NCBI GenBank assembly: GCA_019454225.1
Contig: CP075370.1
Location: forward strand, 3,343,649 to 3,407,648
Reading direction: 5' to 3'
Source: Paracoccaceae bacterium
GTDB taxonomy: Bacteria > Pseudomonadota > Alphaproteobacteria > Rhodobacterales > Rhodobacteraceae
Length of the DNA: 64,000 nt
The notes below the pieces were generated by a model, which did not search any database, had not been told where the DNA came from, and saw only the letters and a program-made list of their open reading frames with translations. Below are positions 1 to 64,000 of this stretch, piece after piece (position 1 is the first letter of the stretch; each line of letters starts with the position of its first letter). The translations under genes were made by a program, and so were the position numbers.

Positions 1-1110
1 CGCCTTGAACCCCCCGTAGTTCCAGCCGCAGTCCAGATACAGACCCTCGACATGGGTCTTGTCGATGATCGGGCTGCCGTCCGGCGACATGTCCATGATC
101 CCGCCCCAGGACCGCAGCACCTTGGCCCGCCCGATCATCGGCATCAGCGTCATGCCCGCCTCCATCACATGCTCGACCATCGGCAGGTTCCCGCGCGCCG
201 CGTAGGAGGCATAGAAATCAAGGTCGCCGCCGAACACCAGCCCGCCCTTGTCGGACTGGCTGATATAGAAATGCCCCATCCCGAAGCTGACCACATGGTC
301 GATCACGGGTTTCAGCCCCTCGGTGACAAAGGCCTGCAGGATGTGGCTCTCGATCGGCAGGCGCATTCCGGCCATCGCCGCCACCTGCCCCGACCGGCCA
401 GCCACCACGATCCCCACCTTGCGCGCCCGGATCGCCCCGCGCGTCGTCTGCACGCCGGTAACGCGGCCATCCTCGATGTCGATCCCGGTGACCTCGCAGT
501 TCTGGATCAGGTCGACCCCGCGCCGGTCGGCACCACGGGCATAGCCCCAGGCCACCGCGTCATGCCGCGCCGTGCCGCCGCGCGGGTGCAGCAGGCCGCC
601 GTAGATCGGAAAGCGGGTCTGCTCGAAGTCCAGATAGGGCAGGCGCTCGCGCACGCCCTCGCGGTCCAGCAGGATCGCATCGTCGCCCTGGTTGATCATG
701 GCATTGCCGCGCCGGGCAAAGGCGTCGCGCTGGCCGTCCGAATGGAACAGGTTGATCAGCCCGCGCTGGCTGTGCATCACGTTGTAGTTCAGGTCGGACT
801 CCAGCCCCTCCCACAGCTTCAGGGAATGGCTGTAGAATTCGCTGTTGCCCGGCAGGAAGTAGTTGGCGCGCACGATGGTGGTGTTGCGCCCGATGTTGCC
901 CTGCCCCAGCAGGCCCTTCTCCAGCACGGCCACATTGGTCAGGCCGTGGTTCTTGGCCAGGTAGTAGGCGGTGGAAAGCCCGTGGCCGCCACCCCCGATG
1001 ATGATCGCGTCATAGGCGGGCTTCGGCGCCGGATCGCGCCAGGCCGGGCGCCAGCCACGGTTGCCCGTCAGCCCTTCCCAGATCACCCGCGCGCCCGAAT
1101 ACCGCATCAT
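1..1110 (-). CDS. soxB: Sarcosine oxidase beta subunit, C-terminus beyond window
   Basis: This is an FAD-dependent amine oxidase subunit that would oxidatively demethylate sarcosine to glycine as part of the heterotetrameric enzyme. About 370 residues are visible and the frame is open to base 1, so the C-terminus lies outside. The N-terminus has a Rossmann FAD motif (IIIGGGGHGLSTAYYLAK, about residues 36-53), followed by LEKGLLGQGNIGRN and, further on, GLYLDCGWNYGGFK near the flavin-binding C-terminal part. A GGAGG lies just before two consecutive ATG codons (1110 and 1107); the second has the better spacing. The gene is divergent from msrB. The gamma, delta and alpha subunits would be expected downstream, outside the window. 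The family assignment is firm; the exact start is not. Confidence 0.9.
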   Translation of the reverse strand, partial: MMRYSGARVIWEGLTGNRGWRPAWRDPAPKPAYDAIIIGGGGHGLSTAYYLAKNHGLTNVAVLEKGLLGQGNIGRNTTIVRANYFLPGNSEFYSHSLKLWEGLESDLNYNVMHSQRGLINLFHSDGQRDAFARRGNAMINQGDDAILLDREGVRERLPYLDFEQTRFPIYGGLLHPRGGTARHDAVAWGYARGADRRGVDLIQNCEVTGIDIEDGRVTGVQTTRGAIRARKVGIVVAGRSGQVAAMAGMRLPIESHILQAFVTEGLKPVIDHVVSFGMGHFYISQSDKGGLVFGGDLDFYASYAARGNLPMVEHVMEAGMTLMPMIGRAKVLRSWGGIMDMSPDGSPIIDKTHVEGLYLDCGWNYGGFKA

Positions 1111-1283
1111 GCCCTCCGCCCGTGCCGCCGGTCATGAAACCCCCGCACGGCGGCATATTCAATGCCCCGCAGCGCTTTCCTGCGCCATCACCGACAGAAT
1201 GCGTCGCCCGTGAACATGATCCGGCGAAGAAACCTTTCCGCCCCCCCACCCGTATGTATCACATCAGGACAGGAGCACATGCC

Positions 1284-1772
1284 ATGCATCGCCGCACCCT
1301 CTTCGGCACCGCCCTCGCCGCCATCGCCGCCGCCGCACTGCCCCGCCGCATCGTCGCCGCGCCCTTCGAGATCACGATGACCGACGCGCAGTGGCGCGCG
1401 CGGCTTTCGCCCGCCCGCTACGCCGTGCTGCGCGAACACGCCACCGAGCGTGCCTTCTCGAACAGCCTGATGGGCGAATCCTCGCCCCTGCTGCACGAAT
1501 CCCGCCCCGGCACCTACGATTGCGCGGGCTGCGGCCTGCCGGTCTATGACGCCGCCACGAAATACGACAGCGGCACCGGCTGGCCCTCGTTCCGGGCCGC
1601 GATCCCCGGGGCCGTGGGCACCCGCGAGGACCGCAGCCTGTTCGCCCTGCGGACCGAGGTGCATTGCCGCCGCTGCGGCGGGCATCTGGGCCATGTCTTC
1701 GACGATGGCCCGCCCCCCACCGGCAAGCGGCACTGCATCAACGGCCTCGCGCTGGGGTTCACCCCGGCGTGA
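1284..1772 (+). CDS. msrB: Peptide-methionine (R)-S-oxide reductase, exported
   Basis: The gene encodes a 162-residue methionine sulfoxide reductase B, which reduces the R epimer of methionine sulfoxide in oxidised proteins. Zinc-binding pairs are visible at C80/C83 and C128/C131, the substrate region GTGWPSF at about 97-103, and the catalytic cysteine at C151 in RHCINGLAL. The N-terminus MHRRTLFGTALAAIAAAALP looks like a Tat-type signal (RRTLF) followed by an Ala-rich hydrophobic stretch, so a periplasmic enzyme is likely. Start 1284 is chosen because AGGAG lies 8 nt upstream; a longer in-frame extension to 1122 has no such site. The gene converges on gdhA, with only 16 nt between the stops. 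Confidence 0.93.
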   Translation: MHRRTLFGTALAAIAAAALPRRIVAAPFEITMTDAQWRARLSPARYAVLREHATERAFSNSLMGESSPLLHESRPGTYDCAGCGLPVYDAATKYDSGTGWPSFRAAIPGAVGTREDRSLFALRTEVHCRRCGGHLGHVFDDGPPPTGKRHCINGLALGFTPA

Positions 1773-1788
1773 TGCGGCGGAGGCCGCC

Positions 1789-3228
1789 CTAAAGGCCCTT
1801 CGACTGGTAGGTCGAGGCCACGCGGCTGATCGACACGACATAGGCCGCCACCCGCAGGTCCTCGACGTCCGGGCGGCCGTGCCACACCTCGCGCATCGCC
1901 TGATAGGCGGTGCGCATCGTGTCATCCAGCCCCGACCGCACCAGCGCCAGCTCGTCCGACCCGGTCAGGAACTTGTGCTTGAAGTCGGGCGACAGCGTCC
2001 ATCCCAGCCCCTTGTCTGCCGACAGCCGCTCCAGCTCCTCCACGATCAGCCGCGACCGCGCCTCCTCGGCCCGCCGCTGCATCCGGCCGAACCGGATGTG
2101 CGACAGGTTCTTGACCCATTCGAAATAGGACACGGTCACCCCGCCGGCGTTGGCGTACATGTCGGGGATGATCACGCAGCCCTTCTGCCGCAGGATCTCG
2201 TCGGCGCCGAAGGTCACCGGGCCGTTGGCCGCCTCGACGATCAGCGGCGCCTTGATCGCCGCCGCGTTGCCGCGATGGATCACCCCCTCCATCGCCGCCG
2301 GGATCAGGATGTCGCAGTCCTGTTCCAGGATCACCGCGCCGTTCGGCACGAAATCCGCCTCGGGATAGCCCTTGACGGTGCCGTGGCGGGCGATCCAGGC
2401 CTTCAGGTCCTCGATCCTGACACCGCGCGGGTCCACCACCGCGCCGTCGCGCTCGATCACCGCGGTGATCAGGCAGCCGTCCTCCTCGCTCAGGAACTTG
2501 GCCGCGTGATAGCCCACGTTGCCCAGGCCCTGCACGATCACCCGCTTGCCCTCCAGCCCGCCGGACAGGCCGGTCTTGGCCACGTCCTCGGGAAAGCGGA
2601 AGAACTCGCGCAGCGCGTATTGCACGCCCCGCCCCGTCGCCTCGACCCGGCCCTGGATGCCGCCCGCATGCGGCGGCTTGCCGGTCACGCAGGCGCGGCC
2701 GTTGATGTCGGTGGTGTTCATCCGCATGTACTGGTCGGCGATCCAGGCCATCTCGCGCTCGCCGGTGCCCATGTCGGGGGCGGGCACGTTCTGCGCCGGG
2801 TGGATCAGGTCGCGCTTGATCAGCTCGTAGGCAAAGCGCCGGGTGATCGCCTCCAGCTCGTGCGCGTCCCACTGGCGGGGGTCGATGCACAGCCCGCCCT
2901 TCGACCCGCCGAAGGGCGTTTCCACCAGAGCGCACTTGTAGGTCATCAGCGCCGCCAGCGCCTCGACCTCGTCCTGGTTGACCGACAGCGCATAGCGGAT
3001 GCCGCCCTTGACCGGCTCCATGTGTTCCGAATGCACCGAGCGATAGCCCGTGAAGGTCTCGATCTTGCCGCGCAGCCGCACGCCGAAGCGCACGGTATAG
3101 GTGGAGTTGCAGACGCGGATCTTCTCCTCCAGGCCCGGCGGCAGGTCCATCAGGCGCACCGCCCGGTTGAACATCAGATCGACGGACTGGCGGAAACTCG
3201 GCTCCCCCACATGGGCGGCTGGCTGCAT
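1789..3228 (-). CDS. gdhA: Glu/Leu/Phe/Val family glutamate dehydrogenase
   Basis: This 479-residue amino-acid dehydrogenase interconverts glutamate and 2-oxoglutarate plus ammonia in the cytoplasm. The dimerisation and substrate domain carries EPVKGGIRYA (about 71-80) and the catalytic-lysine motif PFGGSKGGL with K110, then PAPDMGTGEREMAW. The C-terminal Rossmann domain contains VQGLGNVGYHAAKF. The ATG at 3228 is preceded by GGGAGGAACGACC, a strong ribosome binding site. The reading frame stays open another 600 nt upstream, but that stretch has no family resemblance. Coenzyme preference cannot be read from sequence alone. Confidence 0.93.
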   Translation of the reverse strand: MQPAAHVGEPSFRQSVDLMFNRAVRLMDLPPGLEEKIRVCNSTYTVRFGVRLRGKIETFTGYRSVHSEHMEPVKGGIRYALSVNQDEVEALAALMTYKCALVETPFGGSKGGLCIDPRQWDAHELEAITRRFAYELIKRDLIHPAQNVPAPDMGTGEREMAWIADQYMRMNTTDINGRACVTGKPPHAGGIQGRVEATGRGVQYALREFFRFPEDVAKTGLSGGLEGKRVIVQGLGNVGYHAAKFLSEEDGCLITAVIERDGAVVDPRGVRIEDLKAWIARHGTVKGYPEADFVPNGAVILEQDCDILIPAAMEGVIHRGNAAAIKAPLIVEAANGPVTFGADEILRQKGCVIIPDMYANAGGVTVSYFEWVKNLSHIRFGRMQRRAEEARSRLIVEELERLSADKGLGWTLSPDFKHKFLTGSDELALVRSGLDDTMRTAYQAMREVWHGRPDVEDLRVAAYVVSISRVASTYQSKGL

Positions 3229-3403
3229 GGTCGTTCCTCCCTGAACATGGCCCCTGGCCGGGCGGGGCCGGTGGGCGCAGCCTATCGCCCAAGACGCCGC
3301 TTGCCACCCGGTATTCGATGCCCGTGCCGGGGAATCTGGCACCCTCCGGCGGCCCCGGGGTGATTCGCGGCGGCGGCCATCCCGGCCCCTCGCCGCGCCA
3401 CCG

Positions 3404-3411
3404 TTAACCAT
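3404..3411 (+). promoter_or_regulatory. Possible CtrA half-site in a 478-nt gene-free region
   Basis: Bases 3229-3706 hold no convincing gene. The octamer TTAACCAT at 3404-3411 matches the half-site associated with CtrA binding in Rhodobacterales, 295 nt upstream of the pseudopilin genes and 176 nt upstream of gdhA. The second TTAA of a full site is absent, so this may be chance. No other regulatory signal stands out. Confidence 0.25.
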
Positions 3412-3706
3412 TCTGTCCGATATATGGCGGCGCCCGCCCGGCCCGGCGGGCGCATCCGTCGCGGCGGCATCGACAATGGACCGGCGCCAGCGGGGATCGT
3501 TTCTGCCCCTGTCGATTTCGCCCCGCGGCCCCGCGGACCTGCCACATTTCTGCCCCAACCCCCGGGGCATCTGAGCGTTGGACCCGCCTGTCCCGACTCC
3601 TGCGTTCACCATCCGGCCCCCGCCCGGTGGACGCAGGGGCGGGGCCGGACCGTACCGACGTGACCCCAGCACGGGCCCTGCCAGGCCCGAGAGGAAGGAT
3701 TGTGAC

Positions 3707-5377
3707 ATGACCCGCCGCGCCGCGCCGTATTTGCCGCGCCCCACCTCCGCCTCCTGCCCGGGCGGACGACTGGCGCGTTTCCGCAGGGACGAGGACGGAT
3801 CGCTGTTCATCTTCGGGATGATCCTGTTCGTCCTGATGATCATGGTCGGCGGCATCGCCGTCGACGTGATGCGCTATGAACAGCGCCGCGTCGCGCTGCA
3901 GCAGACGCTGGACCGCTCGGTCCTCGCCGCTGCCTCGCTCACCCAGGATCTCGATCCCGAGGTCGTGGTGAACGACTACATGGACAAGGCGGACCTGCAG
4001 CAATACCTCACCGACGTCACCGTCACCGAGGGGCTGAACTTCCGCAACGTCGATGCCGACGCGGCGGCCGGACTGCGCAACTTCTTCATGCAGATGGTCG
4101 GCGTGCCCAACTTCTCGGTGCCCGCGACCAGCCAGGCCGAACAGCGCATCAACAATGTCGAGATCGCGATGGTCCTCGACATCTCGGGGTCGATGAACAC
4201 CAACAACAAGGCCCAGAACCTGAAGGACGCGGCGAAGGAATTCGTCTCCACCGTGCTGGGCAACGACCTCGACAACCGCATCGCGATCACCCTGGTGCCC
4301 TACAACGGGCAGGTGAACATCGGGCCGGTGCTGCGGCAGAAGTTCAACGTGACCAACCACAGCGGCACCCAGCATGTCGACTGCGTGGACATGCCCTCCA
4401 GCGTCTATTCCTCGATGACGCTGTCCCGCACCCTGGCGATGCCCGCCACGGCCCATGCCGACACCTACAGCTCGACCTCGCAATCGACCTCGTGGGTGGC
4501 GATCCAGGGCCATACGATCAACGCCGACGGCCTGCATTCGAACAACTGGTGCCCGCCGCTCGGCACCAACATCGTTCGCGTCATGAACAGCGACGCCACC
4601 ACGCTGAACGGCTGGATCGACGATCTCCAGGTGATCGGCGCCACCTCGATCAACGCGGGTCTCCGCTGGGGTCTCGCCCTGCTCGACCCGGCGCAGCGCC
4701 CGCTGATCAACGAACTGGTCACCGAAGGCCATGTCGACGGCGACTTCGCCGGGCGGCCGTTCGACTGGAACGACGACGAGGCCATGAAGGTCATCATCCT
4801 GATGACCGACGGCGAGCACTTCGCGGAAGACCGCGTGAACACGGCCTACAAGTCGGGCAACGCGCCGATCTGGTATTCCTCGTCCGCCAACGCCTTCGCA
4901 ATCCAGCACACGTCGGGCCGGCCGTCGTCGGCAGGGTCCAACCAGTACTGGTTCCCCAGCCGCAACAGCGGCGCGGGCGAATGGCGGTCGTCGATGCTGT
5001 CGGGCTACACCCAGCAGACCTGGCCGCAGGTCTGGGCACGCGCCCGGGTGCAGTGGGTGGCATGGCAGCTCTACGCCCGCGCGCTCGGCACCTCGTCCTC
5101 GACGCGCACCAACACCTACAACACCTGGATGTCGAACTTCCGCAGCCAGACCCCGATCTCGTCCATGGACACCCAGCTTGCCACGATCTGCAACCTGGCC
5201 AAGAACCAGCGCGTCATCATCTACGGCATCGCCTTCGAGGCACCGTCGAACGGCCGCGCCGCCATCGAAAGCTGCGCCTCCTCGCCCGCCCACTACTTCG
5301 ACGCGCAGGGGCTCGACATCCGCACGGCGTTCCGCGCCATCGCGGCCAACATCAGCCAGCTGAGGCTCACGCAATGA
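3707..5377 (+). CDS. TadG-like pilus assembly protein with VWA domain
   Basis: This 556-residue protein has the Tad/TadG N-terminal signature: basic residues ending in RFRRDEDGS, then one membrane helix (about 32-52, IFGMILFVLMIMVGGIAVDV). A von Willebrand factor A-like domain follows, with a MIDAS motif DISGSMN (D158, S160, S162) and a second core segment VIILMTDGEHF. Such proteins are thought to help assemble or anchor Flp/Tad pili at the cell envelope. GAGGAAGGA sits just before ATG 3707. The stop overlaps the next gene's start (ATGA), which implies coupled translation with the TadE-like gene. The core Tad ATPase and pilin genes are not in the window. Confidence 0.85.
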   Translation: MTRRAAPYLPRPTSASCPGGRLARFRRDEDGSLFIFGMILFVLMIMVGGIAVDVMRYEQRRVALQQTLDRSVLAAASLTQDLDPEVVVNDYMDKADLQQYLTDVTVTEGLNFRNVDADAAAGLRNFFMQMVGVPNFSVPATSQAEQRINNVEIAMVLDISGSMNTNNKAQNLKDAAKEFVSTVLGNDLDNRIAITLVPYNGQVNIGPVLRQKFNVTNHSGTQHVDCVDMPSSVYSSMTLSRTLAMPATAHADTYSSTSQSTSWVAIQGHTINADGLHSNNWCPPLGTNIVRVMNSDATTLNGWIDDLQVIGATSINAGLRWGLALLDPAQRPLINELVTEGHVDGDFAGRPFDWNDDEAMKVIILMTDGEHFAEDRVNTAYKSGNAPIWYSSSANAFAIQHTSGRPSSAGSNQYWFPSRNSGAGEWRSSMLSGYTQQTWPQVWARARVQWVAWQLYARALGTSSSTRTNTYNTWMSNFRSQTPISSMDTQLATICNLAKNQRVIIYGIAFEAPSNGRAAIESCASSPAHYFDAQGLDIRTAFRAIAANISQLRLTQ

Positions 5378-5934
5378 CCTGCCGCCCCTCCATCCTCGGC
5401 CGCCTGCGCCGGATGCTCGCCCGCTTCAAGCGGCGCGAGGACGGGGGGGCCATGGTCGAACTGGTCATCGTCATGCCGGTGATGATGCTGGTGTTCATGG
5501 CTGCCTTCGAAAGCGGCATGTACATGACCCGGCAGATCATGCTGGAACGCGGCGTCGACCTGACCATCCGCGACCTGCGGCTGGGCGCGCTCGACGTCAG
5601 CGCCGCCAACGGCCACGACGTGCTCAAGACCGCGATCTGCGACCGCACCCCGTTCCTGCGCGACTGCGACAGCACGATCCGCATCGAACTGCGCCCGGTC
5701 AGCACGACCACCTGGAACCTGCCCACCGACTCCACCACCTGCTTCGACCGCGACGAGGAACTGAACCCCTCGCTGCGCCCGAACCCGGGCGTCGAGAACC
5801 AGCTGATGCTCGTCCGCGTCTGCGTGATCCAGGATGCGATCTTCCCCGGCGCCAACATCGGCTCCGGCATCGTGCGCGACACCCAGGGCGGCTATGCGCT
5901 GGTCACCGTCGCGTCCTTCGTGAACGAACCGTAA
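5374..5934 (+). CDS. TadE-like pseudopilin
   Basis: A 186-residue protein with a basic leader (LARFKRREDGGAMVEL), a glutamate at position 29 and a hydrophobic helix (about 30-48). This is the TadE family pattern: a prepilin-like segment normally processed at the Gly before the hydrophobic stretch. The C-terminal periplasmic part has several cysteines (AICDRTPFLRDCDST, VCVIQDAI) that may form disulfides. It starts inside the stop codon of the preceding VWA gene (ATGA) and is followed 15 nt later by a third gene of the same architecture, so the three form one operon. Confidence 0.8.
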   Translation: MTCRPSILGRLRRMLARFKRREDGGAMVELVIVMPVMMLVFMAAFESGMYMTRQIMLERGVDLTIRDLRLGALDVSAANGHDVLKTAICDRTPFLRDCDSTIRIELRPVSTTTWNLPTDSTTCFDRDEELNPSLRPNPGVENQLMLVRVCVIQDAIFPGANIGSGIVRDTQGGYALVTVASFVNEP

Positions 5935-5949
5935 GGGACCCCGAACATC

Positions 5950-6534
5950 ATGGCCCGCCCCCGCCCCCGCCTGCGTCTTGCCCGCGCCCTCCGCCGCTTC
6001 CGCCGCGGACAGGGCGGCTACATGCTGGTGGAAGCGGTCCTGATCATCCCGTTCCTCGTCTGGGGCTATGTCGCGCTCTATTCCTACTGGGATGCGTATC
6101 GCACGATGACCGACCTGCAGAAGGTCACCTATGCGATGTCCGACCTCATCAGCCGCGAACAGCGCACGATCAACGCCGCCTATGTCACCGGCCTGCGGAA
6201 CACCATGAGCACGATGCTCGGCAGCGACCAGACGCCCCGGGTCCGCGTGACCTCGATCATGTGGAGCGAGATCCAGGACCGCTTCGTGGTCGAATGGTCG
6301 AACTCGCCCTCGGGCATGGCGCAGCTGACGACCGCCGGCGTCAACGCCGCATCCATGCGCAGCAGCATCCCCGACATGGGCGACGGCAAGACCGCGATCA
6401 TCTTCGAGGCGCTGCTCGATTTCGAACCCGCGCTGTCGCTCGGCTTCGCCGACCTGCCGGGCCTCCAGCCGATGACCTTCGAGGAATTCGTGGTCACCCC
6501 GCCCCGCTACGCGCCGCGGATCGTGTTCCGCTAG
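5950..6534 (+). CDS. TadE/TadF-like pseudopilin
   Basis: A 194-residue protein with the same design as its upstream neighbour: Arg-rich leader, GGYMLVEAVLIIPFLVWGYV as prepilin-like helix (about 22-41, E28 conserved) and a soluble domain. It probably acts with the two upstream genes in Flp/Tad pilus biogenesis. It ends in TAG within CTAG at 6531-6534, a palindrome that also supplies the stop codon of the opposite-strand gene. A specific TadF identity cannot be decided without alignment. Confidence 0.75.
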   Translation: MARPRPRLRLARALRRFRRGQGGYMLVEAVLIIPFLVWGYVALYSYWDAYRTMTDLQKVTYAMSDLISREQRTINAAYVTGLRNTMSTMLGSDQTPRVRVTSIMWSEIQDRFVVEWSNSPSGMAQLTTAGVNAASMRSSIPDMGDGKTAIIFEALLDFEPALSLGFADLPGLQPMTFEEFVVTPPRYAPRIVFR

Positions 6535-7040
6535 CGCGGGTCGCCGCCGTCCCTCCGGGCGATCAGCGCGGCGATCGTCTCGGCCATGAACCGCGCCTCC
6601 TGGCCCGAGGTCACGCCACCGACCCCCAGCCGCCGCCCCAGCCGCCACCACAGGCCGGGCGCCCAGACCCGTGGCGCGGGACCGTCCAGCGTGATCAGGA
6701 ATCCGTTCGACGGCTTGAAGGCCAGCGCCCCCCGGCTGACCCCGCGAATCCGCGCCACGGCCGCCAGAACCCGGCCGCCGCCCTCCTCGCGCAGTTCCGC
6801 CTCGGTCAGTTCCAGCCCGATCGCCGTCGCCTGCCACAGGCGCACCGCCGCCCAAAGCACGAAAGCACCGAACCCCAGCAGGAACAGCCGCCAGCCCAGC
6901 GCCTCGGGCGGCCGCGCCATGGCGATCCATACTAGCATCGCGCCCAGCGCCACCAGCACCGCAACCCCGAAGGCCCGCCGCGGCCCCGAGGGGTAAAGCC
7001 GGGCGATCACGCGCGGCGTGTCATCGTCGGTCTCGGCCAC
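6531..7040 (-). CDS. Hypothetical protein with two membrane helices
   Basis: The 169-residue product has an acidic start, two hydrophobic helices (about 24-42 and 49-67) and a soluble C-terminal region that resembles a PH-like or bacterial-PH fold in its pattern (GLELTEAELREEGGGRVLAA). I do not recognise the family with certainty. It is tail-to-tail with the pseudopilin operon, sharing the CTAG stop palindrome. Start ATG 7040 has GGAGA nearby. The next gene on this strand is 35 nt upstream, so they may be cotranscribed. Confidence 0.7.
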   Translation of the reverse strand: MAETDDDTPRVIARLYPSGPRRAFGVAVLVALGAMLVWIAMARPPEALGWRLFLLGFGAFVLWAAVRLWQATAIGLELTEAELREEGGGRVLAAVARIRGVSRGALAFKPSNGFLITLDGPAPRVWAPGLWWRLGRRLGVGGVTSGQEARFMAETIAALIARRDGGDPR

Positions 7041-7075
7041 CTGTCACGCTCTCCTGCGGCGACGTTCCGGCGGGG

Positions 7076-7372
7076 TTACTTCTTCGCCATCCCCGACAGG
7101 ATACCGGCAAGCCCGGTCAGCACCGCGCCGCCCACCCCGCCCGAGATCACCTGGCTCACGATGCTCATGATGTCCAGACCCGAGGCCGAGGCCGCCCCCA
7201 GAAGCCCGCTCACCGTGCCGCCCAGCGCCGCGTTGCCGCCGATGCCGCCCAGCGCGCCCACGATCAGCCGCAGCGACGACGACAGCGGGCTCGACTTCAG
7301 CGTCGCCCCCGCCAGGCCGCCACCCGCGGCACCCGACAGCGCCTGTATGATCAGGGGAATGATGCTTTCCAT
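7076..7372 (-). CDS. Small glycine-rich hydrophobic protein
   Basis: A 98-residue protein, almost entirely Gly/Ala/Leu/Ser with repeated glycine-zipper-like stretches (ALSGAAGGGLAGATL, IVGALGGIGGNAAL, ISGGVGGAVLTGLAG), ending in a basic AKK. Similar small proteins of unknown function are common in alphaproteobacteria. Glycine zippers suggest membrane association or oligomerisation. Start at 7372 is preceded by AGGAGCATCGGCC. The 192 nt upstream of it, divergent from the pirin gene, show no clear promoter. Confidence 0.7.
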   Translation of the reverse strand: MESIIPLIIQALSGAAGGGLAGATLKSSPLSSSLRLIVGALGGIGGNAALGGTVSGLLGAASASGLDIMSIVSQVISGGVGGAVLTGLAGILSGMAKK

Positions 7373-7564
7373 GGCCGATGCTCCTGGCTGATTGATCACG
7401 CCACCGTGACACCCCCGACTGAACGTCCCCCGCACGCGAAAGTCAAACCGCATCGCAGCGAATCGTCGCGCACTGTGCTGCCCTGCACACCTCGGCTGCG
7501 ACGGCACAAGATTGCCGGGCCACGGACCCGCCTCTATCTTTCCGCCAGCACAGGAGGCACCGCC

Positions 7565-8476
7565 ATGTCGATCCGTCCCGTTCTCGACCAGTCCGCCGCG
7601 CGCCCGACGATGGAGGGCGCGGGCGTCCACCTGCACCGCGCCTTCGGCTTCGGTGCGCCGGAACTCTCCGACCCCTTCCTGCTGTTCGACGATTTCCGCA
7701 ACGACAACCCGCGCGACTACCTGCGCGGCTTTCCCTGGCACCCGCACCGCGGGATCGAGACCATCACCTATGTCCTTGCGGGCACCGTCGAACACGGCGA
7801 CAGCCTGGGCAACCGCGGCTCGCTTGCGGGCGGCGACGTGCAATGGATGACCGCCGGTTCCGGCATCCTGCACCAGGAAATGCCCAAGGGAAACGCACGC
7901 GGCCAGATGCACGGCTTCCAGCTCTGGGCCAACCTGCCCTCCAGCCTCAAGATGACCGCGCCGCGCTACCAGGACGTCAAGGGCGCCGACATCCCCGAAA
8001 TCGTCGATGATGACGGCACCCGCGTGAAGGTCATCGTGGGCTCGTTCTGGGGCAGGACGGGGCCGGTCGACGGCATCGCCGCCGATCCGCAGTATCTCGA
8101 CATCTTCGTGCCCGCCGGGCGCCGCCGCACCTTCAGGCTCGACCGCTGGCGCCGCGCCTTCGCCTATGTGTTCGAGGGGGCGGGCAACTTCCGCGACGCC
8201 GCCGCACCCGAGGGCGTGCTTCTGGAAAAGGAGGTCGCCGGCCACGAGGTCAACATCCGCGACCTGTCGGGCGACCGCACGCTGGTGCGCTTCGGCACCG
8301 GCGACGAGGTCACGGTGACGGCCGGACCGCAGGGCATCCGCTTCCTGCTGATCTCGGGCCAGCCGCTGCAGGAACCGGTGGCCTGGCACGGACCCATCGT
8401 GATGAACACCAAGGCCGAGATCGAACAGGCGATGCGCGACCTGCGCAACGGCACCTTCATCAGGCCCGCCCACTGA
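7565..8476 (+). CDS. Pirin family protein
   Basis: The 303-residue bicupin contains the pirin metal site in the N-terminal cupin: H59 and H61 in FPWHPHRGIE, then H103 and E105 in ILHQEMP. The C-terminal cupin begins near residue 180. Bacterial pirins include quercetinase-like dioxygenases and redox sensors; the substrate here is unknown. A strong AGGAGG at 7552-7557 fixes ATG 7565. The gene stands alone, facing the TetR gene, with a repeat element in the gap. Confidence 0.9.
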   Translation: MSIRPVLDQSAARPTMEGAGVHLHRAFGFGAPELSDPFLLFDDFRNDNPRDYLRGFPWHPHRGIETITYVLAGTVEHGDSLGNRGSLAGGDVQWMTAGSGILHQEMPKGNARGQMHGFQLWANLPSSLKMTAPRYQDVKGADIPEIVDDDGTRVKVIVGSFWGRTGPVDGIAADPQYLDIFVPAGRRRTFRLDRWRRAFAYVFEGAGNFRDAAAPEGVLLEKEVAGHEVNIRDLSGDRTLVRFGTGDEVTVTAGPQGIRFLLISGQPLQEPVAWHGPIVMNTKAEIEQAMRDLRNGTFIRPAH

Positions 8477-8578
8477 TCCGGCCCGCCCCGGCGCGCCCGG
8501 CAGGCCGCCGCCTCCGCACCGGCGGCGGCGGATGCCGCCGATTCGCGTTGCAGGTTAACAGCGCGGCGCGTGACGCGC

Positions 8579-8655
8579 TGTCGGGACGGATGCCATACGC
8601 CGAACCGACACCCGCGGGACGCGGAACAGCCGCGTTCCGGCCCCGGAAATCTCAG
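8579..8655 (+). repeat. Dispersed intergenic repeat, copy A
   Basis: The element opens with TGTCGGGAC and GCCATACGC (core 8579-8600), identical over 22 nt to copy C and differing at two positions from copy B. It is followed by a hairpin-capable stretch (GCGGAAC...GCGTTCC) and ends in GAAATCTCAG. It fills the gap between the convergent pirin and TetR genes and touches the TetR stop codon. Function is unknown. Confidence 0.65.
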
Positions 8656-9266
8656 CTTGATGCAGCGTCCCCAACGGCTTGCACACCCGCCGCGCGAAGC
8701 GCCATCGCCGCATAGATGGCCACCACCTCGCCCCGCGTCCGCCGCCCGCCCTCGCGGTACCACTGCGTCACCCCGGTCAGCATCGAGATCAGCGCCATCG
8801 CCGCCAGCTTGGTATCCGGCACCGCAAGGACACCCGCCGCCCGCCCGTCGCGCAGGATCGCCTCCAGCCGGTCCTCATAGGCCCGCCGCGCCGCCTCGAT
8901 CGGTGCAAAGTTCTCGGGCGTCAGGCTGCGCAACTCCATGTAGGCCACGAACACCGCCTCGGGCCGGTCCAGGTGAAACCCCACATGGAACCGCGCGAAC
9001 TGCTCCAGCCGCGCCACCGGGTCGGCCAGCGGCGGCAGTGCCGCCAGCGCGTCGGCCAGATCGGCCATGTGGCCCTGCATCAGATCGGCAAGAAGTGCTT
9101 GCTTGTCAGAGGTATAAAGATACAGCGCCCCGGCCTGCACACCGACCTCGGCGGCAATCTGGCGCATCGTGACGGCGGCATACCCGTGCCGCGCGATCAG
9201 CCGCAGCGCCGCCGCACGGACACGCGGGCCGGTGATGTCGGAATGCGATCCGGTCTTTCGGGCCAT
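8652..9266 (-). CDS. TetR/AcrR family transcriptional regulator
   Basis: A 204-residue regulator. The helix-turn-helix lies near residues 14-60 (ALRLIARHGYAAVTMRQIAA, then VGVQAGALYLYTSDKQALL). The C-terminal ligand domain is helical, with a conserved-looking segment ELRSLTPENF. It probably represses its own gene through the palindrome at 9281-9294, just upstream of its start, and perhaps the divergent lipoprotein gene. The ligand is unknown. No efflux or catabolic operon adjoins it, so the regulon is probably elsewhere or limited to this locus. Confidence 0.9.
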   Translation of the reverse strand: MARKTGSHSDITGPRVRAAALRLIARHGYAAVTMRQIAAEVGVQAGALYLYTSDKQALLADLMQGHMADLADALAALPPLADPVARLEQFARFHVGFHLDRPEAVFVAYMELRSLTPENFAPIEAARRAYEDRLEAILRDGRAAGVLAVPDTKLAAMALISMLTGVTQWYREGGRRTRGEVVAIYAAMALRAAGVQAVGDAASS

Positions 9267-9280
9267 CCGGCCAGCGTATC

Positions 9281-9294
9281 TGAACGCACGTTCA
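9281..9294. promoter_or_regulatory. Palindromic operator, probable TetR site
   Basis: TGAACGCACGTTCA is a 6-2-6 inverted repeat (TGAACG/CGTTCA), 14 nt from the TetR start codon and 54 nt from the divergent lipoprotein start. Spacing and symmetry fit an autorepressor operator. Binding is inferred. Confidence 0.6.
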
Positions 9295-9348
9295 ATTCAA
9301 CCCCGGCGCCGCTTGCCCGCAACCTGCCGCCCGGCCTACAGTGCCGCC

Positions 9349-9585
9349 ATGCGTGCCGCCCTCGCCCTGCCCCTCGTCCTTGCCGCCTGTGCCGCCTTCC
9401 CCGAGGTCGAGCGCGCGGAAGGCGCCTATTCCGATGCGCCCGCCCCGCAACTTCTGCCGACGGATCAGGTGCTTGCGATGGAATCCGGCGCCATCGCCAC
9501 CGACGACCGCCGCGCCGCCCTGATCGCCCGCGCCGACGCCCTGCGCGCCCGCGCCGCGACCATCCGCCGCCGCCCCGCCCCCTGA
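9349..9585 (+). CDS. Small putative lipoprotein
   Basis: A 78-residue product with a short signal peptide ending in LVLAACA; the lipobox cysteine is C14, so it is probably lipid-anchored. The mature part is Ala/Arg-rich with a predicted helical C-terminus (RRAALIARADALRARAATIR). No family recognised. It lies between the TetR operator and hom, 73 nt upstream of the latter. The reading frame extends further upstream but without lipoprotein logic, so ATG 9349 is chosen. Confidence 0.65.
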   Translation: MRAALALPLVLAACAAFPEVERAEGAYSDAPAPQLLPTDQVLAMESGAIATDDRRAALIARADALRARAATIRRRPAP

Positions 9586-9658
9586 TCACCGGCCTTCGTT
9601 GCACCGGCCCCGGCAAACCGCTATGCCCGTGCCGCGCGTCCAGCCCGAGAGGTTTCCC

Positions 9659-10945
9659 ATGCCCGCCCCCCTGCGTCTCGGCCTCGCCGGTCTCGGCACG
9701 GTGGGCATCGGCGTCGTCCGCATCGTGCAGGCCCATGCCGCGCTGATCGCCGCCCGGGCCGGGCGCCCGATCGAGATCGTGGCGGTAAGCGCCCGCGACC
9801 GCACGAAAAACCGCGATGCCGACCTCTCTGGCTACGCATGGGAGGATGACCCCGTCGCGCTGGCCCGCCGCCCCGACATCGACGTCTTCGTCGAGGTGAT
9901 GGGCGGCCACGAGGGCCCGGCGAAGACCGCGACCGAGGCCGCCATCGCCGCCGGGCGCGACGTGGTGACGGCGAACAAGGCGCTGCTGGCCCATCACGGC
10001 CATGCCCTTGCGCTGGCGGCCGAATCCGCCGGGCGCGAGATCCGGTTCGAAGCCGCGGTGGCCGGCGGCATCCCGGTGATCAAGGCCCTGACCGAGGGGC
10101 TCGCGGGCAACGCCATGCGCCGCGTCATGGGCGTGATGAACGGCACCTGCAACTACATCCTGACCCGCATGCAGTCCGCCGGACTGCCCTATGACACGGT
10201 GTTCGAGGAGGCCCGCCAGCTCGGCTACCTCGAGGCCGACCCCAACCTCGACGTGGGCGGCATCGACGCCGGCCACAAGCTGTCGCTGCTGGCCGCCATT
10301 GCCTTCGGCACGCAGGTCAGCTTTGACGCGGTGGAACTGGAAGGCATCGGCGCGATCTCGATCGACGACATCCGCCGCGCCGCCGACATGGGCTATCGCA
10401 TCAAGCTGCTGGGCGTGGCGCAGCTGACCGGGCGGGGCCTGGAACAGCGCATGACACCCTGCCTCGTCCCCGCCGACAGCCCGCTGGGGCAGTTGCAGGG
10501 CGGCACCAACATGGTGGTGCTGGAAGGCGACAGCGTCGGCCAGATCGTGCTGCGCGGGCCGGGTGCGGGGTCAGGCCCCACCGCAAGTGCGGTGATGTCG
10601 GACGTGATCGACCTCGCCCGCGGGCTGCGCCTGCCCACCTTCGGACAACCCGCTGAAACGCTTGCCAAACCCGTGGCTGCCGTTGTCGCCACCCCTGCCG
10701 CCTGGTATCTGCGCATGACGCTGGTCGACAAGCCCGGCGCACTTGCCAAGATCGCCACCGCGCTGGGCGAGGCGGGAATCTCGATCGACCGGATGCGGCA
10801 GTATGGCCACGAGGGCCCGAACGCCCCCGTACTTATCGTCACCCACAAGGCCACGCGCGACGACGTCGCCCATGCCATGGGCCTGTTTGCCGCCACAGGG
10901 GTGCTTGTCGGCGCCCCGGTCGCCCTGCGAATCGAAGAGGTCTGA
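9659..10945 (+). CDS. hom: Homoserine dehydrogenase
   Basis: This 428-residue enzyme reduces aspartate semialdehyde to homoserine in the threonine, methionine and isoleucine pathway. The N-terminal Rossmann motif GLAGLGTVGIGVVR begins at residue 6. The catalytic domain has EAAVAGGIPVIKAL and GVMNGTCNYIL, and the C-terminus carries an ACT domain (LVDKPGALAKIATALGEAGI), consistent with feedback control by threonine. Start 9659 follows GAGAGG; an upstream ATG in frame (9623) lacks a site. Its stop abuts the stop of the opposite-strand GSCFA gene in the palindrome TGATCA. Confidence 0.95.
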   Translation: MPAPLRLGLAGLGTVGIGVVRIVQAHAALIAARAGRPIEIVAVSARDRTKNRDADLSGYAWEDDPVALARRPDIDVFVEVMGGHEGPAKTATEAAIAAGRDVVTANKALLAHHGHALALAAESAGREIRFEAAVAGGIPVIKALTEGLAGNAMRRVMGVMNGTCNYILTRMQSAGLPYDTVFEEARQLGYLEADPNLDVGGIDAGHKLSLLAAIAFGTQVSFDAVELEGIGAISIDDIRRAADMGYRIKLLGVAQLTGRGLEQRMTPCLVPADSPLGQLQGGTNMVVLEGDSVGQIVLRGPGAGSGPTASAVMSDVIDLARGLRLPTFGQPAETLAKPVAAVVATPAAWYLRMTLVDKPGALAKIATALGEAGISIDRMRQYGHEGPNAPVLIVTHKATRDDVAHAMGLFAATGVLVGAPVALRIEEV

Positions 10946-12028
10946 TCAGGTGTTCGAGATCGCCTCTTCGTCACACAAGACGTCGATCGGCCGTTCCATT
11001 TCGGCGCGGTGATCTTCCGCGACCGTGGATGCGGGGGTTGGCGTCGGGACTGCCGTCTGCGGGCCATCCTCCGAGAAATGCCGGAAGAAAGTCCGCATGA
11101 CATGCGCCACGCCTTCGGCCAGAACCGACCGGCAATCCGGCCCGAAATACCGGCCCCGCGCCTGTGGGCTCGTGATGATCTCGTAGGACGGGAAATAGGC
11201 GCACATCGGCAAGGCGCCCGCCGCGGCATCGGCAACGACACGCAGCACCGCCTTGGAAAAGGTCGTCGCCACGGCCACATGCCGGTTCTCGTAGGTGGCA
11301 TTCAGCGGCACCGGCGAAACCGTGAGCAGCAGGCGAACGTCCGGATTGCGCGCGCGCACGAAATTCAGTGCCGCCATCAGGTCCGCCAGCGAGTCCGCAA
11401 CGCCGAAGTTCCTGAACCGGACGCAGGCCGGATCGTAAACCCCGCCCGCCACCCCGGGGGCAAGGGGATAGATCGCCCCGTCCCGGACATCCTCCCAGCA
11501 CTCGGTGAGCCCGAGCGTGAAAACCATGACATCGCATTCCTCAACTGCGCGCCGGATCGCCGCAAAGTGCTGAACCCTGTCGGCCGCCAGTTCTTCTGCC
11601 GACACGAAGCCGTCGGGCTGGATCTGCGGGCGAAACGGATCGACAACGCGGGTCTGGCTGCCCGGCCTGGGCCAGAAGGCTTCGACCGGCTGAAACTCGC
11701 CATAGGCGCGCAGCAACAGCTGGTGAAACTGCCGCGTCGTATACACATTTCCGTAGCGGGCAGAAAACGCGCCGTAGTTGAATGCGGTCGCGATGCTCTC
11801 GGGGAACATCGGATGCGCCTTCTCGGTCACGAAGTGGTTGAATCCAGACTTGACAAGCCCGTGCGCCAGATGCTGCGCAAAGCAGCTTCCGGCGGTGACA
11901 ACCTTGTCGCTCCGTGAAATCCTGAAAGGAACTTCCGAAACCGGATCGAATGCAGGGTAATCGGCAATGCCCGGGTCGTTCTTCCAGAACTGCCGGTCGG
12001 GCAATCCCGCATAAGGGTTCTTACGCAT
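10946..12028 (-). CDS. GSCFA domain protein
   Basis: The 360-residue protein carries the motif that names the family, TAGSCFAQHL (residues 45-54, S48), and further conserved blocks VFTLGLTECW and LLTVSPVPL. GSCFA proteins are related to SGNH hydrolases and are often near surface polysaccharide genes, so an acyl- or glycan-modifying role is plausible but unproven. Its start overlaps the end of the upstream SGNH-like gene by 8 nt, so the two are translationally coupled. Base composition is visibly less GC-rich than hom or glpX on either side, suggesting acquisition by transfer. Confidence 0.85.
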   Translation of the reverse strand: MRKNPYAGLPDRQFWKNDPGIADYPAFDPVSEVPFRISRSDKVVTAGSCFAQHLAHGLVKSGFNHFVTEKAHPMFPESIATAFNYGAFSARYGNVYTTRQFHQLLLRAYGEFQPVEAFWPRPGSQTRVVDPFRPQIQPDGFVSAEELAADRVQHFAAIRRAVEECDVMVFTLGLTECWEDVRDGAIYPLAPGVAGGVYDPACVRFRNFGVADSLADLMAALNFVRARNPDVRLLLTVSPVPLNATYENRHVAVATTFSKAVLRVVADAAAGALPMCAYFPSYEIITSPQARGRYFGPDCRSVLAEGVAHVMRTFFRHFSEDGPQTAVPTPTPASTVAEDHRAEMERPIDVLCDEEAISNT

Positions 12029-12731
12029 TGGCGGATTCTCCGAGAGCCTTGCTGCTCAATTCCTCGATCTGATCCAGGACCAACGAGCCATATGCGGCGT
12101 TGCCATGGGTCGGATCGTTGTTCCAGTATCTCGAGGCAAGCATTCCATTCTCGTCATGCGCGACCGATGGCGACGGCAGGAATTCGGCGCCAAGCTCCTT
12201 TGCATGATTGCGAAAGAGATCGCTCTGCAACTGGTACGCTGCAATCCTGAGCGCGGTCGGTGACAGCCCCAGGTCAATCTTGTCGGCGAATATTCCGGGG
12301 TGCCGACGGATATGCGCCTCATCTCCGGCAGGCGGGGGCGGATCCAGCACGATGCGCAGTCTTGCCGGAAACATCTCGCAGATCACCTTGGCCAGGCGCA
12401 ACGTCCTCTGATGGCGCAGCTCCATATGCGACCGCATCATGTCGCGCGGAATGAAATGCCCGTTGGCGATTGACGGAACCATGAAGAACGGCTCCGGATC
12501 GTTGAGCAGGGCGATGACATTGTGAAAATTGCCCTCAAGCGCCAGGCACAGCACATCGGGAAGGCCGAACTTCTCGGCCATTGCCTTTCGTGCTTCGGGA
12601 TCGCGGACGATGTCCGCCTTCTCGTGCCGCAGATTCACGATCGTGAAGCCTTTTCGCTGTGTCGCTGACGTTGCGCGCAGCAGCGAGCCGACATGGCTCA
12701 TTCCAATCACAAGGTATTTGGGCGACATCAT
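12021..12731 (-). CDS. SGNH-hydrolase-like protein, partner of GSCFA gene
   Basis: A 236-residue cytoplasmic-looking protein. The N-terminus KYLVIGMSHVGSL places a serine (S12) where SGNH hydrolases have their nucleophile, and the C-terminal NDPTHGNAAYG (D206, H209) matches the DxxH block. An esterase or acyltransferase fold is therefore likely, but the substrate is unknown. Start 12731 is preceded by GAGGTGG; a longer in-frame start at 12839 would run into the glpX leader and is less likely. It is divergent from glpX (125 nt) and cotranscribed with the GSCFA gene. Lower GC than neighbours. Confidence 0.7.
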   Translation of the reverse strand: MMSPKYLVIGMSHVGSLLRATSATQRKGFTIVNLRHEKADIVRDPEARKAMAEKFGLPDVLCLALEGNFHNVIALLNDPEPFFMVPSIANGHFIPRDMMRSHMELRHQRTLRLAKVICEMFPARLRIVLDPPPPAGDEAHIRRHPGIFADKIDLGLSPTALRIAAYQLQSDLFRNHAKELGAEFLPSPSVAHDENGMLASRYWNNDPTHGNAAYGSLVLDQIEELSSKALGESANA

Positions 12732-12856
12732 CAACACCACCTCGTTTTTCTGCGGCGCAGCATCGCACGGTTCGGGCAACCGGACAAGCAGCTTGTCGGC
12801 TCCTCGCCTCTGACTATAAGGGAAATCCGACCGGAGCAATTGCCGAAGGAATCGCC

Positions 12857-13822
12857 ATGTCTGACGCCCAGACCTTCCAGGATCGCCTGCTTTCCCTTGG
12901 CCTTGCCCGCGTCTCCGAGGCGGCGGCGCTGGCCTCGGCCAGCCTGATCGGGCGGGGCGACGAAAAGGCCGCCGACCAGGCCGCCGTCAACGCGATGCGC
13001 GACCAGCTCAACCTTCTGGACATCGACGGCACCGTGGTGATCGGCGAGGGCGAGCGTGACGAGGCGCCGATGCTCTACATCGGCGAGAAGGTCGGCACCG
13101 GCAACGGCCCGGCGGTGGACATCGCGCTCGACCCGCTGGAAGGCACCACGCTGACCGCCAAGGACATGCCGAATGCCCTGACCGTGATCGCCATGGCGCC
13201 CAAGGGCACGCTGCTGCACGCCCCCGACGTCTACATGGACAAGCTGGCCATCGGCCCCGGGTATCGCCCCGGCACCGTGACCATGGCGATGTCACCCTCG
13301 GAACGGGTTTCGGCGCTGGCCGCCGCCAAGGGCGTGTCGACCGAGAACATCATGGTCTGCATTCTCGAACGCCCTCGGCACGAGGATCTGATCCGCGAGG
13401 TCCGCTCGACCGGCGCCTCGATCCGGCTGATCACCGATGGCGACGTGGCCGGCGCCATGCATTGCGCGGAACCCGAAGTCACCGGCATCGACATCTACAT
13501 GGGTTCGGGCGGGGCACCCGAGGGCGTGCTGGCCGCCGCCGCGCTGAAATGCATGGGCGGGCAGTTCTTCGGCAAGCTGCTGTTCCGCAACGATGACGAA
13601 CGCGGGCGCGCGCGGAAGGCCGGGATCACCAATTTCGACCGCGTCTATACGCGCGACGATCTGGTGCGCGGCGACGTGATCTTTGCCGCGACCGGGGTGA
13701 CCTCGGGCTCGCTTCTGCCCGGGATCAAGCGCGAGCCCGGCTGGGTCACGACCGAGACGATCCTGATGCGGTCGCGCACCGGGTCGGTGCGCCGGATGAC
13801 CTATCGCAGCCCGCTGCGCTGA
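12857..13822 (+). CDS. glpX: Fructose-1,6-bisphosphatase class II
   Basis: A 321-residue GlpX-type phosphatase for gluconeogenesis (and the Calvin cycle where present). Visible signatures are [22 protein letters not shown] (lithium-sensitive phosphatase metal motif) and [11 protein letters not shown]. The start is fixed by GAAGGAA upstream. The stop overlaps the next start (TGATG), coupling it to purC. In this lineage hom and glpX are often neighbours; here they are separated by the two opposite-strand genes. Confidence 0.94.
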
Positions 13823-14799
13823 TGATCGACCTCGCGCGCACCCTGCCGCAGGCGCATCTGCCCCTGCCCTCGCCCTATTACGGCAAGGTGCGCGACTGCT
13901 ATGACCTGCCCGCCACCCCCCGCCGCCCCGCCGCGCGGCTGCTGGTGGCGACCGACCGGCTTTCGGCCTTTGACCGGATCCTCGCGGTGATCCCGCACAA
14001 GGGCCAGGTGCTGACGCAATGCGCCCGCTTCTGGTTCGACGCGACGGCCGACATCTGCCCCAGTCACGTGCTGGCCTGGCCCGATCCGAATGTGACGCTG
14101 GGCCGCCGGCTGACCATCCTGCCGGTCGAGATCGTGGTGCGCGGCTATCTGGCGGGCACCACCTCGACCTCGATCCTGACGATGTATCAGGCGGGGCAGC
14201 GCCGCATGTATGGCCACACGCTGCCCGAGGGACTGCGCCCGAACCAGGCCCTGCCCGCCGCGATCCTGACCCCCACGTCCAAGGAATTCGACGGGGGCCA
14301 CGACCTGCCCCTGACGGCCGACGACATCCTCGCGCGCGGGCTGCTGACCCCTGGCCAGTGGGATCAGGTCTCGGCCCATGCCATGGCGCTGTTCGCCCGC
14401 GGGCAGGCGATGGCCGCGGCGCGCGGCCTGATCCTTGTGGACACGAAATACGAATTCGGCCTGACGCCCGACGGCGACATCCTTCTGGCCGACGAGATCC
14501 ACACCCCCGACAGCAGCCGCTACTGGCTGGCCGAGGGCTATGAGGCGGCGCTGGCCGCGGGCACCCGCCCCCCCAGTTTCGACAAGGACGTGATCCGCGC
14601 CTGGGTCGCATCCCGCTGCGACCCCTACCGCGACCCGATCCCCGCGATCCCCGACGAGATGATCCGCAAGACGGCCGAAACCTATGTCGCGGCGGTCGAG
14701 GCGATCACCGGCCAGCCCTTCGTGCCCGACACGGCAGGTGCCACGGTGCTTGACCGCGTGGCCGCCAACCTCGCACCCTTCATCGCGGGCGAAGCGTGA
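13822..14799 (+). CDS. purC: Phosphoribosylaminoimidazole-succinocarboxamide synthase, long form
   Basis: A 325-residue SAICAR synthase of purine biosynthesis: CAIR plus aspartate and ATP give SAICAR. Motifs include [11 protein letters not shown] near the N-terminus (ATP loop), [23 protein letters not shown] and [10 protein letters not shown] with [14 protein letters not shown]. The length matches the approximately 300-residue yeast-type enzyme rather than the approximately 240-residue form usual in bacteria, so the genome may also encode a short purC. It starts within the glpX stop codon. Confidence 0.9.
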
Positions 14800-14850
14800 C
14801 AGAACCGCGGTGTTCGCGCTAACAGTCGCCGAAACGGGGGAGGAACGGCC

Positions 14851-15780
14851 ATGATTCTCTGCTGCGGCGAGGCGCTGATCGACATGCTGCCCCGCACCAC
14901 CACGGCGGGCGAGGCCGCCTTTGCCCCCTATGCGGGTGGCGCCGTGTTCAACACCGCCATCGCGCTGGGCCGCCTCGGCGTGCCGGCCGGGTTCTTCTCG
15001 GGCCTCTCCACCGACCTGATGGGCGAGATCCTGGTCGAGACGCTGGCCGCGAGCCAGGTCGATACGGCGCTGGCCGCCCGCTCGGCCCGGCCCACCACCC
15101 TGGCCTTCGTCAAGCTGGTGAACGGCCAGGCCACCTATGCCTTCTATGACGAGAATACCGCCGGGCGCCTGCTGGCCGTGGCCGACCTGCCCGCCCTGCC
15201 CGACGACGTGACAACGCTGTTCTTCGGCGGCATCAGCCTGGTGAACGATCCGGCGGCGGGCACCTATGCCGCCTTCCAGGCCCGCGCCGCGGCGGCCGGG
15301 CGCGTCACGATGATCGACCCCAACATCCGCCCCGGCTTCATCACCGATCCCGCCGCCTATCGCGCCCGGATCGCCACGATGATCGCCACCGCCGACATCG
15401 TGAAGCTGAGCGACGAGGATCTGCACTGGCTGGAAGGCCCGGGCGACATCGCGGCACTGGCGCGGGGCATCCTGGGGCGCGGGCCAAGCGTGGTGTTCGT
15501 GACCGAAGGCGCGGCAGGCGCACGCGCCATCACCGCCACGCAGAACCGCTTCGTCGCGGCGACCAGGGTCACCGTGGCCGATACGGTGGGTGCGGGCGAC
15601 ACGTTCAACGCCGGCGCGCTGGCCGCCCTGCACCGCGCGGGCGCGCTGACCCGCGCGGCGCTGGCGGCGCTGCCCGATGCCACGCTCGATGCCGCCCTGT
15701 CGCTCGGCACCCGCGCCGCCGCCGTCACGGTCAGCCGCCCCGGCGCCAACCCGCCCTGGGCGCGGGAGCTTGGCGAATGA
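14851..15780 (+). CDS. PfkB family carbohydrate kinase
   Basis: A 309-residue sugar kinase of the ribokinase/PfkB family. The N-terminal motif [18 protein letters not shown] and the C-terminal signature [12 protein letters not shown], with the catalytic aspartate, are clear. Fructokinase is the likeliest activity, but 2-keto-3-deoxygluconate kinase cannot be excluded. It starts 51 nt after purC with GGGGGAGGAACGGCC before ATG 14851 and is followed within 16 nt by dtd, suggesting a single transcript from glpX onward. Confidence 0.85.
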
Positions 15781-15796
15781 TCCACGGCCCCCGGGC

Positions 15797-16240
15797 ATGA
15801 GGGCGGTTGTCCAGCGGGTCGCCCGCGCCTCGGTCACGGTCGAGGGGCGCGTCACCGGCAGCATCGGCCCCGGCCTTCTGATCCTGCTCTGCGCGATGCA
15901 GGGCGATACCGAGGCGCAGGCGCTGCGTCTGGCCGACAAGATCGCAAAGCTGCGCATCTTCCGCGACGACGCGGGCAAGATGAACCGCAGCCTGCGCGAT
16001 ACCGGCGGCGCGGCCCTTGTGGTCAGCCAGTTCACCCTGGCCGCCGACCTGCGCGGCAACCGCCCCGGCTTTTCCACCGCCGCAGCCCCCGATACCGGCC
16101 GCGCGCTGTGGCTGCGCTTCATCGCGGCGCTGGCCGACCAGGGCATTCCCACGGCGCAGGGCGAATTCGGCGCCGACATGGCGGTTGACCTGCTGAACGA
16201 CGGACCGGTCACGATCTGGATGGATACCGATACGCTCTGA
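15797..16240 (+). CDS. dtd: D-aminoacyl-tRNA deacylase
   Basis: A 147-residue proofreading enzyme that removes D-amino acids (and glycine) mischarged on tRNA. It begins MRAVVQRV, as the family does, and has the two active-site motifs SQFTLAAD and NDGPVTIW. The start lies 16 nt after the kinase stop. Length and motifs fit the DTD1 family well. Confidence 0.94.
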
Positions 16241-16325
16241 CGCGGCGCCGGGGTGCGGCCTTGGGGCGCTTGCGCTGCGCGCACCCGCACCCTAGACCCT
16301 TGCCACCCGAAGGGAGGGGTGAGGG

Positions 16326-18116
16326 ATGGCTGACACTGCCGCGCATGCGGACGACCGTGCAAAGTCGCGCCGAATCGGCGCACTGCGCGGTCTCGTGCCG
16401 TTCATGGCACCCTATCGCGGCGGCTTCGCACTGGCCTTCGCCGCGCTTGTCCTCACCGCCTGCGTCTCGCTGGCCCTGCCGCTCGCGGTCCGCCGCGTCG
16501 TCGACGGCTTCGCCGAGGACAACGCCGCTCTGCTCGATCAGTATTTCGCCGCCGCCCTCGGCATCGCCGCGCTGCTCGCACTGGGCACCGGGCTGCGCTA
16601 CTACCTCGTCACCCGGCTTGGCGAGCGTGTGGTGGCCGATATCCGCCGCGCGCTGTTCGACCGTGTCCTGGGCATGTCGCCCGCCTTCTTCGAACGCATC
16701 CTGACCGGCGAGGTGCTCAGCCGCATCACCACCGACACCACGCTGATCCTGTCGGTCATCGGCTCGTCGGTCTCGGTCGCGCTGCGGAACCTGCTGCTGC
16801 TGTTCGGCGGCCTCGTCGCGCTGATGCTGACCTCGCCCAAGCTGACCGGCCTTGTCCTGCTGATCGTCCCGGCGGTCATCGTGCCCATCGTCACGCTGGG
16901 CCGCCGCCTGCGCGTGCTCAGCCGCGAGAACCAGGACTGGATCGCGCAATCCTCCGGCAACGCCTCCGAGGCGCTGCTGTCGGTCCAGACCGTGCAGGCC
17001 TTCACCCACGAAGGCGAAAGCCGCGCCGAATTCGGCCGGATGACGGAACGCAGCTTCGACACCGCGCTGGCACGGGTCAAGACGCGCGCCGCGATGACCG
17101 TGATCGTCATCTTCCTGGTGTTCTGCGGCATCGTGGGCGTCCTGTGGGTCGGCGCGCGCGACGTGCGCGCGGGCAGCATGACCCCGGGCGAGCTGATCCA
17201 GTTCCTGATCTATGCCGTCATGGTTGCGGGCTCGGTCGGCGCCCTGTCGGAAATCTGGGGCGAGTTGCAGCGCGCGGCCGGGGCCACCGAACGGCTCGTC
17301 GAACTGCTGACCACCGACGACCCGGTGCAGGATCCGCGCGCGCCCGCCGCGCTGCCCCGCCCGGTGTCCGGCGCGATCGGCTTTCACGGCGTGCGCTTCC
17401 GCTATCCCGCCCGACCCGAGGTCTCGGCCCTCGACGGCATCGACCTTTCGGTGCGCCCGGGCGAGACGCTGGCACTGGTCGGCCCCTCGGGGGCGGGCAA
17501 GACGACGGTGCTGCAACTCCTGCTGCGCTTCTACGATCCGCAGGGCGGGCGCATCACCATCGACGGCACCGACATCGCCACGCTCGCCCGCCACGATTTC
17601 CGCCGCGCCATCGCGCTTGTCCCGCAGGACCCGGTGATCTTCGCCGCCTCCGCCCGCGACAACATCCGCTTCGGCCGCCCCGGCGCGACCGATGCCGAAA
17701 TCGAGGATGCCGCCCGCGCCGCCGCCGCGCATGATTTTCTCGCCGCGCTGCCGCAGGGCTATGACACCTTCGTCGGCGAACGCGGCGTGATGCTGTCGGG
17801 CGGCCAGAAACAGCGCATCGCCATCGCCCGCGCCATCCTGCGCGACGCCCCCATCCTGCTGCTGGACGAGGCGACCTCGGCACTTGATGCCGAATCCGAA
17901 CGCGCGGTCCAGGCGGCGGTGGAACGGCTGTCGGCCGGGCGCACCACGCTGGTTGTCGCGCACCGGCTGGCCACGGTGAAAAAGGCCGACCGCATCGTGG
18001 TGTTCGACCAGGGCCGCATCGTCGCGCAGGGCACGCATGACCAGCTTGTCGCCCAGGGCGGGCTCTACGCCCGCCTCGCCCGGCTGCAGTTCACCGACGG
18101 CATGGCCGCCGAATAG
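16326..18116 (+). CDS. ABC exporter, MsbA-like fused permease and ATPase
   Basis: A 596-residue half-transporter that would act as a homodimer. The N-terminal membrane domain has about six helices (roughly residues 30-300), and the C-terminal ATPase has Walker A GPSGAGKTT, the signature [14 protein letters not shown], Walker B ILLLDEATSALD and the switch histidine in VVAHRL. Lipid-linked molecules or drugs are typical substrates for this class; the actual cargo is unknown. GGGAGGGGTGAGGG precedes ATG 16326. Confidence 0.88.
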   Translation: MADTAAHADDRAKSRRIGALRGLVPFMAPYRGGFALAFAALVLTACVSLALPLAVRRVVDGFAEDNAALLDQYFAAALGIAALLALGTGLRYYLVTRLGERVVADIRRALFDRVLGMSPAFFERILTGEVLSRITTDTTLILSVIGSSVSVALRNLLLLFGGLVALMLTSPKLTGLVLLIVPAVIVPIVTLGRRLRVLSRENQDWIAQSSGNASEALLSVQTVQAFTHEGESRAEFGRMTERSFDTALARVKTRAAMTVIVIFLVFCGIVGVLWVGARDVRAGSMTPGELIQFLIYAVMVAGSVGALSEIWGELQRAAGATERLVELLTTDDPVQDPRAPAALPRPVSGAIGFHGVRFRYPARPEVSALDGIDLSVRPGETLALVGPSGAGKTTVLQLLLRFYDPQGGRITIDGTDIATLARHDFRRAIALVPQDPVIFAASARDNIRFGRPGATDAEIEDAARAAAAHDFLAALPQGYDTFVGERGVMLSGGQKQRIAIARAILRDAPILLLDEATSALDAESERAVQAAVERLSAGRTTLVVAHRLATVKKADRIVVFDQGRIVAQGTHDQLVAQGGLYARLARLQFTDGMAAE

Positions 18117-18274
18117 CGCACGGCCCGGCCGCCGGTCGCCCCGGCTGGCCGCGATCCCCGCCTGACGTTGCGTTTCCGCCCCCGGTTTCGGTTGCGACAC
18201 GGCCGGTTTCCCCGCATCTTTCGGGCTCAGGGAACCCCCGATCAACAGGGGGTCAGGAAGGGGAGGAGATACCG

Positions 18275-20167
18275 ATGGGCGCTTTCGCATCCGTCGCCGA
18301 TCGTGACCGCATCGAGTCCGAGGCGACATGGGCCGACCGCAAGGTCGCCCGCACCATGTACGAATTCCTGAGCGAGGCGAAGGCGCGGCACGGATCGAAG
18401 TCCGCGATCACCTTCCAGCTTCTCTCCGACCCCAGGTCGAAGGGCGAGACCCTGACCTGGACGCAGTATCACGCCCGCGTCACCCAGGCCGCCAACCTGT
18501 TCCGCAGCCTCGGCATCGGCCCCGGCGACGTGGTGGCCTACATCCTGCCGAACGCGATGGAAACCGCGGTCACGCTGGTCGGCGGCGCCGTCGCGGGCAT
18601 CGTCAACCCGATCAACCCGCTTCTGGAACCCGACCAGATCAGCGCCATCCTGCGCGAGACCAAGGCCAAGGTCGTGGTCACGCTCAAGGCCTTCCCCAAG
18701 ACCGACCTGCCGCAGAAGGTGGCCGAGGCGGTCAAGCACGCCCCCGGCGTCAAGACCGTGCTCGAGGTCGACCTGAACCGCTACCTGACCCCGCCGAAAT
18801 CCTGGATCGTGCCGCTGGTGCGCCCCAAGAACCCCGTGGGCCATACCGCCAACGTCAAGGATTTCGCGGCCGAATGCGCCCGCCAGCCTTCCGACAGGCT
18901 GACCTTCGCCGACGATCCCGCCGATCGCGTGGCCGCCTATTTCCACACCGGCGGCACCACCGGCATGCCCAAGGTCGCCCAGCACAAGGTGTCGGGCATG
19001 GTCTACAACGGCTGGCTCGGCGCGAACCTGATGTTCAACGCCTCCGACGTGGTGATGACGCCCTTGCCGCTGTTCCACGTCTTCGCCGCCTATCCGATCC
19101 TGATGTCGATGATCGCCTCGGGCGCGCATGTCGTCTTTCCGACGCCGCAAGGCTATCGGGGCGAGGGCGTGTTCGACAACCTGTGGAAACTCATCGAACG
19201 CTACCGCTGCACCTATCTGATCACCGTGCCGACGGCCCTGTCGGCCCTGATGCAGCGCCCGATCAATGCCGACATCTCGTCGGTTCGCGGCGCCTTCTCG
19301 GGTTCCGCGCCCCTGCCGCTCGAACTCTACAAGCGGTTCGAGGCCGCGACCGGCGTCCAGATCATCGAGGGCTACGGCCTGACCGAATGCACCTGCCTTG
19401 TCTCGTGCAACCCGCCCGAGGGCGCCAAGAAGATCGGGTCGGTCGGCATCCCGCTGCCCTACACCCATGTCCGCATCCTGCACGCCAACGGCGACGGTTC
19501 GGTGCAGCGCGAATGCGCGGTGGACGAGGTGGGCGAGATCTGCGTCGCCAACCCGGGCGTGTTCGAGGGCTCGACCTATACCGAGGTCGACAAGAACAAG
19601 GGCCTGTTCGCCGAAGGCCGCTACCTGCGCACCGGCGACCTCGGGCGGCTGGATGCCGACGGCTATCTCTACATCACCGGCCGCGCCAAGGATCTGATCA
19701 TCCGCGGCGGTCACAACATCGACCCCGCCCTCATCGAAGAGGCGCTGATGGGCCATGAATCGGTGGCCTTCGTCGGCGCCATCGGCCAGCCCGATGCCCA
19801 TGCGGGCGAACTGCCCTGCGCCTATGTCGAACTGGTCAAGGGCAAGGGCGCCACGGTCGACGAACTGATGGCCTATGCCGAAAAGCACATCCACGAACGC
19901 GCGGCCCTGCCCAAGCACATCGAGGTTCTGGCCGAACTGCCGAAGACCGCCGTCGGCAAGGTGTTCAAACCCGACCTGCGGCGCATGGCGATCACCCGCA
20001 CCTATGACGCCGCGCTCAAGGGGGCCGGGATCCCCGCCCATGTCACCGGCGTGGTCGAGGACAAGAAGCGCGGACTGGTGGCGCAACTCGCCAAGGACGC
20101 CCCGGTCGACGACGCCCGGGTGAACGAGGTGCTGGGCGCCTTCACCCGTCCCTGGGACTGGGCCTGA
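18275..20167 (+). CDS. AMP-binding acyl-CoA synthetase
   Basis: A 630-residue adenylate-forming ligase that activates a carboxylic acid with ATP and joins it to CoA. The P-loop HTGGTTGMPK, the motif IIEGYGLTECT and the C-terminal hinge YLRTGDLGRLDADGYLYITGR identify the family. The substrate, long-chain or aromatic, is unknown. GGGGAGGAG lies before ATG 18275. The gene stands alone: 158 nt upstream and 250 nt downstream are non-coding, the latter holding repeat copy B. Confidence 0.9.
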   Translation: MGAFASVADRDRIESEATWADRKVARTMYEFLSEAKARHGSKSAITFQLLSDPRSKGETLTWTQYHARVTQAANLFRSLGIGPGDVVAYILPNAMETAVTLVGGAVAGIVNPINPLLEPDQISAILRETKAKVVVTLKAFPKTDLPQKVAEAVKHAPGVKTVLEVDLNRYLTPPKSWIVPLVRPKNPVGHTANVKDFAAECARQPSDRLTFADDPADRVAAYFHTGGTTGMPKVAQHKVSGMVYNGWLGANLMFNASDVVMTPLPLFHVFAAYPILMSMIASGAHVVFPTPQGYRGEGVFDNLWKLIERYRCTYLITVPTALSALMQRPINADISSVRGAFSGSAPLPLELYKRFEAATGVQIIEGYGLTECTCLVSCNPPEGAKKIGSVGIPLPYTHVRILHANGDGSVQRECAVDEVGEICVANPGVFEGSTYTEVDKNKGLFAEGRYLRTGDLGRLDADGYLYITGRAKDLIIRGGHNIDPALIEEALMGHESVAFVGAIGQPDAHAGELPCAYVELVKGKGATVDELMAYAEKHIHERAALPKHIEVLAELPKTAVGKVFKPDLRRMAITRTYDAALKGAGIPAHVTGVVEDKKRGLVAQLAKDAPVDDARVNEVLGAFTRPWDWA

Positions 20168-20259
20168 TCGGAGCCGGGCGCGGCGCCTGTTGCAGGCTGC
20201 CGCCCCCGGCCTTCCGCCGCCACCGCGCGTTGCGTTTACCCGCCCGCCCCCGCACCCCC

Positions 20260-20334
20260 TGTCGGGACAGAGGCCATACGCGGAACGGACGCGGGCGGGA
20301 CGTAGACCATACAGGCGAAATCCCGCCATCTCAG
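20260..20334 (+). repeat. Dispersed intergenic repeat, copy B
   Basis: The core at 20260-20281 matches copies A and C at 20 of 22 positions. It continues with GACGCGGGC and then ACCATAC...GCGAAATC, both shared with copy C, and ends CATCTCAG as copy A ends ATCTCAG. GGCGGGA and TCCCGCC can pair across it. It lies between the acyl-CoA synthetase and HAD genes, in the same orientation as the other copies. Confidence 0.65.
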
Positions 20335-20417
20335 TGCATTAACCCCGATTCGCGCCACCCCGGGGGCGTTGCACCTTCCCCCTTCCCCATCCCCCCGCGA
20401 CCGCCTAACCTGCGGCA

Positions 20418-21101
20418 ATGATCCGCCTCGCCGTCTTCGATGCCTATGGCACGCTGTTCGATGTCGCCGGCGCCGCCCGCCGCGCCGCGGCCGAGCCCGG
20501 GGGCGCGGCGCTGGCTGCGGTCTGGCCCCGTCTCGCCGAAGACTGGCGGCGCAAGCAACTCGAATACACCTGGCAGCGCGCCATCACCGGCGACCACGCC
20601 GATTTCGCCCGTGTCACCGCCGATGGCCTCGACTGGGCGATGGAGGCGTCCGGCCTGGCCGACCCCGACCTGCGCGCACGGCTGATTGCCCTCTACGACG
20701 AGCTGCCGGCCTACCCCGAGGCAGCACAGACATTGAAATCCCTGCGTGACCAAGGGCTTGCCTGTGCGATCCTGTCGAACGGCACGCCCGCCATGCTGGC
20801 CGCCGCGGTCCGTTCGGCGGGCCTGGACGCGGCCTTTGACGCCGTCCTATCGGTCGAGGACGCCGGCATCTTCAAGCCCTCGGCCCGCGTCTACGCGCTT
20901 GTCGGGAACCGCTTCGGCACGACCCCCGATCAGGTCCTTTTCGTCTCGTCGAACGGCTGGGATGCGGCGGGGGCCGCCGGTTTCGGCTTCGTCACCGCCT
21001 GGGTCAACCGCGCGGGCCTGCCGCCCGACCGGCTGCCGCACCGCCCCGCCCATATCCTGCCCGACCTTTCGGGGCTGCCCGACATCCTGCGCAAAGCATA
21101 G
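20418..21101 (+). CDS. Haloacid dehalogenase type II (HAD superfamily)
   Basis: A 227-residue HAD hydrolase. The nucleophile motif is FDAYGTLFD with D8, followed by ILSNGTP and then KPSARVYAL and SSNGWDAAGAAGFG. The AYGTLFD motif and SSNGWD are characteristic of L-2-haloacid dehalogenases, which hydrolyse 2-haloalkanoates to 2-hydroxy acids. Related phosphatases share the fold, so substrate is inferred. The alpha/beta hydrolase gene begins one base after its stop. Confidence 0.85.
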   Translation: MIRLAVFDAYGTLFDVAGAARRAAAEPGGAALAAVWPRLAEDWRRKQLEYTWQRAITGDHADFARVTADGLDWAMEASGLADPDLRARLIALYDELPAYPEAAQTLKSLRDQGLACAILSNGTPAMLAAAVRSAGLDAAFDAVLSVEDAGIFKPSARVYALVGNRFGTTPDQVLFVSSNGWDAAGAAGFGFVTAWVNRAGLPPDRLPHRPAHILPDLSGLPDILRKA

Positions 21102-21102
21102 C

Positions 21103-21945
21103 ATGATCAAGTACTTCACGACCGCCGACGGCACTCGCCTGGCCTATGCCGACCAGGGCGACGGGCTGCCGCTCCTCTGCCTCGCGGGGCTCACCCGGAC
21201 CATCGGCGATTTCGACTATCTGATGCCCCACCTGCCGCCCTGCCGGGTCATCCGGATGGACTATCGCGGGCGCGGCGCCAGCGACTGGACCGGGGCCGCA
21301 ACCTACACCGTGCCGCAGGAAGCCGCCGACGCGGTCGCGCTGCTGGACCATCTGGGCGTGGAAAAGGCAGCAATTCTAGGCACTTCGCGGGGCGGCCTGA
21401 TCGGCATGTTCCTCGCGGCCACGGCACGCCGCCGCCTGCTGGGCCTGGCCCTGAACGACGTGGGGCCGGTGATCGACCGCAGCGGCCTCGACCGGATCAT
21501 GGACTATGTGGGCCGCAACCCGCGTGCCGCCACACATGCCGAACTGGCCGCCGCACTGCCCCGCAACATGCCGGGATTCCACAATGTTCCGCCCGAACGC
21601 TGGCTGGCCGAGGCAAGGCTGCACTATGCCGAGACCCCGGCGGGCCTGCGCATCACCTACGACCCCGCCCTGCGCACCGCCTTTCTCAATGCTTTCGCCG
21701 GGCCGCCCGTCGACCTCTGGCCGCTGTTCGACGCGCTGGCGGGCCTGCCGGTCGCGCTGATCCGTGGCGCGAACTCGGACCTCCTCTCGCCCGCCACGAC
21801 CGCCGAGATGCACCGCCGCCGCCCCGACATGATCCTGGCCGAGGTGCCGGACCGCGCCCACATCCCGTTTCTGGACGAACCCGAATCCCTCGCCGCGATC
21901 CGCGCCTTCCTGACCGCCGTTGCCCCGGACCGCCCCGCTGGCTAG
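21103..21945 (+). CDS. Alpha/beta fold hydrolase
   Basis: A 280-residue hydrolase with the nucleophile elbow GTSRGG (S95), the oxyanion region LAGLTRTIGDFDYL and a late histidine in DRAHIPFLDEPES. The pattern resembles esterases and haloalkane dehalogenase relatives of unknown specificity. It begins immediately after the HAD gene and is followed 25 nt later by the dehydratase, so it belongs to a run of short-spaced genes that look catabolic. Confidence 0.82.
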   Translation: MIKYFTTADGTRLAYADQGDGLPLLCLAGLTRTIGDFDYLMPHLPPCRVIRMDYRGRGASDWTGAATYTVPQEAADAVALLDHLGVEKAAILGTSRGGLIGMFLAATARRRLLGLALNDVGPVIDRSGLDRIMDYVGRNPRAATHAELAAALPRNMPGFHNVPPERWLAEARLHYAETPAGLRITYDPALRTAFLNAFAGPPVDLWPLFDALAGLPVALIRGANSDLLSPATTAEMHRRRPDMILAEVPDRAHIPFLDEPESLAAIRAFLTAVAPDRPAG

Positions 21946-21970
21946 GAAGGGGCGCCAGACGGGGGACAGA

Positions 21971-22939
21971 ATGACCGACATTGCGATGATCGAGGCCGCG
22001 CGGCAGCGCATCGGCGACCACGCGCGGCGCACGCCGCTTCTCACATCACCCTTCCTCGACCGCATCGCGGGACGGCGGGTCTGGGTAAAAGCCGAATGCC
22101 TTCAACACACTGGCAGCTTCAAGTTCCGTGGCGCCTGGTCCGCCGTCTCGGCGCTTCCGCAGGGAACGAAGGGCGTGATCGCCTATTCCTCGGGCAATCA
22201 CGCGCAGGGCGTGGCGCTGGCCGCCGCCCGCCATGGCCTGCCAGCCGTCATCGTGATGCCGGCCGATGCGCCACAGGTCAAGATCGCCAACACCCGCGAC
22301 CTGGGGGCCGAGGTCGTGCTCTACGACCGCGCGACGGAAGACCGCGACGCCATCGGCGCCCGCATCGCGGCCGAACGCGGCCTGGCGCTGATCCGGCCTT
22401 TCGATGACGCACAGGTCATCGCCGGACAGGGCACGACCGGTCTCGAAATCGCCGAGCAGGCGGCAGAGGCGGGGATCGGGACCGCCGATGTGATCGTCTG
22501 CTGCGGCGGGGGCGGCCTGTCATCGGGCATCGCCCTGGCGCTGGCCGACCGCGCCCCGGCCCTCCGCGTCCGCACCGCCGAACCGGCCGGATTCGACGAC
22601 ATGGCCCGCAGCCTCGCCTCAGGGCGGAAGGAACGCAACGCCGCCGCCCGTTCGCTCTGCGACGCCATCCTCACGCCCACGCCCGGCGACCTGACCCTGC
22701 CGATTCTCGGGCGGCTGGCCGGGCCGGGCCTTGTCGTCACCGATGATCAGGCGCTGCAGGCGGTCGCGCTGGCCTTTGCCCGGCTGCGGATCGTGCTGGA
22801 ACCCGGGGGGGCCGTCGCGCTGGCTGCCGCGCTGTTCCATGGCGACCAGATCGCGGGTGATGACGTGATCGCCACCGCGTCGGGCGGCAACGTCGACCCC
22901 GGGGTTTTCGCCACGGCCCTGTCCCGTTTCCCGGCCTGA
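21971..22939 (+). CDS. Threonine/serine dehydratase, PLP-dependent
   Basis: The 322-residue fold-type II enzyme deaminates threonine or serine to the 2-oxo acid. The PLP lysine is K51 in TGSFKFRGA; the phosphate loop is CCGGGGLSSG and a SSGNHAQGVA segment binds substrate carboxylate. There is no C-terminal ACT domain, so it is the short catabolic or racemase-related form rather than the allosteric biosynthetic IlvA. ATG 21971 follows GGGGGACAGA. The next gene starts 6 nt after its stop. Confidence 0.9.
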   Translation: MTDIAMIEAARQRIGDHARRTPLLTSPFLDRIAGRRVWVKAECLQHTGSFKFRGAWSAVSALPQGTKGVIAYSSGNHAQGVALAAARHGLPAVIVMPADAPQVKIANTRDLGAEVVLYDRATEDRDAIGARIAAERGLALIRPFDDAQVIAGQGTTGLEIAEQAAEAGIGTADVIVCCGGGGLSSGIALALADRAPALRVRTAEPAGFDDMARSLASGRKERNAAARSLCDAILTPTPGDLTLPILGRLAGPGLVVTDDQALQAVALAFARLRIVLEPGGAVALAAALFHGDQIAGDDVIATASGGNVDPGVFATALSRFPA

Positions 22940-22945
22940 CCCCGG

Positions 22946-23740
22946 ATGCCCCTGGCCTTCCTGCCCGACCTGCGCCTGAACTACCGCGACGACGGGCCGC
23001 GCGACGGGCCGGTGCTGGTGCTTGCCCATGCGCTGGGCCTCGACCTCCGGCTGTTCGACGCGGTTGTGCCGCTGCTGCCGCCGGGCCTGCGGGTGATCCG
23101 CTACGATGCACGCGGGCATGGCGCATCGGACGTGCCGCCCGCACCCTATGCCATGGGTGCGCTGATCCGCGATGCCGAACGGCTGATGGATCATCTGGGC
23201 GTGCGGGATGCGGTGTTCGGTGGCGTGTCGCTGGGCGGGATGGTGGCGCAGGGGCTGGCGGTCAAGCGGCTCGATCTGGTGCGGGGGCTGATCCTGTCGA
23301 ACACTGCCCCCAAGATCGCCACCCCCGACATCTGGGCCTCGCGCATCGCCACCGTGCGGTCTGACGGCGTGGCGGCGCTGGCCGATGCCACGCTGGCCCG
23401 CTGGTTTCCGCGCCCGTTCCGCGACGGGCCCGAGGCGCGGCTGTGGCGCGACCGGCTGGTGGCGACGCCGGCCGAGGGCTGGTGCGGCGCGGCCCATGCG
23501 GTGGGGGGCAGCGATTTCCTGGCCACCACCGCCACGCTGCGACTGCCCGCCCTGGTGATCGCCGGGGCGCATGACGGCACCACGCCCCCCGATCTGGTGC
23601 GCGACCTGGCCGATCTGATCCCGGGCAGCCGGTTCCACCTGATCCGCAGCGCCGGGCACCTGCCCACCATCGACGCGCCGGCCGAATGGGCCGCCGTCGC
23701 GGGCACGTTCCTTGATGGCATCGGCCATGCCGGCCCATGA
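22946..23740 (+). CDS. pcaD: 3-oxoadipate enol-lactonase-like hydrolase
   Basis: A 264-residue alpha/beta hydrolase close to PcaD, which hydrolyses 3-oxoadipate enol-lactone in the protocatechuate branch of the beta-ketoadipate pathway. The nucleophile is S95 in GGVSLGGMVAQ, the acid lies in AGAHDGTTPP and the base in SAGHLPTIDAP. No other pca genes are nearby, so the name rests on motif similarity. It starts 6 nt after the dehydratase. Confidence 0.75.
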   Translation: MPLAFLPDLRLNYRDDGPRDGPVLVLAHALGLDLRLFDAVVPLLPPGLRVIRYDARGHGASDVPPAPYAMGALIRDAERLMDHLGVRDAVFGGVSLGGMVAQGLAVKRLDLVRGLILSNTAPKIATPDIWASRIATVRSDGVAALADATLARWFPRPFRDGPEARLWRDRLVATPAEGWCGAAHAVGGSDFLATTATLRLPALVIAGAHDGTTPPDLVRDLADLIPGSRFHLIRSAGHLPTIDAPAEWAAVAGTFLDGIGHAGP

Positions 23741-23923
23741 CAAACCGAACATGTCCACGGGAACGCATCCTGCCACAGCATTTCATGCGCCGCTGCACAA
23801 TACGCCGCCAGGCCATTGGAAAGACAGGGCTATGCTGATTTCGCGCCCGAATGCCGCAGCGGATGACGATCTGCGGCGCCTGTGGCAGATGCTGCGAATT
23901 CCCCGATTCACGGCAGCCGCGCC

Positions 23924-25145
23924 GTGACACCCGCACCGCGCGCCGCGCTGGCCTTCATCATCTGCACCGTCACGCTTGACGCGATCGGGATCGGCCTGAT
24001 CTTTCCGGTGATGCCCGCCCTGATCGAGGAGGTGACGGGCGGCACGCTGTCGGATGCCGCGATCTGGGGCGGCGTGATCGCCACCTCCTTTGCCGTCATG
24101 CAGTTCCTGTTCGGCCCCGTCGTCGGGGCGCTGTCCGACAGGTTCGGGCGCCGCCCGGTGCTGCTGGTCTCGCTGGCCGTGATGTCGGCGGACTATGTGG
24201 TGATGGCCGTGGCCCCGACGATCTGGCTGCTGCTTCTGGCGCGCATCGTGGCGGGCATGGCGGCGGCAACCCATTCCACCGCCGCCGCCTTCATCGCCGA
24301 CATCTCGGCCCCGGCGGACCGCGGCCGCCGTTTCGGCCTGATCGGGGCGGGCTTTGGCGTGGGCTTCGTGCTGGGCCCGCTGATCGGCGGCCTTCTGGCG
24401 GGCATCGACACCCGGGCGCCGTTCTGGGCCGCCGCCGCCCTGGCCGCCGCGAACCTGACCTTCGGCGCGCTCGTGCTGCCCGAAACCGTCACCGCCGCCA
24501 CCCGCCGCCCGTTCAGCCTTGCCCGCGCCAACCCGCTGGGCGCGCTGCGGGCCGTCACCCGCCTGCGCGCTGCGCCTGCCGCTGCTGACCTTCCTGCTGC
24601 TCGGCATCGCGATGAACGTCTACCCGGCGATCTGGGCCTACTACGGCACCGCCCGGTTCGGCTGGGATACCACGATGATCGGGGTATCGCTGGCGATCTA
24701 CGGCATTTCCTTTGCCGCCGGTCAGGCGCTGCTGGTCGGGCCGCTGATCCGCAGGTTCGGCGAACATCGCGCGGCGCTGTACGGCATGTGGGTCGATGTC
24801 ACGACGCTGGCCGCGCTCGGCCTCATCACATCGGGCCTGCTGGCGCTGTTCGTCACCCCGATCACCGCACTCGGTGGGGTCGTCACCCCGGCGCTGCAGG
24901 CCATCCTGTCGCGCCAGACGCCCGAGAACGCGCAGGGCGAGTTGCAGGGCGTGCTGTCCTCGCTCAACGCCATCGCGATGATCACGGCACCGCTGGTCAT
25001 GACGAATGTCTTTGCCCTGTTCACCGCCCCATCGGCGCCGGTCTTCGCACCGGGGGCGCCCTTCCTGCTGGCGGCGCTCCTGATGGTCGCGGCCATTGCA
25101 GCGCATGTCGCGGGCGGCCGCGCGGCGCAGGGCGCGCACGCCTAG
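23924..25145 (+). pseudogene. MFS transporter (TetA-like), frameshifted
   Basis: The gene encodes a 12-helix major facilitator resembling tetracycline-type drug/proton antiporters. The first part starts at GTG 23924, has DAIGIGLIFPVMPAL, and the loop 2-3 motif GALSDRFGRRPVLL. Around 24566-24570 the reading frame shifts: family-like sequence resumes one base further on (LRLPLLTFLLLGIAMNVYPA) and runs to TAG 25145. Removing one base there gives 406 residues, the normal family length. The base lies in a CGCGC run, so either a real inactivating insertion or a sequencing slip is possible. The second part has no start of its own. Confidence 0.8.
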
Positions 25146-25195
25146 CCTTTCGCCATGTCACTGTTCCGTCGCTCGCCACAACAGGATCGGATCGC

Positions 25196-26458
25196 ATGAA
25201 GCTTCAGTCGCTCGAAATCTTCGTGGTCGCGCCCCCCGCCCCCGGCTGGGGCGGGCGCTACTGGATATTCCCCCGGCTGACGACCGCCTGCGGCATCACC
25301 GGATACGGCGAATGCTACGCCTCGACCGTGGGGCCAAAGGCGATGCAGGCGGTGATCGAGGATGTGTTTTCCCGCCACATGGAGGGCGAGAACCCCGAGA
25401 ACATCGAGCTGATGTTCCGCCGCGCCTATTCGTCCGGCTTCACGCAACGCCCCGACCCCACGGTCATGGGCGCCTTCGCGGGCCTGGAAATCGCCTGCTG
25501 GGACATCCTCGGCAAGGCCCGCAACCGCCCGGTCTGGGCACTGCTGGGCGGCCGGATGAACGACCGCATCCGCAGCTACACCTACCTCTACCCCGAACCC
25601 GGACAGGAATCGGCCGAGTTCTGGGTCAGCCCCGAGATGGCGGCCGAAGCGGCCGCACGCTTCGTGTCCATGGGCTTCACGGCGGTCAAGTTCGACCCTG
25701 CCGGCCCCTATACGATCCGGGGCGGCCACCAGCCCGCGATGTCGGACATCTCGCGCTCGGTCGCCTTCTGCAAGGCGATCCGCGAGGCGGTGGGCGACCG
25801 TGCCGACCTCTTGTTCGGCACGCACGGGCAGTTCACCACGGCAGGCGCGATCCGCCTCGGCCGCGAGATCGAACCCTACAACCCCCTCTGGTACGAGGAA
25901 CCGATCCCCCCCGACAACCTGGCCGAATTCGCCAATGTGGCCGCCCAGGTGCGGGTGCCGCTGGCGACCGGCGAACGCCTGACCACCAAGACCGAATTCG
26001 GCGCGCTCCTGCGCATGGGGGGGGTCAAGATCCTGCAACCGGCGCTCGGCCGGGTGGGCGGAATATGGGAGGCCAAGAAGATCGCGGCGATGGCCGAGGT
26101 GTTCAATGCCGAGATGGCGCCCCATCTTTATGCCGGGCCGGTCGAATGGGCTGCGAACATCCATCTGTCGGCGTCGATCCCGAACCTGCTGATCGCCGAG
26201 ACGATCGAGACGGGCGGCGCCTTCCACCAGCGGCTGATCCGCCACGCGATCCGCTGGGAAGACGGCTACATCATCCCGCCCGAGGCCCCGGGCCTGGGCA
26301 TCGAGTTCGACGAGGACCTGGCGCGCGCCCACCCCTACACCGGCACCCGGCTGCATCTGGAGATGCAGGAGGCGCCCTGCGGCTACCGCGAGCCGAACCG
26401 CTTCGAGGGCGGCGCGCCCTCGTCGATCCCGCACGACCGGGGGCCGGTCACTCGCTGA
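25196..26458 (+). CDS. Enolase superfamily (mandelate racemase/muconate lactonising) enzyme
   Basis: The 420-residue enzyme has the N-terminal capping domain and a TIM barrel. Visible active-site elements are K165 in VKFDPAGPY, the metal ligands E234 in YEEPIPPDN and E260 in TGERLT, and a late histidine in MAPHLYAGP. Members dehydrate or cycloisomerise sugar acids; the precise substrate is not readable. The frame is the same as that of the N-terminal half of the upstream transporter, so a naive caller may report a false 858-residue fusion. A run of eight Gs occurs at codons for MGGV. Confidence 0.85.
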   Translation: MKLQSLEIFVVAPPAPGWGGRYWIFPRLTTACGITGYGECYASTVGPKAMQAVIEDVFSRHMEGENPENIELMFRRAYSSGFTQRPDPTVMGAFAGLEIACWDILGKARNRPVWALLGGRMNDRIRSYTYLYPEPGQESAEFWVSPEMAAEAAARFVSMGFTAVKFDPAGPYTIRGGHQPAMSDISRSVAFCKAIREAVGDRADLLFGTHGQFTTAGAIRLGREIEPYNPLWYEEPIPPDNLAEFANVAAQVRVPLATGERLTTKTEFGALLRMGGVKILQPALGRVGGIWEAKKIAAMAEVFNAEMAPHLYAGPVEWAANIHLSASIPNLLIAETIETGGAFHQRLIRHAIRWEDGYIIPPEAPGLGIEFDEDLARAHPYTGTRLHLEMQEAPCGYREPNRFEGGAPSSIPHDRGPVTR

Positions 26459-26888
26459 TGCTGTTCGACCGGGTGCGCAGCGTGAACCGCTCCGTCGCAT
26501 AGGCCGGCTCCCAGGGCCGGTTCACCGCAAGGCAGCGCGCGGTGCCCGCCTCGGCCTCCTTCAGCGAGGGGTAGAACGGGAAATCGTTCGTCGCGACGGG
26601 CAAGGCCCTGCGGCGCAACTCGACCACGACAAGGCCCAGCAGCTCGCGCCTGCGGCTCAGCACATGCGAGCTGGCGGTTTCGGCAAAGGACAGGCCGCAG
26701 ACACCCAGCCGCCCCCCCATGTCGCGAAGCGAGGCCACCATGACAAGGCCGGGCGTGCCATCGAACGACAGCTTGATCCCCTCGATATGCCCCGTCAGCT
26801 TCACGCGCGTATCCGCCTGCGCCACCCCCGCCAGCATCGCCCCCGCAACCAGGGCCAACGCCCCGAGAACCCGAAATCCGCCGAACAT
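26448..26888 (-). CDS. Hypothetical secreted protein
   Basis: A 146-residue product with a signal peptide (VLGALALVAGAMLAGVAQA, cleavage near residue 25) and a periplasmic domain of about 120 residues with two cysteines. I do not recognise the family. It is tail-to-tail with the enolase-superfamily gene, overlapping it by 11 nt. Start ATG 26888 has GGGAGAA nearby. Confidence 0.6.
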   Translation of the reverse strand: MFGGFRVLGALALVAGAMLAGVAQADTRVKLTGHIEGIKLSFDGTPGLVMVASLRDMGGRLGVCGLSFAETASSHVLSRRRELLGLVVVELRRRALPVATNDFPFYPSLKEAEAGTARCLAVNRPWEPAYATERFTLRTRSNSISE

Positions 26889-26998
26889 GTTCTTCTCCCG
26901 AATGCCCGATCCAATCCCCGCAGCATCATGCGCGGACGCAGGCCGGGCAACGGATCATCGGTATAGGTCAGGCCGGGCGGCGGCGCCTGACCAGCCCA

Positions 26999-27589
26999 TC
27001 AGTCCAACCTGCCCTGGACCCACGCCGCCAGACGGTCGAGCAGGGCATGGGGATCATCGCCCGCCGCGTCCAGCCCGCGTTCCTGCAGTGCATTCCGAAG
27101 GCCGGACATGGCGCGGGGCCGCATTGCGACCAGCGATGCCTGATCCTCGATGTCGCCGGGCGCGTGCCGCGCACTCTCGATCTGGCCCGTGAAATCGATG
27201 CCGAACTGTTCGCGCAGCCAGTCGAGATCCTCCGCGTCGATATGCTGGCGGACCAGATCGGGCGAGAACCGGAACTTGCCGGGCAGGCCCTGGGACAGCA
27301 GCCCCACGACACGGCGGCGCAGCCGGATGTCGGCCTCGGGACTGCGGCGAAGCGCCTCGGGCAGCATCCAGTCGATCGTCAGCGCGACAATCTCCGACGA
27401 AATGCTCTCGTTGCTGCGCACCACCTTGATCCCGCTGGCATCGATGCCGATGCGCGCCGCGAAATCCTTCACCACGCAGCCCTCGGGAAAGCCGGACGCC
27501 TCATAGGCCCAGACCTCCAGCCTGTCCGCGCCGAACGCGTGCTGGAACTTCTCGAACCGCTTGCGGTACTCCGGCCGGGACAGGCCCAC
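26999..27589 (-). pseudogene. 5'-truncated sulfotransferase-like fragment
   Basis: About 196 residues with a basic, helix-rich C-terminal pattern (SRPEYRKRFEKFQHAFGADR, then CVVKDFAARIGID), which resembles the end of bacterial sulfotransferase-family proteins. The P-loop (PAPS-binding) part expected upstream is missing: the 5' end stops where the integrase remnant begins at 27588. No good ribosome site precedes the GTG at 27589. I read it as a gene cut by recombination. The family match is from recall and moderate. Confidence 0.5.
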
Positions 27590-27743
27590 GGCCCACCAGA
27601 TCGGCGCCTGGATAGGCCACGAAAGCCTGTCCGAGGTGCAGCACTACACCCGGGCAGCCGACCGCCGCCGCGCCGTGATGGGAACAGAACGGGACGGGAA
27701 CGTTGCAACCCATGCGTCCCAAATTGCAACCCGCCGGAAATAA
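27588..27743 (+). pseudogene. Tyrosine recombinase (integrase) C-terminal remnant
   Basis: Roughly 51 codons encode TAHQIGAWIGHESLSEVQHY and the following TRAADRRRAV before a stop. The GH motif and the catalytic tyrosine in HYTRAAD are the last two active-site elements of phage-type integrases. Everything upstream, including both catalytic arginines, is absent. The remnant ends 30 nt from the 3' end of tRNA-Arg, the usual attachment site of such elements. Confidence 0.75.
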
Positions 27744-27773
27744 CCTAGCACTTACAAAACGTTACGGATGGGA

Positions 27774-27850
27774 TGGCGACCCCGGGAGGACTCGAACCCC
27801 CAGCCTTGGACTTAGAAGGTCCCTGCTCTATCCGGTTGAGCTACGGGGCC
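27774..27850 (-). tRNA. tRNA-Arg (anticodon TCT)
   Basis: A 77-nt cloverleaf with encoded CCA: acceptor GGCCCCG pairs with CGGGGTC, D arm GCTC/GAGC, anticodon loop CTTCTAA (TCT, reads AGA), and T arm GGGGG-TTCGAGT-CCTCC. The top anticodon-stem pair is a G-A mismatch. The gene's 3' end faces the integrase remnant, so it was probably an attachment site. Confidence 0.95.
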
Positions 27851-27888
27851 GCTGACCCGTTCATGGCCCAGCCCCCAGCCCCGTGCAA

Positions 27889-28350
27889 TCAGATTTCGCG
27901 CGTCATGAAGGCGGAATTGGGATCGGGGCCATAGCCCTCGAAGGGTGCGCAATAGGTGAACCCGGCGATCTCGTACAGCTTGCGCGCCGGGGCGAAACTG
28001 TCCTGTGCGCCGGTCTCCAGCGACAGGCGGCGCAGCCCCATGGCGCGCGCCTCGGCGATCAGGTGGTCCAGCACCTTCCGCGCCAGACCGCGCCCCCGCA
28101 GTTCGTGCAGCACATGCATCGACTTGATCTCGGCATGGCTGCCCGACAGCAGCTTGAACGCGCCCATCCCCACCGGCATCCCCACATCGCGCAGCACGAA
28201 GAACCGGATCCCCGGCGCGGTCAGCGCGCCACGGTCCATCATGTGGATGCTTTCGGGCGGGGTGTCGGCATGCATCGCCTGGGTATGGCGGTCGAACAGC
28301 AGGCCGAGATCGGCACCCAGCGGGCTTTCCTCGGTGATCCGCAGGCTCAA
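27889..28350 (-). CDS. GNAT family N-acetyltransferase
   Basis: A 153-residue acetyltransferase. The acetyl-CoA loop appears as [20 protein letters not shown] (Q/RxxGxG/A type), followed by [19 protein letters not shown] and [16 protein letters not shown], a pattern seen in small-molecule acetyltransferases. The substrate is unknown. It starts at TTG 28350 inside the stop of the upstream gene (TTGA), so it depends on coupled translation. Confidence 0.85.
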
Positions 28351-28658
28351 TGCGTCCAGGCCCCGCGCCGGTCGGTTGCGAAATTCTCGCCATAGCCGCG
28401 CGGCCGGATCACCGGCTTGCGCGGCTTGGGCAGGGTCACGACATAGTCGATGCCCTTTTCGGCCGCATAGGCCTCGGCCGCCTCGCGCGTGGGAAAGCGC
28501 AGCCGGACCTGCGTCTGCGTGTCGTCCGACGATGTCCACCCCATCAGCGGATCGACCTCGCGCGCCGAACCGGGCGCGAAATCAAGGTACCAGTCCTGCG
28601 TCTTGGCCGAACCGGACTGCATGGCGGTGCGGGCGGGCTGATAGATGCGGGCGCGCAT
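28347..28658 (-). CDS. ETC complex I subunit, NDUFS4-like
   Basis: The 103-residue protein matches the conserved region of the mitochondrial NDUFS4 (18 kDa) accessory subunit of NADH dehydrogenase: [16 protein letters not shown], then [20 protein letters not shown] and a C-terminal [20 protein letters not shown]. Alphaproteobacteria carry such homologues outside the nuo operon. It would stabilise the peripheral NADH-oxidising arm of complex I. AGGAGACC precedes ATG 28658, and a GNAT gene is coupled to its stop. The 261 nt upstream hold no clear gene. Confidence 0.88.
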
Positions 28659-28919
28659 GGGGGGTCTCCTGCCGTTGCCACCGATATGCCGCAGGTGCCC
28701 GCCCCCCGCAAGGGGCAAGCAGGCGGCGGATCGCGCCGCCGCAGCCCCTGCAACAGGACGCTGCCGACGGATCACGGGGAGTGTGGGTGGGGTGTGTGGG
28801 GTGCAACCCGTCGACAGCGCTTCTGCTGCTTGCCCGATCAATGTGCCCCCTTCGTTCGCGAATCTCAACTGAAAGATGCGCGGTTCAGGCGGATTTTCGC
28901 TAAGATTGAAATTCCGCTG

Positions 28920-29798
28920 TTAACCTTGCGGCAAGGGCTGCGCGGGCTGCGGCGTCAGGCGATAGATCATGTAGTGGTTGAAGGTCCGGAACGCCTCGGC
29001 CGTGCGTGCGGTCCCGTTCAGGCGCGCGGCCAGACGTGCCCGCGACGCCGGTGACAGCAGGGCCGCCGCCGCCCGCGTCACCGCCCAGCAGGCCAGCGGC
29101 CGTTTCGCCGCCAGTTCCTCGCGCGCCCGTGTCAGGCCCAGCCCGATCACGTTGAAGAACGCCTGCTCCAGGTCGATGGAAGGCGCCACCGCCGCCGTGA
29201 TCTCTTCCTCATGCGTCACCGTCACCGGCAGCCGGGCCAGGGCCGCCCGGAACGCCGACAGGCGATGCCCGCCCCCCGGCTGCGGCCCGTGGGAGTCACG
29301 CCCGCGATAGCTGTCCGACCGGAAGCAGTCGGCAATCACCACCTGCCCGCCCGGCGCCAGCAGCGACAGCACGCGCGGCAGGCTGTCGGTCAGCGGGATG
29401 TACTGGAAGCTTTCCGAGAACAGGCACACATCGAAGGGCCCGCTCCCGCGGAATGCCTCGAACGTCGTCTCGTGCACCTGCGCCGCGGGCGCGTTCGCCC
29501 GGCACCGCGCCGCCAGATAGGCCGAGGGCACGACGATCTCGACGCCATGGCCCACCGCCAGCAACCGCTTCGCCGTCTCGCCCGCCCCCCCGCCGATATC
29601 GAGAATCCGGCACGGCGCCGGCGGCAGCAGGGCGAACACCCGGTCGGTATAGGCGTCCTGTGCCGCGCGCAGGTTGCCTGCGCAGACGTCAAGTCCGGTC
29701 CAGTCGCCATAATGCAGGCTTTCCGCCCCGGTGATCCATCGGATCATCGCAAGGCCGGTATCGAGCCCGATGGCCCGCGTATCGATTTTCCCCCCCAT
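28920..29798 (-). CDS. Class I SAM-dependent methyltransferase
   Basis: A 292-residue Rossmann-fold methyltransferase. Motif I is ILDIGGGAGETAKRLL (about residues 65-80), and motif II/III-like segments CLFSESFQYIP and LAPGGQVVIADCF follow. The N-terminus SLHYGDWTGL resembles enzymes that methylate small molecules or fatty-acyl chains. The substrate is unknown. ATG 29798 lacks a clear ribosome site; an internal ATG at MIRWITGAE is an alternative start. It is divergent from uvrB. Confidence 0.82.
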   Translation of the reverse strand: MGGKIDTRAIGLDTGLAMIRWITGAESLHYGDWTGLDVCAGNLRAAQDAYTDRVFALLPPAPCRILDIGGGAGETAKRLLAVGHGVEIVVPSAYLAARCRANAPAAQVHETTFEAFRGSGPFDVCLFSESFQYIPLTDSLPRVLSLLAPGGQVVIADCFRSDSYRGRDSHGPQPGGGHRLSAFRAALARLPVTVTHEEEITAAVAPSIDLEQAFFNVIGLGLTRAREELAAKRPLACWAVTRAAAALLSPASRARLAARLNGTARTAEAFRTFNHYMIYRLTPQPAQPLPQG

Positions 29799-29895
29799 TG
29801 AAACGACTTAGCGGGGCGCGGGGCCTGCGGCAACGGGGTTCCTGCTTGCGGCGGAACAAAAACGGACCATCTTCGTGCCAGGAAGGGAATCGCCC

Positions 29896-32082
<2,187 letters not shown>

Positions 32083-32175
32083 TCGCCGCCGCCGCCCCGG
32101 CGGCCCCGCGCCGTGCCCACGCCCGCCTGACCGCCCGCCTGCCCGATCCGGACCTTGAAGGGGCGGCGGCGGCCC

Positions 32176-32769
32176 CTACCCTGCGGCGGCGACCTGCCGC
32201 GCCTCGACCGTGTCGGCCAGCCAGGGCCCGTCACCGCGCCACCCGCCGCGCATCAGGAAACCCGGCTCCGCCACCTCGGGGAACTCGCCGGCCCAGTCGC
32301 GATAGCGGTCGTTGGTGACAACCCGCGCCTGCATGTCGCGGGCGGCCATCAGGATGTAGTGATCGGCGGGCGTGCCGCGCGGAACCACCAGAACCCGGTC
32401 CTCGGGCAGGCCCAGCAGGGCCGCCAGCTCGGCATCGTCCATGTAGCGGTCGGCCAGCTTGTAGCCCGCATTGGCATCAAAGATCACGCCGGGGGTGAAA
32501 CCGCGACGCGCCAGTTCGTCCAGCACCGCCCGCACCGTCTGCAGGTCGGCCACGCCCCCCTTCCAGTGCATCACGTTGGACCCATCCACGATGATGCCGT
32601 TCCGGACCGGTCGGCCCTTGCCGCGCCGCGCGGGCCTGCGCCGCGCGGCAAGGATCAGGCTTGCCAGAAGGCAGGGCGCGGCCACCAGAAGCAGGCCCTC
32701 CTGCCCCGGCACCAGCAACGCAATGGCCGAACCCACCGCCGACACAGCCGCGACAAGCCACAGGAACAT
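32176..32769 (-). CDS. Membrane-anchored NYN/Zc3h12a-like ribonuclease
   Basis: A 197-residue protein. Two hydrophobic helices (about 3-20 and 25-42) are followed by an Arg-rich linker and a domain starting GIIVDGSNVMHWK (D62, N65). Further acidic residues occur at PADHYIL (D136) and VTNDRYRDW (D154, D158), the spacing seen in NYN-type metal-dependent RNases related to PIN domains. Endoribonuclease activity at the membrane is inferred. It faces uvrB and lies upstream of a GlsB gene on the same strand. Confidence 0.75.
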   Translation of the reverse strand: MFLWLVAAVSAVGSAIALLVPGQEGLLLVAAPCLLASLILAARRRPARRGKGRPVRNGIIVDGSNVMHWKGGVADLQTVRAVLDELARRGFTPGVIFDANAGYKLADRYMDDAELAALLGLPEDRVLVVPRGTPADHYILMAARDMQARVVTNDRYRDWAGEFPEVAEPGFLMRGGWRGDGPWLADTVEARQVAAAG

Positions 32770-32839
32770 GCTCAGCGCCCGCCTTCTTCCCGGGGAACCG
32801 CAGGTCCTGCGGCAGACAGGCTGGCGAACCGCAGATCCC

Positions 32840-33094
32840 TCATGCCTTCTTGGCCACCTTGATCAGCACCAGCAGCAGGACGGCACCGAGCGTCGCATGG
32901 ACAATGGCGGCCAGCGTGCCGCCGCCCATCGACAGGCCAAGGCGCGGCAGGACGTAGCCCGCGATCAGCGCGCCCAGGATGCCCACCACGATGTTGCCGA
33001 TCAGCCCATAGCCGAATCCCGACACGATCTTGCCGGCCAGCCAGCCCGCCACGGCACCGATCAGCAGTGTAACCAGTATGCCTTCGATTCCCAT
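32840..33094 (-). CDS. GlsB/YeaQ/YmgE family membrane protein, copy 1
   Basis: An 84-residue protein with three glycine-rich helices (GILVTLLIGAVAGWLAGKIV, GNIVVGILGALIAGYVLPRL and a C-terminal helix). The GNIVVGILGA motif is the family hallmark. These are transglycosylase-associated or stress-response membrane proteins of unknown mechanism. GAGGAGGG precedes ATG 33094. A second copy lies 460 nt away on the same strand. Confidence 0.9.
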   Translation of the reverse strand: MGIEGILVTLLIGAVAGWLAGKIVSGFGYGLIGNIVVGILGALIAGYVLPRLGLSMGGGTLAAIVHATLGAVLLLVLIKVAKKA

Positions 33095-33201
33095 GGAACC
33101 CTCCTCGGCGGGCCCCTTGCCCGTGTCATGACACCGTGGGCGTGCCGGACCCCGCAGTCAAACACGATCGGGCCACGGCGAAAAGGCGCCCCGCGGGCCC
33201 G

Positions 33202-33522
33202 TCAGCCAGCCACCACCCCCGTCACCTCGTACATCACCGGTTCGAACCGCGAACACAGCGCGCTGAACCGCCGGTTGCGTTCCCGCATCTCGGGCGTCCG
33301 CAGCATGGCCATGAAATCCTCGCGGCGGCGCCAGCGGGAATAGTTGGCGATGCGGGTCTGCGCGTCGTTCATGTGCAGCGCCGCGCCGATGAACCCGGGC
33401 TGGTGGCGGATCACCTCGTCATAGGCGGCGGCAAGCGCCTCCATCAGGTCGGGGCACTGGCCCGGGGTCGTCTCGAAGGTGGTGATGACGGTCTGCCCGT
33501 CGAAGTCCTGGCTGATCTGCAT
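33202..33522 (-). CDS. ABM-superfamily monooxygenase-like protein
   Basis: A 106-residue protein with the dimeric alpha/beta-barrel pattern of antibiotic-biosynthesis monooxygenases: an initial strand (TVITTFETTPGQ), helix (LMEALAAAYDEVIRHQPGFI), and a later strand (ANYSRWRRREDFMAML). The reaction is unknown; many relatives are small quinol or haem-degrading enzymes. GGAGGACC precedes ATG 33522. It lies between the two GlsB genes. Confidence 0.75.
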   Translation of the reverse strand: MQISQDFDGQTVITTFETTPGQCPDLMEALAAAYDEVIRHQPGFIGAALHMNDAQTRIANYSRWRRREDFMAMLRTPEMRERNRRFSALCSRFEPVMYEVTGVVAG

Positions 33523-33554
33523 GGCGCGGTCCTCCCGCCGCCATAATGCCACGT

Positions 33555-33809
33555 TCAGACCTTGCGCACGACCTTGACGATGCCCAGCAGGATCACCGCG
33601 CCCAGCGTCGCGGTGATCACCTGGCGCACCAGCCCGACGCCCAGCCCCAGCCCCAGCATCGGCACCACGGCCCCGCCGATCACGGCACCCGCGATGCCCA
33701 CGACAATGTTGCCCAGCAGACCGTGCCCCCGCCCCGTGACGATGCGTCCGGCCAGCCACCCGGCCACGCCGCCGACGATCAGGATAGCCACCAGCGACAC
33801 CGGTCCCAT
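33555..33809 (-). CDS. GlsB/YeaQ/YmgE family membrane protein, copy 2
   Basis: An 84-residue paralogue of the downstream gene, with matching motifs ([33 protein letters not shown]). Start ATG 33809 is preceded by GGGAGGGGG. It is divergent from the cold-shock gene, with repeat copy C starting 27 nt upstream. A tandem duplication with a monooxygenase gene between the copies is the simplest explanation. Confidence 0.88.
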
Positions 33810-33836
33810 CGCATCCCCCTCCCCGTGCCCGACCGT

Positions 33837-33898
33837 TGTCGGGACGGATGCCATACGCATGCCAGACGCGGGCCAGACGCCCGCCATACGCGAAAATC
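33837..33898 (+). repeat. Dispersed intergenic repeat, copy C
   Basis: The 22-nt core (33837-33858) is identical to copy A. It continues with AGACGCGGGC and a second GCCATACGCGAAAATC, so GCCATACGC occurs twice within 45 nt. GCGGGC and GCCCGC form a small hairpin between them. The element sits in the shared upstream region of GlsB copy 2 and the cold-shock gene. Confidence 0.65.
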
Positions 33899-34051
33899 CT
33901 TGCCTTTCGGGCGCTTCACGTCCATATGAGATACGCGACGTTATCTCTATCGACCTGTCTTCCGTCTCCCCGACGCAACAGCCTTCGATCCAAGCTGACG
34001 TGCCGGGCCGCCGCAATTCCGCGGGCGGCAAGACTGACAGGAGACTTCACG

Positions 34052-34258
34052 ATGGCCAAGGGCACCGTGAAATGGTTCAATGAAACCAAAGGCTACGGCT
34101 TCATCGCCCCCGAGGGCGGCCGCAAGGACGTTTTCGTCCACATCACCGCTCTGGAACGTGCTGGCCTGCGTGGCCTGAAGGACGGCCAGGCCGTGACCTT
34201 CGACATCGAGTCGGGCCGCGACGGCCGCGAATCGGCAACGAACCTGTCGCTCGCCTGA
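34052..34258 (+). CDS. Cold-shock protein (CspA family)
   Basis: A 68-residue single-stranded nucleic-acid-binding beta-barrel. RNP1 is KGYGFIAP and RNP2 is DVFVHI, both intact, with [10 protein letters not shown] at the start. It likely acts as an RNA chaperone. ACAGGAGAC lies upstream of ATG 34052. The 240-nt gene-free leader (with repeat copy C) could supply a long 5' untranslated region. An intrinsic terminator follows. Confidence 0.95.
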
Positions 34259-34284
34259 TCGGCAGCTTCGGGACCGGATACCGG

Positions 34285-34309
34285 GCGGGGCCGTCAGGCC
34301 CCGCTTTTT
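34285..34309 (+). terminator. Rho-independent terminator after cold-shock gene
   Basis: GCGGGGCC, loop GTCA, GGCCCCGC, followed immediately by five Ts. It starts 27 nt after the cold-shock stop codon, a textbook intrinsic terminator. Confidence 0.92.
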
Positions 34310-34327
34310 CATTTCGGATCAACGGCT

Positions 34328-34768
34328 TCAGGCGGCCATGTAGACCAGCCGCTCGCGCAGCGCATGTTCGAACCCGACCCGCAGGCTGACCGCGGACATG
34401 GGCGACCGCAGCAGGATGGGTTCCGCGACATCCTCGGGGAACCGCTGCACCTCGACCTCGCGCGAGATCAGGATGACCCGCGTCCGCTCCGCCGCGCGCC
34501 CCATCAGCGCCACGGCCCTGCGCCCCGCCTCCAGCCCGCCATAGGCATCGCATTCCATCACGAACAGCCCGTAGCCCGTGGCATCGGACTGCATCGCCTC
34601 GACCGCCGCGAACAGGTCGGCCTCGGCCTCGATCAGCCCGCCGAACCCGGCGATCCGGTCGGCGATCCGCCCCGGCCCCTCACCTCCGCTGGGCGACAGA
34701 AGCATCACCCGCACCCCCCAGCCGACAAGCGCGGCGCTCTCGGTATCGATCGGACGAAACAGCTGCAT
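34328..34768 (-). CDS. Receiver-like protein lacking a clear phospho-acceptor
   Basis: A 146-residue protein with the alternating strand/helix pattern of a response-regulator receiver (VRVMLLSPSGGEG, LFVMECDAYGG, VILISREV, ILLRSPMSAVSLRVGFEHAL). The usual acidic pocket and phosphorylated aspartate are not obvious; D109-like position reads CDAYGG. It may be a pseudo-receiver or something else. ATG 34768 has weak initiation sequence (GTCAGGGTCC). It is tail-to-tail with the cold-shock gene's terminator. Confidence 0.55.
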   Translation of the reverse strand: MQLFRPIDTESAALVGWGVRVMLLSPSGGEGPGRIADRIAGFGGLIEAEADLFAAVEAMQSDATGYGLFVMECDAYGGLEAGRRAVALMGRAAERTRVILISREVEVQRFPEDVAEPILLRSPMSAVSLRVGFEHALRERLVYMAA

Positions 34769-34955
34769 GGACCCTGACCTCACGACGTGATTGTTTCGAT
34801 TGAAGGCAGTAAACCGCCCCGGCAGGGCGGAACCGCGACGGAATCGGGCTATTTTCCCGCTCGACTCACCCCGATTGCGGCCCGGACGGGGCACAAGGGG
34901 CGGTGGCACCGCGGGCCTGCCACAATTCGGACGGCCACGGCGGTCGGAGGACAGT

Positions 34956-35894
34956 ATGACCGAATCGGATTATCAAACCCTGATCGACGCCCCGACCTGG
35001 GCATTCATCCATGCGACGGCCGCCCACTACCCCGACGACACCGCATTCCAGGGCGTCGCCGAACAGCGGCGGGTCTATGATGCGATGTGCGCGGCCTTCC
35101 GCCGCCCCCGCCCCGAGGGGGTCGCCGTGACGGATGCCGATCTGGGCGGGGTCCCGGCGCGGCACTACCGCAGCGGCCCGGCCTTGGTGCGGGTGATCTA
35201 TCTGCACGGCGGCGGGTTCGTGGTGGGCGGACTCGACAGCCACGACGATGTCTGCGCCGAGATCTGCGCTGCGACGGGGTTGCCGGTCAGCAGCATCGAC
35301 TATCGCCTGGCGCCCGAACACCTGCATCCCGCGGCCTATGACGACGCCCTTGCCGCCACACGGGCCGCCCTGGCGGCCGGGCCGACGATCCTGTGCGGCG
35401 ACAGCGCGGGCGGCAATCTTGCCGCCGCTGTGGTCCATGCCCTGCGGGGGGCGCCGGGTCTGATCGGCCAGGTGCTGATCTATCCGGGCCTTGGCGGCGA
35501 TACCGGGCGCGGCAGCCACATCCGCCACGCGCATGCGCCGATGCTGACGCGCGACGATGTGCTGGCCTATGCAAGGCTGCGGCACGGCGGCCCGCCGCCG
35601 GTCGGCGACCCCACCGCCAGCCCGCTGCAGGACAACGATTTCTCGCGCCTGCCGCCAAGCCTTGTCGTGACGGCCGAATGCGACCCTCTGTCGGACGACG
35701 GGCAGGACTATGTCCGGGCGATCCGGGCCGCGGGTGGCCAGGCGGTGTGGATCGAGGAACCCGGGCTGGTGCACGGCTATCTGCGCGCACGCCACAGCGT
35801 GCCGCGCGCCGGGGCCAGCTTTGCCCGCATCTGCGCGGCGCTCCTGGCGCTGGCAGAGGGGCGCGGGGTGGACCACGCCGACCCGGACGTCTAG
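34956..35894 (+). CDS. Alpha/beta hydrolase, HSL-type esterase
   Basis: A 312-residue esterase of the hormone-sensitive-lipase family. The oxyanion motif HGGG is at residues 84-87, the nucleophile S150 is in GDSAGGN, and acid/base candidates lie in ECDPLSDDG and LVHGYL. Short-chain acyl esters are typical substrates. GGAGG precedes ATG 34956. The next gene follows after 33 nt. Confidence 0.9.
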   Translation: MTESDYQTLIDAPTWAFIHATAAHYPDDTAFQGVAEQRRVYDAMCAAFRRPRPEGVAVTDADLGGVPARHYRSGPALVRVIYLHGGGFVVGGLDSHDDVCAEICAATGLPVSSIDYRLAPEHLHPAAYDDALAATRAALAAGPTILCGDSAGGNLAAAVVHALRGAPGLIGQVLIYPGLGGDTGRGSHIRHAHAPMLTRDDVLAYARLRHGGPPPVGDPTASPLQDNDFSRLPPSLVVTAECDPLSDDGQDYVRAIRAAGGQAVWIEEPGLVHGYLRARHSVPRAGASFARICAALLALAEGRGVDHADPDV

Positions 35895-35927
35895 GTTCCC
35901 TGCAAAACCCGTTGCCGAGGACCACCG

Positions 35928-37952
35928 ATGACCCGGACGAACCCGCTGCTTGCGCCATGGGACAGCCCCTTCGGGATGCCGCCCTTCGCAACGATCCACG
36001 ATGCCGATTTCGGCCCCGCCTTCGACGCCGGGCTGGCCGAGGCGCGCGCCGCCATCGCGTCCATTGCGGATGCGCCGCAGGCTCCGACCTTCGCGAACAC
36101 GATCGCCGCGCTTGAACTGGCGGAGGAAACGCTCGATCGGGTCGCGGGCGTGTTCTACAACCTCGCCGGCGCGGATTCGACCGACGCGCGCGAGGCGCTG
36201 ATGCGCGACCTTGCCCCGAAGATGAGCGCGTTTCATTCCGAGGTGACCGGAAACCAGCGGCTGTTCGGGCGCATCGAGACGCTGTGGCAGGCCCGCGACG
36301 GTCTTGGCCTCGACCCCGAGCAGATGCGGGTGCTGACGCTCTACCGCCGGATGTTCGTGCGGGCCGGGGCGATGCTCCAGGGCGCCGATGCCGACCGCAT
36401 GACGGCGGTCAAGTCCCGGCTTGCCGTGCTGGGCACCGCCTTTGGCCAGAACCTGCTGGCCGAGGAACGCGGATGGTTCATGGATCTGGACGAGGACGAC
36501 CTGACCGGCCTGCCGGAGTTCGTGGTGAACGCCGCCCGCGCGGCGGGGGCCGAACGGGGACGGCCCGGCCCGGTGATCACGTTGAACCGCTCGCTGATCG
36601 TGCCGTTCCTGCAATTCTCGCCCCGACGCGACCTGAGGGCCCGCGCCCATGCCGCCTGGACGTCACGCGGCGCCAACGGCAACGACCACGACAACCGCGA
36701 GATTGCCGCCGAAATCCTGGCGCTGCGCCACGAGCGTGCCACGCTGCTGGGCTATGCGTCCTTCGCCGACTTCAAGCTGGAGCCCGAGATGGCGCGCAGG
36801 CCGCAGGCCGTGCGCGACCTGCTGATGCGGGTCTGGGTCCCCGCCCGCGCCAAGGCCGAGGCCGATGGACAGGTGTTGCAGGCCATGATGGCCGACGACG
36901 GGATCAACGGGCCGCTGGAGCCCTGGGACTGGCGCTATTATTCGGAACGGCGCCGCAAGGCCGAGCACGATCTGGATGAGGCCGCGCTGAAACCCTACCT
37001 GTCGCTCGAGGCGATGCTGGGTGCGATGTTCGACTGCGCGGCGCGCCTGTTCGGCCTGTCGTTCCGCCCGCTCGACCTGCCGCTCTATCACCCCGACGCA
37101 AGGGCCTGGGAGGTGACGCGCGACGGCCGGCACATCGCCGTCTTCATCGGGGACTATTTCGCGCGCGCCTCGAAACGTTCGGGCGCCTGGTGCTCGGCCA
37201 TGCGGTCACAGCGGAAACTGGGCGGCGAGGTGCGGCCGATCGTCGTGAATGTCTGCAACTTCGCCAAGGGCGATCCCTGCCTGCTGTCATGGGATGACGC
37301 GCGCACGCTGTTCCACGAATTTGGCCACGCCCTGCACCAGATGCTGTCCGAGGTCACGCATGGCTTCGTATCCGGCACATCGGTGGCGCGCGATTTCGTG
37401 GAACTGCCCTCGCAGCTCTACGAACACTGGCTGTCGGTGCCCGAGGTCCTGGAAACCCACGCGCGCCACTGGCAGACCGGCGCGCCGATGCCCGCCGCGC
37501 TGCGGACCCGCCTGCTGGCGGCGGCAACCTATGACCAGGGCTTTGCCACGGTCGAGTTCCTGGGGTCGGCACTGGTCGATCTGGCGTTCCACGAAGGCGA
37601 GCCGCCCGCCGATCCCATGGCGATGCAGGCCACGGTGCTGGAGGGTCTGGGCATGCCGCGCGCCGTGGGCATGCGCCACGCGACGCCGCATTTCGCGCAT
37701 GTGTTCTCGGGCGACGGCTATTCGGCGGGCTATTACAGCTACATGTGGTCCGAGGTGATGGACGCAGATGCCTTCGCCGCCTTCGAGGAGGCCGGCGATC
37801 CCTTCGACCCGGCCACGGCCGAACGGCTGGAACGGCACATCCTGTCGGCGGGCGGGTCCGAGGACCCGGAGGTGCTGTACACCCGGTTCCGTGGCCGCAT
37901 GCCGGGGGTCGAGGCGTTGCTGAAGGGCCGCGGGCTGCTCGACGCGGCCTGA
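35928..37952 (+). CDS. M3 family peptidase (peptidyl-dipeptidase/oligopeptidase A type)
   Basis: A 674-residue zinc metallopeptidase. The HEFGH motif is at 463-467 within FHEFGHALH, and FVELPSQLYEHW follows with the third ligand region. The length and context fit Dcp or PrlC (oligopeptidase A), cytoplasmic enzymes that clip short peptides. No signal peptide is visible. It converges on an oligopeptide-type ABC operon, 11 nt away. Confidence 0.93.
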   Translation: MTRTNPLLAPWDSPFGMPPFATIHDADFGPAFDAGLAEARAAIASIADAPQAPTFANTIAALELAEETLDRVAGVFYNLAGADSTDAREALMRDLAPKMSAFHSEVTGNQRLFGRIETLWQARDGLGLDPEQMRVLTLYRRMFVRAGAMLQGADADRMTAVKSRLAVLGTAFGQNLLAEERGWFMDLDEDDLTGLPEFVVNAARAAGAERGRPGPVITLNRSLIVPFLQFSPRRDLRARAHAAWTSRGANGNDHDNREIAAEILALRHERATLLGYASFADFKLEPEMARRPQAVRDLLMRVWVPARAKAEADGQVLQAMMADDGINGPLEPWDWRYYSERRRKAEHDLDEAALKPYLSLEAMLGAMFDCAARLFGLSFRPLDLPLYHPDARAWEVTRDGRHIAVFIGDYFARASKRSGAWCSAMRSQRKLGGEVRPIVVNVCNFAKGDPCLLSWDDARTLFHEFGHALHQMLSEVTHGFVSGTSVARDFVELPSQLYEHWLSVPEVLETHARHWQTGAPMPAALRTRLLAAATYDQGFATVEFLGSALVDLAFHEGEPPADPMAMQATVLEGLGMPRAVGMRHATPHFAHVFSGDGYSAGYYSYMWSEVMDADAFAAFEEAGDPFDPATAERLERHILSAGGSEDPEVLYTRFRGRMPGVEALLKGRGLLDAA

Positions 37953-37963
37953 GGCCGCTGCCG

Positions 37964-39595
37964 TCAGTGGCCGCCCGCCGCCATCTTGCGGTGGGCGATC
38001 ACCTGTTCCAGCCAGCCGAGTTCCATCTCGGGCACCGAGGACAGCAGAAGGTCGGTGTAGTCGTCGAACGGCGGCGTCAGCACGTCGGTCTTGGACCCGT
38101 AGCGCCGCACCTCTCCCTTCCACATCACGGCAATCCGGTCGGCAATCGCGCGCACCGTGGCAAGGTCATGGGTGATGAACAGATAGGCCACCCCTTCGCG
38201 CGCCTGAAGGTCCAGCAGCAGCTTCAGGATGCCGTCCGCCACCAGCGGATCGAGCGCGGATGTCACCTCGTCGCAGATGATCAGCTTCGGCTTGGCGGCA
38301 AGTGCGCGCGCGATGCAGACACGCTGCTTCTGCCCGCCTGACAGTTCGGCCGGATACCGGTCGATGAAGCCCTTGCCCATCTCGATCTGGTCCAGCAATT
38401 CCTGCACCCGCGCCCGCTGCGCCGTGCCGGTCAGGCCGAAATAGAACTGCAGGGGGCGCCCGATGATGGTTCCGACGGTCTGGCGCGGGTTCATCGCGAC
38501 ATCGGCCATCTGATAGATCATCTGCAACTCGCGCAGGTCGTCGCGGGTCCGGGCGGCCAGGTCGGGCGACAGGGTGCGACCGGCAAAGGCGATGCGGCCG
38601 CGCGATGCAGGCAGAAGGCCCGTGATGACCCGCGCGAGCGTCGACTTGCCCGAACCGCTTTCCCCCACAACCGCCAGCGTCTGACCGGGTGGCAGGTCCA
38701 TGCTGACATTCTTCAGCACGTCGAAGTTCGTGCCGCTGTAGCGGGCGGTCACGTTCTCGATCCGCAGGACGGGTTCGGCGGGTGCCTTTTCCGCATGGTC
38801 GATGCTGCGCACGGACACGAGCGCCCGGGTGTATTCCTCGCGCGGGGCATGGATGATCTGGCTGGTGTCGCCCTCTTCCACCATCCTGCCGCCGCGCAGC
38901 ACCATGATGCGGTCGGCCATCTGCGCGACCACCGCAAGATCATGCGTGATGTAGAGCGCAGCGACCCCCTCGTCGCGGATCGCCGCCTTGATCGCGGCCA
39001 GCACGTCGATCTGGGTGGTCACGTCAAGCGCCGTTGTCGGTTCGTCGAAGATCACCAGATCGGGCTTCGGACACAGGGCCATCGCCGTCATCACGCGCTG
39101 CAACTGCCCGCCCGACACCTGATGCGGATAGCGCTGCCCGATGGTTTCGGGCGAAGGCAGCGACAGCTTGCGGAACAGCGCGACGGCGCGCGCCTCCGCC
39201 TCGGCCCGGCCCATCACGCCGTGAACCGCGCAGGTCTCGACCACCTGCTCCATCAGCCGCTTCGCCGGGTTGAAGGCGGCGGCCGCCGATTGCGCCACAT
39301 AGGTCACCTCGCGTCCGCGCAGCGTGCGCAGGCCGCGGACACCGGCTTTCAGGATGTCGCGGCCGTTCAGCATCACCTCGCCCCCGGTGATGCGCACGCC
39401 ACCCCGGCCATAGGCCATCGACGACAGGCCGATGGTGGACTTTCCGGCGCCGGATTCGCCGATCAGGCCGATCACCTGCCCCTTGGCAAGGGTCAGCGAC
39501 ACGTCATGCACCAGCACCACATCGCGCGGCCGCTCGCCCGGCGGATAGCTCGTGGCCTCGATGCGCAGGTTGCGGATGGTCAGCAGGTCAGCCAC
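37964..39595 (-). CDS. Dual ATP-binding subunit, oligopeptide-type ABC importer
   Basis: A 543-residue protein made of two ABC ATPase domains fused in tandem, corresponding to DppD and DppF/OppF. Walker A motifs are GESGAGKST (first half) and GESGSGKST (second half); signatures are VSGGQLQRV and LSGGQKQRV; Walker B motifs FDEPTTALD and CDEVTSALD. It powers import through the adjacent permeases. It begins at GTG 39595 and overlaps the permease stop by 8 nt. Confidence 0.92.
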
Positions 39596-40403
39596 CGCGG
39601 CCCCCTTTCAGGCTGGTCGTGCGGTTCAGCACCCAGTCGGCCACAAGGTTCACCGAAATCGCCAGCGTCGCGATCGCGATGGCGGGGATCAGCGCGGCGG
39701 GAATGCCGTAGACGATGCCTTCGCGGTTCTCCTTGACGATGCCGCCCCAGTCGGCCAGCGGCGGCTGGATGCCGAGTCCGAGGAACGACAGCGTCGAGAT
39801 GAAAAGCACCATGAAGATGAAGCGAAGGCCCATCTCCGCCACCAGCGGGCTGAGCGCGTTGGGCAGGATCTCGCGGAAGATGATCCAGCCACGGCCCTCG
39901 CCGCGCAGCCGCGCAGCCTCGACATAATCCATCACGGTGATGTCCACCGCCACCGCGCGCGACAGCCGGAACACCCGCGTCGCGTCCAGAAGTCCCATCA
40001 CAAGGATCAGCACCGGCAGCGTGACGGGCATCACCGACAGCACCACAAGCGCGAAGATCAGCGACGGGATCGCCATCATCAGATCGACGAAGCGCGACAG
40101 CGCCTGATCAAGCCAGCCGCCCGCCACCGCGGCCGTGAAGCCGAGGATCGAACCGACCGAAAAGCTCAGCAGCGTGGCGGCGGTCGCCACAAAGATCGTG
40201 GTCTGGCCGCCATAGATCATCCGGCTGAGCAGGTCGCGCCCGATGCCGTCTGTGCCGAGCCAGTGTCGGGACGATGACGGCTCCCAGACGCTGCCGACGA
40301 TCTCGGCCATGCCGTAGGGCGCCAGCAGGTCGGCGAAGATTGCGGCAAAGAAGTACAGCCCGGTAAGGAACAGGCCGATCAGGGCGGACAGCGGTATCCT
40401 CAT
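39588..40403 (-). CDS. ABC permease, DppC-like
   Basis: A 271-residue inner-membrane permease with about six helices. The HWLGTDGIGRDLLSRMIYG segment is characteristic of DppC/OppC. The cytoplasmic EAA loop is near DYVEAARLRGEGRGWIIF. It pairs with the DppB-like subunit. It starts at ATG 40403 within the stop of that gene (ATGA overlap). Confidence 0.92.
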   Translation of the reverse strand: MRIPLSALIGLFLTGLYFFAAIFADLLAPYGMAEIVGSVWEPSSSRHWLGTDGIGRDLLSRMIYGGQTTIFVATAATLLSFSVGSILGFTAAVAGGWLDQALSRFVDLMMAIPSLIFALVVLSVMPVTLPVLILVMGLLDATRVFRLSRAVAVDITVMDYVEAARLRGEGRGWIIFREILPNALSPLVAEMGLRFIFMVLFISTLSFLGLGIQPPLADWGGIVKENREGIVYGIPAALIPAIAIATLAISVNLVADWVLNRTTSLKGGRGG

Positions 40404-41356
40404 TTCGGGTGCCTCAGCCGCGGATTGGCCAGGATCGAGATCACGTCGGCCAGCAGGTTCAGCCCGATGTAGACGGCCGCAAAGACCAGCCCGCAGGCCT
40501 GCACAACCGGCACGTCACGTTTTGACACGTGGTCCACCAGATACTGACCCATGCCCGGATAGACGAACACCACCTCGACCACCACGACGCCGACCACGAG
40601 ATAGGCGAGGTTGATCATCACCACGTTCACCACCGGGGCGATGGCATTGGGGAACGCGTGCCGCGCGATCACCGTGAAGGGCGGCAGGCCCTTGAGCTCG
40701 GCGGTCTCGATATAGGCCGACTGCATCACGTTCAGGATCGCCGCGCGGGTCATGCGCATCATGTGGCCCAGGACCGTCATGACCAGCACCATCACCGGCA
40801 GCGCGATCGCGTTCAGCTTCTGTCCCAGCGACATCGTGTCGTTGATCGTCGAGACCGAGGGAAAGACCTGGTACTGCACCGCGAACGCGAACATCACGAT
40901 GTAGCCCAGCAGGAACTCGGGCACCGACACGGTCGCCAGCGTCGCACCCGAGATCAGCCGGTCCGGCCAGCGGCCAAGGTAGCGCACGGCCAGCAACCCA
41001 AGCAGGATCGCCAGCGGCACCGAGATCACCGCCGCCCAGAACGCAAGGAACAGGGTGTTGGACAGTCGGCCGCCCATCGAGGTGGCGATATCCTGTCCGT
41101 TGGTCAGTGCCACACCCAGATCGCCCTGCAGCGCGCTGCCCAACCATTTGAAGTAGCGCACATACGCCGGGTCGTTCAGACCCAACGCCTCGCGCAGGTT
41201 GTTCAGCGACTGCTCGGTCGCACCCTGACCGAGGATCGACGCCGCAACGTCGCCGGGCAGGATCTGCGTGCCGACGAAGATCAGCACCGAGGCGGCGAGC
41301 AGCAGCCCCAGGCCCAGCGAGATTCGCTGGACCAGAAGCTTTAGGATCGGGTGCAT
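40400..41356 (-). CDS. ABC permease, DppB-like
   Basis: A 318-residue permease beginning MHPILKLLVQR with a first helix and the DppB/OppB-type FVGTQILPGD, then an EAA loop (ELKGLPPFTVIARHAFPNA). It forms the channel with the DppC-like subunit. ATG 41356 is preferred; an upstream extension with HRRR is unlikely. The substrate-binding gene ends 10 nt upstream. Confidence 0.9.
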   Translation of the reverse strand: MHPILKLLVQRISLGLGLLLAASVLIFVGTQILPGDVAASILGQGATEQSLNNLREALGLNDPAYVRYFKWLGSALQGDLGVALTNGQDIATSMGGRLSNTLFLAFWAAVISVPLAILLGLLAVRYLGRWPDRLISGATLATVSVPEFLLGYIVMFAFAVQYQVFPSVSTINDTMSLGQKLNAIALPVMVLVMTVLGHMMRMTRAAILNVMQSAYIETAELKGLPPFTVIARHAFPNAIAPVVNVVMINLAYLVVGVVVVEVVFVYPGMGQYLVDHVSKRDVPVVQACGLVFAAVYIGLNLLADVISILANPRLRHPK

Positions 41357-41366
41357 CACCCGCCGC

Positions 41367-42953
41367 CTATGCGAGCCAGGTCTTGTGCGGCGCAAGGCCG
41401 TTCATGACTTCCTGCACGCCGTCGGCTTCCCAGCCCTGCACCTTGTCGCTGATCGCCTCGATCCAGTCATTGAACATCGGGCAGATCAGGCCGCCTTCGT
41501 CATGCACGAGGCGGGCCATCTCGCCGTACATCTCCTTGCGCTTGGCCTCGTCGAGTTCGGCGCGGGCGGCAAGAAGCAGGCTGTCGAAGCGCTCGTTGAC
41601 GAACCGGGTATCGTTCCAGTCCGCGGTCGAGGAATAGGCGGTGGAATACATCTGGTCCTGCACCGCGCGGCCGCCCCAGTAAGAGGCGCAGAAGGGCTGC
41701 TTGTTCCAGACCTCCGACCAGTAGCCGTCGTTCGGTTCCCGCCGGATCTCGAGCGGGATGCCCGCCTTCGCCGCCGACTGCTGGAACAGGGCCGCCGCAT
41801 CGACCGCGCCGGGGAAGGCGCCGTCGGCGACGCGCAGCACGATGGGCGATCCATCGTGGCCGCTGGCCTTGTAGTGCGCGGCGGCCTTCTCGACGTCATA
41901 CTCGCGCTGCGCCAGCGTTTCGTCGAACAGCGGATAGGCCGCGTTGATCGGGATGTCGTTGCCGATCGAACCGTAGCCTTGCAGGATCTTGTCGACCATC
42001 TCGTTCCGGTCGATGGCGAATTTCAGCGCCAGCCGAAGGTCCTTGTTGTCGAACGGTGCGGTGTCGCAGTGCATGATGAACACATAATGCCCACGGCCAG
42101 GCACGTTCTTGACCTGGATGCCCGGCGCCCGCGACAGCAGCGCCGCGACCCGCGGCTCCACCCGGTTGGCGATGTGGACCTGGCCCGACTGCAGCGCGGC
42201 CATCCGGGCGGTGGCGTCGTTGATCACGAGGAACTCGACGGCGTCATAGTGGCCGCGCGTCGAATCGTAGTAGTTGGCGTGCTTGGCGAAGGTATGGCGC
42301 ACGCCGGGTTCGTTGGTGACGATCCGATAGGCGCCCGCGCCGATGCCGTCCGCCGGGTTCTCGCGCCCGCCGCCGGGCTGGATCTGAAGGTGGTAGTCGG
42401 CCATCAGATAGGGCAGGTCCGCATTCGGGGTCGCCAGCGTCACCAGCACGTTGTCGCCATCGACCTTCATGCTCTCGATGCCCTGCATGATGCCGAAGGC
42501 GCCCGACTGCGATTTCTCGTCGGAATGGCGCTCCAGCGTCGCAAGCACATCGTCGGGCGTCAGGGTCTTGCCGTTGTGGAACTCGATTCCCTTGCGGATG
42601 CGGAAGATCCAGGTCTTGGCGTCGGGCGTGCTTTCGACCGCCTCGGCAACCCGCATGTCGAGCATGCCGTCGGCGGTGACATCGACCAGCGTCTCGCCGG
42701 TGGTGCGCAGCAGGTGGAACGGCACCTGGCTGGCCGCCAGTGCCGGATCAAGGCTGTTGGTGCTCTCGCCGCCGCCCAGGCCCATGACAAGCGTGCCGCC
42801 CTTGTTCGGTGTCTGTGCCATGGCCTTGCGGGCGGGCAGGCCGGCACCCATGGCCGCGACCGCCCCCATCGCCGCGCCGCGCGACAGGAAGGATCGGCGC
42901 GTAAGTCCCGCGCGGTCGATGATGGCCAGAAGGCGGGAAAGGTCGTCGTTCAT
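41367..42953 (-). CDS. ABC substrate-binding protein, oligopeptide type, Tat-exported
   Basis: A 528-residue periplasmic binding protein of the DppA/OppA (SBP5) family. It has a Tat signal (LTRRSFLSRGAAMGAVAAMG) and body motifs ETLVDVTADGML, KTWIFRIRKGIEFHNGKTL and LRLALKFAIDRNEMV. Such proteins also bind opines, glutathione or sugars, so peptide specificity is not certain. AGGGAGACGACC precedes ATG 42953, and a palindrome at 42981-42996 lies in the 94-nt leader. Confidence 0.9.
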   Translation of the reverse strand: MNDDLSRLLAIIDRAGLTRRSFLSRGAAMGAVAAMGAGLPARKAMAQTPNKGGTLVMGLGGGESTNSLDPALAASQVPFHLLRTTGETLVDVTADGMLDMRVAEAVESTPDAKTWIFRIRKGIEFHNGKTLTPDDVLATLERHSDEKSQSGAFGIMQGIESMKVDGDNVLVTLATPNADLPYLMADYHLQIQPGGGRENPADGIGAGAYRIVTNEPGVRHTFAKHANYYDSTRGHYDAVEFLVINDATARMAALQSGQVHIANRVEPRVAALLSRAPGIQVKNVPGRGHYVFIMHCDTAPFDNKDLRLALKFAIDRNEMVDKILQGYGSIGNDIPINAAYPLFDETLAQREYDVEKAAAHYKASGHDGSPIVLRVADGAFPGAVDAAALFQQSAAKAGIPLEIRREPNDGYWSEVWNKQPFCASYWGGRAVQDQMYSTAYSSTADWNDTRFVNERFDSLLLAARAELDEAKRKEMYGEMARLVHDEGGLICPMFNDWIEAISDKVQGWEADGVQEVMNGLAPHKTWLA

Positions 42954-42980
42954 GGTCGTCTCCCTGATCTCGGTTTTTTG

Positions 42981-42996
42981 TTGATTGGCGAATCAA
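42981..42996. promoter_or_regulatory. Palindrome upstream of the ABC substrate-binding gene
   Basis: TTGATT-GGCG-AATCAA is a perfect 6-4-6 inverted repeat, unusually AT-rich here, 27 nt from the start codon. It lacks a downstream T-run in the direction of transcription, so an operator is more likely than a terminator. Confidence 0.45.
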
Positions 42997-43047
42997 TAAC
43001 AAGGCTTTCCCGGTCCGCGAAGGGTTTTCTCGCCTGTCATCGGATTT

Positions 43048-45036
43048 TCATGCAAAGCGGCGCGCAACGCTTTCGTCCCAGTCGCGGCGGAACACCTCGA
43101 TGCCACCTTCGCGGGCAATCAGCGTGGCCGTCATGCGGAACGCCTCCGCCGTCGCGGTCATCGCGACACGCGCCTCGGTGGTGATTTCCCAGGCACCGCG
43201 GGCATGGTGCTGGTGCCAGTCGATCGTCGCGCGGGCCGACAGCGGGTCGTCCGGGCGGATCGTCCAGCGTTCGGTGGTGCGTTCTGCCACCACGCGGCCA
43301 TGACGTTCCACCATCTGCCGGCCGGTCGCATCGTCGACCACCAGCGAAATCTCGCCGGTCAGCAGGTCATGCTCGATCCGCCGCACCGCCTCGGGCGGGG
43401 TCAGCGCGGCGACGCCGGCGCCGTCGGGCACATGCGGCGGCGGAAAGACCCATTCATCCCCGTCGCTGCCCTGGTGGGTGGGAACCGTCAGCGTGCCGTC
43501 CTGCAGGGTCAGCACCGCCGAACGGCCCGCAGGCCAGAGGAAGGGCCAGTAGGTGGTCGAGAGGGCCAGCCGCAGCCGGTGCCCCGGGGCCAGCCGGTGC
43601 GCGCAATGGTCCAGCCGCAGCACGATGTCGAACGGCGTTCCGACCGGCACATCCGACGGGTTCGCCGGGTCGTCGCGGTGACAGAGGTTCAGCATGCCAT
43701 GCGCGATGCGGGTCGACGCCCCACCGGGCGCCACATCGCAGAGCCGCGCGACCAGATGCGCCCGAGGGGAATCCGACGACAGCCGCAACCGCAGGACGGC
43801 AGCCCCCAGCAGGGCCATCCCCTCCGCCAGCGGTTCGGTGTCGAAGACAACCGACATGGCATCGTCGGCCGCCTGATCGCCGGGCATTTCGGCATTCAGC
43901 CCCATCGGAAAATACTCGCCCGCATGCAGGCCCAGATGCTGCGGCGTCGAAACCGGCAGGTCCATCGCCGTGCCCTGCCCCAGCCGCCCGGGCGCGAGGC
44001 CCAGGGGCGTCGGCACCACGCGCGGCGAGGGCCAGGCGGTCTCTGCAACCCAGCGACCCGGACGCTCGGCAACCGAGGCATCCGGAAGCGCCGAATGCGG
44101 CATGAAGGCGCGCAACGCCGGGTCATCCTCGACCCCGTTCGCCTCGCCCTTCAGCCAGCGGTCCCACCACCGCTGCGCCTCCTGCAGGAAGCCGATGCGC
44201 GGGCCGGGCACGGCCGTGTGCGGATACTGGTGCACCCAGGGCCCGACGATGCCCTTCACCGGCACCGAAAGGTTCTCCAGCAGGGCGGGCACCATGTTCA
44301 TGTAGCCATCGGCCCAGCCGCCGATCGCCAGCACCGGCGCGCGGATCGCGGCCCAGTCCTCGCACACCGACCCGTGCCGCCAGTAGGCATCGCGCGCCTG
44401 GTGCGACGCCCATTCCGGCGCGTGGAACGGTTGTTCCGCCAGCCGTTCCAGCCACCGCGCACGCCAGCCGGCATCCAGCAGCGGATCGCCAGGGCGCGAC
44501 GAATAGGACAGCATCGTGGCACCCCAGCCCAGGTTCTCGCCCATCAGGCAGCCACCCTTGAAGTGGATGTCGTCGGCAAACCGGTCCGTCGTGCCGCAGA
44601 CCGCGATCACCGCCTTCAGCGCCGGGGGCGCAAGGGCAGCCGTCTGCAGGGAATTGAACGCGCCCCAGCTTTTTCCCATCATGCCCACCGCGCCGGTGCA
44701 CCATGGCCGCGCCGCGGCCCATCCGATGACCGCGCAGGCGTCGGCCAGTTCCTGCGGGGTGTATTCGTCGGTCAGCAGCCCCTCGCTGTCGCCGGACCCG
44801 CGCAGGTCGACACGCAGGCACGCATAGCCCCGTGCGGCCCACCAGGGGTGCATCCGCTCGTCTCGCGCCAGGGTCCCGTCGCGTTTGCGGTAGGGAATGA
44901 ACTCCAGGATCGCCGGATACCGGCCCGGCGCGTCCGGTCGCCAGATGCGTGCCGAAAGCCGCGTGCCATCGGGCATCGCGATGCCTTCGTCCGGCAGGTC
45001 CAGAAGCGGCAGGGGTTCGTTCGCGGTCGCGGTCAT
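43048..45036 (-). CDS. CocE/NonD family (X-Pro dipeptidyl-peptidase type) hydrolase
   Basis: A 662-residue serine hydrolase. The alpha/beta domain has RYPAILEFIPYRKRDGTLAR, then GAVGMMGKSWGAFNSLQTAA with the nucleophile in GKSWGA; an acid/base pair lies in IGGWADGYMNMVP and VHQYPHTAVPG. The C-terminal part is the beta-rich X-Pro domain. Substrates may be peptides or esters. ATG 45036 follows GGAAGGGACC. It is upstream of the ABC operon on the same strand and divergent from the sulfatase gene. Confidence 0.9.
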   Translation of the reverse strand: MTATANEPLPLLDLPDEGIAMPDGTRLSARIWRPDAPGRYPAILEFIPYRKRDGTLARDERMHPWWAARGYACLRVDLRGSGDSEGLLTDEYTPQELADACAVIGWAAARPWCTGAVGMMGKSWGAFNSLQTAALAPPALKAVIAVCGTTDRFADDIHFKGGCLMGENLGWGATMLSYSSRPGDPLLDAGWRARWLERLAEQPFHAPEWASHQARDAYWRHGSVCEDWAAIRAPVLAIGGWADGYMNMVPALLENLSVPVKGIVGPWVHQYPHTAVPGPRIGFLQEAQRWWDRWLKGEANGVEDDPALRAFMPHSALPDASVAERPGRWVAETAWPSPRVVPTPLGLAPGRLGQGTAMDLPVSTPQHLGLHAGEYFPMGLNAEMPGDQAADDAMSVVFDTEPLAEGMALLGAAVLRLRLSSDSPRAHLVARLCDVAPGGASTRIAHGMLNLCHRDDPANPSDVPVGTPFDIVLRLDHCAHRLAPGHRLRLALSTTYWPFLWPAGRSAVLTLQDGTLTVPTHQGSDGDEWVFPPPHVPDGAGVAALTPPEAVRRIEHDLLTGEISLVVDDATGRQMVERHGRVVAERTTERWTIRPDDPLSARATIDWHQHHARGAWEITTEARVAMTATAEAFRMTATLIAREGGIEVFRRDWDESVARRFA

Positions 45037-45165
45037 CCGTGCGGTCCCTTCCGGCGCAACCGTCGCGCCATGCGTCGCGGGCGGGACAGACGCGCCCCCC
45101 GGCGCGCGCATGTCATGGCGCCGCGCGACCTTCCGCTTGGCGCATCGCGACAGAAAGGCCCCCGT

Positions 45166-46686
45166 ATGCGACCCGACCAGCCCGCCCGCCCGAACATCCT
45201 GATCCTGATGGTCGATCAGTTGACGGGAACACTGTTCCCCGACGGCCCGGCGCCGTTCCTGCACGCCCCGAACCTGACACGGCTGGCCGCACGGTCGGTG
45301 CGCTTTGCCAATGCCTATACCGGCAGCCCGCTTTGCGCGCCCGGCCGGGCTTCCTTCATGTCGGGCCAGCTGCCGCATCGCACGCGCGTCTATGACAACG
45401 CCGCCGAATTCGCCTCGGACATCCCCTGCTTCACCCATCACCTGCGCGGCGCGGGCTATCAGACCTGCCTGTCGGGCAAGATGCATTTCGTCGGCCCCGA
45501 CCAGATGCACGGCTTCGAGGAACGGCTGACCACCGACATCTATCCCGCCGACTTCGGCTGGACCCCCGATTACCGCAAGCCGGGCGAGCGGATCGACTGG
45601 TGGTATCACAACCTCGGCTCGGTCACCGGGGCGGGGGTGGCGGAAATCACCAACCAGCTGGAATACGACGACGACGTGGCGCACCAGGCGATCCAGAAGC
45701 TCTATGACCTGTCGCGCGGGGGGGATGCGCGGCCGTGGTGCCTGACGGTCAGCTTCACCCACCCCCACGACCCCTTCGTGGCACGCCGTCGCTACTGGGA
45801 CCTGTACCAGGACGCCCCGGAACTCGCGCCGCCCGCTGCCATCGCCTATGACGCGCAGGACGCCCATTCGCGGCGGCTGATGGACAGCTGCGACTGGCGG
45901 GCCTTCGACATCACCGAGGACCAGATCCGCCGCGCCCGACAGGGCTATTTCGCCAACATCAGCTATGTCGACGACAAGATCGGCGAAATCCTTGCCGTGC
46001 TCGAGGCCACGCGGCAGGAGGCGGTGATCCTGTTCGTGTCGGACCATGGCGAGATGCTGGGGCGGCGCGGCCTCTGGTTCAAGATGAACTTCTTCGAAGG
46101 CTCCGCCCGGGTGCCCCTGATGGTCGCGGTGCCGGGCGTCGCGCCCGCCCTCGTGGACGCTCCGGTCTCGACCATCGACGTCACACCCACGCTCTGCGAC
46201 CTGGCGGGGGTGGACATGGGCGGGGTGATGCCCTGGACCGATGGGGAAAGCCTGCTGCCGCTGATGCAGGGCAAGGCGCGCACCGCCGCCGTGGCCATGG
46301 AATACGCCGCCGAAGGGTCGATTGCCCCGATGGTGGCCCTGCGCCAGGGCCGGTGGAAGTACATCCGTTGCGCCGCCGACCCCGAGATGCTGTTCGATCT
46401 GGACGCCGACCCGGAGGAACGGGCGAACCTTGCCGACGCCCCGGCAGCGGCCGAGGCTCTGGCGCGGCTGCGCCAGATGGCGGACGCACGCTGGAATCTC
46501 GCCACCTACGACGCCGCGGTGCGCGAGAGCCAGGCGCGACGGTGGGTGGTCTATCCCGCGCTGCGCAATGGCGCCTATTACCCCTGGGACCACCAGCCGC
46601 TGCAACGCGCTTCGGAACGCTACATGCGCAACCACATGGACCTGAACGTCCTGGAAGAGCAGAAGCGGTTTCCCCGCGGAGAATAG
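45166..46686 (+). CDS. betC: Sulfatase, choline-sulfatase-like
   Basis: A 506-residue type I sulfatase. The formylglycine site is C57 in GSPLCAPGRASFMSG (CxPxR, R61), with metal-ligand motifs ILMVDQ and FVSDHGEMLG. The block SPLCAPGRA is typical of BetC, which hydrolyses choline-O-sulfate to choline and sulfate. The end RASERYMRNHMDLN also resembles that group. A separate maturase is needed to form formylglycine. It is divergent from the CocE-type gene (129 nt apart). Confidence 0.8.
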   Translation: MRPDQPARPNILILMVDQLTGTLFPDGPAPFLHAPNLTRLAARSVRFANAYTGSPLCAPGRASFMSGQLPHRTRVYDNAAEFASDIPCFTHHLRGAGYQTCLSGKMHFVGPDQMHGFEERLTTDIYPADFGWTPDYRKPGERIDWWYHNLGSVTGAGVAEITNQLEYDDDVAHQAIQKLYDLSRGGDARPWCLTVSFTHPHDPFVARRRYWDLYQDAPELAPPAAIAYDAQDAHSRRLMDSCDWRAFDITEDQIRRARQGYFANISYVDDKIGEILAVLEATRQEAVILFVSDHGEMLGRRGLWFKMNFFEGSARVPLMVAVPGVAPALVDAPVSTIDVTPTLCDLAGVDMGGVMPWTDGESLLPLMQGKARTAAVAMEYAAEGSIAPMVALRQGRWKYIRCAADPEMLFDLDADPEERANLADAPAAAEALARLRQMADARWNLATYDAAVRESQARRWVVYPALRNGAYYPWDHQPLQRASERYMRNHMDLNVLEEQKRFPRGE

Positions 46687-46794
46687 GCCGCGTCGCGGGA
46701 TGACCGGCGCAAGACCGCCACGCCCCCAGTCGATCACGCGCGGTTCAATTGCGTGTCCCTTCCCACAGGCCGCGCTTCCGGCTATTGTCTCATC

Positions 46795-46811
46795 AACGCC
46801 ATCATGGCGTT
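46795..46811. promoter_or_regulatory. Inverted repeat upstream of SPOR gene
   Basis: AACGCCAT-C-ATGGCGTT is a perfect 8-1-8 palindrome, 74 nt before the SPOR gene in a 199-nt gene-free gap. It may be an operator; the one-base centre makes a hairpin unlikely. Confidence 0.35.
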
Positions 46812-46885
46812 TCGGGCAATCGCCTCCGGAAAACGGGGGACCATGGCAAGCGGGCCGTCAGAGCACGCAGGCAAGCGAGGCAGGA

Positions 46886-47854
46886 ATGACACGGGCGATC
46901 CGTATTCGGAACGGTCAACGGGCAGGCAAATCCTATCTGGGGGCGACGGCCATCGTCGCCATGCTGATGCTGACGGGATGTGAAGAGGGCAAGGGGCTGT
47001 TCGCCGGGGGCGGCGGCACCGAGGATGCCGACGGAACCGCGCCGGTGGCCCGTTCGGCGACCTCCACCCGTCTCATCGAACGCGACATCGAGGCGCCGCA
47101 GGTGTTCCAGGCCACCGACAAGGCGCTGTGGGACGGCCGCCCCTCGCTCGGCGGGGTCTGGGTGGCATCGCCAGATGCGGTCGATCCGGAACGCGTGATC
47201 ATCCGCAACCCGGCAAACGGCAAGTTCGTGATCGGCGCGCTGTTCCGCCGCGAACGGCTGAACCCGGGTCCGACGCTGCAGATCTCGTCGGATGCGGCCG
47301 GGGCGCTCGACATCTTAGCCGGGCAGCCCGCAACGCTCAGCGTGACCGCCCTGCGCCGCGAGGAGGTGGCGGACGAACCGCCCGCGACCGCAACCGCGCC
47401 CATCCTCGACGCCGCCGAAACGGTCGAGACCACCACGCTCGCTGCAACCGCCACGGCCGCCATCGACCGCGCCGATACCGCGAAACCGGCCATCCCGGTC
47501 GCGGCGCCCGCGGCCATCGCCGCCGCCACGGTCGCCTCGGCCGCGCCCGCACCGACACCGGCCGCGGCCCGTGCGCCGGTGGCACCCAAGCCGCAGACCG
47601 CGAAACCCGCCTCGGCCCCGGCCGGCCGCAGTCTCGTGCAGATCGGCATCTTCAGCGTCGAAGCCAACGCCGGCCGCGCCTCGGCCGCGCTGACCAAGGC
47701 CGACGTGCCGACCCGCATCCTGAAAGAGGAAAGCCAGGGCAAGACGTTCTGGCGCGTGGTCGCCGGACCCGCGCCCGCCGCGATGACCCGCGACCAGATG
47801 CTTGCCAAGGTGAAATCCGCAGGCTTTGGCGACGCCTACTTCGTGTCGCGCTAG
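46886..47854 (+). CDS. SPOR-domain lipoprotein
   Basis: A 322-residue protein. A lipobox (MLMLTGC) gives C32 as lipid anchor. A long Ala/Pro/Thr-rich linker (about 155-245) is followed by a C-terminal SPOR domain (SLVQIGIFSVEANAGRASAA, then FWRVVAGPA), which binds glycan strands lacking stem peptides, usually at the septum. The next gene is a D-Ala-D-Ala carboxypeptidase, consistent with wall remodelling. ATG 46886 follows GAGGCAGGA. Confidence 0.88.
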   Translation: MTRAIRIRNGQRAGKSYLGATAIVAMLMLTGCEEGKGLFAGGGGTEDADGTAPVARSATSTRLIERDIEAPQVFQATDKALWDGRPSLGGVWVASPDAVDPERVIIRNPANGKFVIGALFRRERLNPGPTLQISSDAAGALDILAGQPATLSVTALRREEVADEPPATATAPILDAAETVETTTLAATATAAIDRADTAKPAIPVAAPAAIAAATVASAAPAPTPAAARAPVAPKPQTAKPASAPAGRSLVQIGIFSVEANAGRASAALTKADVPTRILKEESQGKTFWRVVAGPAPAAMTRDQMLAKVKSAGFGDAYFVSR

Positions 47855-47871
47855 ACAGAAAGGACCCAGCC

Positions 47872-49023
47872 ATGATCCGCCTCCTGTCGCTCGCCGTGCT
47901 GATCCTCGGGCTGCCTGCCATGGCCTGGGCATTCGACTCGCGGGCGACGGCGGCCTGGGTTTATGACGTCAAGTCGGGCACGGTGCTTCTGGACAAGAAC
48001 GCCGACCAGCCCCTGCCACCCGCCTCGATGTCCAAGCTGATGACGCTGAACATGCTGTTCGAGGCGCTGCGCGACGGGCGGGTGACACCGGAAACCGTGT
48101 TTCCCGTGTCCTCGCGCGCCAAGGCGATGGGCGGCTCGACCATGTTCCTGAACGAAACCGACAAGCCGACGGTGGATGACCTGATCAAGGGCATCATCAT
48201 CAACTCGGGCAACGACGCCTGCGTGGTCGTGGCCGAGGGGCTCGCCGGGAGCGAGGAAACCTTCGCCCGCCAGATGACCGAGCGCGGACGCGCGCTTGGC
48301 ATGACCAACTCGACCTTCATCAATTCCTCGGGCTGGCCGGCGGCGGGCCACCAGCAGTCGATGCGCGACCTGGGCATCCTGGCGCGGCGGCTGATCGTCG
48401 AGTTTCCGGAATACTACCCGGTCTTTGCGATGACCGAGTTCAACTACAAGGACCGCGCCCCGGCCAACGCGCGCAACCGCAACCCCCTTCTGGCGATCTC
48501 GGGCGGCGACTGGACGGCAGACGGGCTGAAGACAGGACACACCTCCGAGGCGGGCTATGGCCTGGTCGGATCCGCCCTGCGCGGCGACCGCCGGGTGATC
48601 TTCGTGATCACTGGCCTCGACAGCGAGAAGGCCCGCGCCGAGGAAAGCCAGTCCATCGTCAACTGGGCGTTCCGCCAGTTCGTCGAAAAGACCGTCGCGC
48701 GCGCGGGTGTCCGCGTGGCCGAGGCCGAGGTCTGGATGGGGGCGGCCAAGACCGTGGGCCTTGTCCCCGCGTCGGACCTGACCATCCTGCTGCCGGCGCT
48801 CGTGCAGGACGGTGTAAGGGCTGAGGTGGTCTATACCGGCCCGCTGACCGCGCCCGTGACCCGGGGGCAGCCCGTCGCGGAACTGGTGATCCGCGTGCCG
48901 GAACTGCCGGAAACGCGGGTGGCCCTGGTGGCCGAGGCGGATGTCGCGCGCGGGGGATTCATGACGCGCCTGACCACCGCGGGCCGGATGGTCATCGCGC
49001 GGCTGAACCCGCCCGCCTCCTGA
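47872..49023 (+). CDS. dacC: D-alanyl-D-alanine carboxypeptidase (PBP5/6 type)
   Basis: A 383-residue periplasmic penicillin-binding protein that trims the terminal D-Ala from peptidoglycan stems. The signal peptide ends near AMAWA (residue 20). Active-site motifs are S52xxK55 in ASMSKLM, S112-G-N114 in NSGNDA and KTG at 220-222. The C-terminal domain has a membrane-proximal helix. AGAAAGGACC precedes ATG 47872. It lies 17 nt after the SPOR gene and 16 nt before tmk, all probably one operon. Confidence 0.93.
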   Translation: MIRLLSLAVLILGLPAMAWAFDSRATAAWVYDVKSGTVLLDKNADQPLPPASMSKLMTLNMLFEALRDGRVTPETVFPVSSRAKAMGGSTMFLNETDKPTVDDLIKGIIINSGNDACVVVAEGLAGSEETFARQMTERGRALGMTNSTFINSSGWPAAGHQQSMRDLGILARRLIVEFPEYYPVFAMTEFNYKDRAPANARNRNPLLAISGGDWTADGLKTGHTSEAGYGLVGSALRGDRRVIFVITGLDSEKARAEESQSIVNWAFRQFVEKTVARAGVRVAEAEVWMGAAKTVGLVPASDLTILLPALVQDGVRAEVVYTGPLTAPVTRGQPVAELVIRVPELPETRVALVAEADVARGGFMTRLTTAGRMVIARLNPPAS

Positions 49024-49039
49024 TCACCGGCACGGCACG

Positions 49040-49654
49040 GTGTTCGTCAGCTTCGAAGGCATCGACGGGTCGGGCAAGACCACGCAGGCGCGCCTCCTGG
49101 CCGAAGCGCTGCGGGCGCGCGGCCTTGCGGTCACGCTGACACGCGAACCGGGCGGCAGCCCAGGGGCCGAGGACATCCGCCGCCTCGTGCTCGAGGGCGA
49201 CACCGACCGCTGGTCGCCGGAAACCGAGATCCTGCTGTTCACCGCCGCCCGCCGCGACCATCTGGAACGCACCATCCGCCCGGCCCTGTCCCGAGGCGAG
49301 GTGGTGATCACCGACCGTTTCGCGGATTCGACGCGGATGTACCAGGGCACCGCGCGCGAGGGCGGCGACCGGCTGCGCGCGATGGTCGATGACCTGCACA
49401 GCCGGATGATCGGCACCGAACCCGACCTGACCTTCCTGATCGACATCGACGCCACGACCGGCCTTGCCCGCGCCCGCGCCCGCGCAGGCGCCGAACTGCG
49501 GTTCGAGGACATGGGCGCCGCACTGCAAGCCCGCCTTCGCGAGGGGTTTCTGGCGCTTGCCGCCGCCCATGCCACGCGGTTCCGCGTGATCGACGGCGCG
49601 CGCCCCCCCGCCAGCGTCGCCGGCGACGTCCTTGCCGCCTTCGACGCGCGATGA
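49040..49654 (+). CDS. tmk: Thymidylate kinase
   Basis: The 204-residue enzyme phosphorylates dTMP to dTDP. It begins VFVSFEGIDGSGKTTQARLL (P-loop GIDGSGKTT), and TREPGGSPGAE (DR/EPGG motif) and ITDRFADSTRMYQG follow. GTG is the start. It overlaps holB by the ATGA sequence at 49651. Confidence 0.95.
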   Translation: MFVSFEGIDGSGKTTQARLLAEALRARGLAVTLTREPGGSPGAEDIRRLVLEGDTDRWSPETEILLFTAARRDHLERTIRPALSRGEVVITDRFADSTRMYQGTAREGGDRLRAMVDDLHSRMIGTEPDLTFLIDIDATTGLARARARAGAELRFEDMGAALQARLREGFLALAAAHATRFRVIDGARPPASVAGDVLAAFDAR

Positions 49655-50793
49655 GCCGCGCGCCCAGGTCAGAACCGTCCGACCTGCCCGAACCCGACCG
49701 GGTCGAGGGCGTGCCCCACCCGCGCGAGACCGCCCGCCTGTTCGGTCACACCGAGGCCGAAGCCGCCTTCCTGCGCGCCCATGCGTCGGGGCGACTGCAC
49801 CACGCCTGGCTGGTGACCGGGCCGCAGGGCCTGGGCAAGGCGACCTTCGCCTGGCGGGCCGCGCGCTTCCTGCTGACCGCCGAAGCGCCCGGTGACGGAC
49901 TGTTCGGTGCGCCGCCGCCGCCGGACACGCTGGATGTCGACCCCGAACACCCGGTCGCCCGCCGGATGCGCGCCCTGTCGGAGGGGCGGCTGTACCTGCT
50001 GCGGCGGGGGCCGACAGACGCAGGTGACAAGGTATCCCCGGTCATCACGGTGCGGGACGTGCGCAAGCTTACCGAATACCTGCACCTGTCCGCAGCCGAC
50101 GGAGGCCACCGCGCGGTGATCATCGATTCGGCGGACGAGATGAACACCAACGCCGCGAATGCCCTGCTGAAGATGCTGGAGGAACCGCCCGCCCGCGTCA
50201 CCTTCTTCCTGATCAGCCACCGCCCGGCGGGCCTTCTGCCCACGATCCGTTCGCGCTGCCGCGAACTGCGGCTGTCGCCTCTCACCCCCGCTGACCTGGC
50301 ACGTGCCATGGAACAGGCCGGGTTCGAGGCCCCCGACCCCGCCGCGCTGGCCGAACTCGCAGGCGGCGCCCCGGGCGAGGCCATCCGGCTGGAGGCCCTG
50401 CAAGGGCTCGACCTCTACCGGCGGATCGTGGATCTGCTGGCCACCCTGCCCCGGATGGACCGGCCCCGCGCCTTGTCGCTGTCCGACACCGTCGCGGGCA
50501 AGGGCGCCGAGGCGCGCTTCGACCTGACGGTGCGCCTGGTCGATACCGCCCTGGCGCGGCTGGCGCGCGCCGGAACCAGCGGCCATCCCGCCCCCGAGGC
50601 CGCCCCGGGCGAGGCCGCGCTGTTCGCCCGCCTGGCCCCGGACGCCGCGACCGCCCGCGCCTGGGCCGACCTTGCCCAGACGCTCGGCGCCCGCGCCCGC
50701 AGGGGCCGGGCGGTCAACCTTGACCCTGCTGCGCTTCTCATGGATATGCTCCTCAGGATCGACGAGACGGCGGGAATCCTCGCCCAGAGATGA
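49651..50793 (+). CDS. holB: DNA polymerase III delta' subunit
   Basis: A 380-residue AAA+ clamp-loader subunit. The Walker A-like loop is TGPQGLGKATFAWR, and sensor-type segments NALLKMLEEPPARVTFFLIS and IRSRCRELRLSP (SRC motif) are clear. It serves in clamp loading at the replisome. The start overlaps tmk (ATGA) and the end overlaps tatD (ATGA), so translation is coupled throughout. Confidence 0.94.
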   Translation: MSRAPRSEPSDLPEPDRVEGVPHPRETARLFGHTEAEAAFLRAHASGRLHHAWLVTGPQGLGKATFAWRAARFLLTAEAPGDGLFGAPPPPDTLDVDPEHPVARRMRALSEGRLYLLRRGPTDAGDKVSPVITVRDVRKLTEYLHLSAADGGHRAVIIDSADEMNTNAANALLKMLEEPPARVTFFLISHRPAGLLPTIRSRCRELRLSPLTPADLARAMEQAGFEAPDPAALAELAGGAPGEAIRLEALQGLDLYRRIVDLLATLPRMDRPRALSLSDTVAGKGAEARFDLTVRLVDTALARLARAGTSGHPAPEAAPGEAALFARLAPDAATARAWADLAQTLGARARRGRAVNLDPAALLMDMLLRIDETAGILAQR

Positions 50794-51623
50794 CCCCCCG
50801 GGATGCCCCGATGACCCCCGCCGCCCCGCCCGAGATCGTGGACAGCCACTGTCACCTCGATTTCCCCGACTTTGCCGAGGATCTGCCGCAGGTCATCGCC
50901 CGCGCCCGTGCTGCGGGCGTCACGCGGATGGTCACGATCTGCACGCGCCTGCATCAGGAACCGCAGGTCCGCGCCATGGCCGAGGCGACGCCTGGCCTGT
51001 TCTATGCCGCAGGTGTCCACCCGATGCGCGCGGCCGAGGACCCGCCGGTCACCACCGACACCCTGGTCGCGCTGTCGCGGCACCCGAAGTTCGTCGGCAT
51101 CGGGGAAACCGGGCTGGACTATCACTACACCGCCGACACCGCCGCCGTGCAGCAGGCATCGCTGCGGGTCCATGTCGACGCCGCCCGCGAAACCGGCCTG
51201 CCGCTGATCATCCATGCCCGCGCCGCCGACGATGACATGGCGCGCATCCTGTCCGAGGAATTCCGCAACGGCGCCTATTCCTGCGTGATGCACTGCTTCT
51301 CGTCCGGCGCGGCACTGGCGCGGACCGCGCTCGACCTCGGGTTCTACCTGTCGATGTCGGGCATCGCGGCCTTTCCGAAAAGCCACGACCTGCGCGCGAT
51401 CTTCGCGGCCGCGCCCGTCGACCGCATCCTTCTGGAAACCGACAGCCCCTATCTGGCGCCGCCGCCGCACCGGGGCCGCCGCAACGAACCCGCCTACACG
51501 GCCCACACCGCCCGGGTCGGGGCCGACCTGTTCGGCCTGAGCCTTGACGATTTCGCCAGGATCACGTCGGCCAATTTCGACCGGCTCTTCGCCAAGGCTG
51601 CCGGACACCGGGCGGCCGCATGA
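50790..51623 (+). CDS. tatD: TatD family metal-dependent hydrolase (DNase)
   Basis: A 277-residue TIM-barrel hydrolase with the metal-binding VDSHCHLDF near the N-terminus, then GIGETGLDYHY, LIIHARAADDD, VMHCFSSG and LETDSPYLAP. Members are 3'-5' DNases or repair-related enzymes. Start 50790 overlaps holB; an internal ATG at 50811 is possible. Its stop overlaps the MBL gene start (ATGA). Confidence 0.93.
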   Translation: MTPRDAPMTPAAPPEIVDSHCHLDFPDFAEDLPQVIARARAAGVTRMVTICTRLHQEPQVRAMAEATPGLFYAAGVHPMRAAEDPPVTTDTLVALSRHPKFVGIGETGLDYHYTADTAAVQQASLRVHVDAARETGLPLIIHARAADDDMARILSEEFRNGAYSCVMHCFSSGAALARTALDLGFYLSMSGIAAFPKSHDLRAIFAAAPVDRILLETDSPYLAPPPHRGRRNEPAYTAHTARVGADLFGLSLDDFARITSANFDRLFAKAAGHRAAA

Positions 51624-52423
51624 CCGATCGGTACCGCTTCACGATCCTTGGCTGCGGGTCCTCGGGGGGGGTGCCGCGCCTTGGCAACGACTGGGGCGCC
51701 TGCGATCCCGCAAATCCGCGCAACCGCCGCCGCCGCTGTTCCCTGCTGGCCGAACGCATCGGCGCCGGCGGCACCACCCGCGTGCTGATCGACACCTCGC
51801 CCGACATGCGCGAGCAGCTGCTGGATGCGGGCGTCGGCACGCTGGATGCGGTGGTCTACACGCATGCCCATGCCGATCACGTCCATGGCATCGACGACCT
51901 GCGGCAGATCGTGTTCAACATGCGCGGGCGGTTGGCCGTATGGGCCGACGGGGCGACACAGGACGCGCTGCTGTCGCGCTTCGGATATGCCTTCGTGCAG
52001 CCCGCGGGTTCGCCCTATCCGCCGATCCTCGATCTGTTCACCATCGACGGACCGCTGACCGTGGCAGGCCCCGGCGGCGCGATACGGCTGGACCCCTTCG
52101 AGGCCGACCACGGCACGATCCACACGCTCGGCTTCCGTATCGGGCAACTGGCCTATCTGCCCGACGCCGTGGCGATCCCCGAGGACAGCTGGCCGCATCT
52201 GCAGGGCCTTGACGTCTGGGTGGTCGACGCGCTGCGGCGCAAGCCGCACCCGACCCATGCGCACCTCGCCCTCACGCTTGACTGGATCGCCCGCGCCGCC
52301 CCTGCCCGCGCCATCCTGACGAACATGCACATCGACCTCGACCATGCCGAGGTCGATGCCGAAACGCCGCCACACGTCACCCCCGCCCATGATGGCATGG
52401 TGATCGAACTGCCCGTCGCCTGA
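51620..52423 (+). CDS. MBL-fold metallo-hydrolase (PhnP-like)
   Basis: A 267-residue metallo-beta-lactamase fold phosphodiesterase. The zinc motif HAHADHVHG is intact and further ligands lie in ADHGTIHT and NMHIDLDH. CGSSGGVPRLG near the N-terminus matches the PhnP/RNase Z-like subgroup, which hydrolyses cyclic nucleotide or sugar phosphates. It ends the run SPOR, dac, tmk, holB, tatD, and its start overlaps tatD. Confidence 0.88.
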   Translation: MTDRYRFTILGCGSSGGVPRLGNDWGACDPANPRNRRRRCSLLAERIGAGGTTRVLIDTSPDMREQLLDAGVGTLDAVVYTHAHADHVHGIDDLRQIVFNMRGRLAVWADGATQDALLSRFGYAFVQPAGSPYPPILDLFTIDGPLTVAGPGGAIRLDPFEADHGTIHTLGFRIGQLAYLPDAVAIPEDSWPHLQGLDVWVVDALRRKPHPTHAHLALTLDWIARAAPARAILTNMHIDLDHAEVDAETPPHVTPAHDGMVIELPVA

Positions 52424-52544
52424 CCGGCGCCGCCGCGCCTTGCCCTTTCGCGGCGCGGCGCCTATCCCGGACGCGGGTCGGCCGGAATCGTGGCCTGCGG
52501 GCTGACCGGCCAGCGCGCGGCGCCGCCACCACGTCGAGGTCCCG

Positions 52545-53480
52545 ATGGAAGCCCTTCTTCAGGTCATCCTGCCCGTCTTCCTCGTGCTTGGCGCAGGCTA
52601 TGCGGCGGCCCGGGCCGGGCTGTTCGACGACGGCATGGTCGATGGCGTCATGCGCTTTGCCCAGACCTTCGCCGTGCCTTGCCTGCTGTTCCGCGGCGTC
52701 GCCCGGCTGGATCTGGCGCAGGCCTTCGATCCGGCGCTGATCGCAGCCTTCTATCTGGGCGTGATCGCGTCCTACGGGGCGGGATACCTGGCGGCGCGGC
52801 GCATCTTCGGGCGGTCGGCGGTCGACGCCCTGTCGATCGGGTTCACGGCGGCCTTTTCGAACACGCTGCTGCTTGGCCTGCCCATCACCGAGCGCGCCTA
52901 TGGCCCCGAGGGCCTTGCGGGCAACTATGCGATCATCTCGATCCATGCCCCGCTGCTCTACATCCTCGGCATCTCGCTGATGGAACTGGCGCGTGCGCGG
53001 GGAACCGGCCTGTCGCCGGTGGCGATCTCCGGGCTGATCGGCAAGGGGCTGATCAGCCAGCCGCTGATCCTGGGGCTGAGCGCAGGCCTGGCGGTGAACG
53101 TCACCGGCCTGCCGCTGCCGGGCGTTGCCTGGTCGGCCATCGAGATGATCGCGGTCGCCGCCATCCCGGCCGCGCTGTTCGGGCTTGGCGGCGTGCTGAA
53201 CCGCTATCGGCCCGAGGGCGACCGCGCCACCATTGCCATGGTCTGCGCGGTGTCGCTGATCCTGCATCCCGCCGTGACCTTCGGGCTGGGCCATCTGCTG
53301 GGCCTCGGCACCGATGCGATGCGGTCGGCGGTGATCACGGCGGCGATGGCGCCCGGGGTCAATGCCTATCTCTACGCGAACCTCTACGACGCGGCCAGGC
53401 GCGTGTCGGCCTCGTCGGTGCTGTTCGGAACCGCAGGCTGTCTCGTGACGGCCTGGGTCTGGCTGCAACTGCTGCCCTAG
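52545..53480 (+). CDS. AEC family transporter
   Basis: A 311-residue membrane protein with about ten helices, matching the auxin efflux carrier/malonate transporter family (LPVFLVLGAGYAAARAGLFD at the start, FSNTLLLGLPI and GVNAYLYANLYDAARR in the helical core). The substrate is probably a small organic acid. CGAGG lies before ATG 52545. It is tail-to-tail with the polyamine-type ABC operon. Confidence 0.9.
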   Translation: MEALLQVILPVFLVLGAGYAAARAGLFDDGMVDGVMRFAQTFAVPCLLFRGVARLDLAQAFDPALIAAFYLGVIASYGAGYLAARRIFGRSAVDALSIGFTAAFSNTLLLGLPITERAYGPEGLAGNYAIISIHAPLLYILGISLMELARARGTGLSPVAISGLIGKGLISQPLILGLSAGLAVNVTGLPLPGVAWSAIEMIAVAAIPAALFGLGGVLNRYRPEGDRATIAMVCAVSLILHPAVTFGLGHLLGLGTDAMRSAVITAAMAPGVNAYLYANLYDAARRVSASSVLFGTAGCLVTAWVWLQLLP

Positions 53481-53494
53481 GGCGCGCGGCCGGG

Positions 53495-54448
53495 CTAGGC
53501 CGGGCTCACCCCGCGCAGCCGCTCCGACCGCCGCCGCAGCAGTTCCACCGTGGTCAGAAGCGCGATGGAAACCACCACCAGAATCGTCGCCACCGCCAGT
53601 ATCGAGGGGCTGATCTGTTCCCGGATGCCGTTCCACATCTGGCGCGGGATCGTCTGCTGGTCATGGCTGCCGATGAACAGTACCACCACCACCTCGTCAA
53701 ACGAGGTGACAAAGGCGAACAGCGCGCCGGAAACCACGCCCGGCGTGATCAGCGGCAGTTGCACCTTGAAGAAGGTCGTCACCGGCCCCGCCCCCAGACT
53801 GGCCGAGGCCCGCAGAAGCGACCGGTCGAACCCCATCAACGTGGCGGTGACGGTGATGATCACGAAGGGAATGCCCAGCGTCGCATGGGCCAGCACGACA
53901 CCGACATAGGTCGAGGTCAGCCGCCCGCAGCCGCCCTCGGGCGCCAGCGGCCCCAGCACCGAACAGGGGTTCGAATAGAAGAAGAACAGGCCCGTCGCGG
54001 TGATGATGATCGGCACGATCATGGGCGAGATCAGCACCGCCATGATCGCCTTGCGATAGGGCATTTCCGCGCGCGCCAGGCCAAGCGCCGCCACCGTGCC
54101 CAGCACCGTGGCCAGGATGGTCGAGAAGAACCCCACGATGACCGAGTTCTTTGCCGCCCGCACCCAGGTGGAGTTGTTCCAGGCATCCGACCACCACGAC
54201 CCGTCCCGCGTCGCATCGGGCGCCATCATGCCGAAGGTCAGCAGGTTGTCGTACCACCGCAGCGAATATCCCTCGGGATCGAAGGTCAGCATCTTCTCGG
54301 TGAAGGTGAAATAGGGTTCGGCGTTGAAGGACAGCGGGATCACGATCAGGATCGGCGCGATCAGGAAGGTGAAGATCGCCGCGCAGATGATCCGGTAGGT
54401 CCAGGCCCAGACGCGCTCCAGGGGTGTGGCGTAGACGGGCAGCTTCAA
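53495..54448 (-). CDS. ABC permease, PotC-like
   Basis: A 317-residue permease with six helices and an EAA loop (SLGAGPVTTFFKVQLPLI). It resembles PotC/spermidine-type permeases. It starts at TTG 54448, which overlaps the stop of the upstream small membrane protein (TTGA), with GAGGGGGGAAC upstream. It is the last gene of the operon. The 14 nt to the AEC stop hold no terminator. Confidence 0.9.
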   Translation of the reverse strand: MKLPVYATPLERVWAWTYRIICAAIFTFLIAPILIVIPLSFNAEPYFTFTEKMLTFDPEGYSLRWYDNLLTFGMMAPDATRDGSWWSDAWNNSTWVRAAKNSVIVGFFSTILATVLGTVAALGLARAEMPYRKAIMAVLISPMIVPIIITATGLFFFYSNPCSVLGPLAPEGGCGRLTSTYVGVVLAHATLGIPFVIITVTATLMGFDRSLLRASASLGAGPVTTFFKVQLPLITPGVVSGALFAFVTSFDEVVVVLFIGSHDQQTIPRQMWNGIREQISPSILAVATILVVVSIALLTTVELLRRRSERLRGVSPA

Positions 54449-54837
54449 CGCGGTTCCCCCCTCAGGCGCGGGCGATAGGCGGTGTTGTTCCGGATGCGAT
54501 AGAACGCCAGTGCTCCGGCAAGACCTGTCGCCGCGGCAAGGGCTGCCACCCACAGGTTGCCCGCCGTCGCGATCCAGGCGACCGCTGCCACCAGGCCCAG
54601 CGTCACGGCGGCGCCCGGCCACTGCCGGGTTGCCAGCGGCCCCTTCAGCGCCACGATCGGAAGGCCGAACACCCCGCAGACCACGCCAAGCGCCGCCGCC
54701 TTGGGGTCCATCCGGGTCTCGGTGAAGAACATGATCAGGAAGGTCGCGACGGCAAGCGCCCCGATCAGCGCCAGCAGCGCCATCTCGGCCCGGGCCTTTT
54801 CGATCAGGCGCTCGCGCGCGGGGTCGATCTCGTCCAT
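54445..54837 (-). CDS. Small membrane protein within polyamine-type ABC operon
   Basis: A 130-residue protein with an acidic amphipathic N-terminus and about four helices (roughly 19-37, 46-64, 74-90 and 92-110), then a basic tail. No family recognised. It is unusual for a PotABCD-type operon to contain an extra membrane gene between the two permeases; coupling to PotC (TTGA) and 4-nt spacing from PotB suggest a real role in the transporter or its regulation. Confidence 0.75.
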   Translation of the reverse strand: MDEIDPARERLIEKARAEMALLALIGALAVATFLIMFFTETRMDPKAAALGVVCGVFGLPIVALKGPLATRQWPGAAVTLGLVAAVAWIATAGNLWVAALAAATGLAGALAFYRIRNNTAYRPRLRGEPR

Positions 54838-54841
54838 GCCC

Positions 54842-56107
54842 CTACCCCAGCTTCATGTTGTCGATGCCGACCAGCCGATCGTAGATCCAGTACAGCAGCA
54901 GCACCGACCCCAGCAGCATCGAGGCCAGGGCCGCCGCAAGCGACCAGTTCAGCGAGGATTGCATGTGGAACGCGATCTGGTTCGAGATCAGCGTGCCCGA
55001 AGCGCCGCCGACAAGCGCGGGGGTGATGTAGTATCCCACCGCCAGGATGAACACCAGGATCCCACCCGCCCCGATCCCGGGCACGGTCTGCGGCAGATAG
55101 ATGCGGCGGAAGGTGGTCCAGCTCGTCGCACCCAGCGACCGCGCGGCCCGGGCATAGCTGGGCGGGATCGTCTTCATCACCGAATAGAGCGGCAGGATCA
55201 TGAACGGCAAAAGGATATGCGTCATCGCGATGATCGTGCCCGTCTGGTTGTTGATCAGCGCCAGCCGTCCGTCATCGGTCACGAGGCCCATGGCCAGAAG
55301 GGTGTTGTTGACCACGCCCTGCCCCTGCAGCAGCACGATCCACGCCGTCGTCCGCACCAGAAGCGAGGTCCAGAACGGCAGCAGCACCAGGATCATCAGC
55401 AGGTTGGACTTGCTCAGCGGCAGCGTCGCCAGCAGGTGCGCGACCGGAAAGCCGATGAAGAGGCAGATCAGCGTGATCGCCGCCGACAGCATGAACGTCC
55501 GCTGGAACAGTTTCAGATAGATCTGCTGGTCCTGCGGCGCAGCCTGATAGGTGCCCTCGGCGGTCAGCTTGCGGTCGAAGGCGGCCTGATAGAAACTGCC
55601 GGTCACCGTCTTTGACGCCGTCCGCATCGCCGACCACAGGTCGGCGCGGGCCCAGTCGGGGTTTTCCGCGATCAGCGCCTCGCGGTAGGGTGCGGCCAGC
55701 TTTGCCGCCCCCCGCGCGGTCGATGTGAACAGCGACCGCGTCCCCGGCACGTCATAGTTGATGCGGGTTCCGACCGACCCGATGGTGCGCTCCCGCGCCG
55801 CCCGGACCAGATCGGCGGCCAGTGCGGCAAAGGCCGCCTCGTCCGGCGCCGCGTCGGGGTTGGCATCGAACCAAGACACCAGATCGGGCATGTTCCGCGC
55901 GAATTCGGCATTCGCCACCGACCGCGTCAGCATCTGCGCGATCGGCACCGCAAAGGTGATCAGGATGAAGGCCAGCAGCGGCAGGACCAGCAGGAACGCC
56001 CGTCGCCGCGACCGCGCGGTGGCGCGCGCCAGTGCCGCCTTGAGCGGCTGCCCGTCCGCGGTGGTCAGCCCCGCGCCCGCCGGGGCCTCCATCGTCGCAT
56101 CCGCCAT
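54842..56107 (-). CDS. ABC permease, PotB-like
   Basis: A 421-residue permease, longer than the usual approximately 300: a periplasmic insertion of about 130 residues (NMPDLVSWFDANPDAAPDEA to DRKLTAEGTYQA) separates helix 1 from the rest. The EAA loop is RSLGATSWTTFRRIYLPQTV. It pairs with the PotC-like subunit. GGAGG lies upstream of ATG 56107. Confidence 0.9.
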   Translation of the reverse strand: MADATMEAPAGAGLTTADGQPLKAALARATARSRRRAFLLVLPLLAFILITFAVPIAQMLTRSVANAEFARNMPDLVSWFDANPDAAPDEAAFAALAADLVRAARERTIGSVGTRINYDVPGTRSLFTSTARGAAKLAAPYREALIAENPDWARADLWSAMRTASKTVTGSFYQAAFDRKLTAEGTYQAAPQDQQIYLKLFQRTFMLSAAITLICLFIGFPVAHLLATLPLSKSNLLMILVLLPFWTSLLVRTTAWIVLLQGQGVVNNTLLAMGLVTDDGRLALINNQTGTIIAMTHILLPFMILPLYSVMKTIPPSYARAARSLGATSWTTFRRIYLPQTVPGIGAGGILVFILAVGYYITPALVGGASGTLISNQIAFHMQSSLNWSLAAALASMLLGSVLLLYWIYDRLVGIDNMKLG

Positions 56108-56125
56108 TGCGGTCCTCCGTTGGTG

Positions 56126-56151
56126 GCGGGGCGGCCGGACGGCCGCCCCGC
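56126..56151 (-). other. Strong intra-operon RNA hairpin
   Basis: An 11-bp perfect stem (GCGGGGCGGCC with GGCCGCCCCGC, 4-nt loop) lies between the substrate-binding gene and the PotB-like gene. There is no T-run, so it more likely protects the upstream mRNA or attenuates expression than terminates it. That pattern fits a binding protein made in excess. Confidence 0.7.
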
Positions 56152-56160
56152 TGCGTCAGA

Positions 56161-57228
56161 TCACTGCAGAAGCCAGGCGTTGAACTTCTCGGAAAGCTCC
56201 ACATCGCGATCCGCCCAGAATGCGAAATCGTTCAGCAGCGCGTTGCCCAGGTTCTCGGGCGAGGTCGGCATGTGGGGGCCCATCTCGGTCTTGCCGTCCT
56301 GGAACAGGCCGACGAACGGCGCCGAGGACTTGCGCGCCGGGCCATAGCTGATCCACTTCGCCTGGTCGGCCAGCCGCTGGGTATCGGTCGCGAAGGCGAT
56401 GTATTCCATCGCCAGATCCTTGTTCGGCGCCCCCTTCGGCACCACGAACAGGTCAAGGTCCATGATCTGCCCGTCCCAGACGATGTCGAACGACTTGCCC
56501 TCGGCCACCGCTGCGGCAAAGAACCGGCCGTTGTAGCCGGTGGTCATCACCACCTCGCCATCGGCCAGCAGTTGCGGCGGCTGCGCGCCGGCCTCCCACC
56601 AGACGACTTCCGACTTGATCGTGTCGAGCTTGGCGAAGGCGCGCGCCACGCCCTCGTCGGTGCCCAGGGCGTCATAGACCTCGGACGCCGGAACGCCGTC
56701 GGCCATCAGCGCCATTTCCAGATTGGCCTTGGCGCCCTTGCGCAGGCCGCGCTTGCCCGGAAACTTCTCCAGGTCGAAGAAGTCGGCCAGCGTGGCGACG
56801 CCCGTGGTCTTGGACGAATCATAGGCCACGACGGTCGACCACACGATGCTCGCCACCGCGCAGTCGGTCAGCGCGCCGTCGATGAAGTCCTCGGTGGCGG
56901 GCGTGCCATCGGGCGCGGGCGGCAGGATCGCCGGGTCGATCAGCTCAAGCGCGCCCTCGTCGCACAGGCGGACAGCATCGGACAGCTCGATGTCGGCCAC
57001 GTCGACGGTGACATTGTTCGCCTCGACCTGCGCCTTGATCGGTGTCGCCGGGTTGTCGGCGGCCGTCATGTTGACGGTGATCCCCTTCATCGCGGCGAAG
57101 GGCTTGTTGTAGGCCTCGACCTGGCTCGTCTCGTAGGCGCCGCCCCAGCTCATCACGGTCAGCGACTGCGCCTGCGCGCCGAACGCCACGCCGGACAGCG
57201 CGGTGGAAAGAATGAGCAGTTTCTTCAT
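56161..57228 (-). CDS. ABC substrate-binding protein, polyamine type
   Basis: A 355-residue periplasmic binding protein (SBP8-like). The signal peptide ends in AQA near residue 21, followed by LTVMSWGGAYETSQVEAYNK, a pattern seen in putrescine/spermidine- or mannopine-type receptors. VVWWEAGAQPPQLLADGEV and TGYNGRFFAAA are recognisable. It lies second in the operon. The substrate is inferred only. Confidence 0.88.
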   Translation of the reverse strand: MKKLLILSTALSGVAFGAQAQSLTVMSWGGAYETSQVEAYNKPFAAMKGITVNMTAADNPATPIKAQVEANNVTVDVADIELSDAVRLCDEGALELIDPAILPPAPDGTPATEDFIDGALTDCAVASIVWSTVVAYDSSKTTGVATLADFFDLEKFPGKRGLRKGAKANLEMALMADGVPASEVYDALGTDEGVARAFAKLDTIKSEVVWWEAGAQPPQLLADGEVVMTTGYNGRFFAAAVAEGKSFDIVWDGQIMDLDLFVVPKGAPNKDLAMEYIAFATDTQRLADQAKWISYGPARKSSAPFVGLFQDGKTEMGPHMPTSPENLGNALLNDFAFWADRDVELSEKFNAWLLQ

Positions 57229-57282
57229 GGATCGGTATCTCCCGGTTGGTCGTTGGTTATTGTCCCTCGTCCCGCGAACGGG

Positions 57283-58425
57283 TCATGCCGGATCGAGTGC
57301 CCGGGCGTCCGCAGGCGCCCAGCCGATCCGGATCCTCTCGCCGGGGCTCAGCCGGCGCTGACCCTGCGTGTTGCGGCTCTTGATCACGAACTCCTCCGAC
57401 CCGGCGACCTTCAGCCGGGTGCGGTACAGATCGCCCATGTAGATGAACTCCATCACCTCGGCCTCGATGGTGTGGGCACCCTCGGGGATCATCTCGGGCT
57501 TGAACTCGACACGCTCGGGCCGGATCGACACCAGCGTGCGCTGCCCCTTGGCGGTCACGTTCACCGGGGTCGCGTCGATCACCTCGCCGGTATCCAGCCG
57601 CACCGTCGCCCGCCCGGCCGCGATCTCCTCGACCGTGCCGTTCAGCTTGTTGTTCTCGCCGATGAACTGCGCGACAAAGCTGTTGCGCGGCCGTTCGTAC
57701 AGCTCGTCGGGCGGCGCAAGCTGCTGGATCACGCCGTCGTTGAACACCGCCACGCGGTCCGACATCGTCAGCGCCTCGCCCTGGTCATGCGTCACATAGA
57801 CAACGGTGATCCCCAGCGTCTCGTGCAGGTGCTTGATCTCGAACTGCATGTGCTCGCGCAGCTGCTTGTCGAGCGCGCCCAGAGGCTCGTCCATCAGCAC
57901 CAGCTCGGGCTCGAACACCAGGGCCCGGGCCAGCGCGATGCGCTGCTGCTGGCCGCCCGAAAGCTGCGCCGGCCGCCGGTTGATGAAGGCCCCCATCTGC
58001 ACCATGTCAAGCGCGCGCCGGATCTTGCCCTCGCGCGCGTCCTTGCCCATGCCGCGAACCTCAAGCGGGAACGAAAGGTTCTCGCCGACCGTCATGTGCG
58101 GGAACAGCGCGTAGTTCTGGAACACCATGCCGATGCCGCGCTTCTCGGGCGGAACCTGGTTGATCGGGCGGCCGTCCAGCCGGATCTCGCCATGCGTCGC
58201 CGTCTCGAACCCGGCAAGCATCATCAGGCAGGTCGTCTTGCCCGAACCCGACGGACCCAGCATCGTCAGGAACTCGCCCTTTCCGATCGACAGGTTCAGG
58301 TCCTTCACGACCAGCGAAACACCGTCGTAGCTCTTCTGGACGTGATCGAAGACAACAAAGCCTTCGTCCCGGGTTTCATTGGCCAACCGACACCCCCTGA
58401 ATACCGGCGCGTTCTCCGCGCTCAT
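57283..58425 (-). CDS. ABC ATP-binding protein, PotA-like
   Basis: A 380-residue ATPase with Walker A GPSGSGKTTC, signature LSGGQQQRIALARAL, Walker B LMDEPLGALD and a C-terminal TOBE domain (NKLNGTVEEIAAGRATVRLD). It belongs to the spermidine/putrescine and related class. ATG 58425 is chosen over in-frame upstream codons because they run into tRNA-Leu. It is first in the operon. Confidence 0.9.
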   Translation of the reverse strand: MSAENAPVFRGCRLANETRDEGFVVFDHVQKSYDGVSLVVKDLNLSIGKGEFLTMLGPSGSGKTTCLMMLAGFETATHGEIRLDGRPINQVPPEKRGIGMVFQNYALFPHMTVGENLSFPLEVRGMGKDAREGKIRRALDMVQMGAFINRRPAQLSGGQQQRIALARALVFEPELVLMDEPLGALDKQLREHMQFEIKHLHETLGITVVYVTHDQGEALTMSDRVAVFNDGVIQQLAPPDELYERPRNSFVAQFIGENNKLNGTVEEIAAGRATVRLDTGEVIDATPVNVTAKGQRTLVSIRPERVEFKPEMIPEGAHTIEAEVMEFIYMGDLYRTRLKVAGSEEFVIKSRNTQGQRRLSPGERIRIGWAPADARALDPA

Positions 58426-58550
58426 GCCCCGACTAAACCGAATGGGGCCGGTCAATGCAACAGGATCGTGCCCGCCCTGCCCCTGGGCAGTCAGATGCCC
58501 AATCCTTCGGCAATCCCGGCCGCGCAAGACATCGGCACGGGCAGAAACGC

Positions 58551-58574
58551 AAAGGGCGCGCCCATGGCGCGCCC
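58551..58574 (-). terminator. Intrinsic terminator after tRNA-Leu
   Basis: On the minus strand GGGCGCGCC, ATG loop, GGCGCGCCC and then TTT form a 9-bp stem. It begins 17 nt from the tRNA CCA end and is well placed to end the tRNA transcript. Confidence 0.75.
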
Positions 58575-58590
58575 TTCGATCAGGTCCGGG

Positions 58591-58677
58591 TGGTGCGGAT
58601 GAAAAGACTCGAACTTTCACTCCGGTTAAGGAACAGCGACCTCAACGCTGCGCGTCTACCAATTCCGCCACATCCGC
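58591..58677 (-). tRNA. tRNA-Leu (anticodon GAG)
   Basis: An 87-nt class II tRNA. Acceptor GCGGATG pairs with CATCCGC, anticodon stem CAGCG/CGCTG encloses TTGAGGT (GAG, reads CTC/CTT), a 15-nt long variable arm follows, and T arm GAAAG-TTCGAGT-CTTTT. CCA is encoded. Confidence 0.96.
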
Positions 58678-58767
58678 ATCGCGCCGGACAGGGCGCTCTC
58701 TAGCGAAGCGCCGCTGCGATGTGAAGGGGCAATCTGGCCCCTTCACGCCGTTCTTGAAGCGCTGTGG

Positions 58768-60207
58768 TCAGGGCTGCTTGGCGGCCCCGCCGAAGATCGG
58801 CAGGTTGAAGCTCGGCATCTGGAACCCGCCCGAGGGTGCCGCCGCAGGCGCCGGCGCGGGCGCTGCCGCGACCGGTGCCGGGGCGGGCATCACCGGCGCC
58901 GCCGCAGGCATCACCGACCCGCCCGGCAGCGGACGCCCCGCCGCACCATAGGCGGCCATGCGCACCAGTCCGGCGCGGTCAGGCATGCCCGGCGCAAAGA
59001 CCTGCGGCACCTCCGCCCCGGGCGCACCGAGCGCGTCATCGTACCACGCCAGCGAAAGGTCGGCCCGCGCGGCGGCCCCGATCCCGGTCGCCAGATGGTG
59101 CCCGACCAGCTCGCCATAGGCCCGCTCGCCCAGCACCGTCAGGATCAGCGCCGATCCGATCGCCACATCCATGTTGTCGGTTGCATAGCCGCTGCCAAGG
59201 CAGGTGCGCGCCGTCGCGCCAAGCTGCGCGGGCGCCATGCCCGAGGTCAGCGCGAAGGACTGCACGCCCGACAGCACCTCGCCCCGCGACTTGATCGACA
59301 CCGCCGCCACATGGTCCTTCAGCACCGGCCCGAAGGCCGCGCACTGCTCGGTGATCTGGGCCGGGGTGAAACCGGCGGCCTTGGACATCAGGTCCTGGCT
59401 CTGCGCGATGGCAAAGCTGCGCGCCAGGCAGAACTGTTCGGACAGCGCCAGCACCGGGTTCGACATCGTCATCTGGGTCATGTAGCCGCCGTTGGCCGAG
59501 GTGGTCACGGCGATCTGCGAACAATGCGTCCCCAGCGACACGGTGCCCGCACCGCCGCCCATGAACGACGGCAGCGCCGGGGCCGCCGGGGCCGCGGCGG
59601 GCGCGAAGGTCGGCATCGCGGGTGCGGCCGTCGGCATGGCGGGCGCGGCAGGCGCCCCGGCGAACGGATTCGCCCCGGCCCCGGCCATCGCACCGCCGGC
59701 AAAGCCGGCGGCCGGAACGCCCATCCGCTCGTCGCGATAGGTCAGCAGCAGGCCGCGCACGCCCATCGGGTTCGACGCGATCTGCTGGCCGGTCAGCGCA
59801 CCGCCCGACTGCGCGCGATAGTAGGACGCGACAAGATGGTCACGCTCGAAGGTGTTCAGGTTGCCCGTGGGCGGATAGCCCATCAGCGCCTGGTATTCGC
59901 TGATCGCCGCGCGCGACCGGGGGCCGATGGCGCCATCCGGCGTGCCGACCGGAAAACCGAAATAGTTCAGCGCGATCTGCACCTCGCGGTTGGCCTCGCG
60001 GGTGGCCGAGGTCTGGCCCGACGAGGATGACCGCGTGGTCGTCACGCGCTGCTTCTGCCGGTTCTTGTTGGCCTCGTTCACGATCACGCCGCCGATGATC
60101 CCGCCGACGATCCCGCCCACCAGTGCATTGTCTGCCGCCGCCTGCCCCGCAGGACCCACGGCCATCGCGGCAATAAGCGCCGAGCCTGCAATATTCCGGA
60201 ATGCCAT
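58768..60207 (-). CDS. Secreted peptidoglycan-binding-domain protein
   Basis: A 479-residue protein with signal peptide (IAGSALIAAMAVGPAGQAAA), a glycine-rich helix, a PG_binding_1 module (EVQIALNYFGFPVGTPDGAI to SEYQALMGYPPTG, about 77-115), an Ala/Pro/Met-rich linker (about 175-220), a cysteine-containing second domain, and another Ala/Pro-rich stretch before the C-terminus. A wall-associated role is likely; catalysis is not evident. No ribosome site is clear at ATG 60207. Confidence 0.8.
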   Translation of the reverse strand: MAFRNIAGSALIAAMAVGPAGQAAADNALVGGIVGGIIGGVIVNEANKNRQKQRVTTTRSSSSGQTSATREANREVQIALNYFGFPVGTPDGAIGPRSRAAISEYQALMGYPPTGNLNTFERDHLVASYYRAQSGGALTGQQIASNPMGVRGLLLTYRDERMGVPAAGFAGGAMAGAGANPFAGAPAAPAMPTAAPAMPTFAPAAAPAAPALPSFMGGGAGTVSLGTHCSQIAVTTSANGGYMTQMTMSNPVLALSEQFCLARSFAIAQSQDLMSKAAGFTPAQITEQCAAFGPVLKDHVAAVSIKSRGEVLSGVQSFALTSGMAPAQLGATARTCLGSGYATDNMDVAIGSALILTVLGERAYGELVGHHLATGIGAAARADLSLAWYDDALGAPGAEVPQVFAPGMPDRAGLVRMAAYGAAGRPLPGGSVMPAAAPVMPAPAPVAAAPAPAPAAAPSGGFQMPSFNLPIFGGAAKQP

Positions 60208-60371
60208 GTCTGTGACTCCACCAATCAGATTCGAATCTGGCGCGATGGTAACACCTGCATGTTTGCATCGGGAAACGGAAAGTTGATCTGCGGGCCGCGC
60301 CGGAGGGTAGGGGTTTCCCGACCCCCGCCGCTGGGCTAGAAACCGCCGAACGCGGGCGGGGGCGCATCACC

Positions 60372-61034
60372 TTGGTCGAATGGACGCATCTTCCGGGCCT
60401 CTCGCCCTATGCCGAAACGCTCGCCGCGATGGAGCAGCGCGCGGCCGAGATCGCCGCAGGAACCGCGCCCGAGGCGATCTGGCTGCTGGAACATCCGCCG
60501 CTCTACACCGCGGGCACCTCGGCCAACCCGGCCGACCTGACCGATCCGGGCCGCTTTCCGGTGCATGCCGCGGGGCGCGGCGGGCAGTACACCTATCACG
60601 GGCCCGGTCAGCGCGTCGTCTACACGATGCTCGACGTCGGCGCGCGAGGGCGCGACGTGCGCTGCTTCGTGCGCGACCTCGAAAACTGGGTGATCGCCAC
60701 GCTGGCCGAATTCGGGGTGCGCGGCGAAATCCGTCCGGGCCGCGTCGGTGTCTGGGTCCTGCGCCCCGACCGCCCTCCCGGCCCCGACGGCAGCCCGGCC
60801 GAGGACAAGATCGCCGCCATCGGGATCAGGCTGCGCCGCTGGGTCTCGTTTCACGGCCTGTCGATCAATGTCGAACCCGACCTCGGCCATTTCGGCGGCA
60901 TCGTCCCCTGCGGCATCCGCGACCATGGCGTGACCAGCCTGGTCGACCTTGGCCTGCCGGTCACCCTGGCCGATCTCGACGCGGCGCTGATGGCGACCTT
61001 TCCGCGGGCCTTCCGCTGCCCGGCAGAGGCTTGA
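60372..61034 (+). CDS. lipB: Lipoyl(octanoyl) transferase
   Basis: The 220-residue enzyme transfers octanoyl from acyl carrier protein to lipoyl domains. Key residues are K146 in [10 protein letters not shown] and C180 in [12 protein letters not shown], and the motif [13 protein letters not shown] is clear. It begins at TTG 60372; no nearby ATG in frame fits. Lipoylation of pyruvate and 2-oxoglutarate dehydrogenases depends on it. Confidence 0.93.
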
Positions 61035-61189
61035 CCCGCTGCCGACGCGCACCATCTTGCCGATCTCGCGCGAGTGACAAGTTGCCGCTATTGCATATCA
61101 TCCGCATGAGGGCCCTCATCGCGCCACACCCGGCGACTCGGATACCGTGCCGCCTGCGGGACCCAGGGAGAGAAGGACCAAGGGACACC

Positions 61190-61618
61190 ATGAAAACCAT
61201 CACGCTGATCGCCGCGCTTGTTGCGGCCGCCCTCGCCGCCCCGGCCTTCGCCGAAGGCGACGCCGCCAAGGGCGAGAAGGAATTCGGCAAGTGCAAGACC
61301 TGCCACATGATCGTCGCTGCCGACGGCACCGAGATCGTCAAGGGCCCCAAGACTGGCCCGAATCTCTGGGGCGTGATCGGCCGCCCGGTCGCCAGCCAGG
61401 AAGGCTTCGGCTACGGCGACGGCATCAAGGCCGTCGGCGCGGCGGGCGTGGTCTGGGATGCGGCGATGCTGGCCGAATATGTCAAGGACCCGGTGAAGTG
61501 GCTCAAGGCCAACGGCGGCGGCGACAAGGCCAAGTCCAAGATGACCTTCAAGCTCGCCAAGGGCGGCGAGGACGTGGCGGCCTATCTGGCGACCTTCGCC
61601 ACCCCGGCCACCAACTGA
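61190..61618 (+). CDS. cycA: Cytochrome c2
   Basis: A 142-residue periplasmic electron carrier with signal peptide (ending APAFA, residue 21). The haem site is CKTCH at 35-39, with axial M118 in [18 protein letters not shown]. The mature start [18 protein letters not shown] is very like the Rhodobacter capsulatus protein. It can shuttle electrons from bc1 to the aa3 oxidase whose subunit I gene is next. GAGAAGGACC lies upstream. A terminator separates the two. Confidence 0.93.
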
Positions 61619-61644
61619 CCGAAGCCCCGACGGGGCCGGACCGG

Positions 61645-61669
61645 GGGCGCGCCGCAGGGCGCGCCCTTT
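61645..61669 (+). terminator. Terminator after cytochrome c2 gene
   Basis: GGGCGCGCC and GGCGCGCCC form a 9-bp stem with a 4-nt loop, followed by TTT. It starts 27 nt from the cycA stop, so cycA and ctaD are likely separate transcripts. Confidence 0.75.
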
Positions 61670-61727
61670 GTCATCGCACCCCTGCGACAACGCGTCCGCC
61701 TTTTCGCCGCCGGAATCCGGCATCCGC

Positions 61728-61741
61728 TTGACCTGCGTCAA
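61728..61741. promoter_or_regulatory. Candidate Fnr/FnrL-type box upstream of ctaD
   Basis: TTGACCTGCGTCAA is a 5-4-5 palindrome (TTGAC/GTCAA) matching the TTGA(T/C)-N4-(A/G)TCAA pattern of Crp/Fnr-family anaerobic regulators. It lies 112 nt before the ctaD start. Binding and direction of effect are inferred; oxygen-dependent control of an aa3 oxidase would make sense. Confidence 0.55.
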
Positions 61742-61853
61742 AGTCGGTGGTGGACGGCGCACGGCGGACATTCTAGAAAACGCATGGAACGGTCGGGCGG
61801 TGCCACCTGCGCCCCCGCAGCGACCTTCAGGGACAGACAAGCGGGAGACGCCA

Positions 61854-63524
61854 ATGGCCGACGCAGCCATCCATGGCCACGAACACGACACCCGGGGCTT
61901 CTTCACCCGGTGGTTCATGTCGACGAACCACAAGGACATCGGGATTCTCTATCTCTTCACGGGCGGCCTTGTCGGCCTGATCTCGGTCATCTTCACCGTC
62001 TACATGCGGATGGAGCTGATGGAGCCGGGCGTGCAGTACATGTGCATGGAAGGCATGCGCCTGACCGCCACCACCACGGCGGAATGCACCCCGAACGGCC
62101 ACCTCTGGAACGTCATGATCACCGGCCACGGCATCCTGATGATGTTCTTCGTGGTGATCCCGGCGCTGTTCGGCGGCTTCGGCAACTACTTCATGCCGCT
62201 GCAGCTCGGCGCCCCCGACATGGCCTTCCCGCGGCTGAACAACCTGTCCTACTGGATGTATGTCGCGGGCACCTCGCTGGCCGTGGCCTCGGTGTTCTCG
62301 CCGGGCGGCAACGGGCAGATGGGGTCGGGCGTGGGCTGGGTGCTCTATCCGCCGCTGTCGACCTCCGAGGGCGGCTATTCGATGGACCTGGCGATCTTCG
62401 CCGTCCACCTGTCGGGCGCCTCGTCGATCCTCGGCGCCATCAACATGATCACCACCTTCCTGAACATGCGCGCGCCGGGCATGACCCTGCACAAGGTGCC
62501 GCTGTTCGCCTGGTCGATCTTCGTCACCGCCTGGCTGATCCTGCTGGCCCTTCCGGTCCTCGCCGGCGCCATCACCATGCTGCTGACCGACCGCAACTTC
62601 GGCACGACCTTCTTCCAGCCCGCGGGCGGCGGCGACCCGATCCTGTATCAGCACATCCTGTGGTTCTTCGGCCACCCGGAAGTGTACATCATCATCCTGC
62701 CCGCCTTCGGCATCATCAGCCAGGTGATCGCGACCTTCGCGAAGAAGCCCATCTTCGGGTACCTGCCGATGGTCTATGCGATGGTTGCGATCGGCGTGCT
62801 GGGCTTCGTCGTCTGGGCGCACCACATGTACACCGTGGGCATGTCGCTGACCCAGCAGTCCTACTTCATGCTGGCCACGATGGTCATCGCGGTGCCCACC
62901 GGCATCAAGATCTTCTCGTGGATCGCGACCATGTGGGGCGGTTCGGTCGAGTTCAAGACGCCGATGCTCTGGGCCTTCGGCTTCCTGTTCCTGTTCACCG
63001 TCGGCGGCGTCACCGGCATCGTCCTGTCGCAGGCGGGCGTCGACCGGGCCTATCACGACACCTACTATGTCGTGGCGCACTTCCACTACGTGATGTCGCT
63101 CGGCGCCGTGTTCGGCATCTTCGCGGGCGTCTACTACTGGATCGGCAAGATGTCGGGCCGCCAGTATCCGGAATGGGCGGGCAAGGTGCACTTCTGGGCG
63201 ATGTTCATCGGCTCGAACCTGACGTTCTTCCCGCAGCACTTCCTCGGCCGCCAGGGCATGCCGCGCCGCTACATCGACTACCCCGAGGCCTTCGCGCTGT
63301 GGAACTGGTGGTCGTCGATCGGCGCCTTCATCTCCTTCGCCTCCTTCGTGTTCTTCCTCGGCATCGTGTTCTACACGCTGACCCGCGGGGCCCGGGTGAC
63401 CGAAAAGAACTACTGGAACCCCTATGCCGACACGCTGGAATGGACCCTGCCCTCGCCGCCGCCCGAACACACGTTCGAGCAGCTGCCGAAGCGCGAAGAC
63501 TGGGACAAGGGCCACGCCCACTGA
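61854..63524 (+). CDS. ctaD: Cytochrome c oxidase subunit I (aa3 type)
   Basis: The 556-residue 12-helix catalytic subunit of the proton-pumping aa3 oxidase. The haem-copper centre shows WFFGHPEVY (Cu-ligand histidine and the cross-linked tyrosine), then [10 protein letters not shown] and [31 protein letters not shown] marks the D-channel region. It takes electrons from cytochrome c2. ATG 61854 follows GCGGGAGACG. A strong terminator follows; subunits II and III are not in the window. Confidence 0.97.
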
Positions 63525-63546
63525 CGGCAGCAGGCCGGAACGACGG

Positions 63547-63576
63547 AAGGCCCCGGGATGACCCCCGGGGCCTTTT
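63547..63576 (+). terminator. Rho-independent terminator after ctaD
   Basis: An 11-bp perfect stem (AAGGCCCCGGG with CCCGGGGCCTT) and a T-run directly after it, 22 nt from the ctaD stop. Confidence 0.93.
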
Positions 63577-63607
63577 CGTCTGCCCGACCCCGGCACAGGA
63601 TGGCGGC

Positions 63608-64000
63608 ATGCCCTTCCTCCCCTCCCTCCTCGCGGCGATGGCCTTTGCACTGTCGCTTCTCGCCACCCCGGCGCGGGCCGGGGATGCTGCGCTGCAGGCC
63701 CTGGCCGATCGGATCGCCCGGACCGAGGCGCGGCTCGACGCCCGCATCGGCGTCTACCTGCTTGACGGCGGCACGGGCTGGCACTGGGGCCACCGGGCAT
63801 CCGAACGCTTCCTGATGGCCAGCACCTTCAAGGCCCTGCTCTGCGCCGCCGTGCTGGAACGCGCCGATGCAGGCACCCTGTCGCTGGACGAACGGCTCCC
63901 GGTCCGGGCCGACCAGATCCACGGCCACGCCCCCGTCACCCGGCCCCGCGCCGGTGCCGCGATGCGCATCGACGACCTCTGCCGCGCCACCCTGGACCAG
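63608..64000 (+). CDS. Class A beta-lactamase family protein, cut by window end
   Basis: The first 131 codons are visible; the gene continues beyond base 64000. A signal peptide ends near TPARA (residue 24). The active-site SxxK lies in MASTFKALLCAAVLERADAG (S72, K75), exactly as in class A penicillin-hydrolysing enzymes, and LLDGGTGWHWGHRASERF precedes it. The SDN and KTG motifs would lie outside the window, so hydrolytic activity cannot be confirmed here. Confidence 0.85.
   Translation, partial: MPFLPSLLAAMAFALSLLATPARAGDAALQALADRIARTEARLDARIGVYLLDGGTGWHWGHRASERFLMASTFKALLCAAVLERADAGTLSLDERLPVRADQIHGHAPVTRPRAGAAMRIDDLCRATLDQ

Follow-up and report, generated by a model that had tools for sequence, protein, structure and literature searches.

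A tyrosine integrase remnant at tRNA-Arg(TCT) in a Paracoccaceae bacterium: a scar most likely left by a lost prophage

In the window, that is, the whole stretch of 64,000 nucleotides analysed here, a tRNA-Arg(TCT) gene was located by ARAGORN on the minus strand (27774..27850), its 3' end being an attachment site. On the plus strand, the last 51 codons and the stop of a tyrosine integrase gene (27588..27743) run towards this tRNA end; the codons cover 27588-27740, the stop TAA 27741-27743, and the frame encodes TAHQIGAWIGHESLSEVQHYTRAADRRRAVMG... The fragment was recognised by homology and keeps the GH and YT motifs, the rest of the gene being missing. Between its stop and the tRNA 3' end lies a spacer of exactly 30 nt (27744..27773, plus strand), as the first-pass annotation had stated; it is presumably phage-derived and has the same length in phage RcapNL and viral contig L211. 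The adjoining 15 nt, TGGCGACCCCGGGAG (27774..27788, plus strand), are part of the tRNA and form the attachment core on the attL side, as indicated by matches in RcapNL and in viral contig L214. At its other end the integrase fragment meets a 5'-truncated sulfotransferase-like gene on the minus strand (26999..27577), of which about the last 190 residues were recognised by blastp to relatives. The junction lies at about 27575..27588, with integrase homology from 27588 and sulfotransferase-like homology by about 27575. Next to these stands a hypothetical protein of 146 residues (26448..26888, minus strand), which was found at this place only here and may belong to the host or to an insert. The surroundings are a GNAT acetyltransferase gene as the ancestral near flank (27889..28350, minus strand; profile and homology) and, as the ancestral far flank, a gene that is 83-90% identical in relatives (25196..26458, plus strand) and that we take from its sequence to belong to the enolase superfamily.

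The 51 codons had been read as the C-terminus of a tyrosine integrase, and homology bears this out. The best phage match is the RcapNL integrase (71% identity over 38 residues, E 1e-10) and the best viral contig match that of L211 (67% over all 51 residues). At E<=1e-3 the fragment finds matches in 30 of 295 family genomes, its own included, the best in another genome having an E-value of 5.4e-14. In an alignment with five full-length relatives, homology sets in at residue 318 of the L211 protein (368 residues), and the GH and YT positions are invariant across all six rows. Four full-length relatives match PF00589, a profile of 172 positions of which the fragment covers only the end. The 51 residues alone have no Pfam match at E<=1 and no PHROGs match, and as a 60-residue frame no NCBIfam match. 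The fragment is thus assigned to PF00589 by its homology to matching proteins and by its GH and tyrosine motifs, while it neither matches the profile itself nor holds a complete catalytic domain. PF00589 has six matches in this single-contig genome, five of them above cut-off, and all lie away from the scar. A genome search for the N-terminal part with the full RcapNL integrase returned the fragment and one distant integrase only, the query being distant enough for a diverged piece to be missed.

The position of the fragment against the tRNA follows a pattern seen in related phages. In RcapNL, the 15-mer TGGCGATCCCGGGAG starts exactly 30 nt past the integrase stop and has one difference from the tRNA end of the window (14/15, the best of 500 shuffles being 11). 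In L214 this 15-mer follows the integrase stop at a distance of 58 nt (14/15; best of 500 shuffles 12). L211 carries, exactly 30 nt past the stop, a 15/15 copy of the end of tRNA-Lys(TTT), where 200 shuffles tried on 72 tRNA ends reached 13 at most; the Arg core is matched there at only 10/15, and the site of L211 is tRNA-Lys, not Arg. The 30-nt spacing consequently recurs in the two nearest phage sequences, RcapNL and L211, with different tRNA targets, and because both carry tRNA-end copies at this distance, the window keeps their kind of attL layout. The same rule allows the attachment site of RcapNL to be predicted, related integrases placing a tRNA-end core 30 nt past the stop (Arg in RcapNL, Lys in L211). 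The likely attP core of RcapNL is L070:3187-3201, which repeats the 3' end of tRNA-Arg, and that of L211 is L211:5147-5161, with the same kind of integrase and spacing and a different tRNA. RcapNL is listed as a temperate phage found as a prophage (PMC8601537), and the main text of that article contains neither the word 'attachment' nor 'attP'.

A survey of integrase relatives extends this picture. The survey listed 34 matches in other family genomes, 29 of which became loci, and a tRNA converges with the integrase end in 26 of the 29 (18 Arg, six of them TCT, 2 Met, 2 Glu, 2 Lys, 1 Ser and 1 Leu). Twenty-three of these tRNAs lie 0-111 nt from the integrase, 13 of them at 20-39 nt; the remaining three show a 6-nt overlap, an integrase frame reading on into the tRNA, and a distance of 878 nt. 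No tRNA was called in three loci, one lacking a tRNA (L043) and two being cut by contig ends (L045 and L055). A spacer of 27-30 nt was seen in six relatives. In the window, too, the integrase adjoins and converges with the tRNA 3' end, as is usual in tRNA-site elements. A G2-U71 pair in the acceptor stem was considered as a fossil of a phage-replaced tRNA end and rejected as uninformative, because it is the common state in tRNA-Arg(TCT), present in 44 of 74 such genes at loci outside the three occupied ones described below.

The minus-strand frame on the other side of the junction is open across 26999-27589. Against the open frames of relatives, blastp gave 33 matches with 24-43% identity; in most of them the fragment aligned from its own residue 2-8, and in every case the alignment starts at residue 150 or later of the stop-to-stop frame in the relative. 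Because the fragment is matched from its own start, but only past residue 150 of the relatives, its 5' part is missing, and the integrase and sulfotransferase-like genes have both been truncated at their 5' sides at one junction. The earlier reading that the integrase tail meets a 5'-truncated gene of the opposite strand at about 27588 therefore holds, with the breakpoint at about 27575-27588 and with 'sulfotransferase' as a label by resemblance. Pfam names neither the fragment (best, a sub-threshold SAP match, E 0.13) nor the one full-length relative tested. The longer aligned relatives begin with a motif like GMHKTGSSSIQ, which we take to be sulfotransferase-like; this P-loop-like N-terminal motif is gone from the fragment together with its N-terminal part. 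The missing half was not found in the genome, where a full-length query, only 28% identical and hence liable to miss a diverged piece, finds this fragment alone. The best match among 394 family genomes is only 32% identical, and no relative was found in phage records nor, by a close-relative search, in viral contigs. It is very unlikely that the headless frame is translated as a new protein with the help of junction sequence, so that prophage loss would have created a functional shortened gene beside the tRNA.

The ancestral state of the site was approached with the neighbouring acetyltransferase, a scan with which gave 144 relatives, the best 80 being kept as syntenic loci; the genus is represented by one genome only among those searched. 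tRNA-Arg(TCT) stands behind the acetyltransferase in 76 of these best 80 of 144. Both the tRNA and the enolase-family gene were found in 43 of the 80, the other loci having no strong enolase match in the stretch or no tRNA call, and in 41 of the 43 the enolase-family gene is downstream of the tRNA and convergent with it (it is on the other side in L088 and L142). The distance from the tRNA to the enolase homology is at most 99 nt in 19 of the 41. The order acetyltransferase, tRNA, enolase-family gene is thus conserved in relatives, and since the enolase gene follows the tRNA in 41 loci, the roughly 1.3 kb at 26459-27773 is an insertion, a scar or a lineage-specific gene. Neither the sulfotransferase-like piece nor the 146-residue frame was found in the 80 syntenic loci (best 80 of 144) at E<=1. 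With the sulfotransferase-like piece absent and integrase matches limited to the three full-length genes described below, these loci do not show the arrangement as one conserved without an island. No relative among these loci and 394 family genomes was found to have the two genes at this place without a prophage. Weak relatives of the 146-residue protein (23-37% identity, best E 2e-10) occur at E<=0.01 in 18 of 294 other family genomes.

The tRNA-enolase interval contains other genes in other lineages. In the two loci whose genes were read, acetyltransferase-like and cupin-like frames (by eye) were seen in that of L082 and a 414-residue protein with no Pfam family in that of L119, and relatives of the L082 interval genes lie between tRNA-Arg and the enolase gene in L074, L075, L076, L078 and L079. 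As related small genes are found there in near relatives, the interval evidently gains and loses genes. When full-length integrases were compared with 20 long intervals, from 22 loci of which two were left out, the only matches outside the window were weak ones in L090 and L150 (two, E 0.005). In tblastx, 32 residues of L075 paired with the window (41%, E 8e-5), but in a frame other than that of the integrase, and this was taken as chance.

Intact elements were found at the same tRNA. Integrase matches at E<=1e-5 in the 80 syntenic loci consist solely of three full-length genes, and these, of the fragment's family, lie directly behind the same tRNA-Arg(TCT) in 3 of the best 80 of 144, namely in Pseudorhodobacter sp. 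PARRP1 (L125; L209 is the same element viewed in its genome), an alphaproteobacterial MAG (L134) and Xinfangfangia pollutisoli (L097). Nine chosen proteins, three each from L134, L209 and L211, were scanned against PHROGs. All three from L134 (HNH endonuclease, methyltransferase, transcriptional regulator) and all three from L211 (tail protein, structural protein and an HNH of the same family as that of L134) were matched, as were two of the three from L209 (capsid/protease protein and primase-like protein). Because phage-type proteins are present in these elements, a prophage is the likeliest source of the scar. At the two boundaries of the L209 element, 9.66 kb apart, stand identical copies of a 15-mer from its tRNA end, which is homologous to the core of the window. 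Below the repeat there is a single match to other loci (L141, about 4.4 kb beyond it), and with only this far-flank match the far boundary is placed by the 15-nt repeat. The element of about 9.66 kb (L209:8266-17930) is much smaller than RcapNL and may be either a phage satellite or a prophage that has been reduced. No repeat of at least 14 nt was found behind the tRNA in L097 (4.2 kb searched) or L134 (9.9 kb searched).

A duplicated tRNA 3' end, suggested earlier as a check, was not recognised in the scar. In 26400-27743 the best 15-mer match to the tRNA end is 11/15 (300 shuffles, mean 10.7, maximum 13), and the 15-nt core has no place within 3 mismatches, so that no direct repeat marks a far boundary. 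Genome-wide, a 25-nt tRNA-end pattern finds one other place, with 3 mismatches, which is a tRNA-Arg(CCT) gene. The 15-nt core finds four places with a single mismatch and a further 44 with two, whereas the reversed pattern finds 15. Of the one-mismatch places, the closest lies on the island side at 38 kb from the tRNA, past conserved host genes, and is taken as chance.

The view that an island integrated at this tRNA and has since largely disappeared agrees with the integrase family, the orientation and the 30-nt spacing, which are as in intact elements, and with the occupied sites of relatives. From the phage-type content of those elements we infer that the lost element was most likely a prophage; in the scar itself no frame of 26448-27743 reaches the cut-off of any Pfam family, those of phage structural or replication genes included. 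A temperate phage with an RcapNL-like integrase would have recombined site-specifically, through its attP, with the tRNA-Arg(TCT) 3' end; its own copy of the core would have kept the tRNA whole, and its integrase gene would have ended 30 nt away. A single later deletion would then have begun inside the integrase gene, removed everything else of the prophage, the far attachment site (attR) included, and ended inside a sulfotransferase-like gene adjoining the prophage, leaving behind attL, the integrase tail and the headless neighbour gene. We infer such a one-sided deletion, running from the integrase through attR into the neighbouring gene, and consider it the probable origin of the scar, with reasonable rather than high confidence, because the two truncations and the missing repeat are accounted for in one step.

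Alternatively, the sulfotransferase-like and 146-residue genes may have been cargo near the far end of the element, an internal deletion having joined the integrase tail to the sulfotransferase-like gene and attR having been lost separately or decayed. This is possible and clearly the less probable course. Both genes may have arrived in this lineage only, as neither occurs in the syntenic loci, and an internal deletion yields the same head-to-head truncation. However, attR should then still be seen, and an extra event is needed to remove it. Moreover, the lack of a match to the sulfotransferase-like gene in phage records and viral contigs speaks against cargo and agrees with a host-neighbour origin, although with a best family match of only 32% identity, and with no relative found that has the two genes here without a prophage, either origin may apply. 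This piece is more likely a neighbour gene that the deletion also truncated than a part of the island's cargo. Third-position G+C was tried as a marker of origin and did not separate the pieces: it is 0.86 and 0.88 in the two genes, 0.75 in the integrase piece and 0.90 in the enolase gene and uvrB, with a mean of 0.81 (sd 0.09) over 38 heuristically picked ORFs of the window and a range of 0.74-0.84 over the six integrase ORFs of the genome.

Two further explanations carry little weight. That the 51 codons form an open frame by chance or end an unrelated gene, the junction being no scar, is suggested by the silence of Pfam, NCBIfam and PHROGs on the fragment alone, but is highly improbable given the integrase identity of up to 71%, the conservation of the GH and YT motifs and a position against the tRNA like that of relatives' integrases. 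In SSV-type archaeal elements the integrase is split upon integration, and a split of that kind, with the other part at the far end or elsewhere, would fit a C-terminal part adjoining the tRNA, but is the least credible explanation of all, since in relatives the gene stands complete next to the tRNA at similar spacing and the genome search with the RcapNL integrase, a distant query, found no N-terminal part.

The scar left, in our preferred reading, by a single one-sided deletion is a decayed tRNA-site element of a known kind and a case of ordinary genome decay. Island remnants with integrase fragments at tRNA sites are known from many genomes, and the present one resembles them in its decayed integrase beside a tRNA 3' end; it differs in that attR is unrecognised and the junction enters another truncated gene. 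RcapNL (Capnelvirus; integrase YP_007518416.1) is alike in integrase sequence and in the stop 30 nt before the copy of the tRNA-Arg 3' end, but is a whole phage of 40,489 bases, whereas the window keeps an integrase tail and attL only. The L125/L209, L134 and L097 elements share site, orientation and integrase family with the scar, but have a full-length integrase, and L209 retains both 15-nt repeats. The locus, for which no published description was found within limited full-text searching, would be a clean example of a prophage leaving one end, attL and the integrase tail staying while attR and a piece of the neighbour are lost.

Elsewhere in the window, an MFS transporter gene (by eye; 23882-25145, plus strand) is split over two frames near 24.5 kb. 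Both parts share one frame in all 16 relatives where both were found, and the split probably reflects either disruption of the gene or an error in sequencing.
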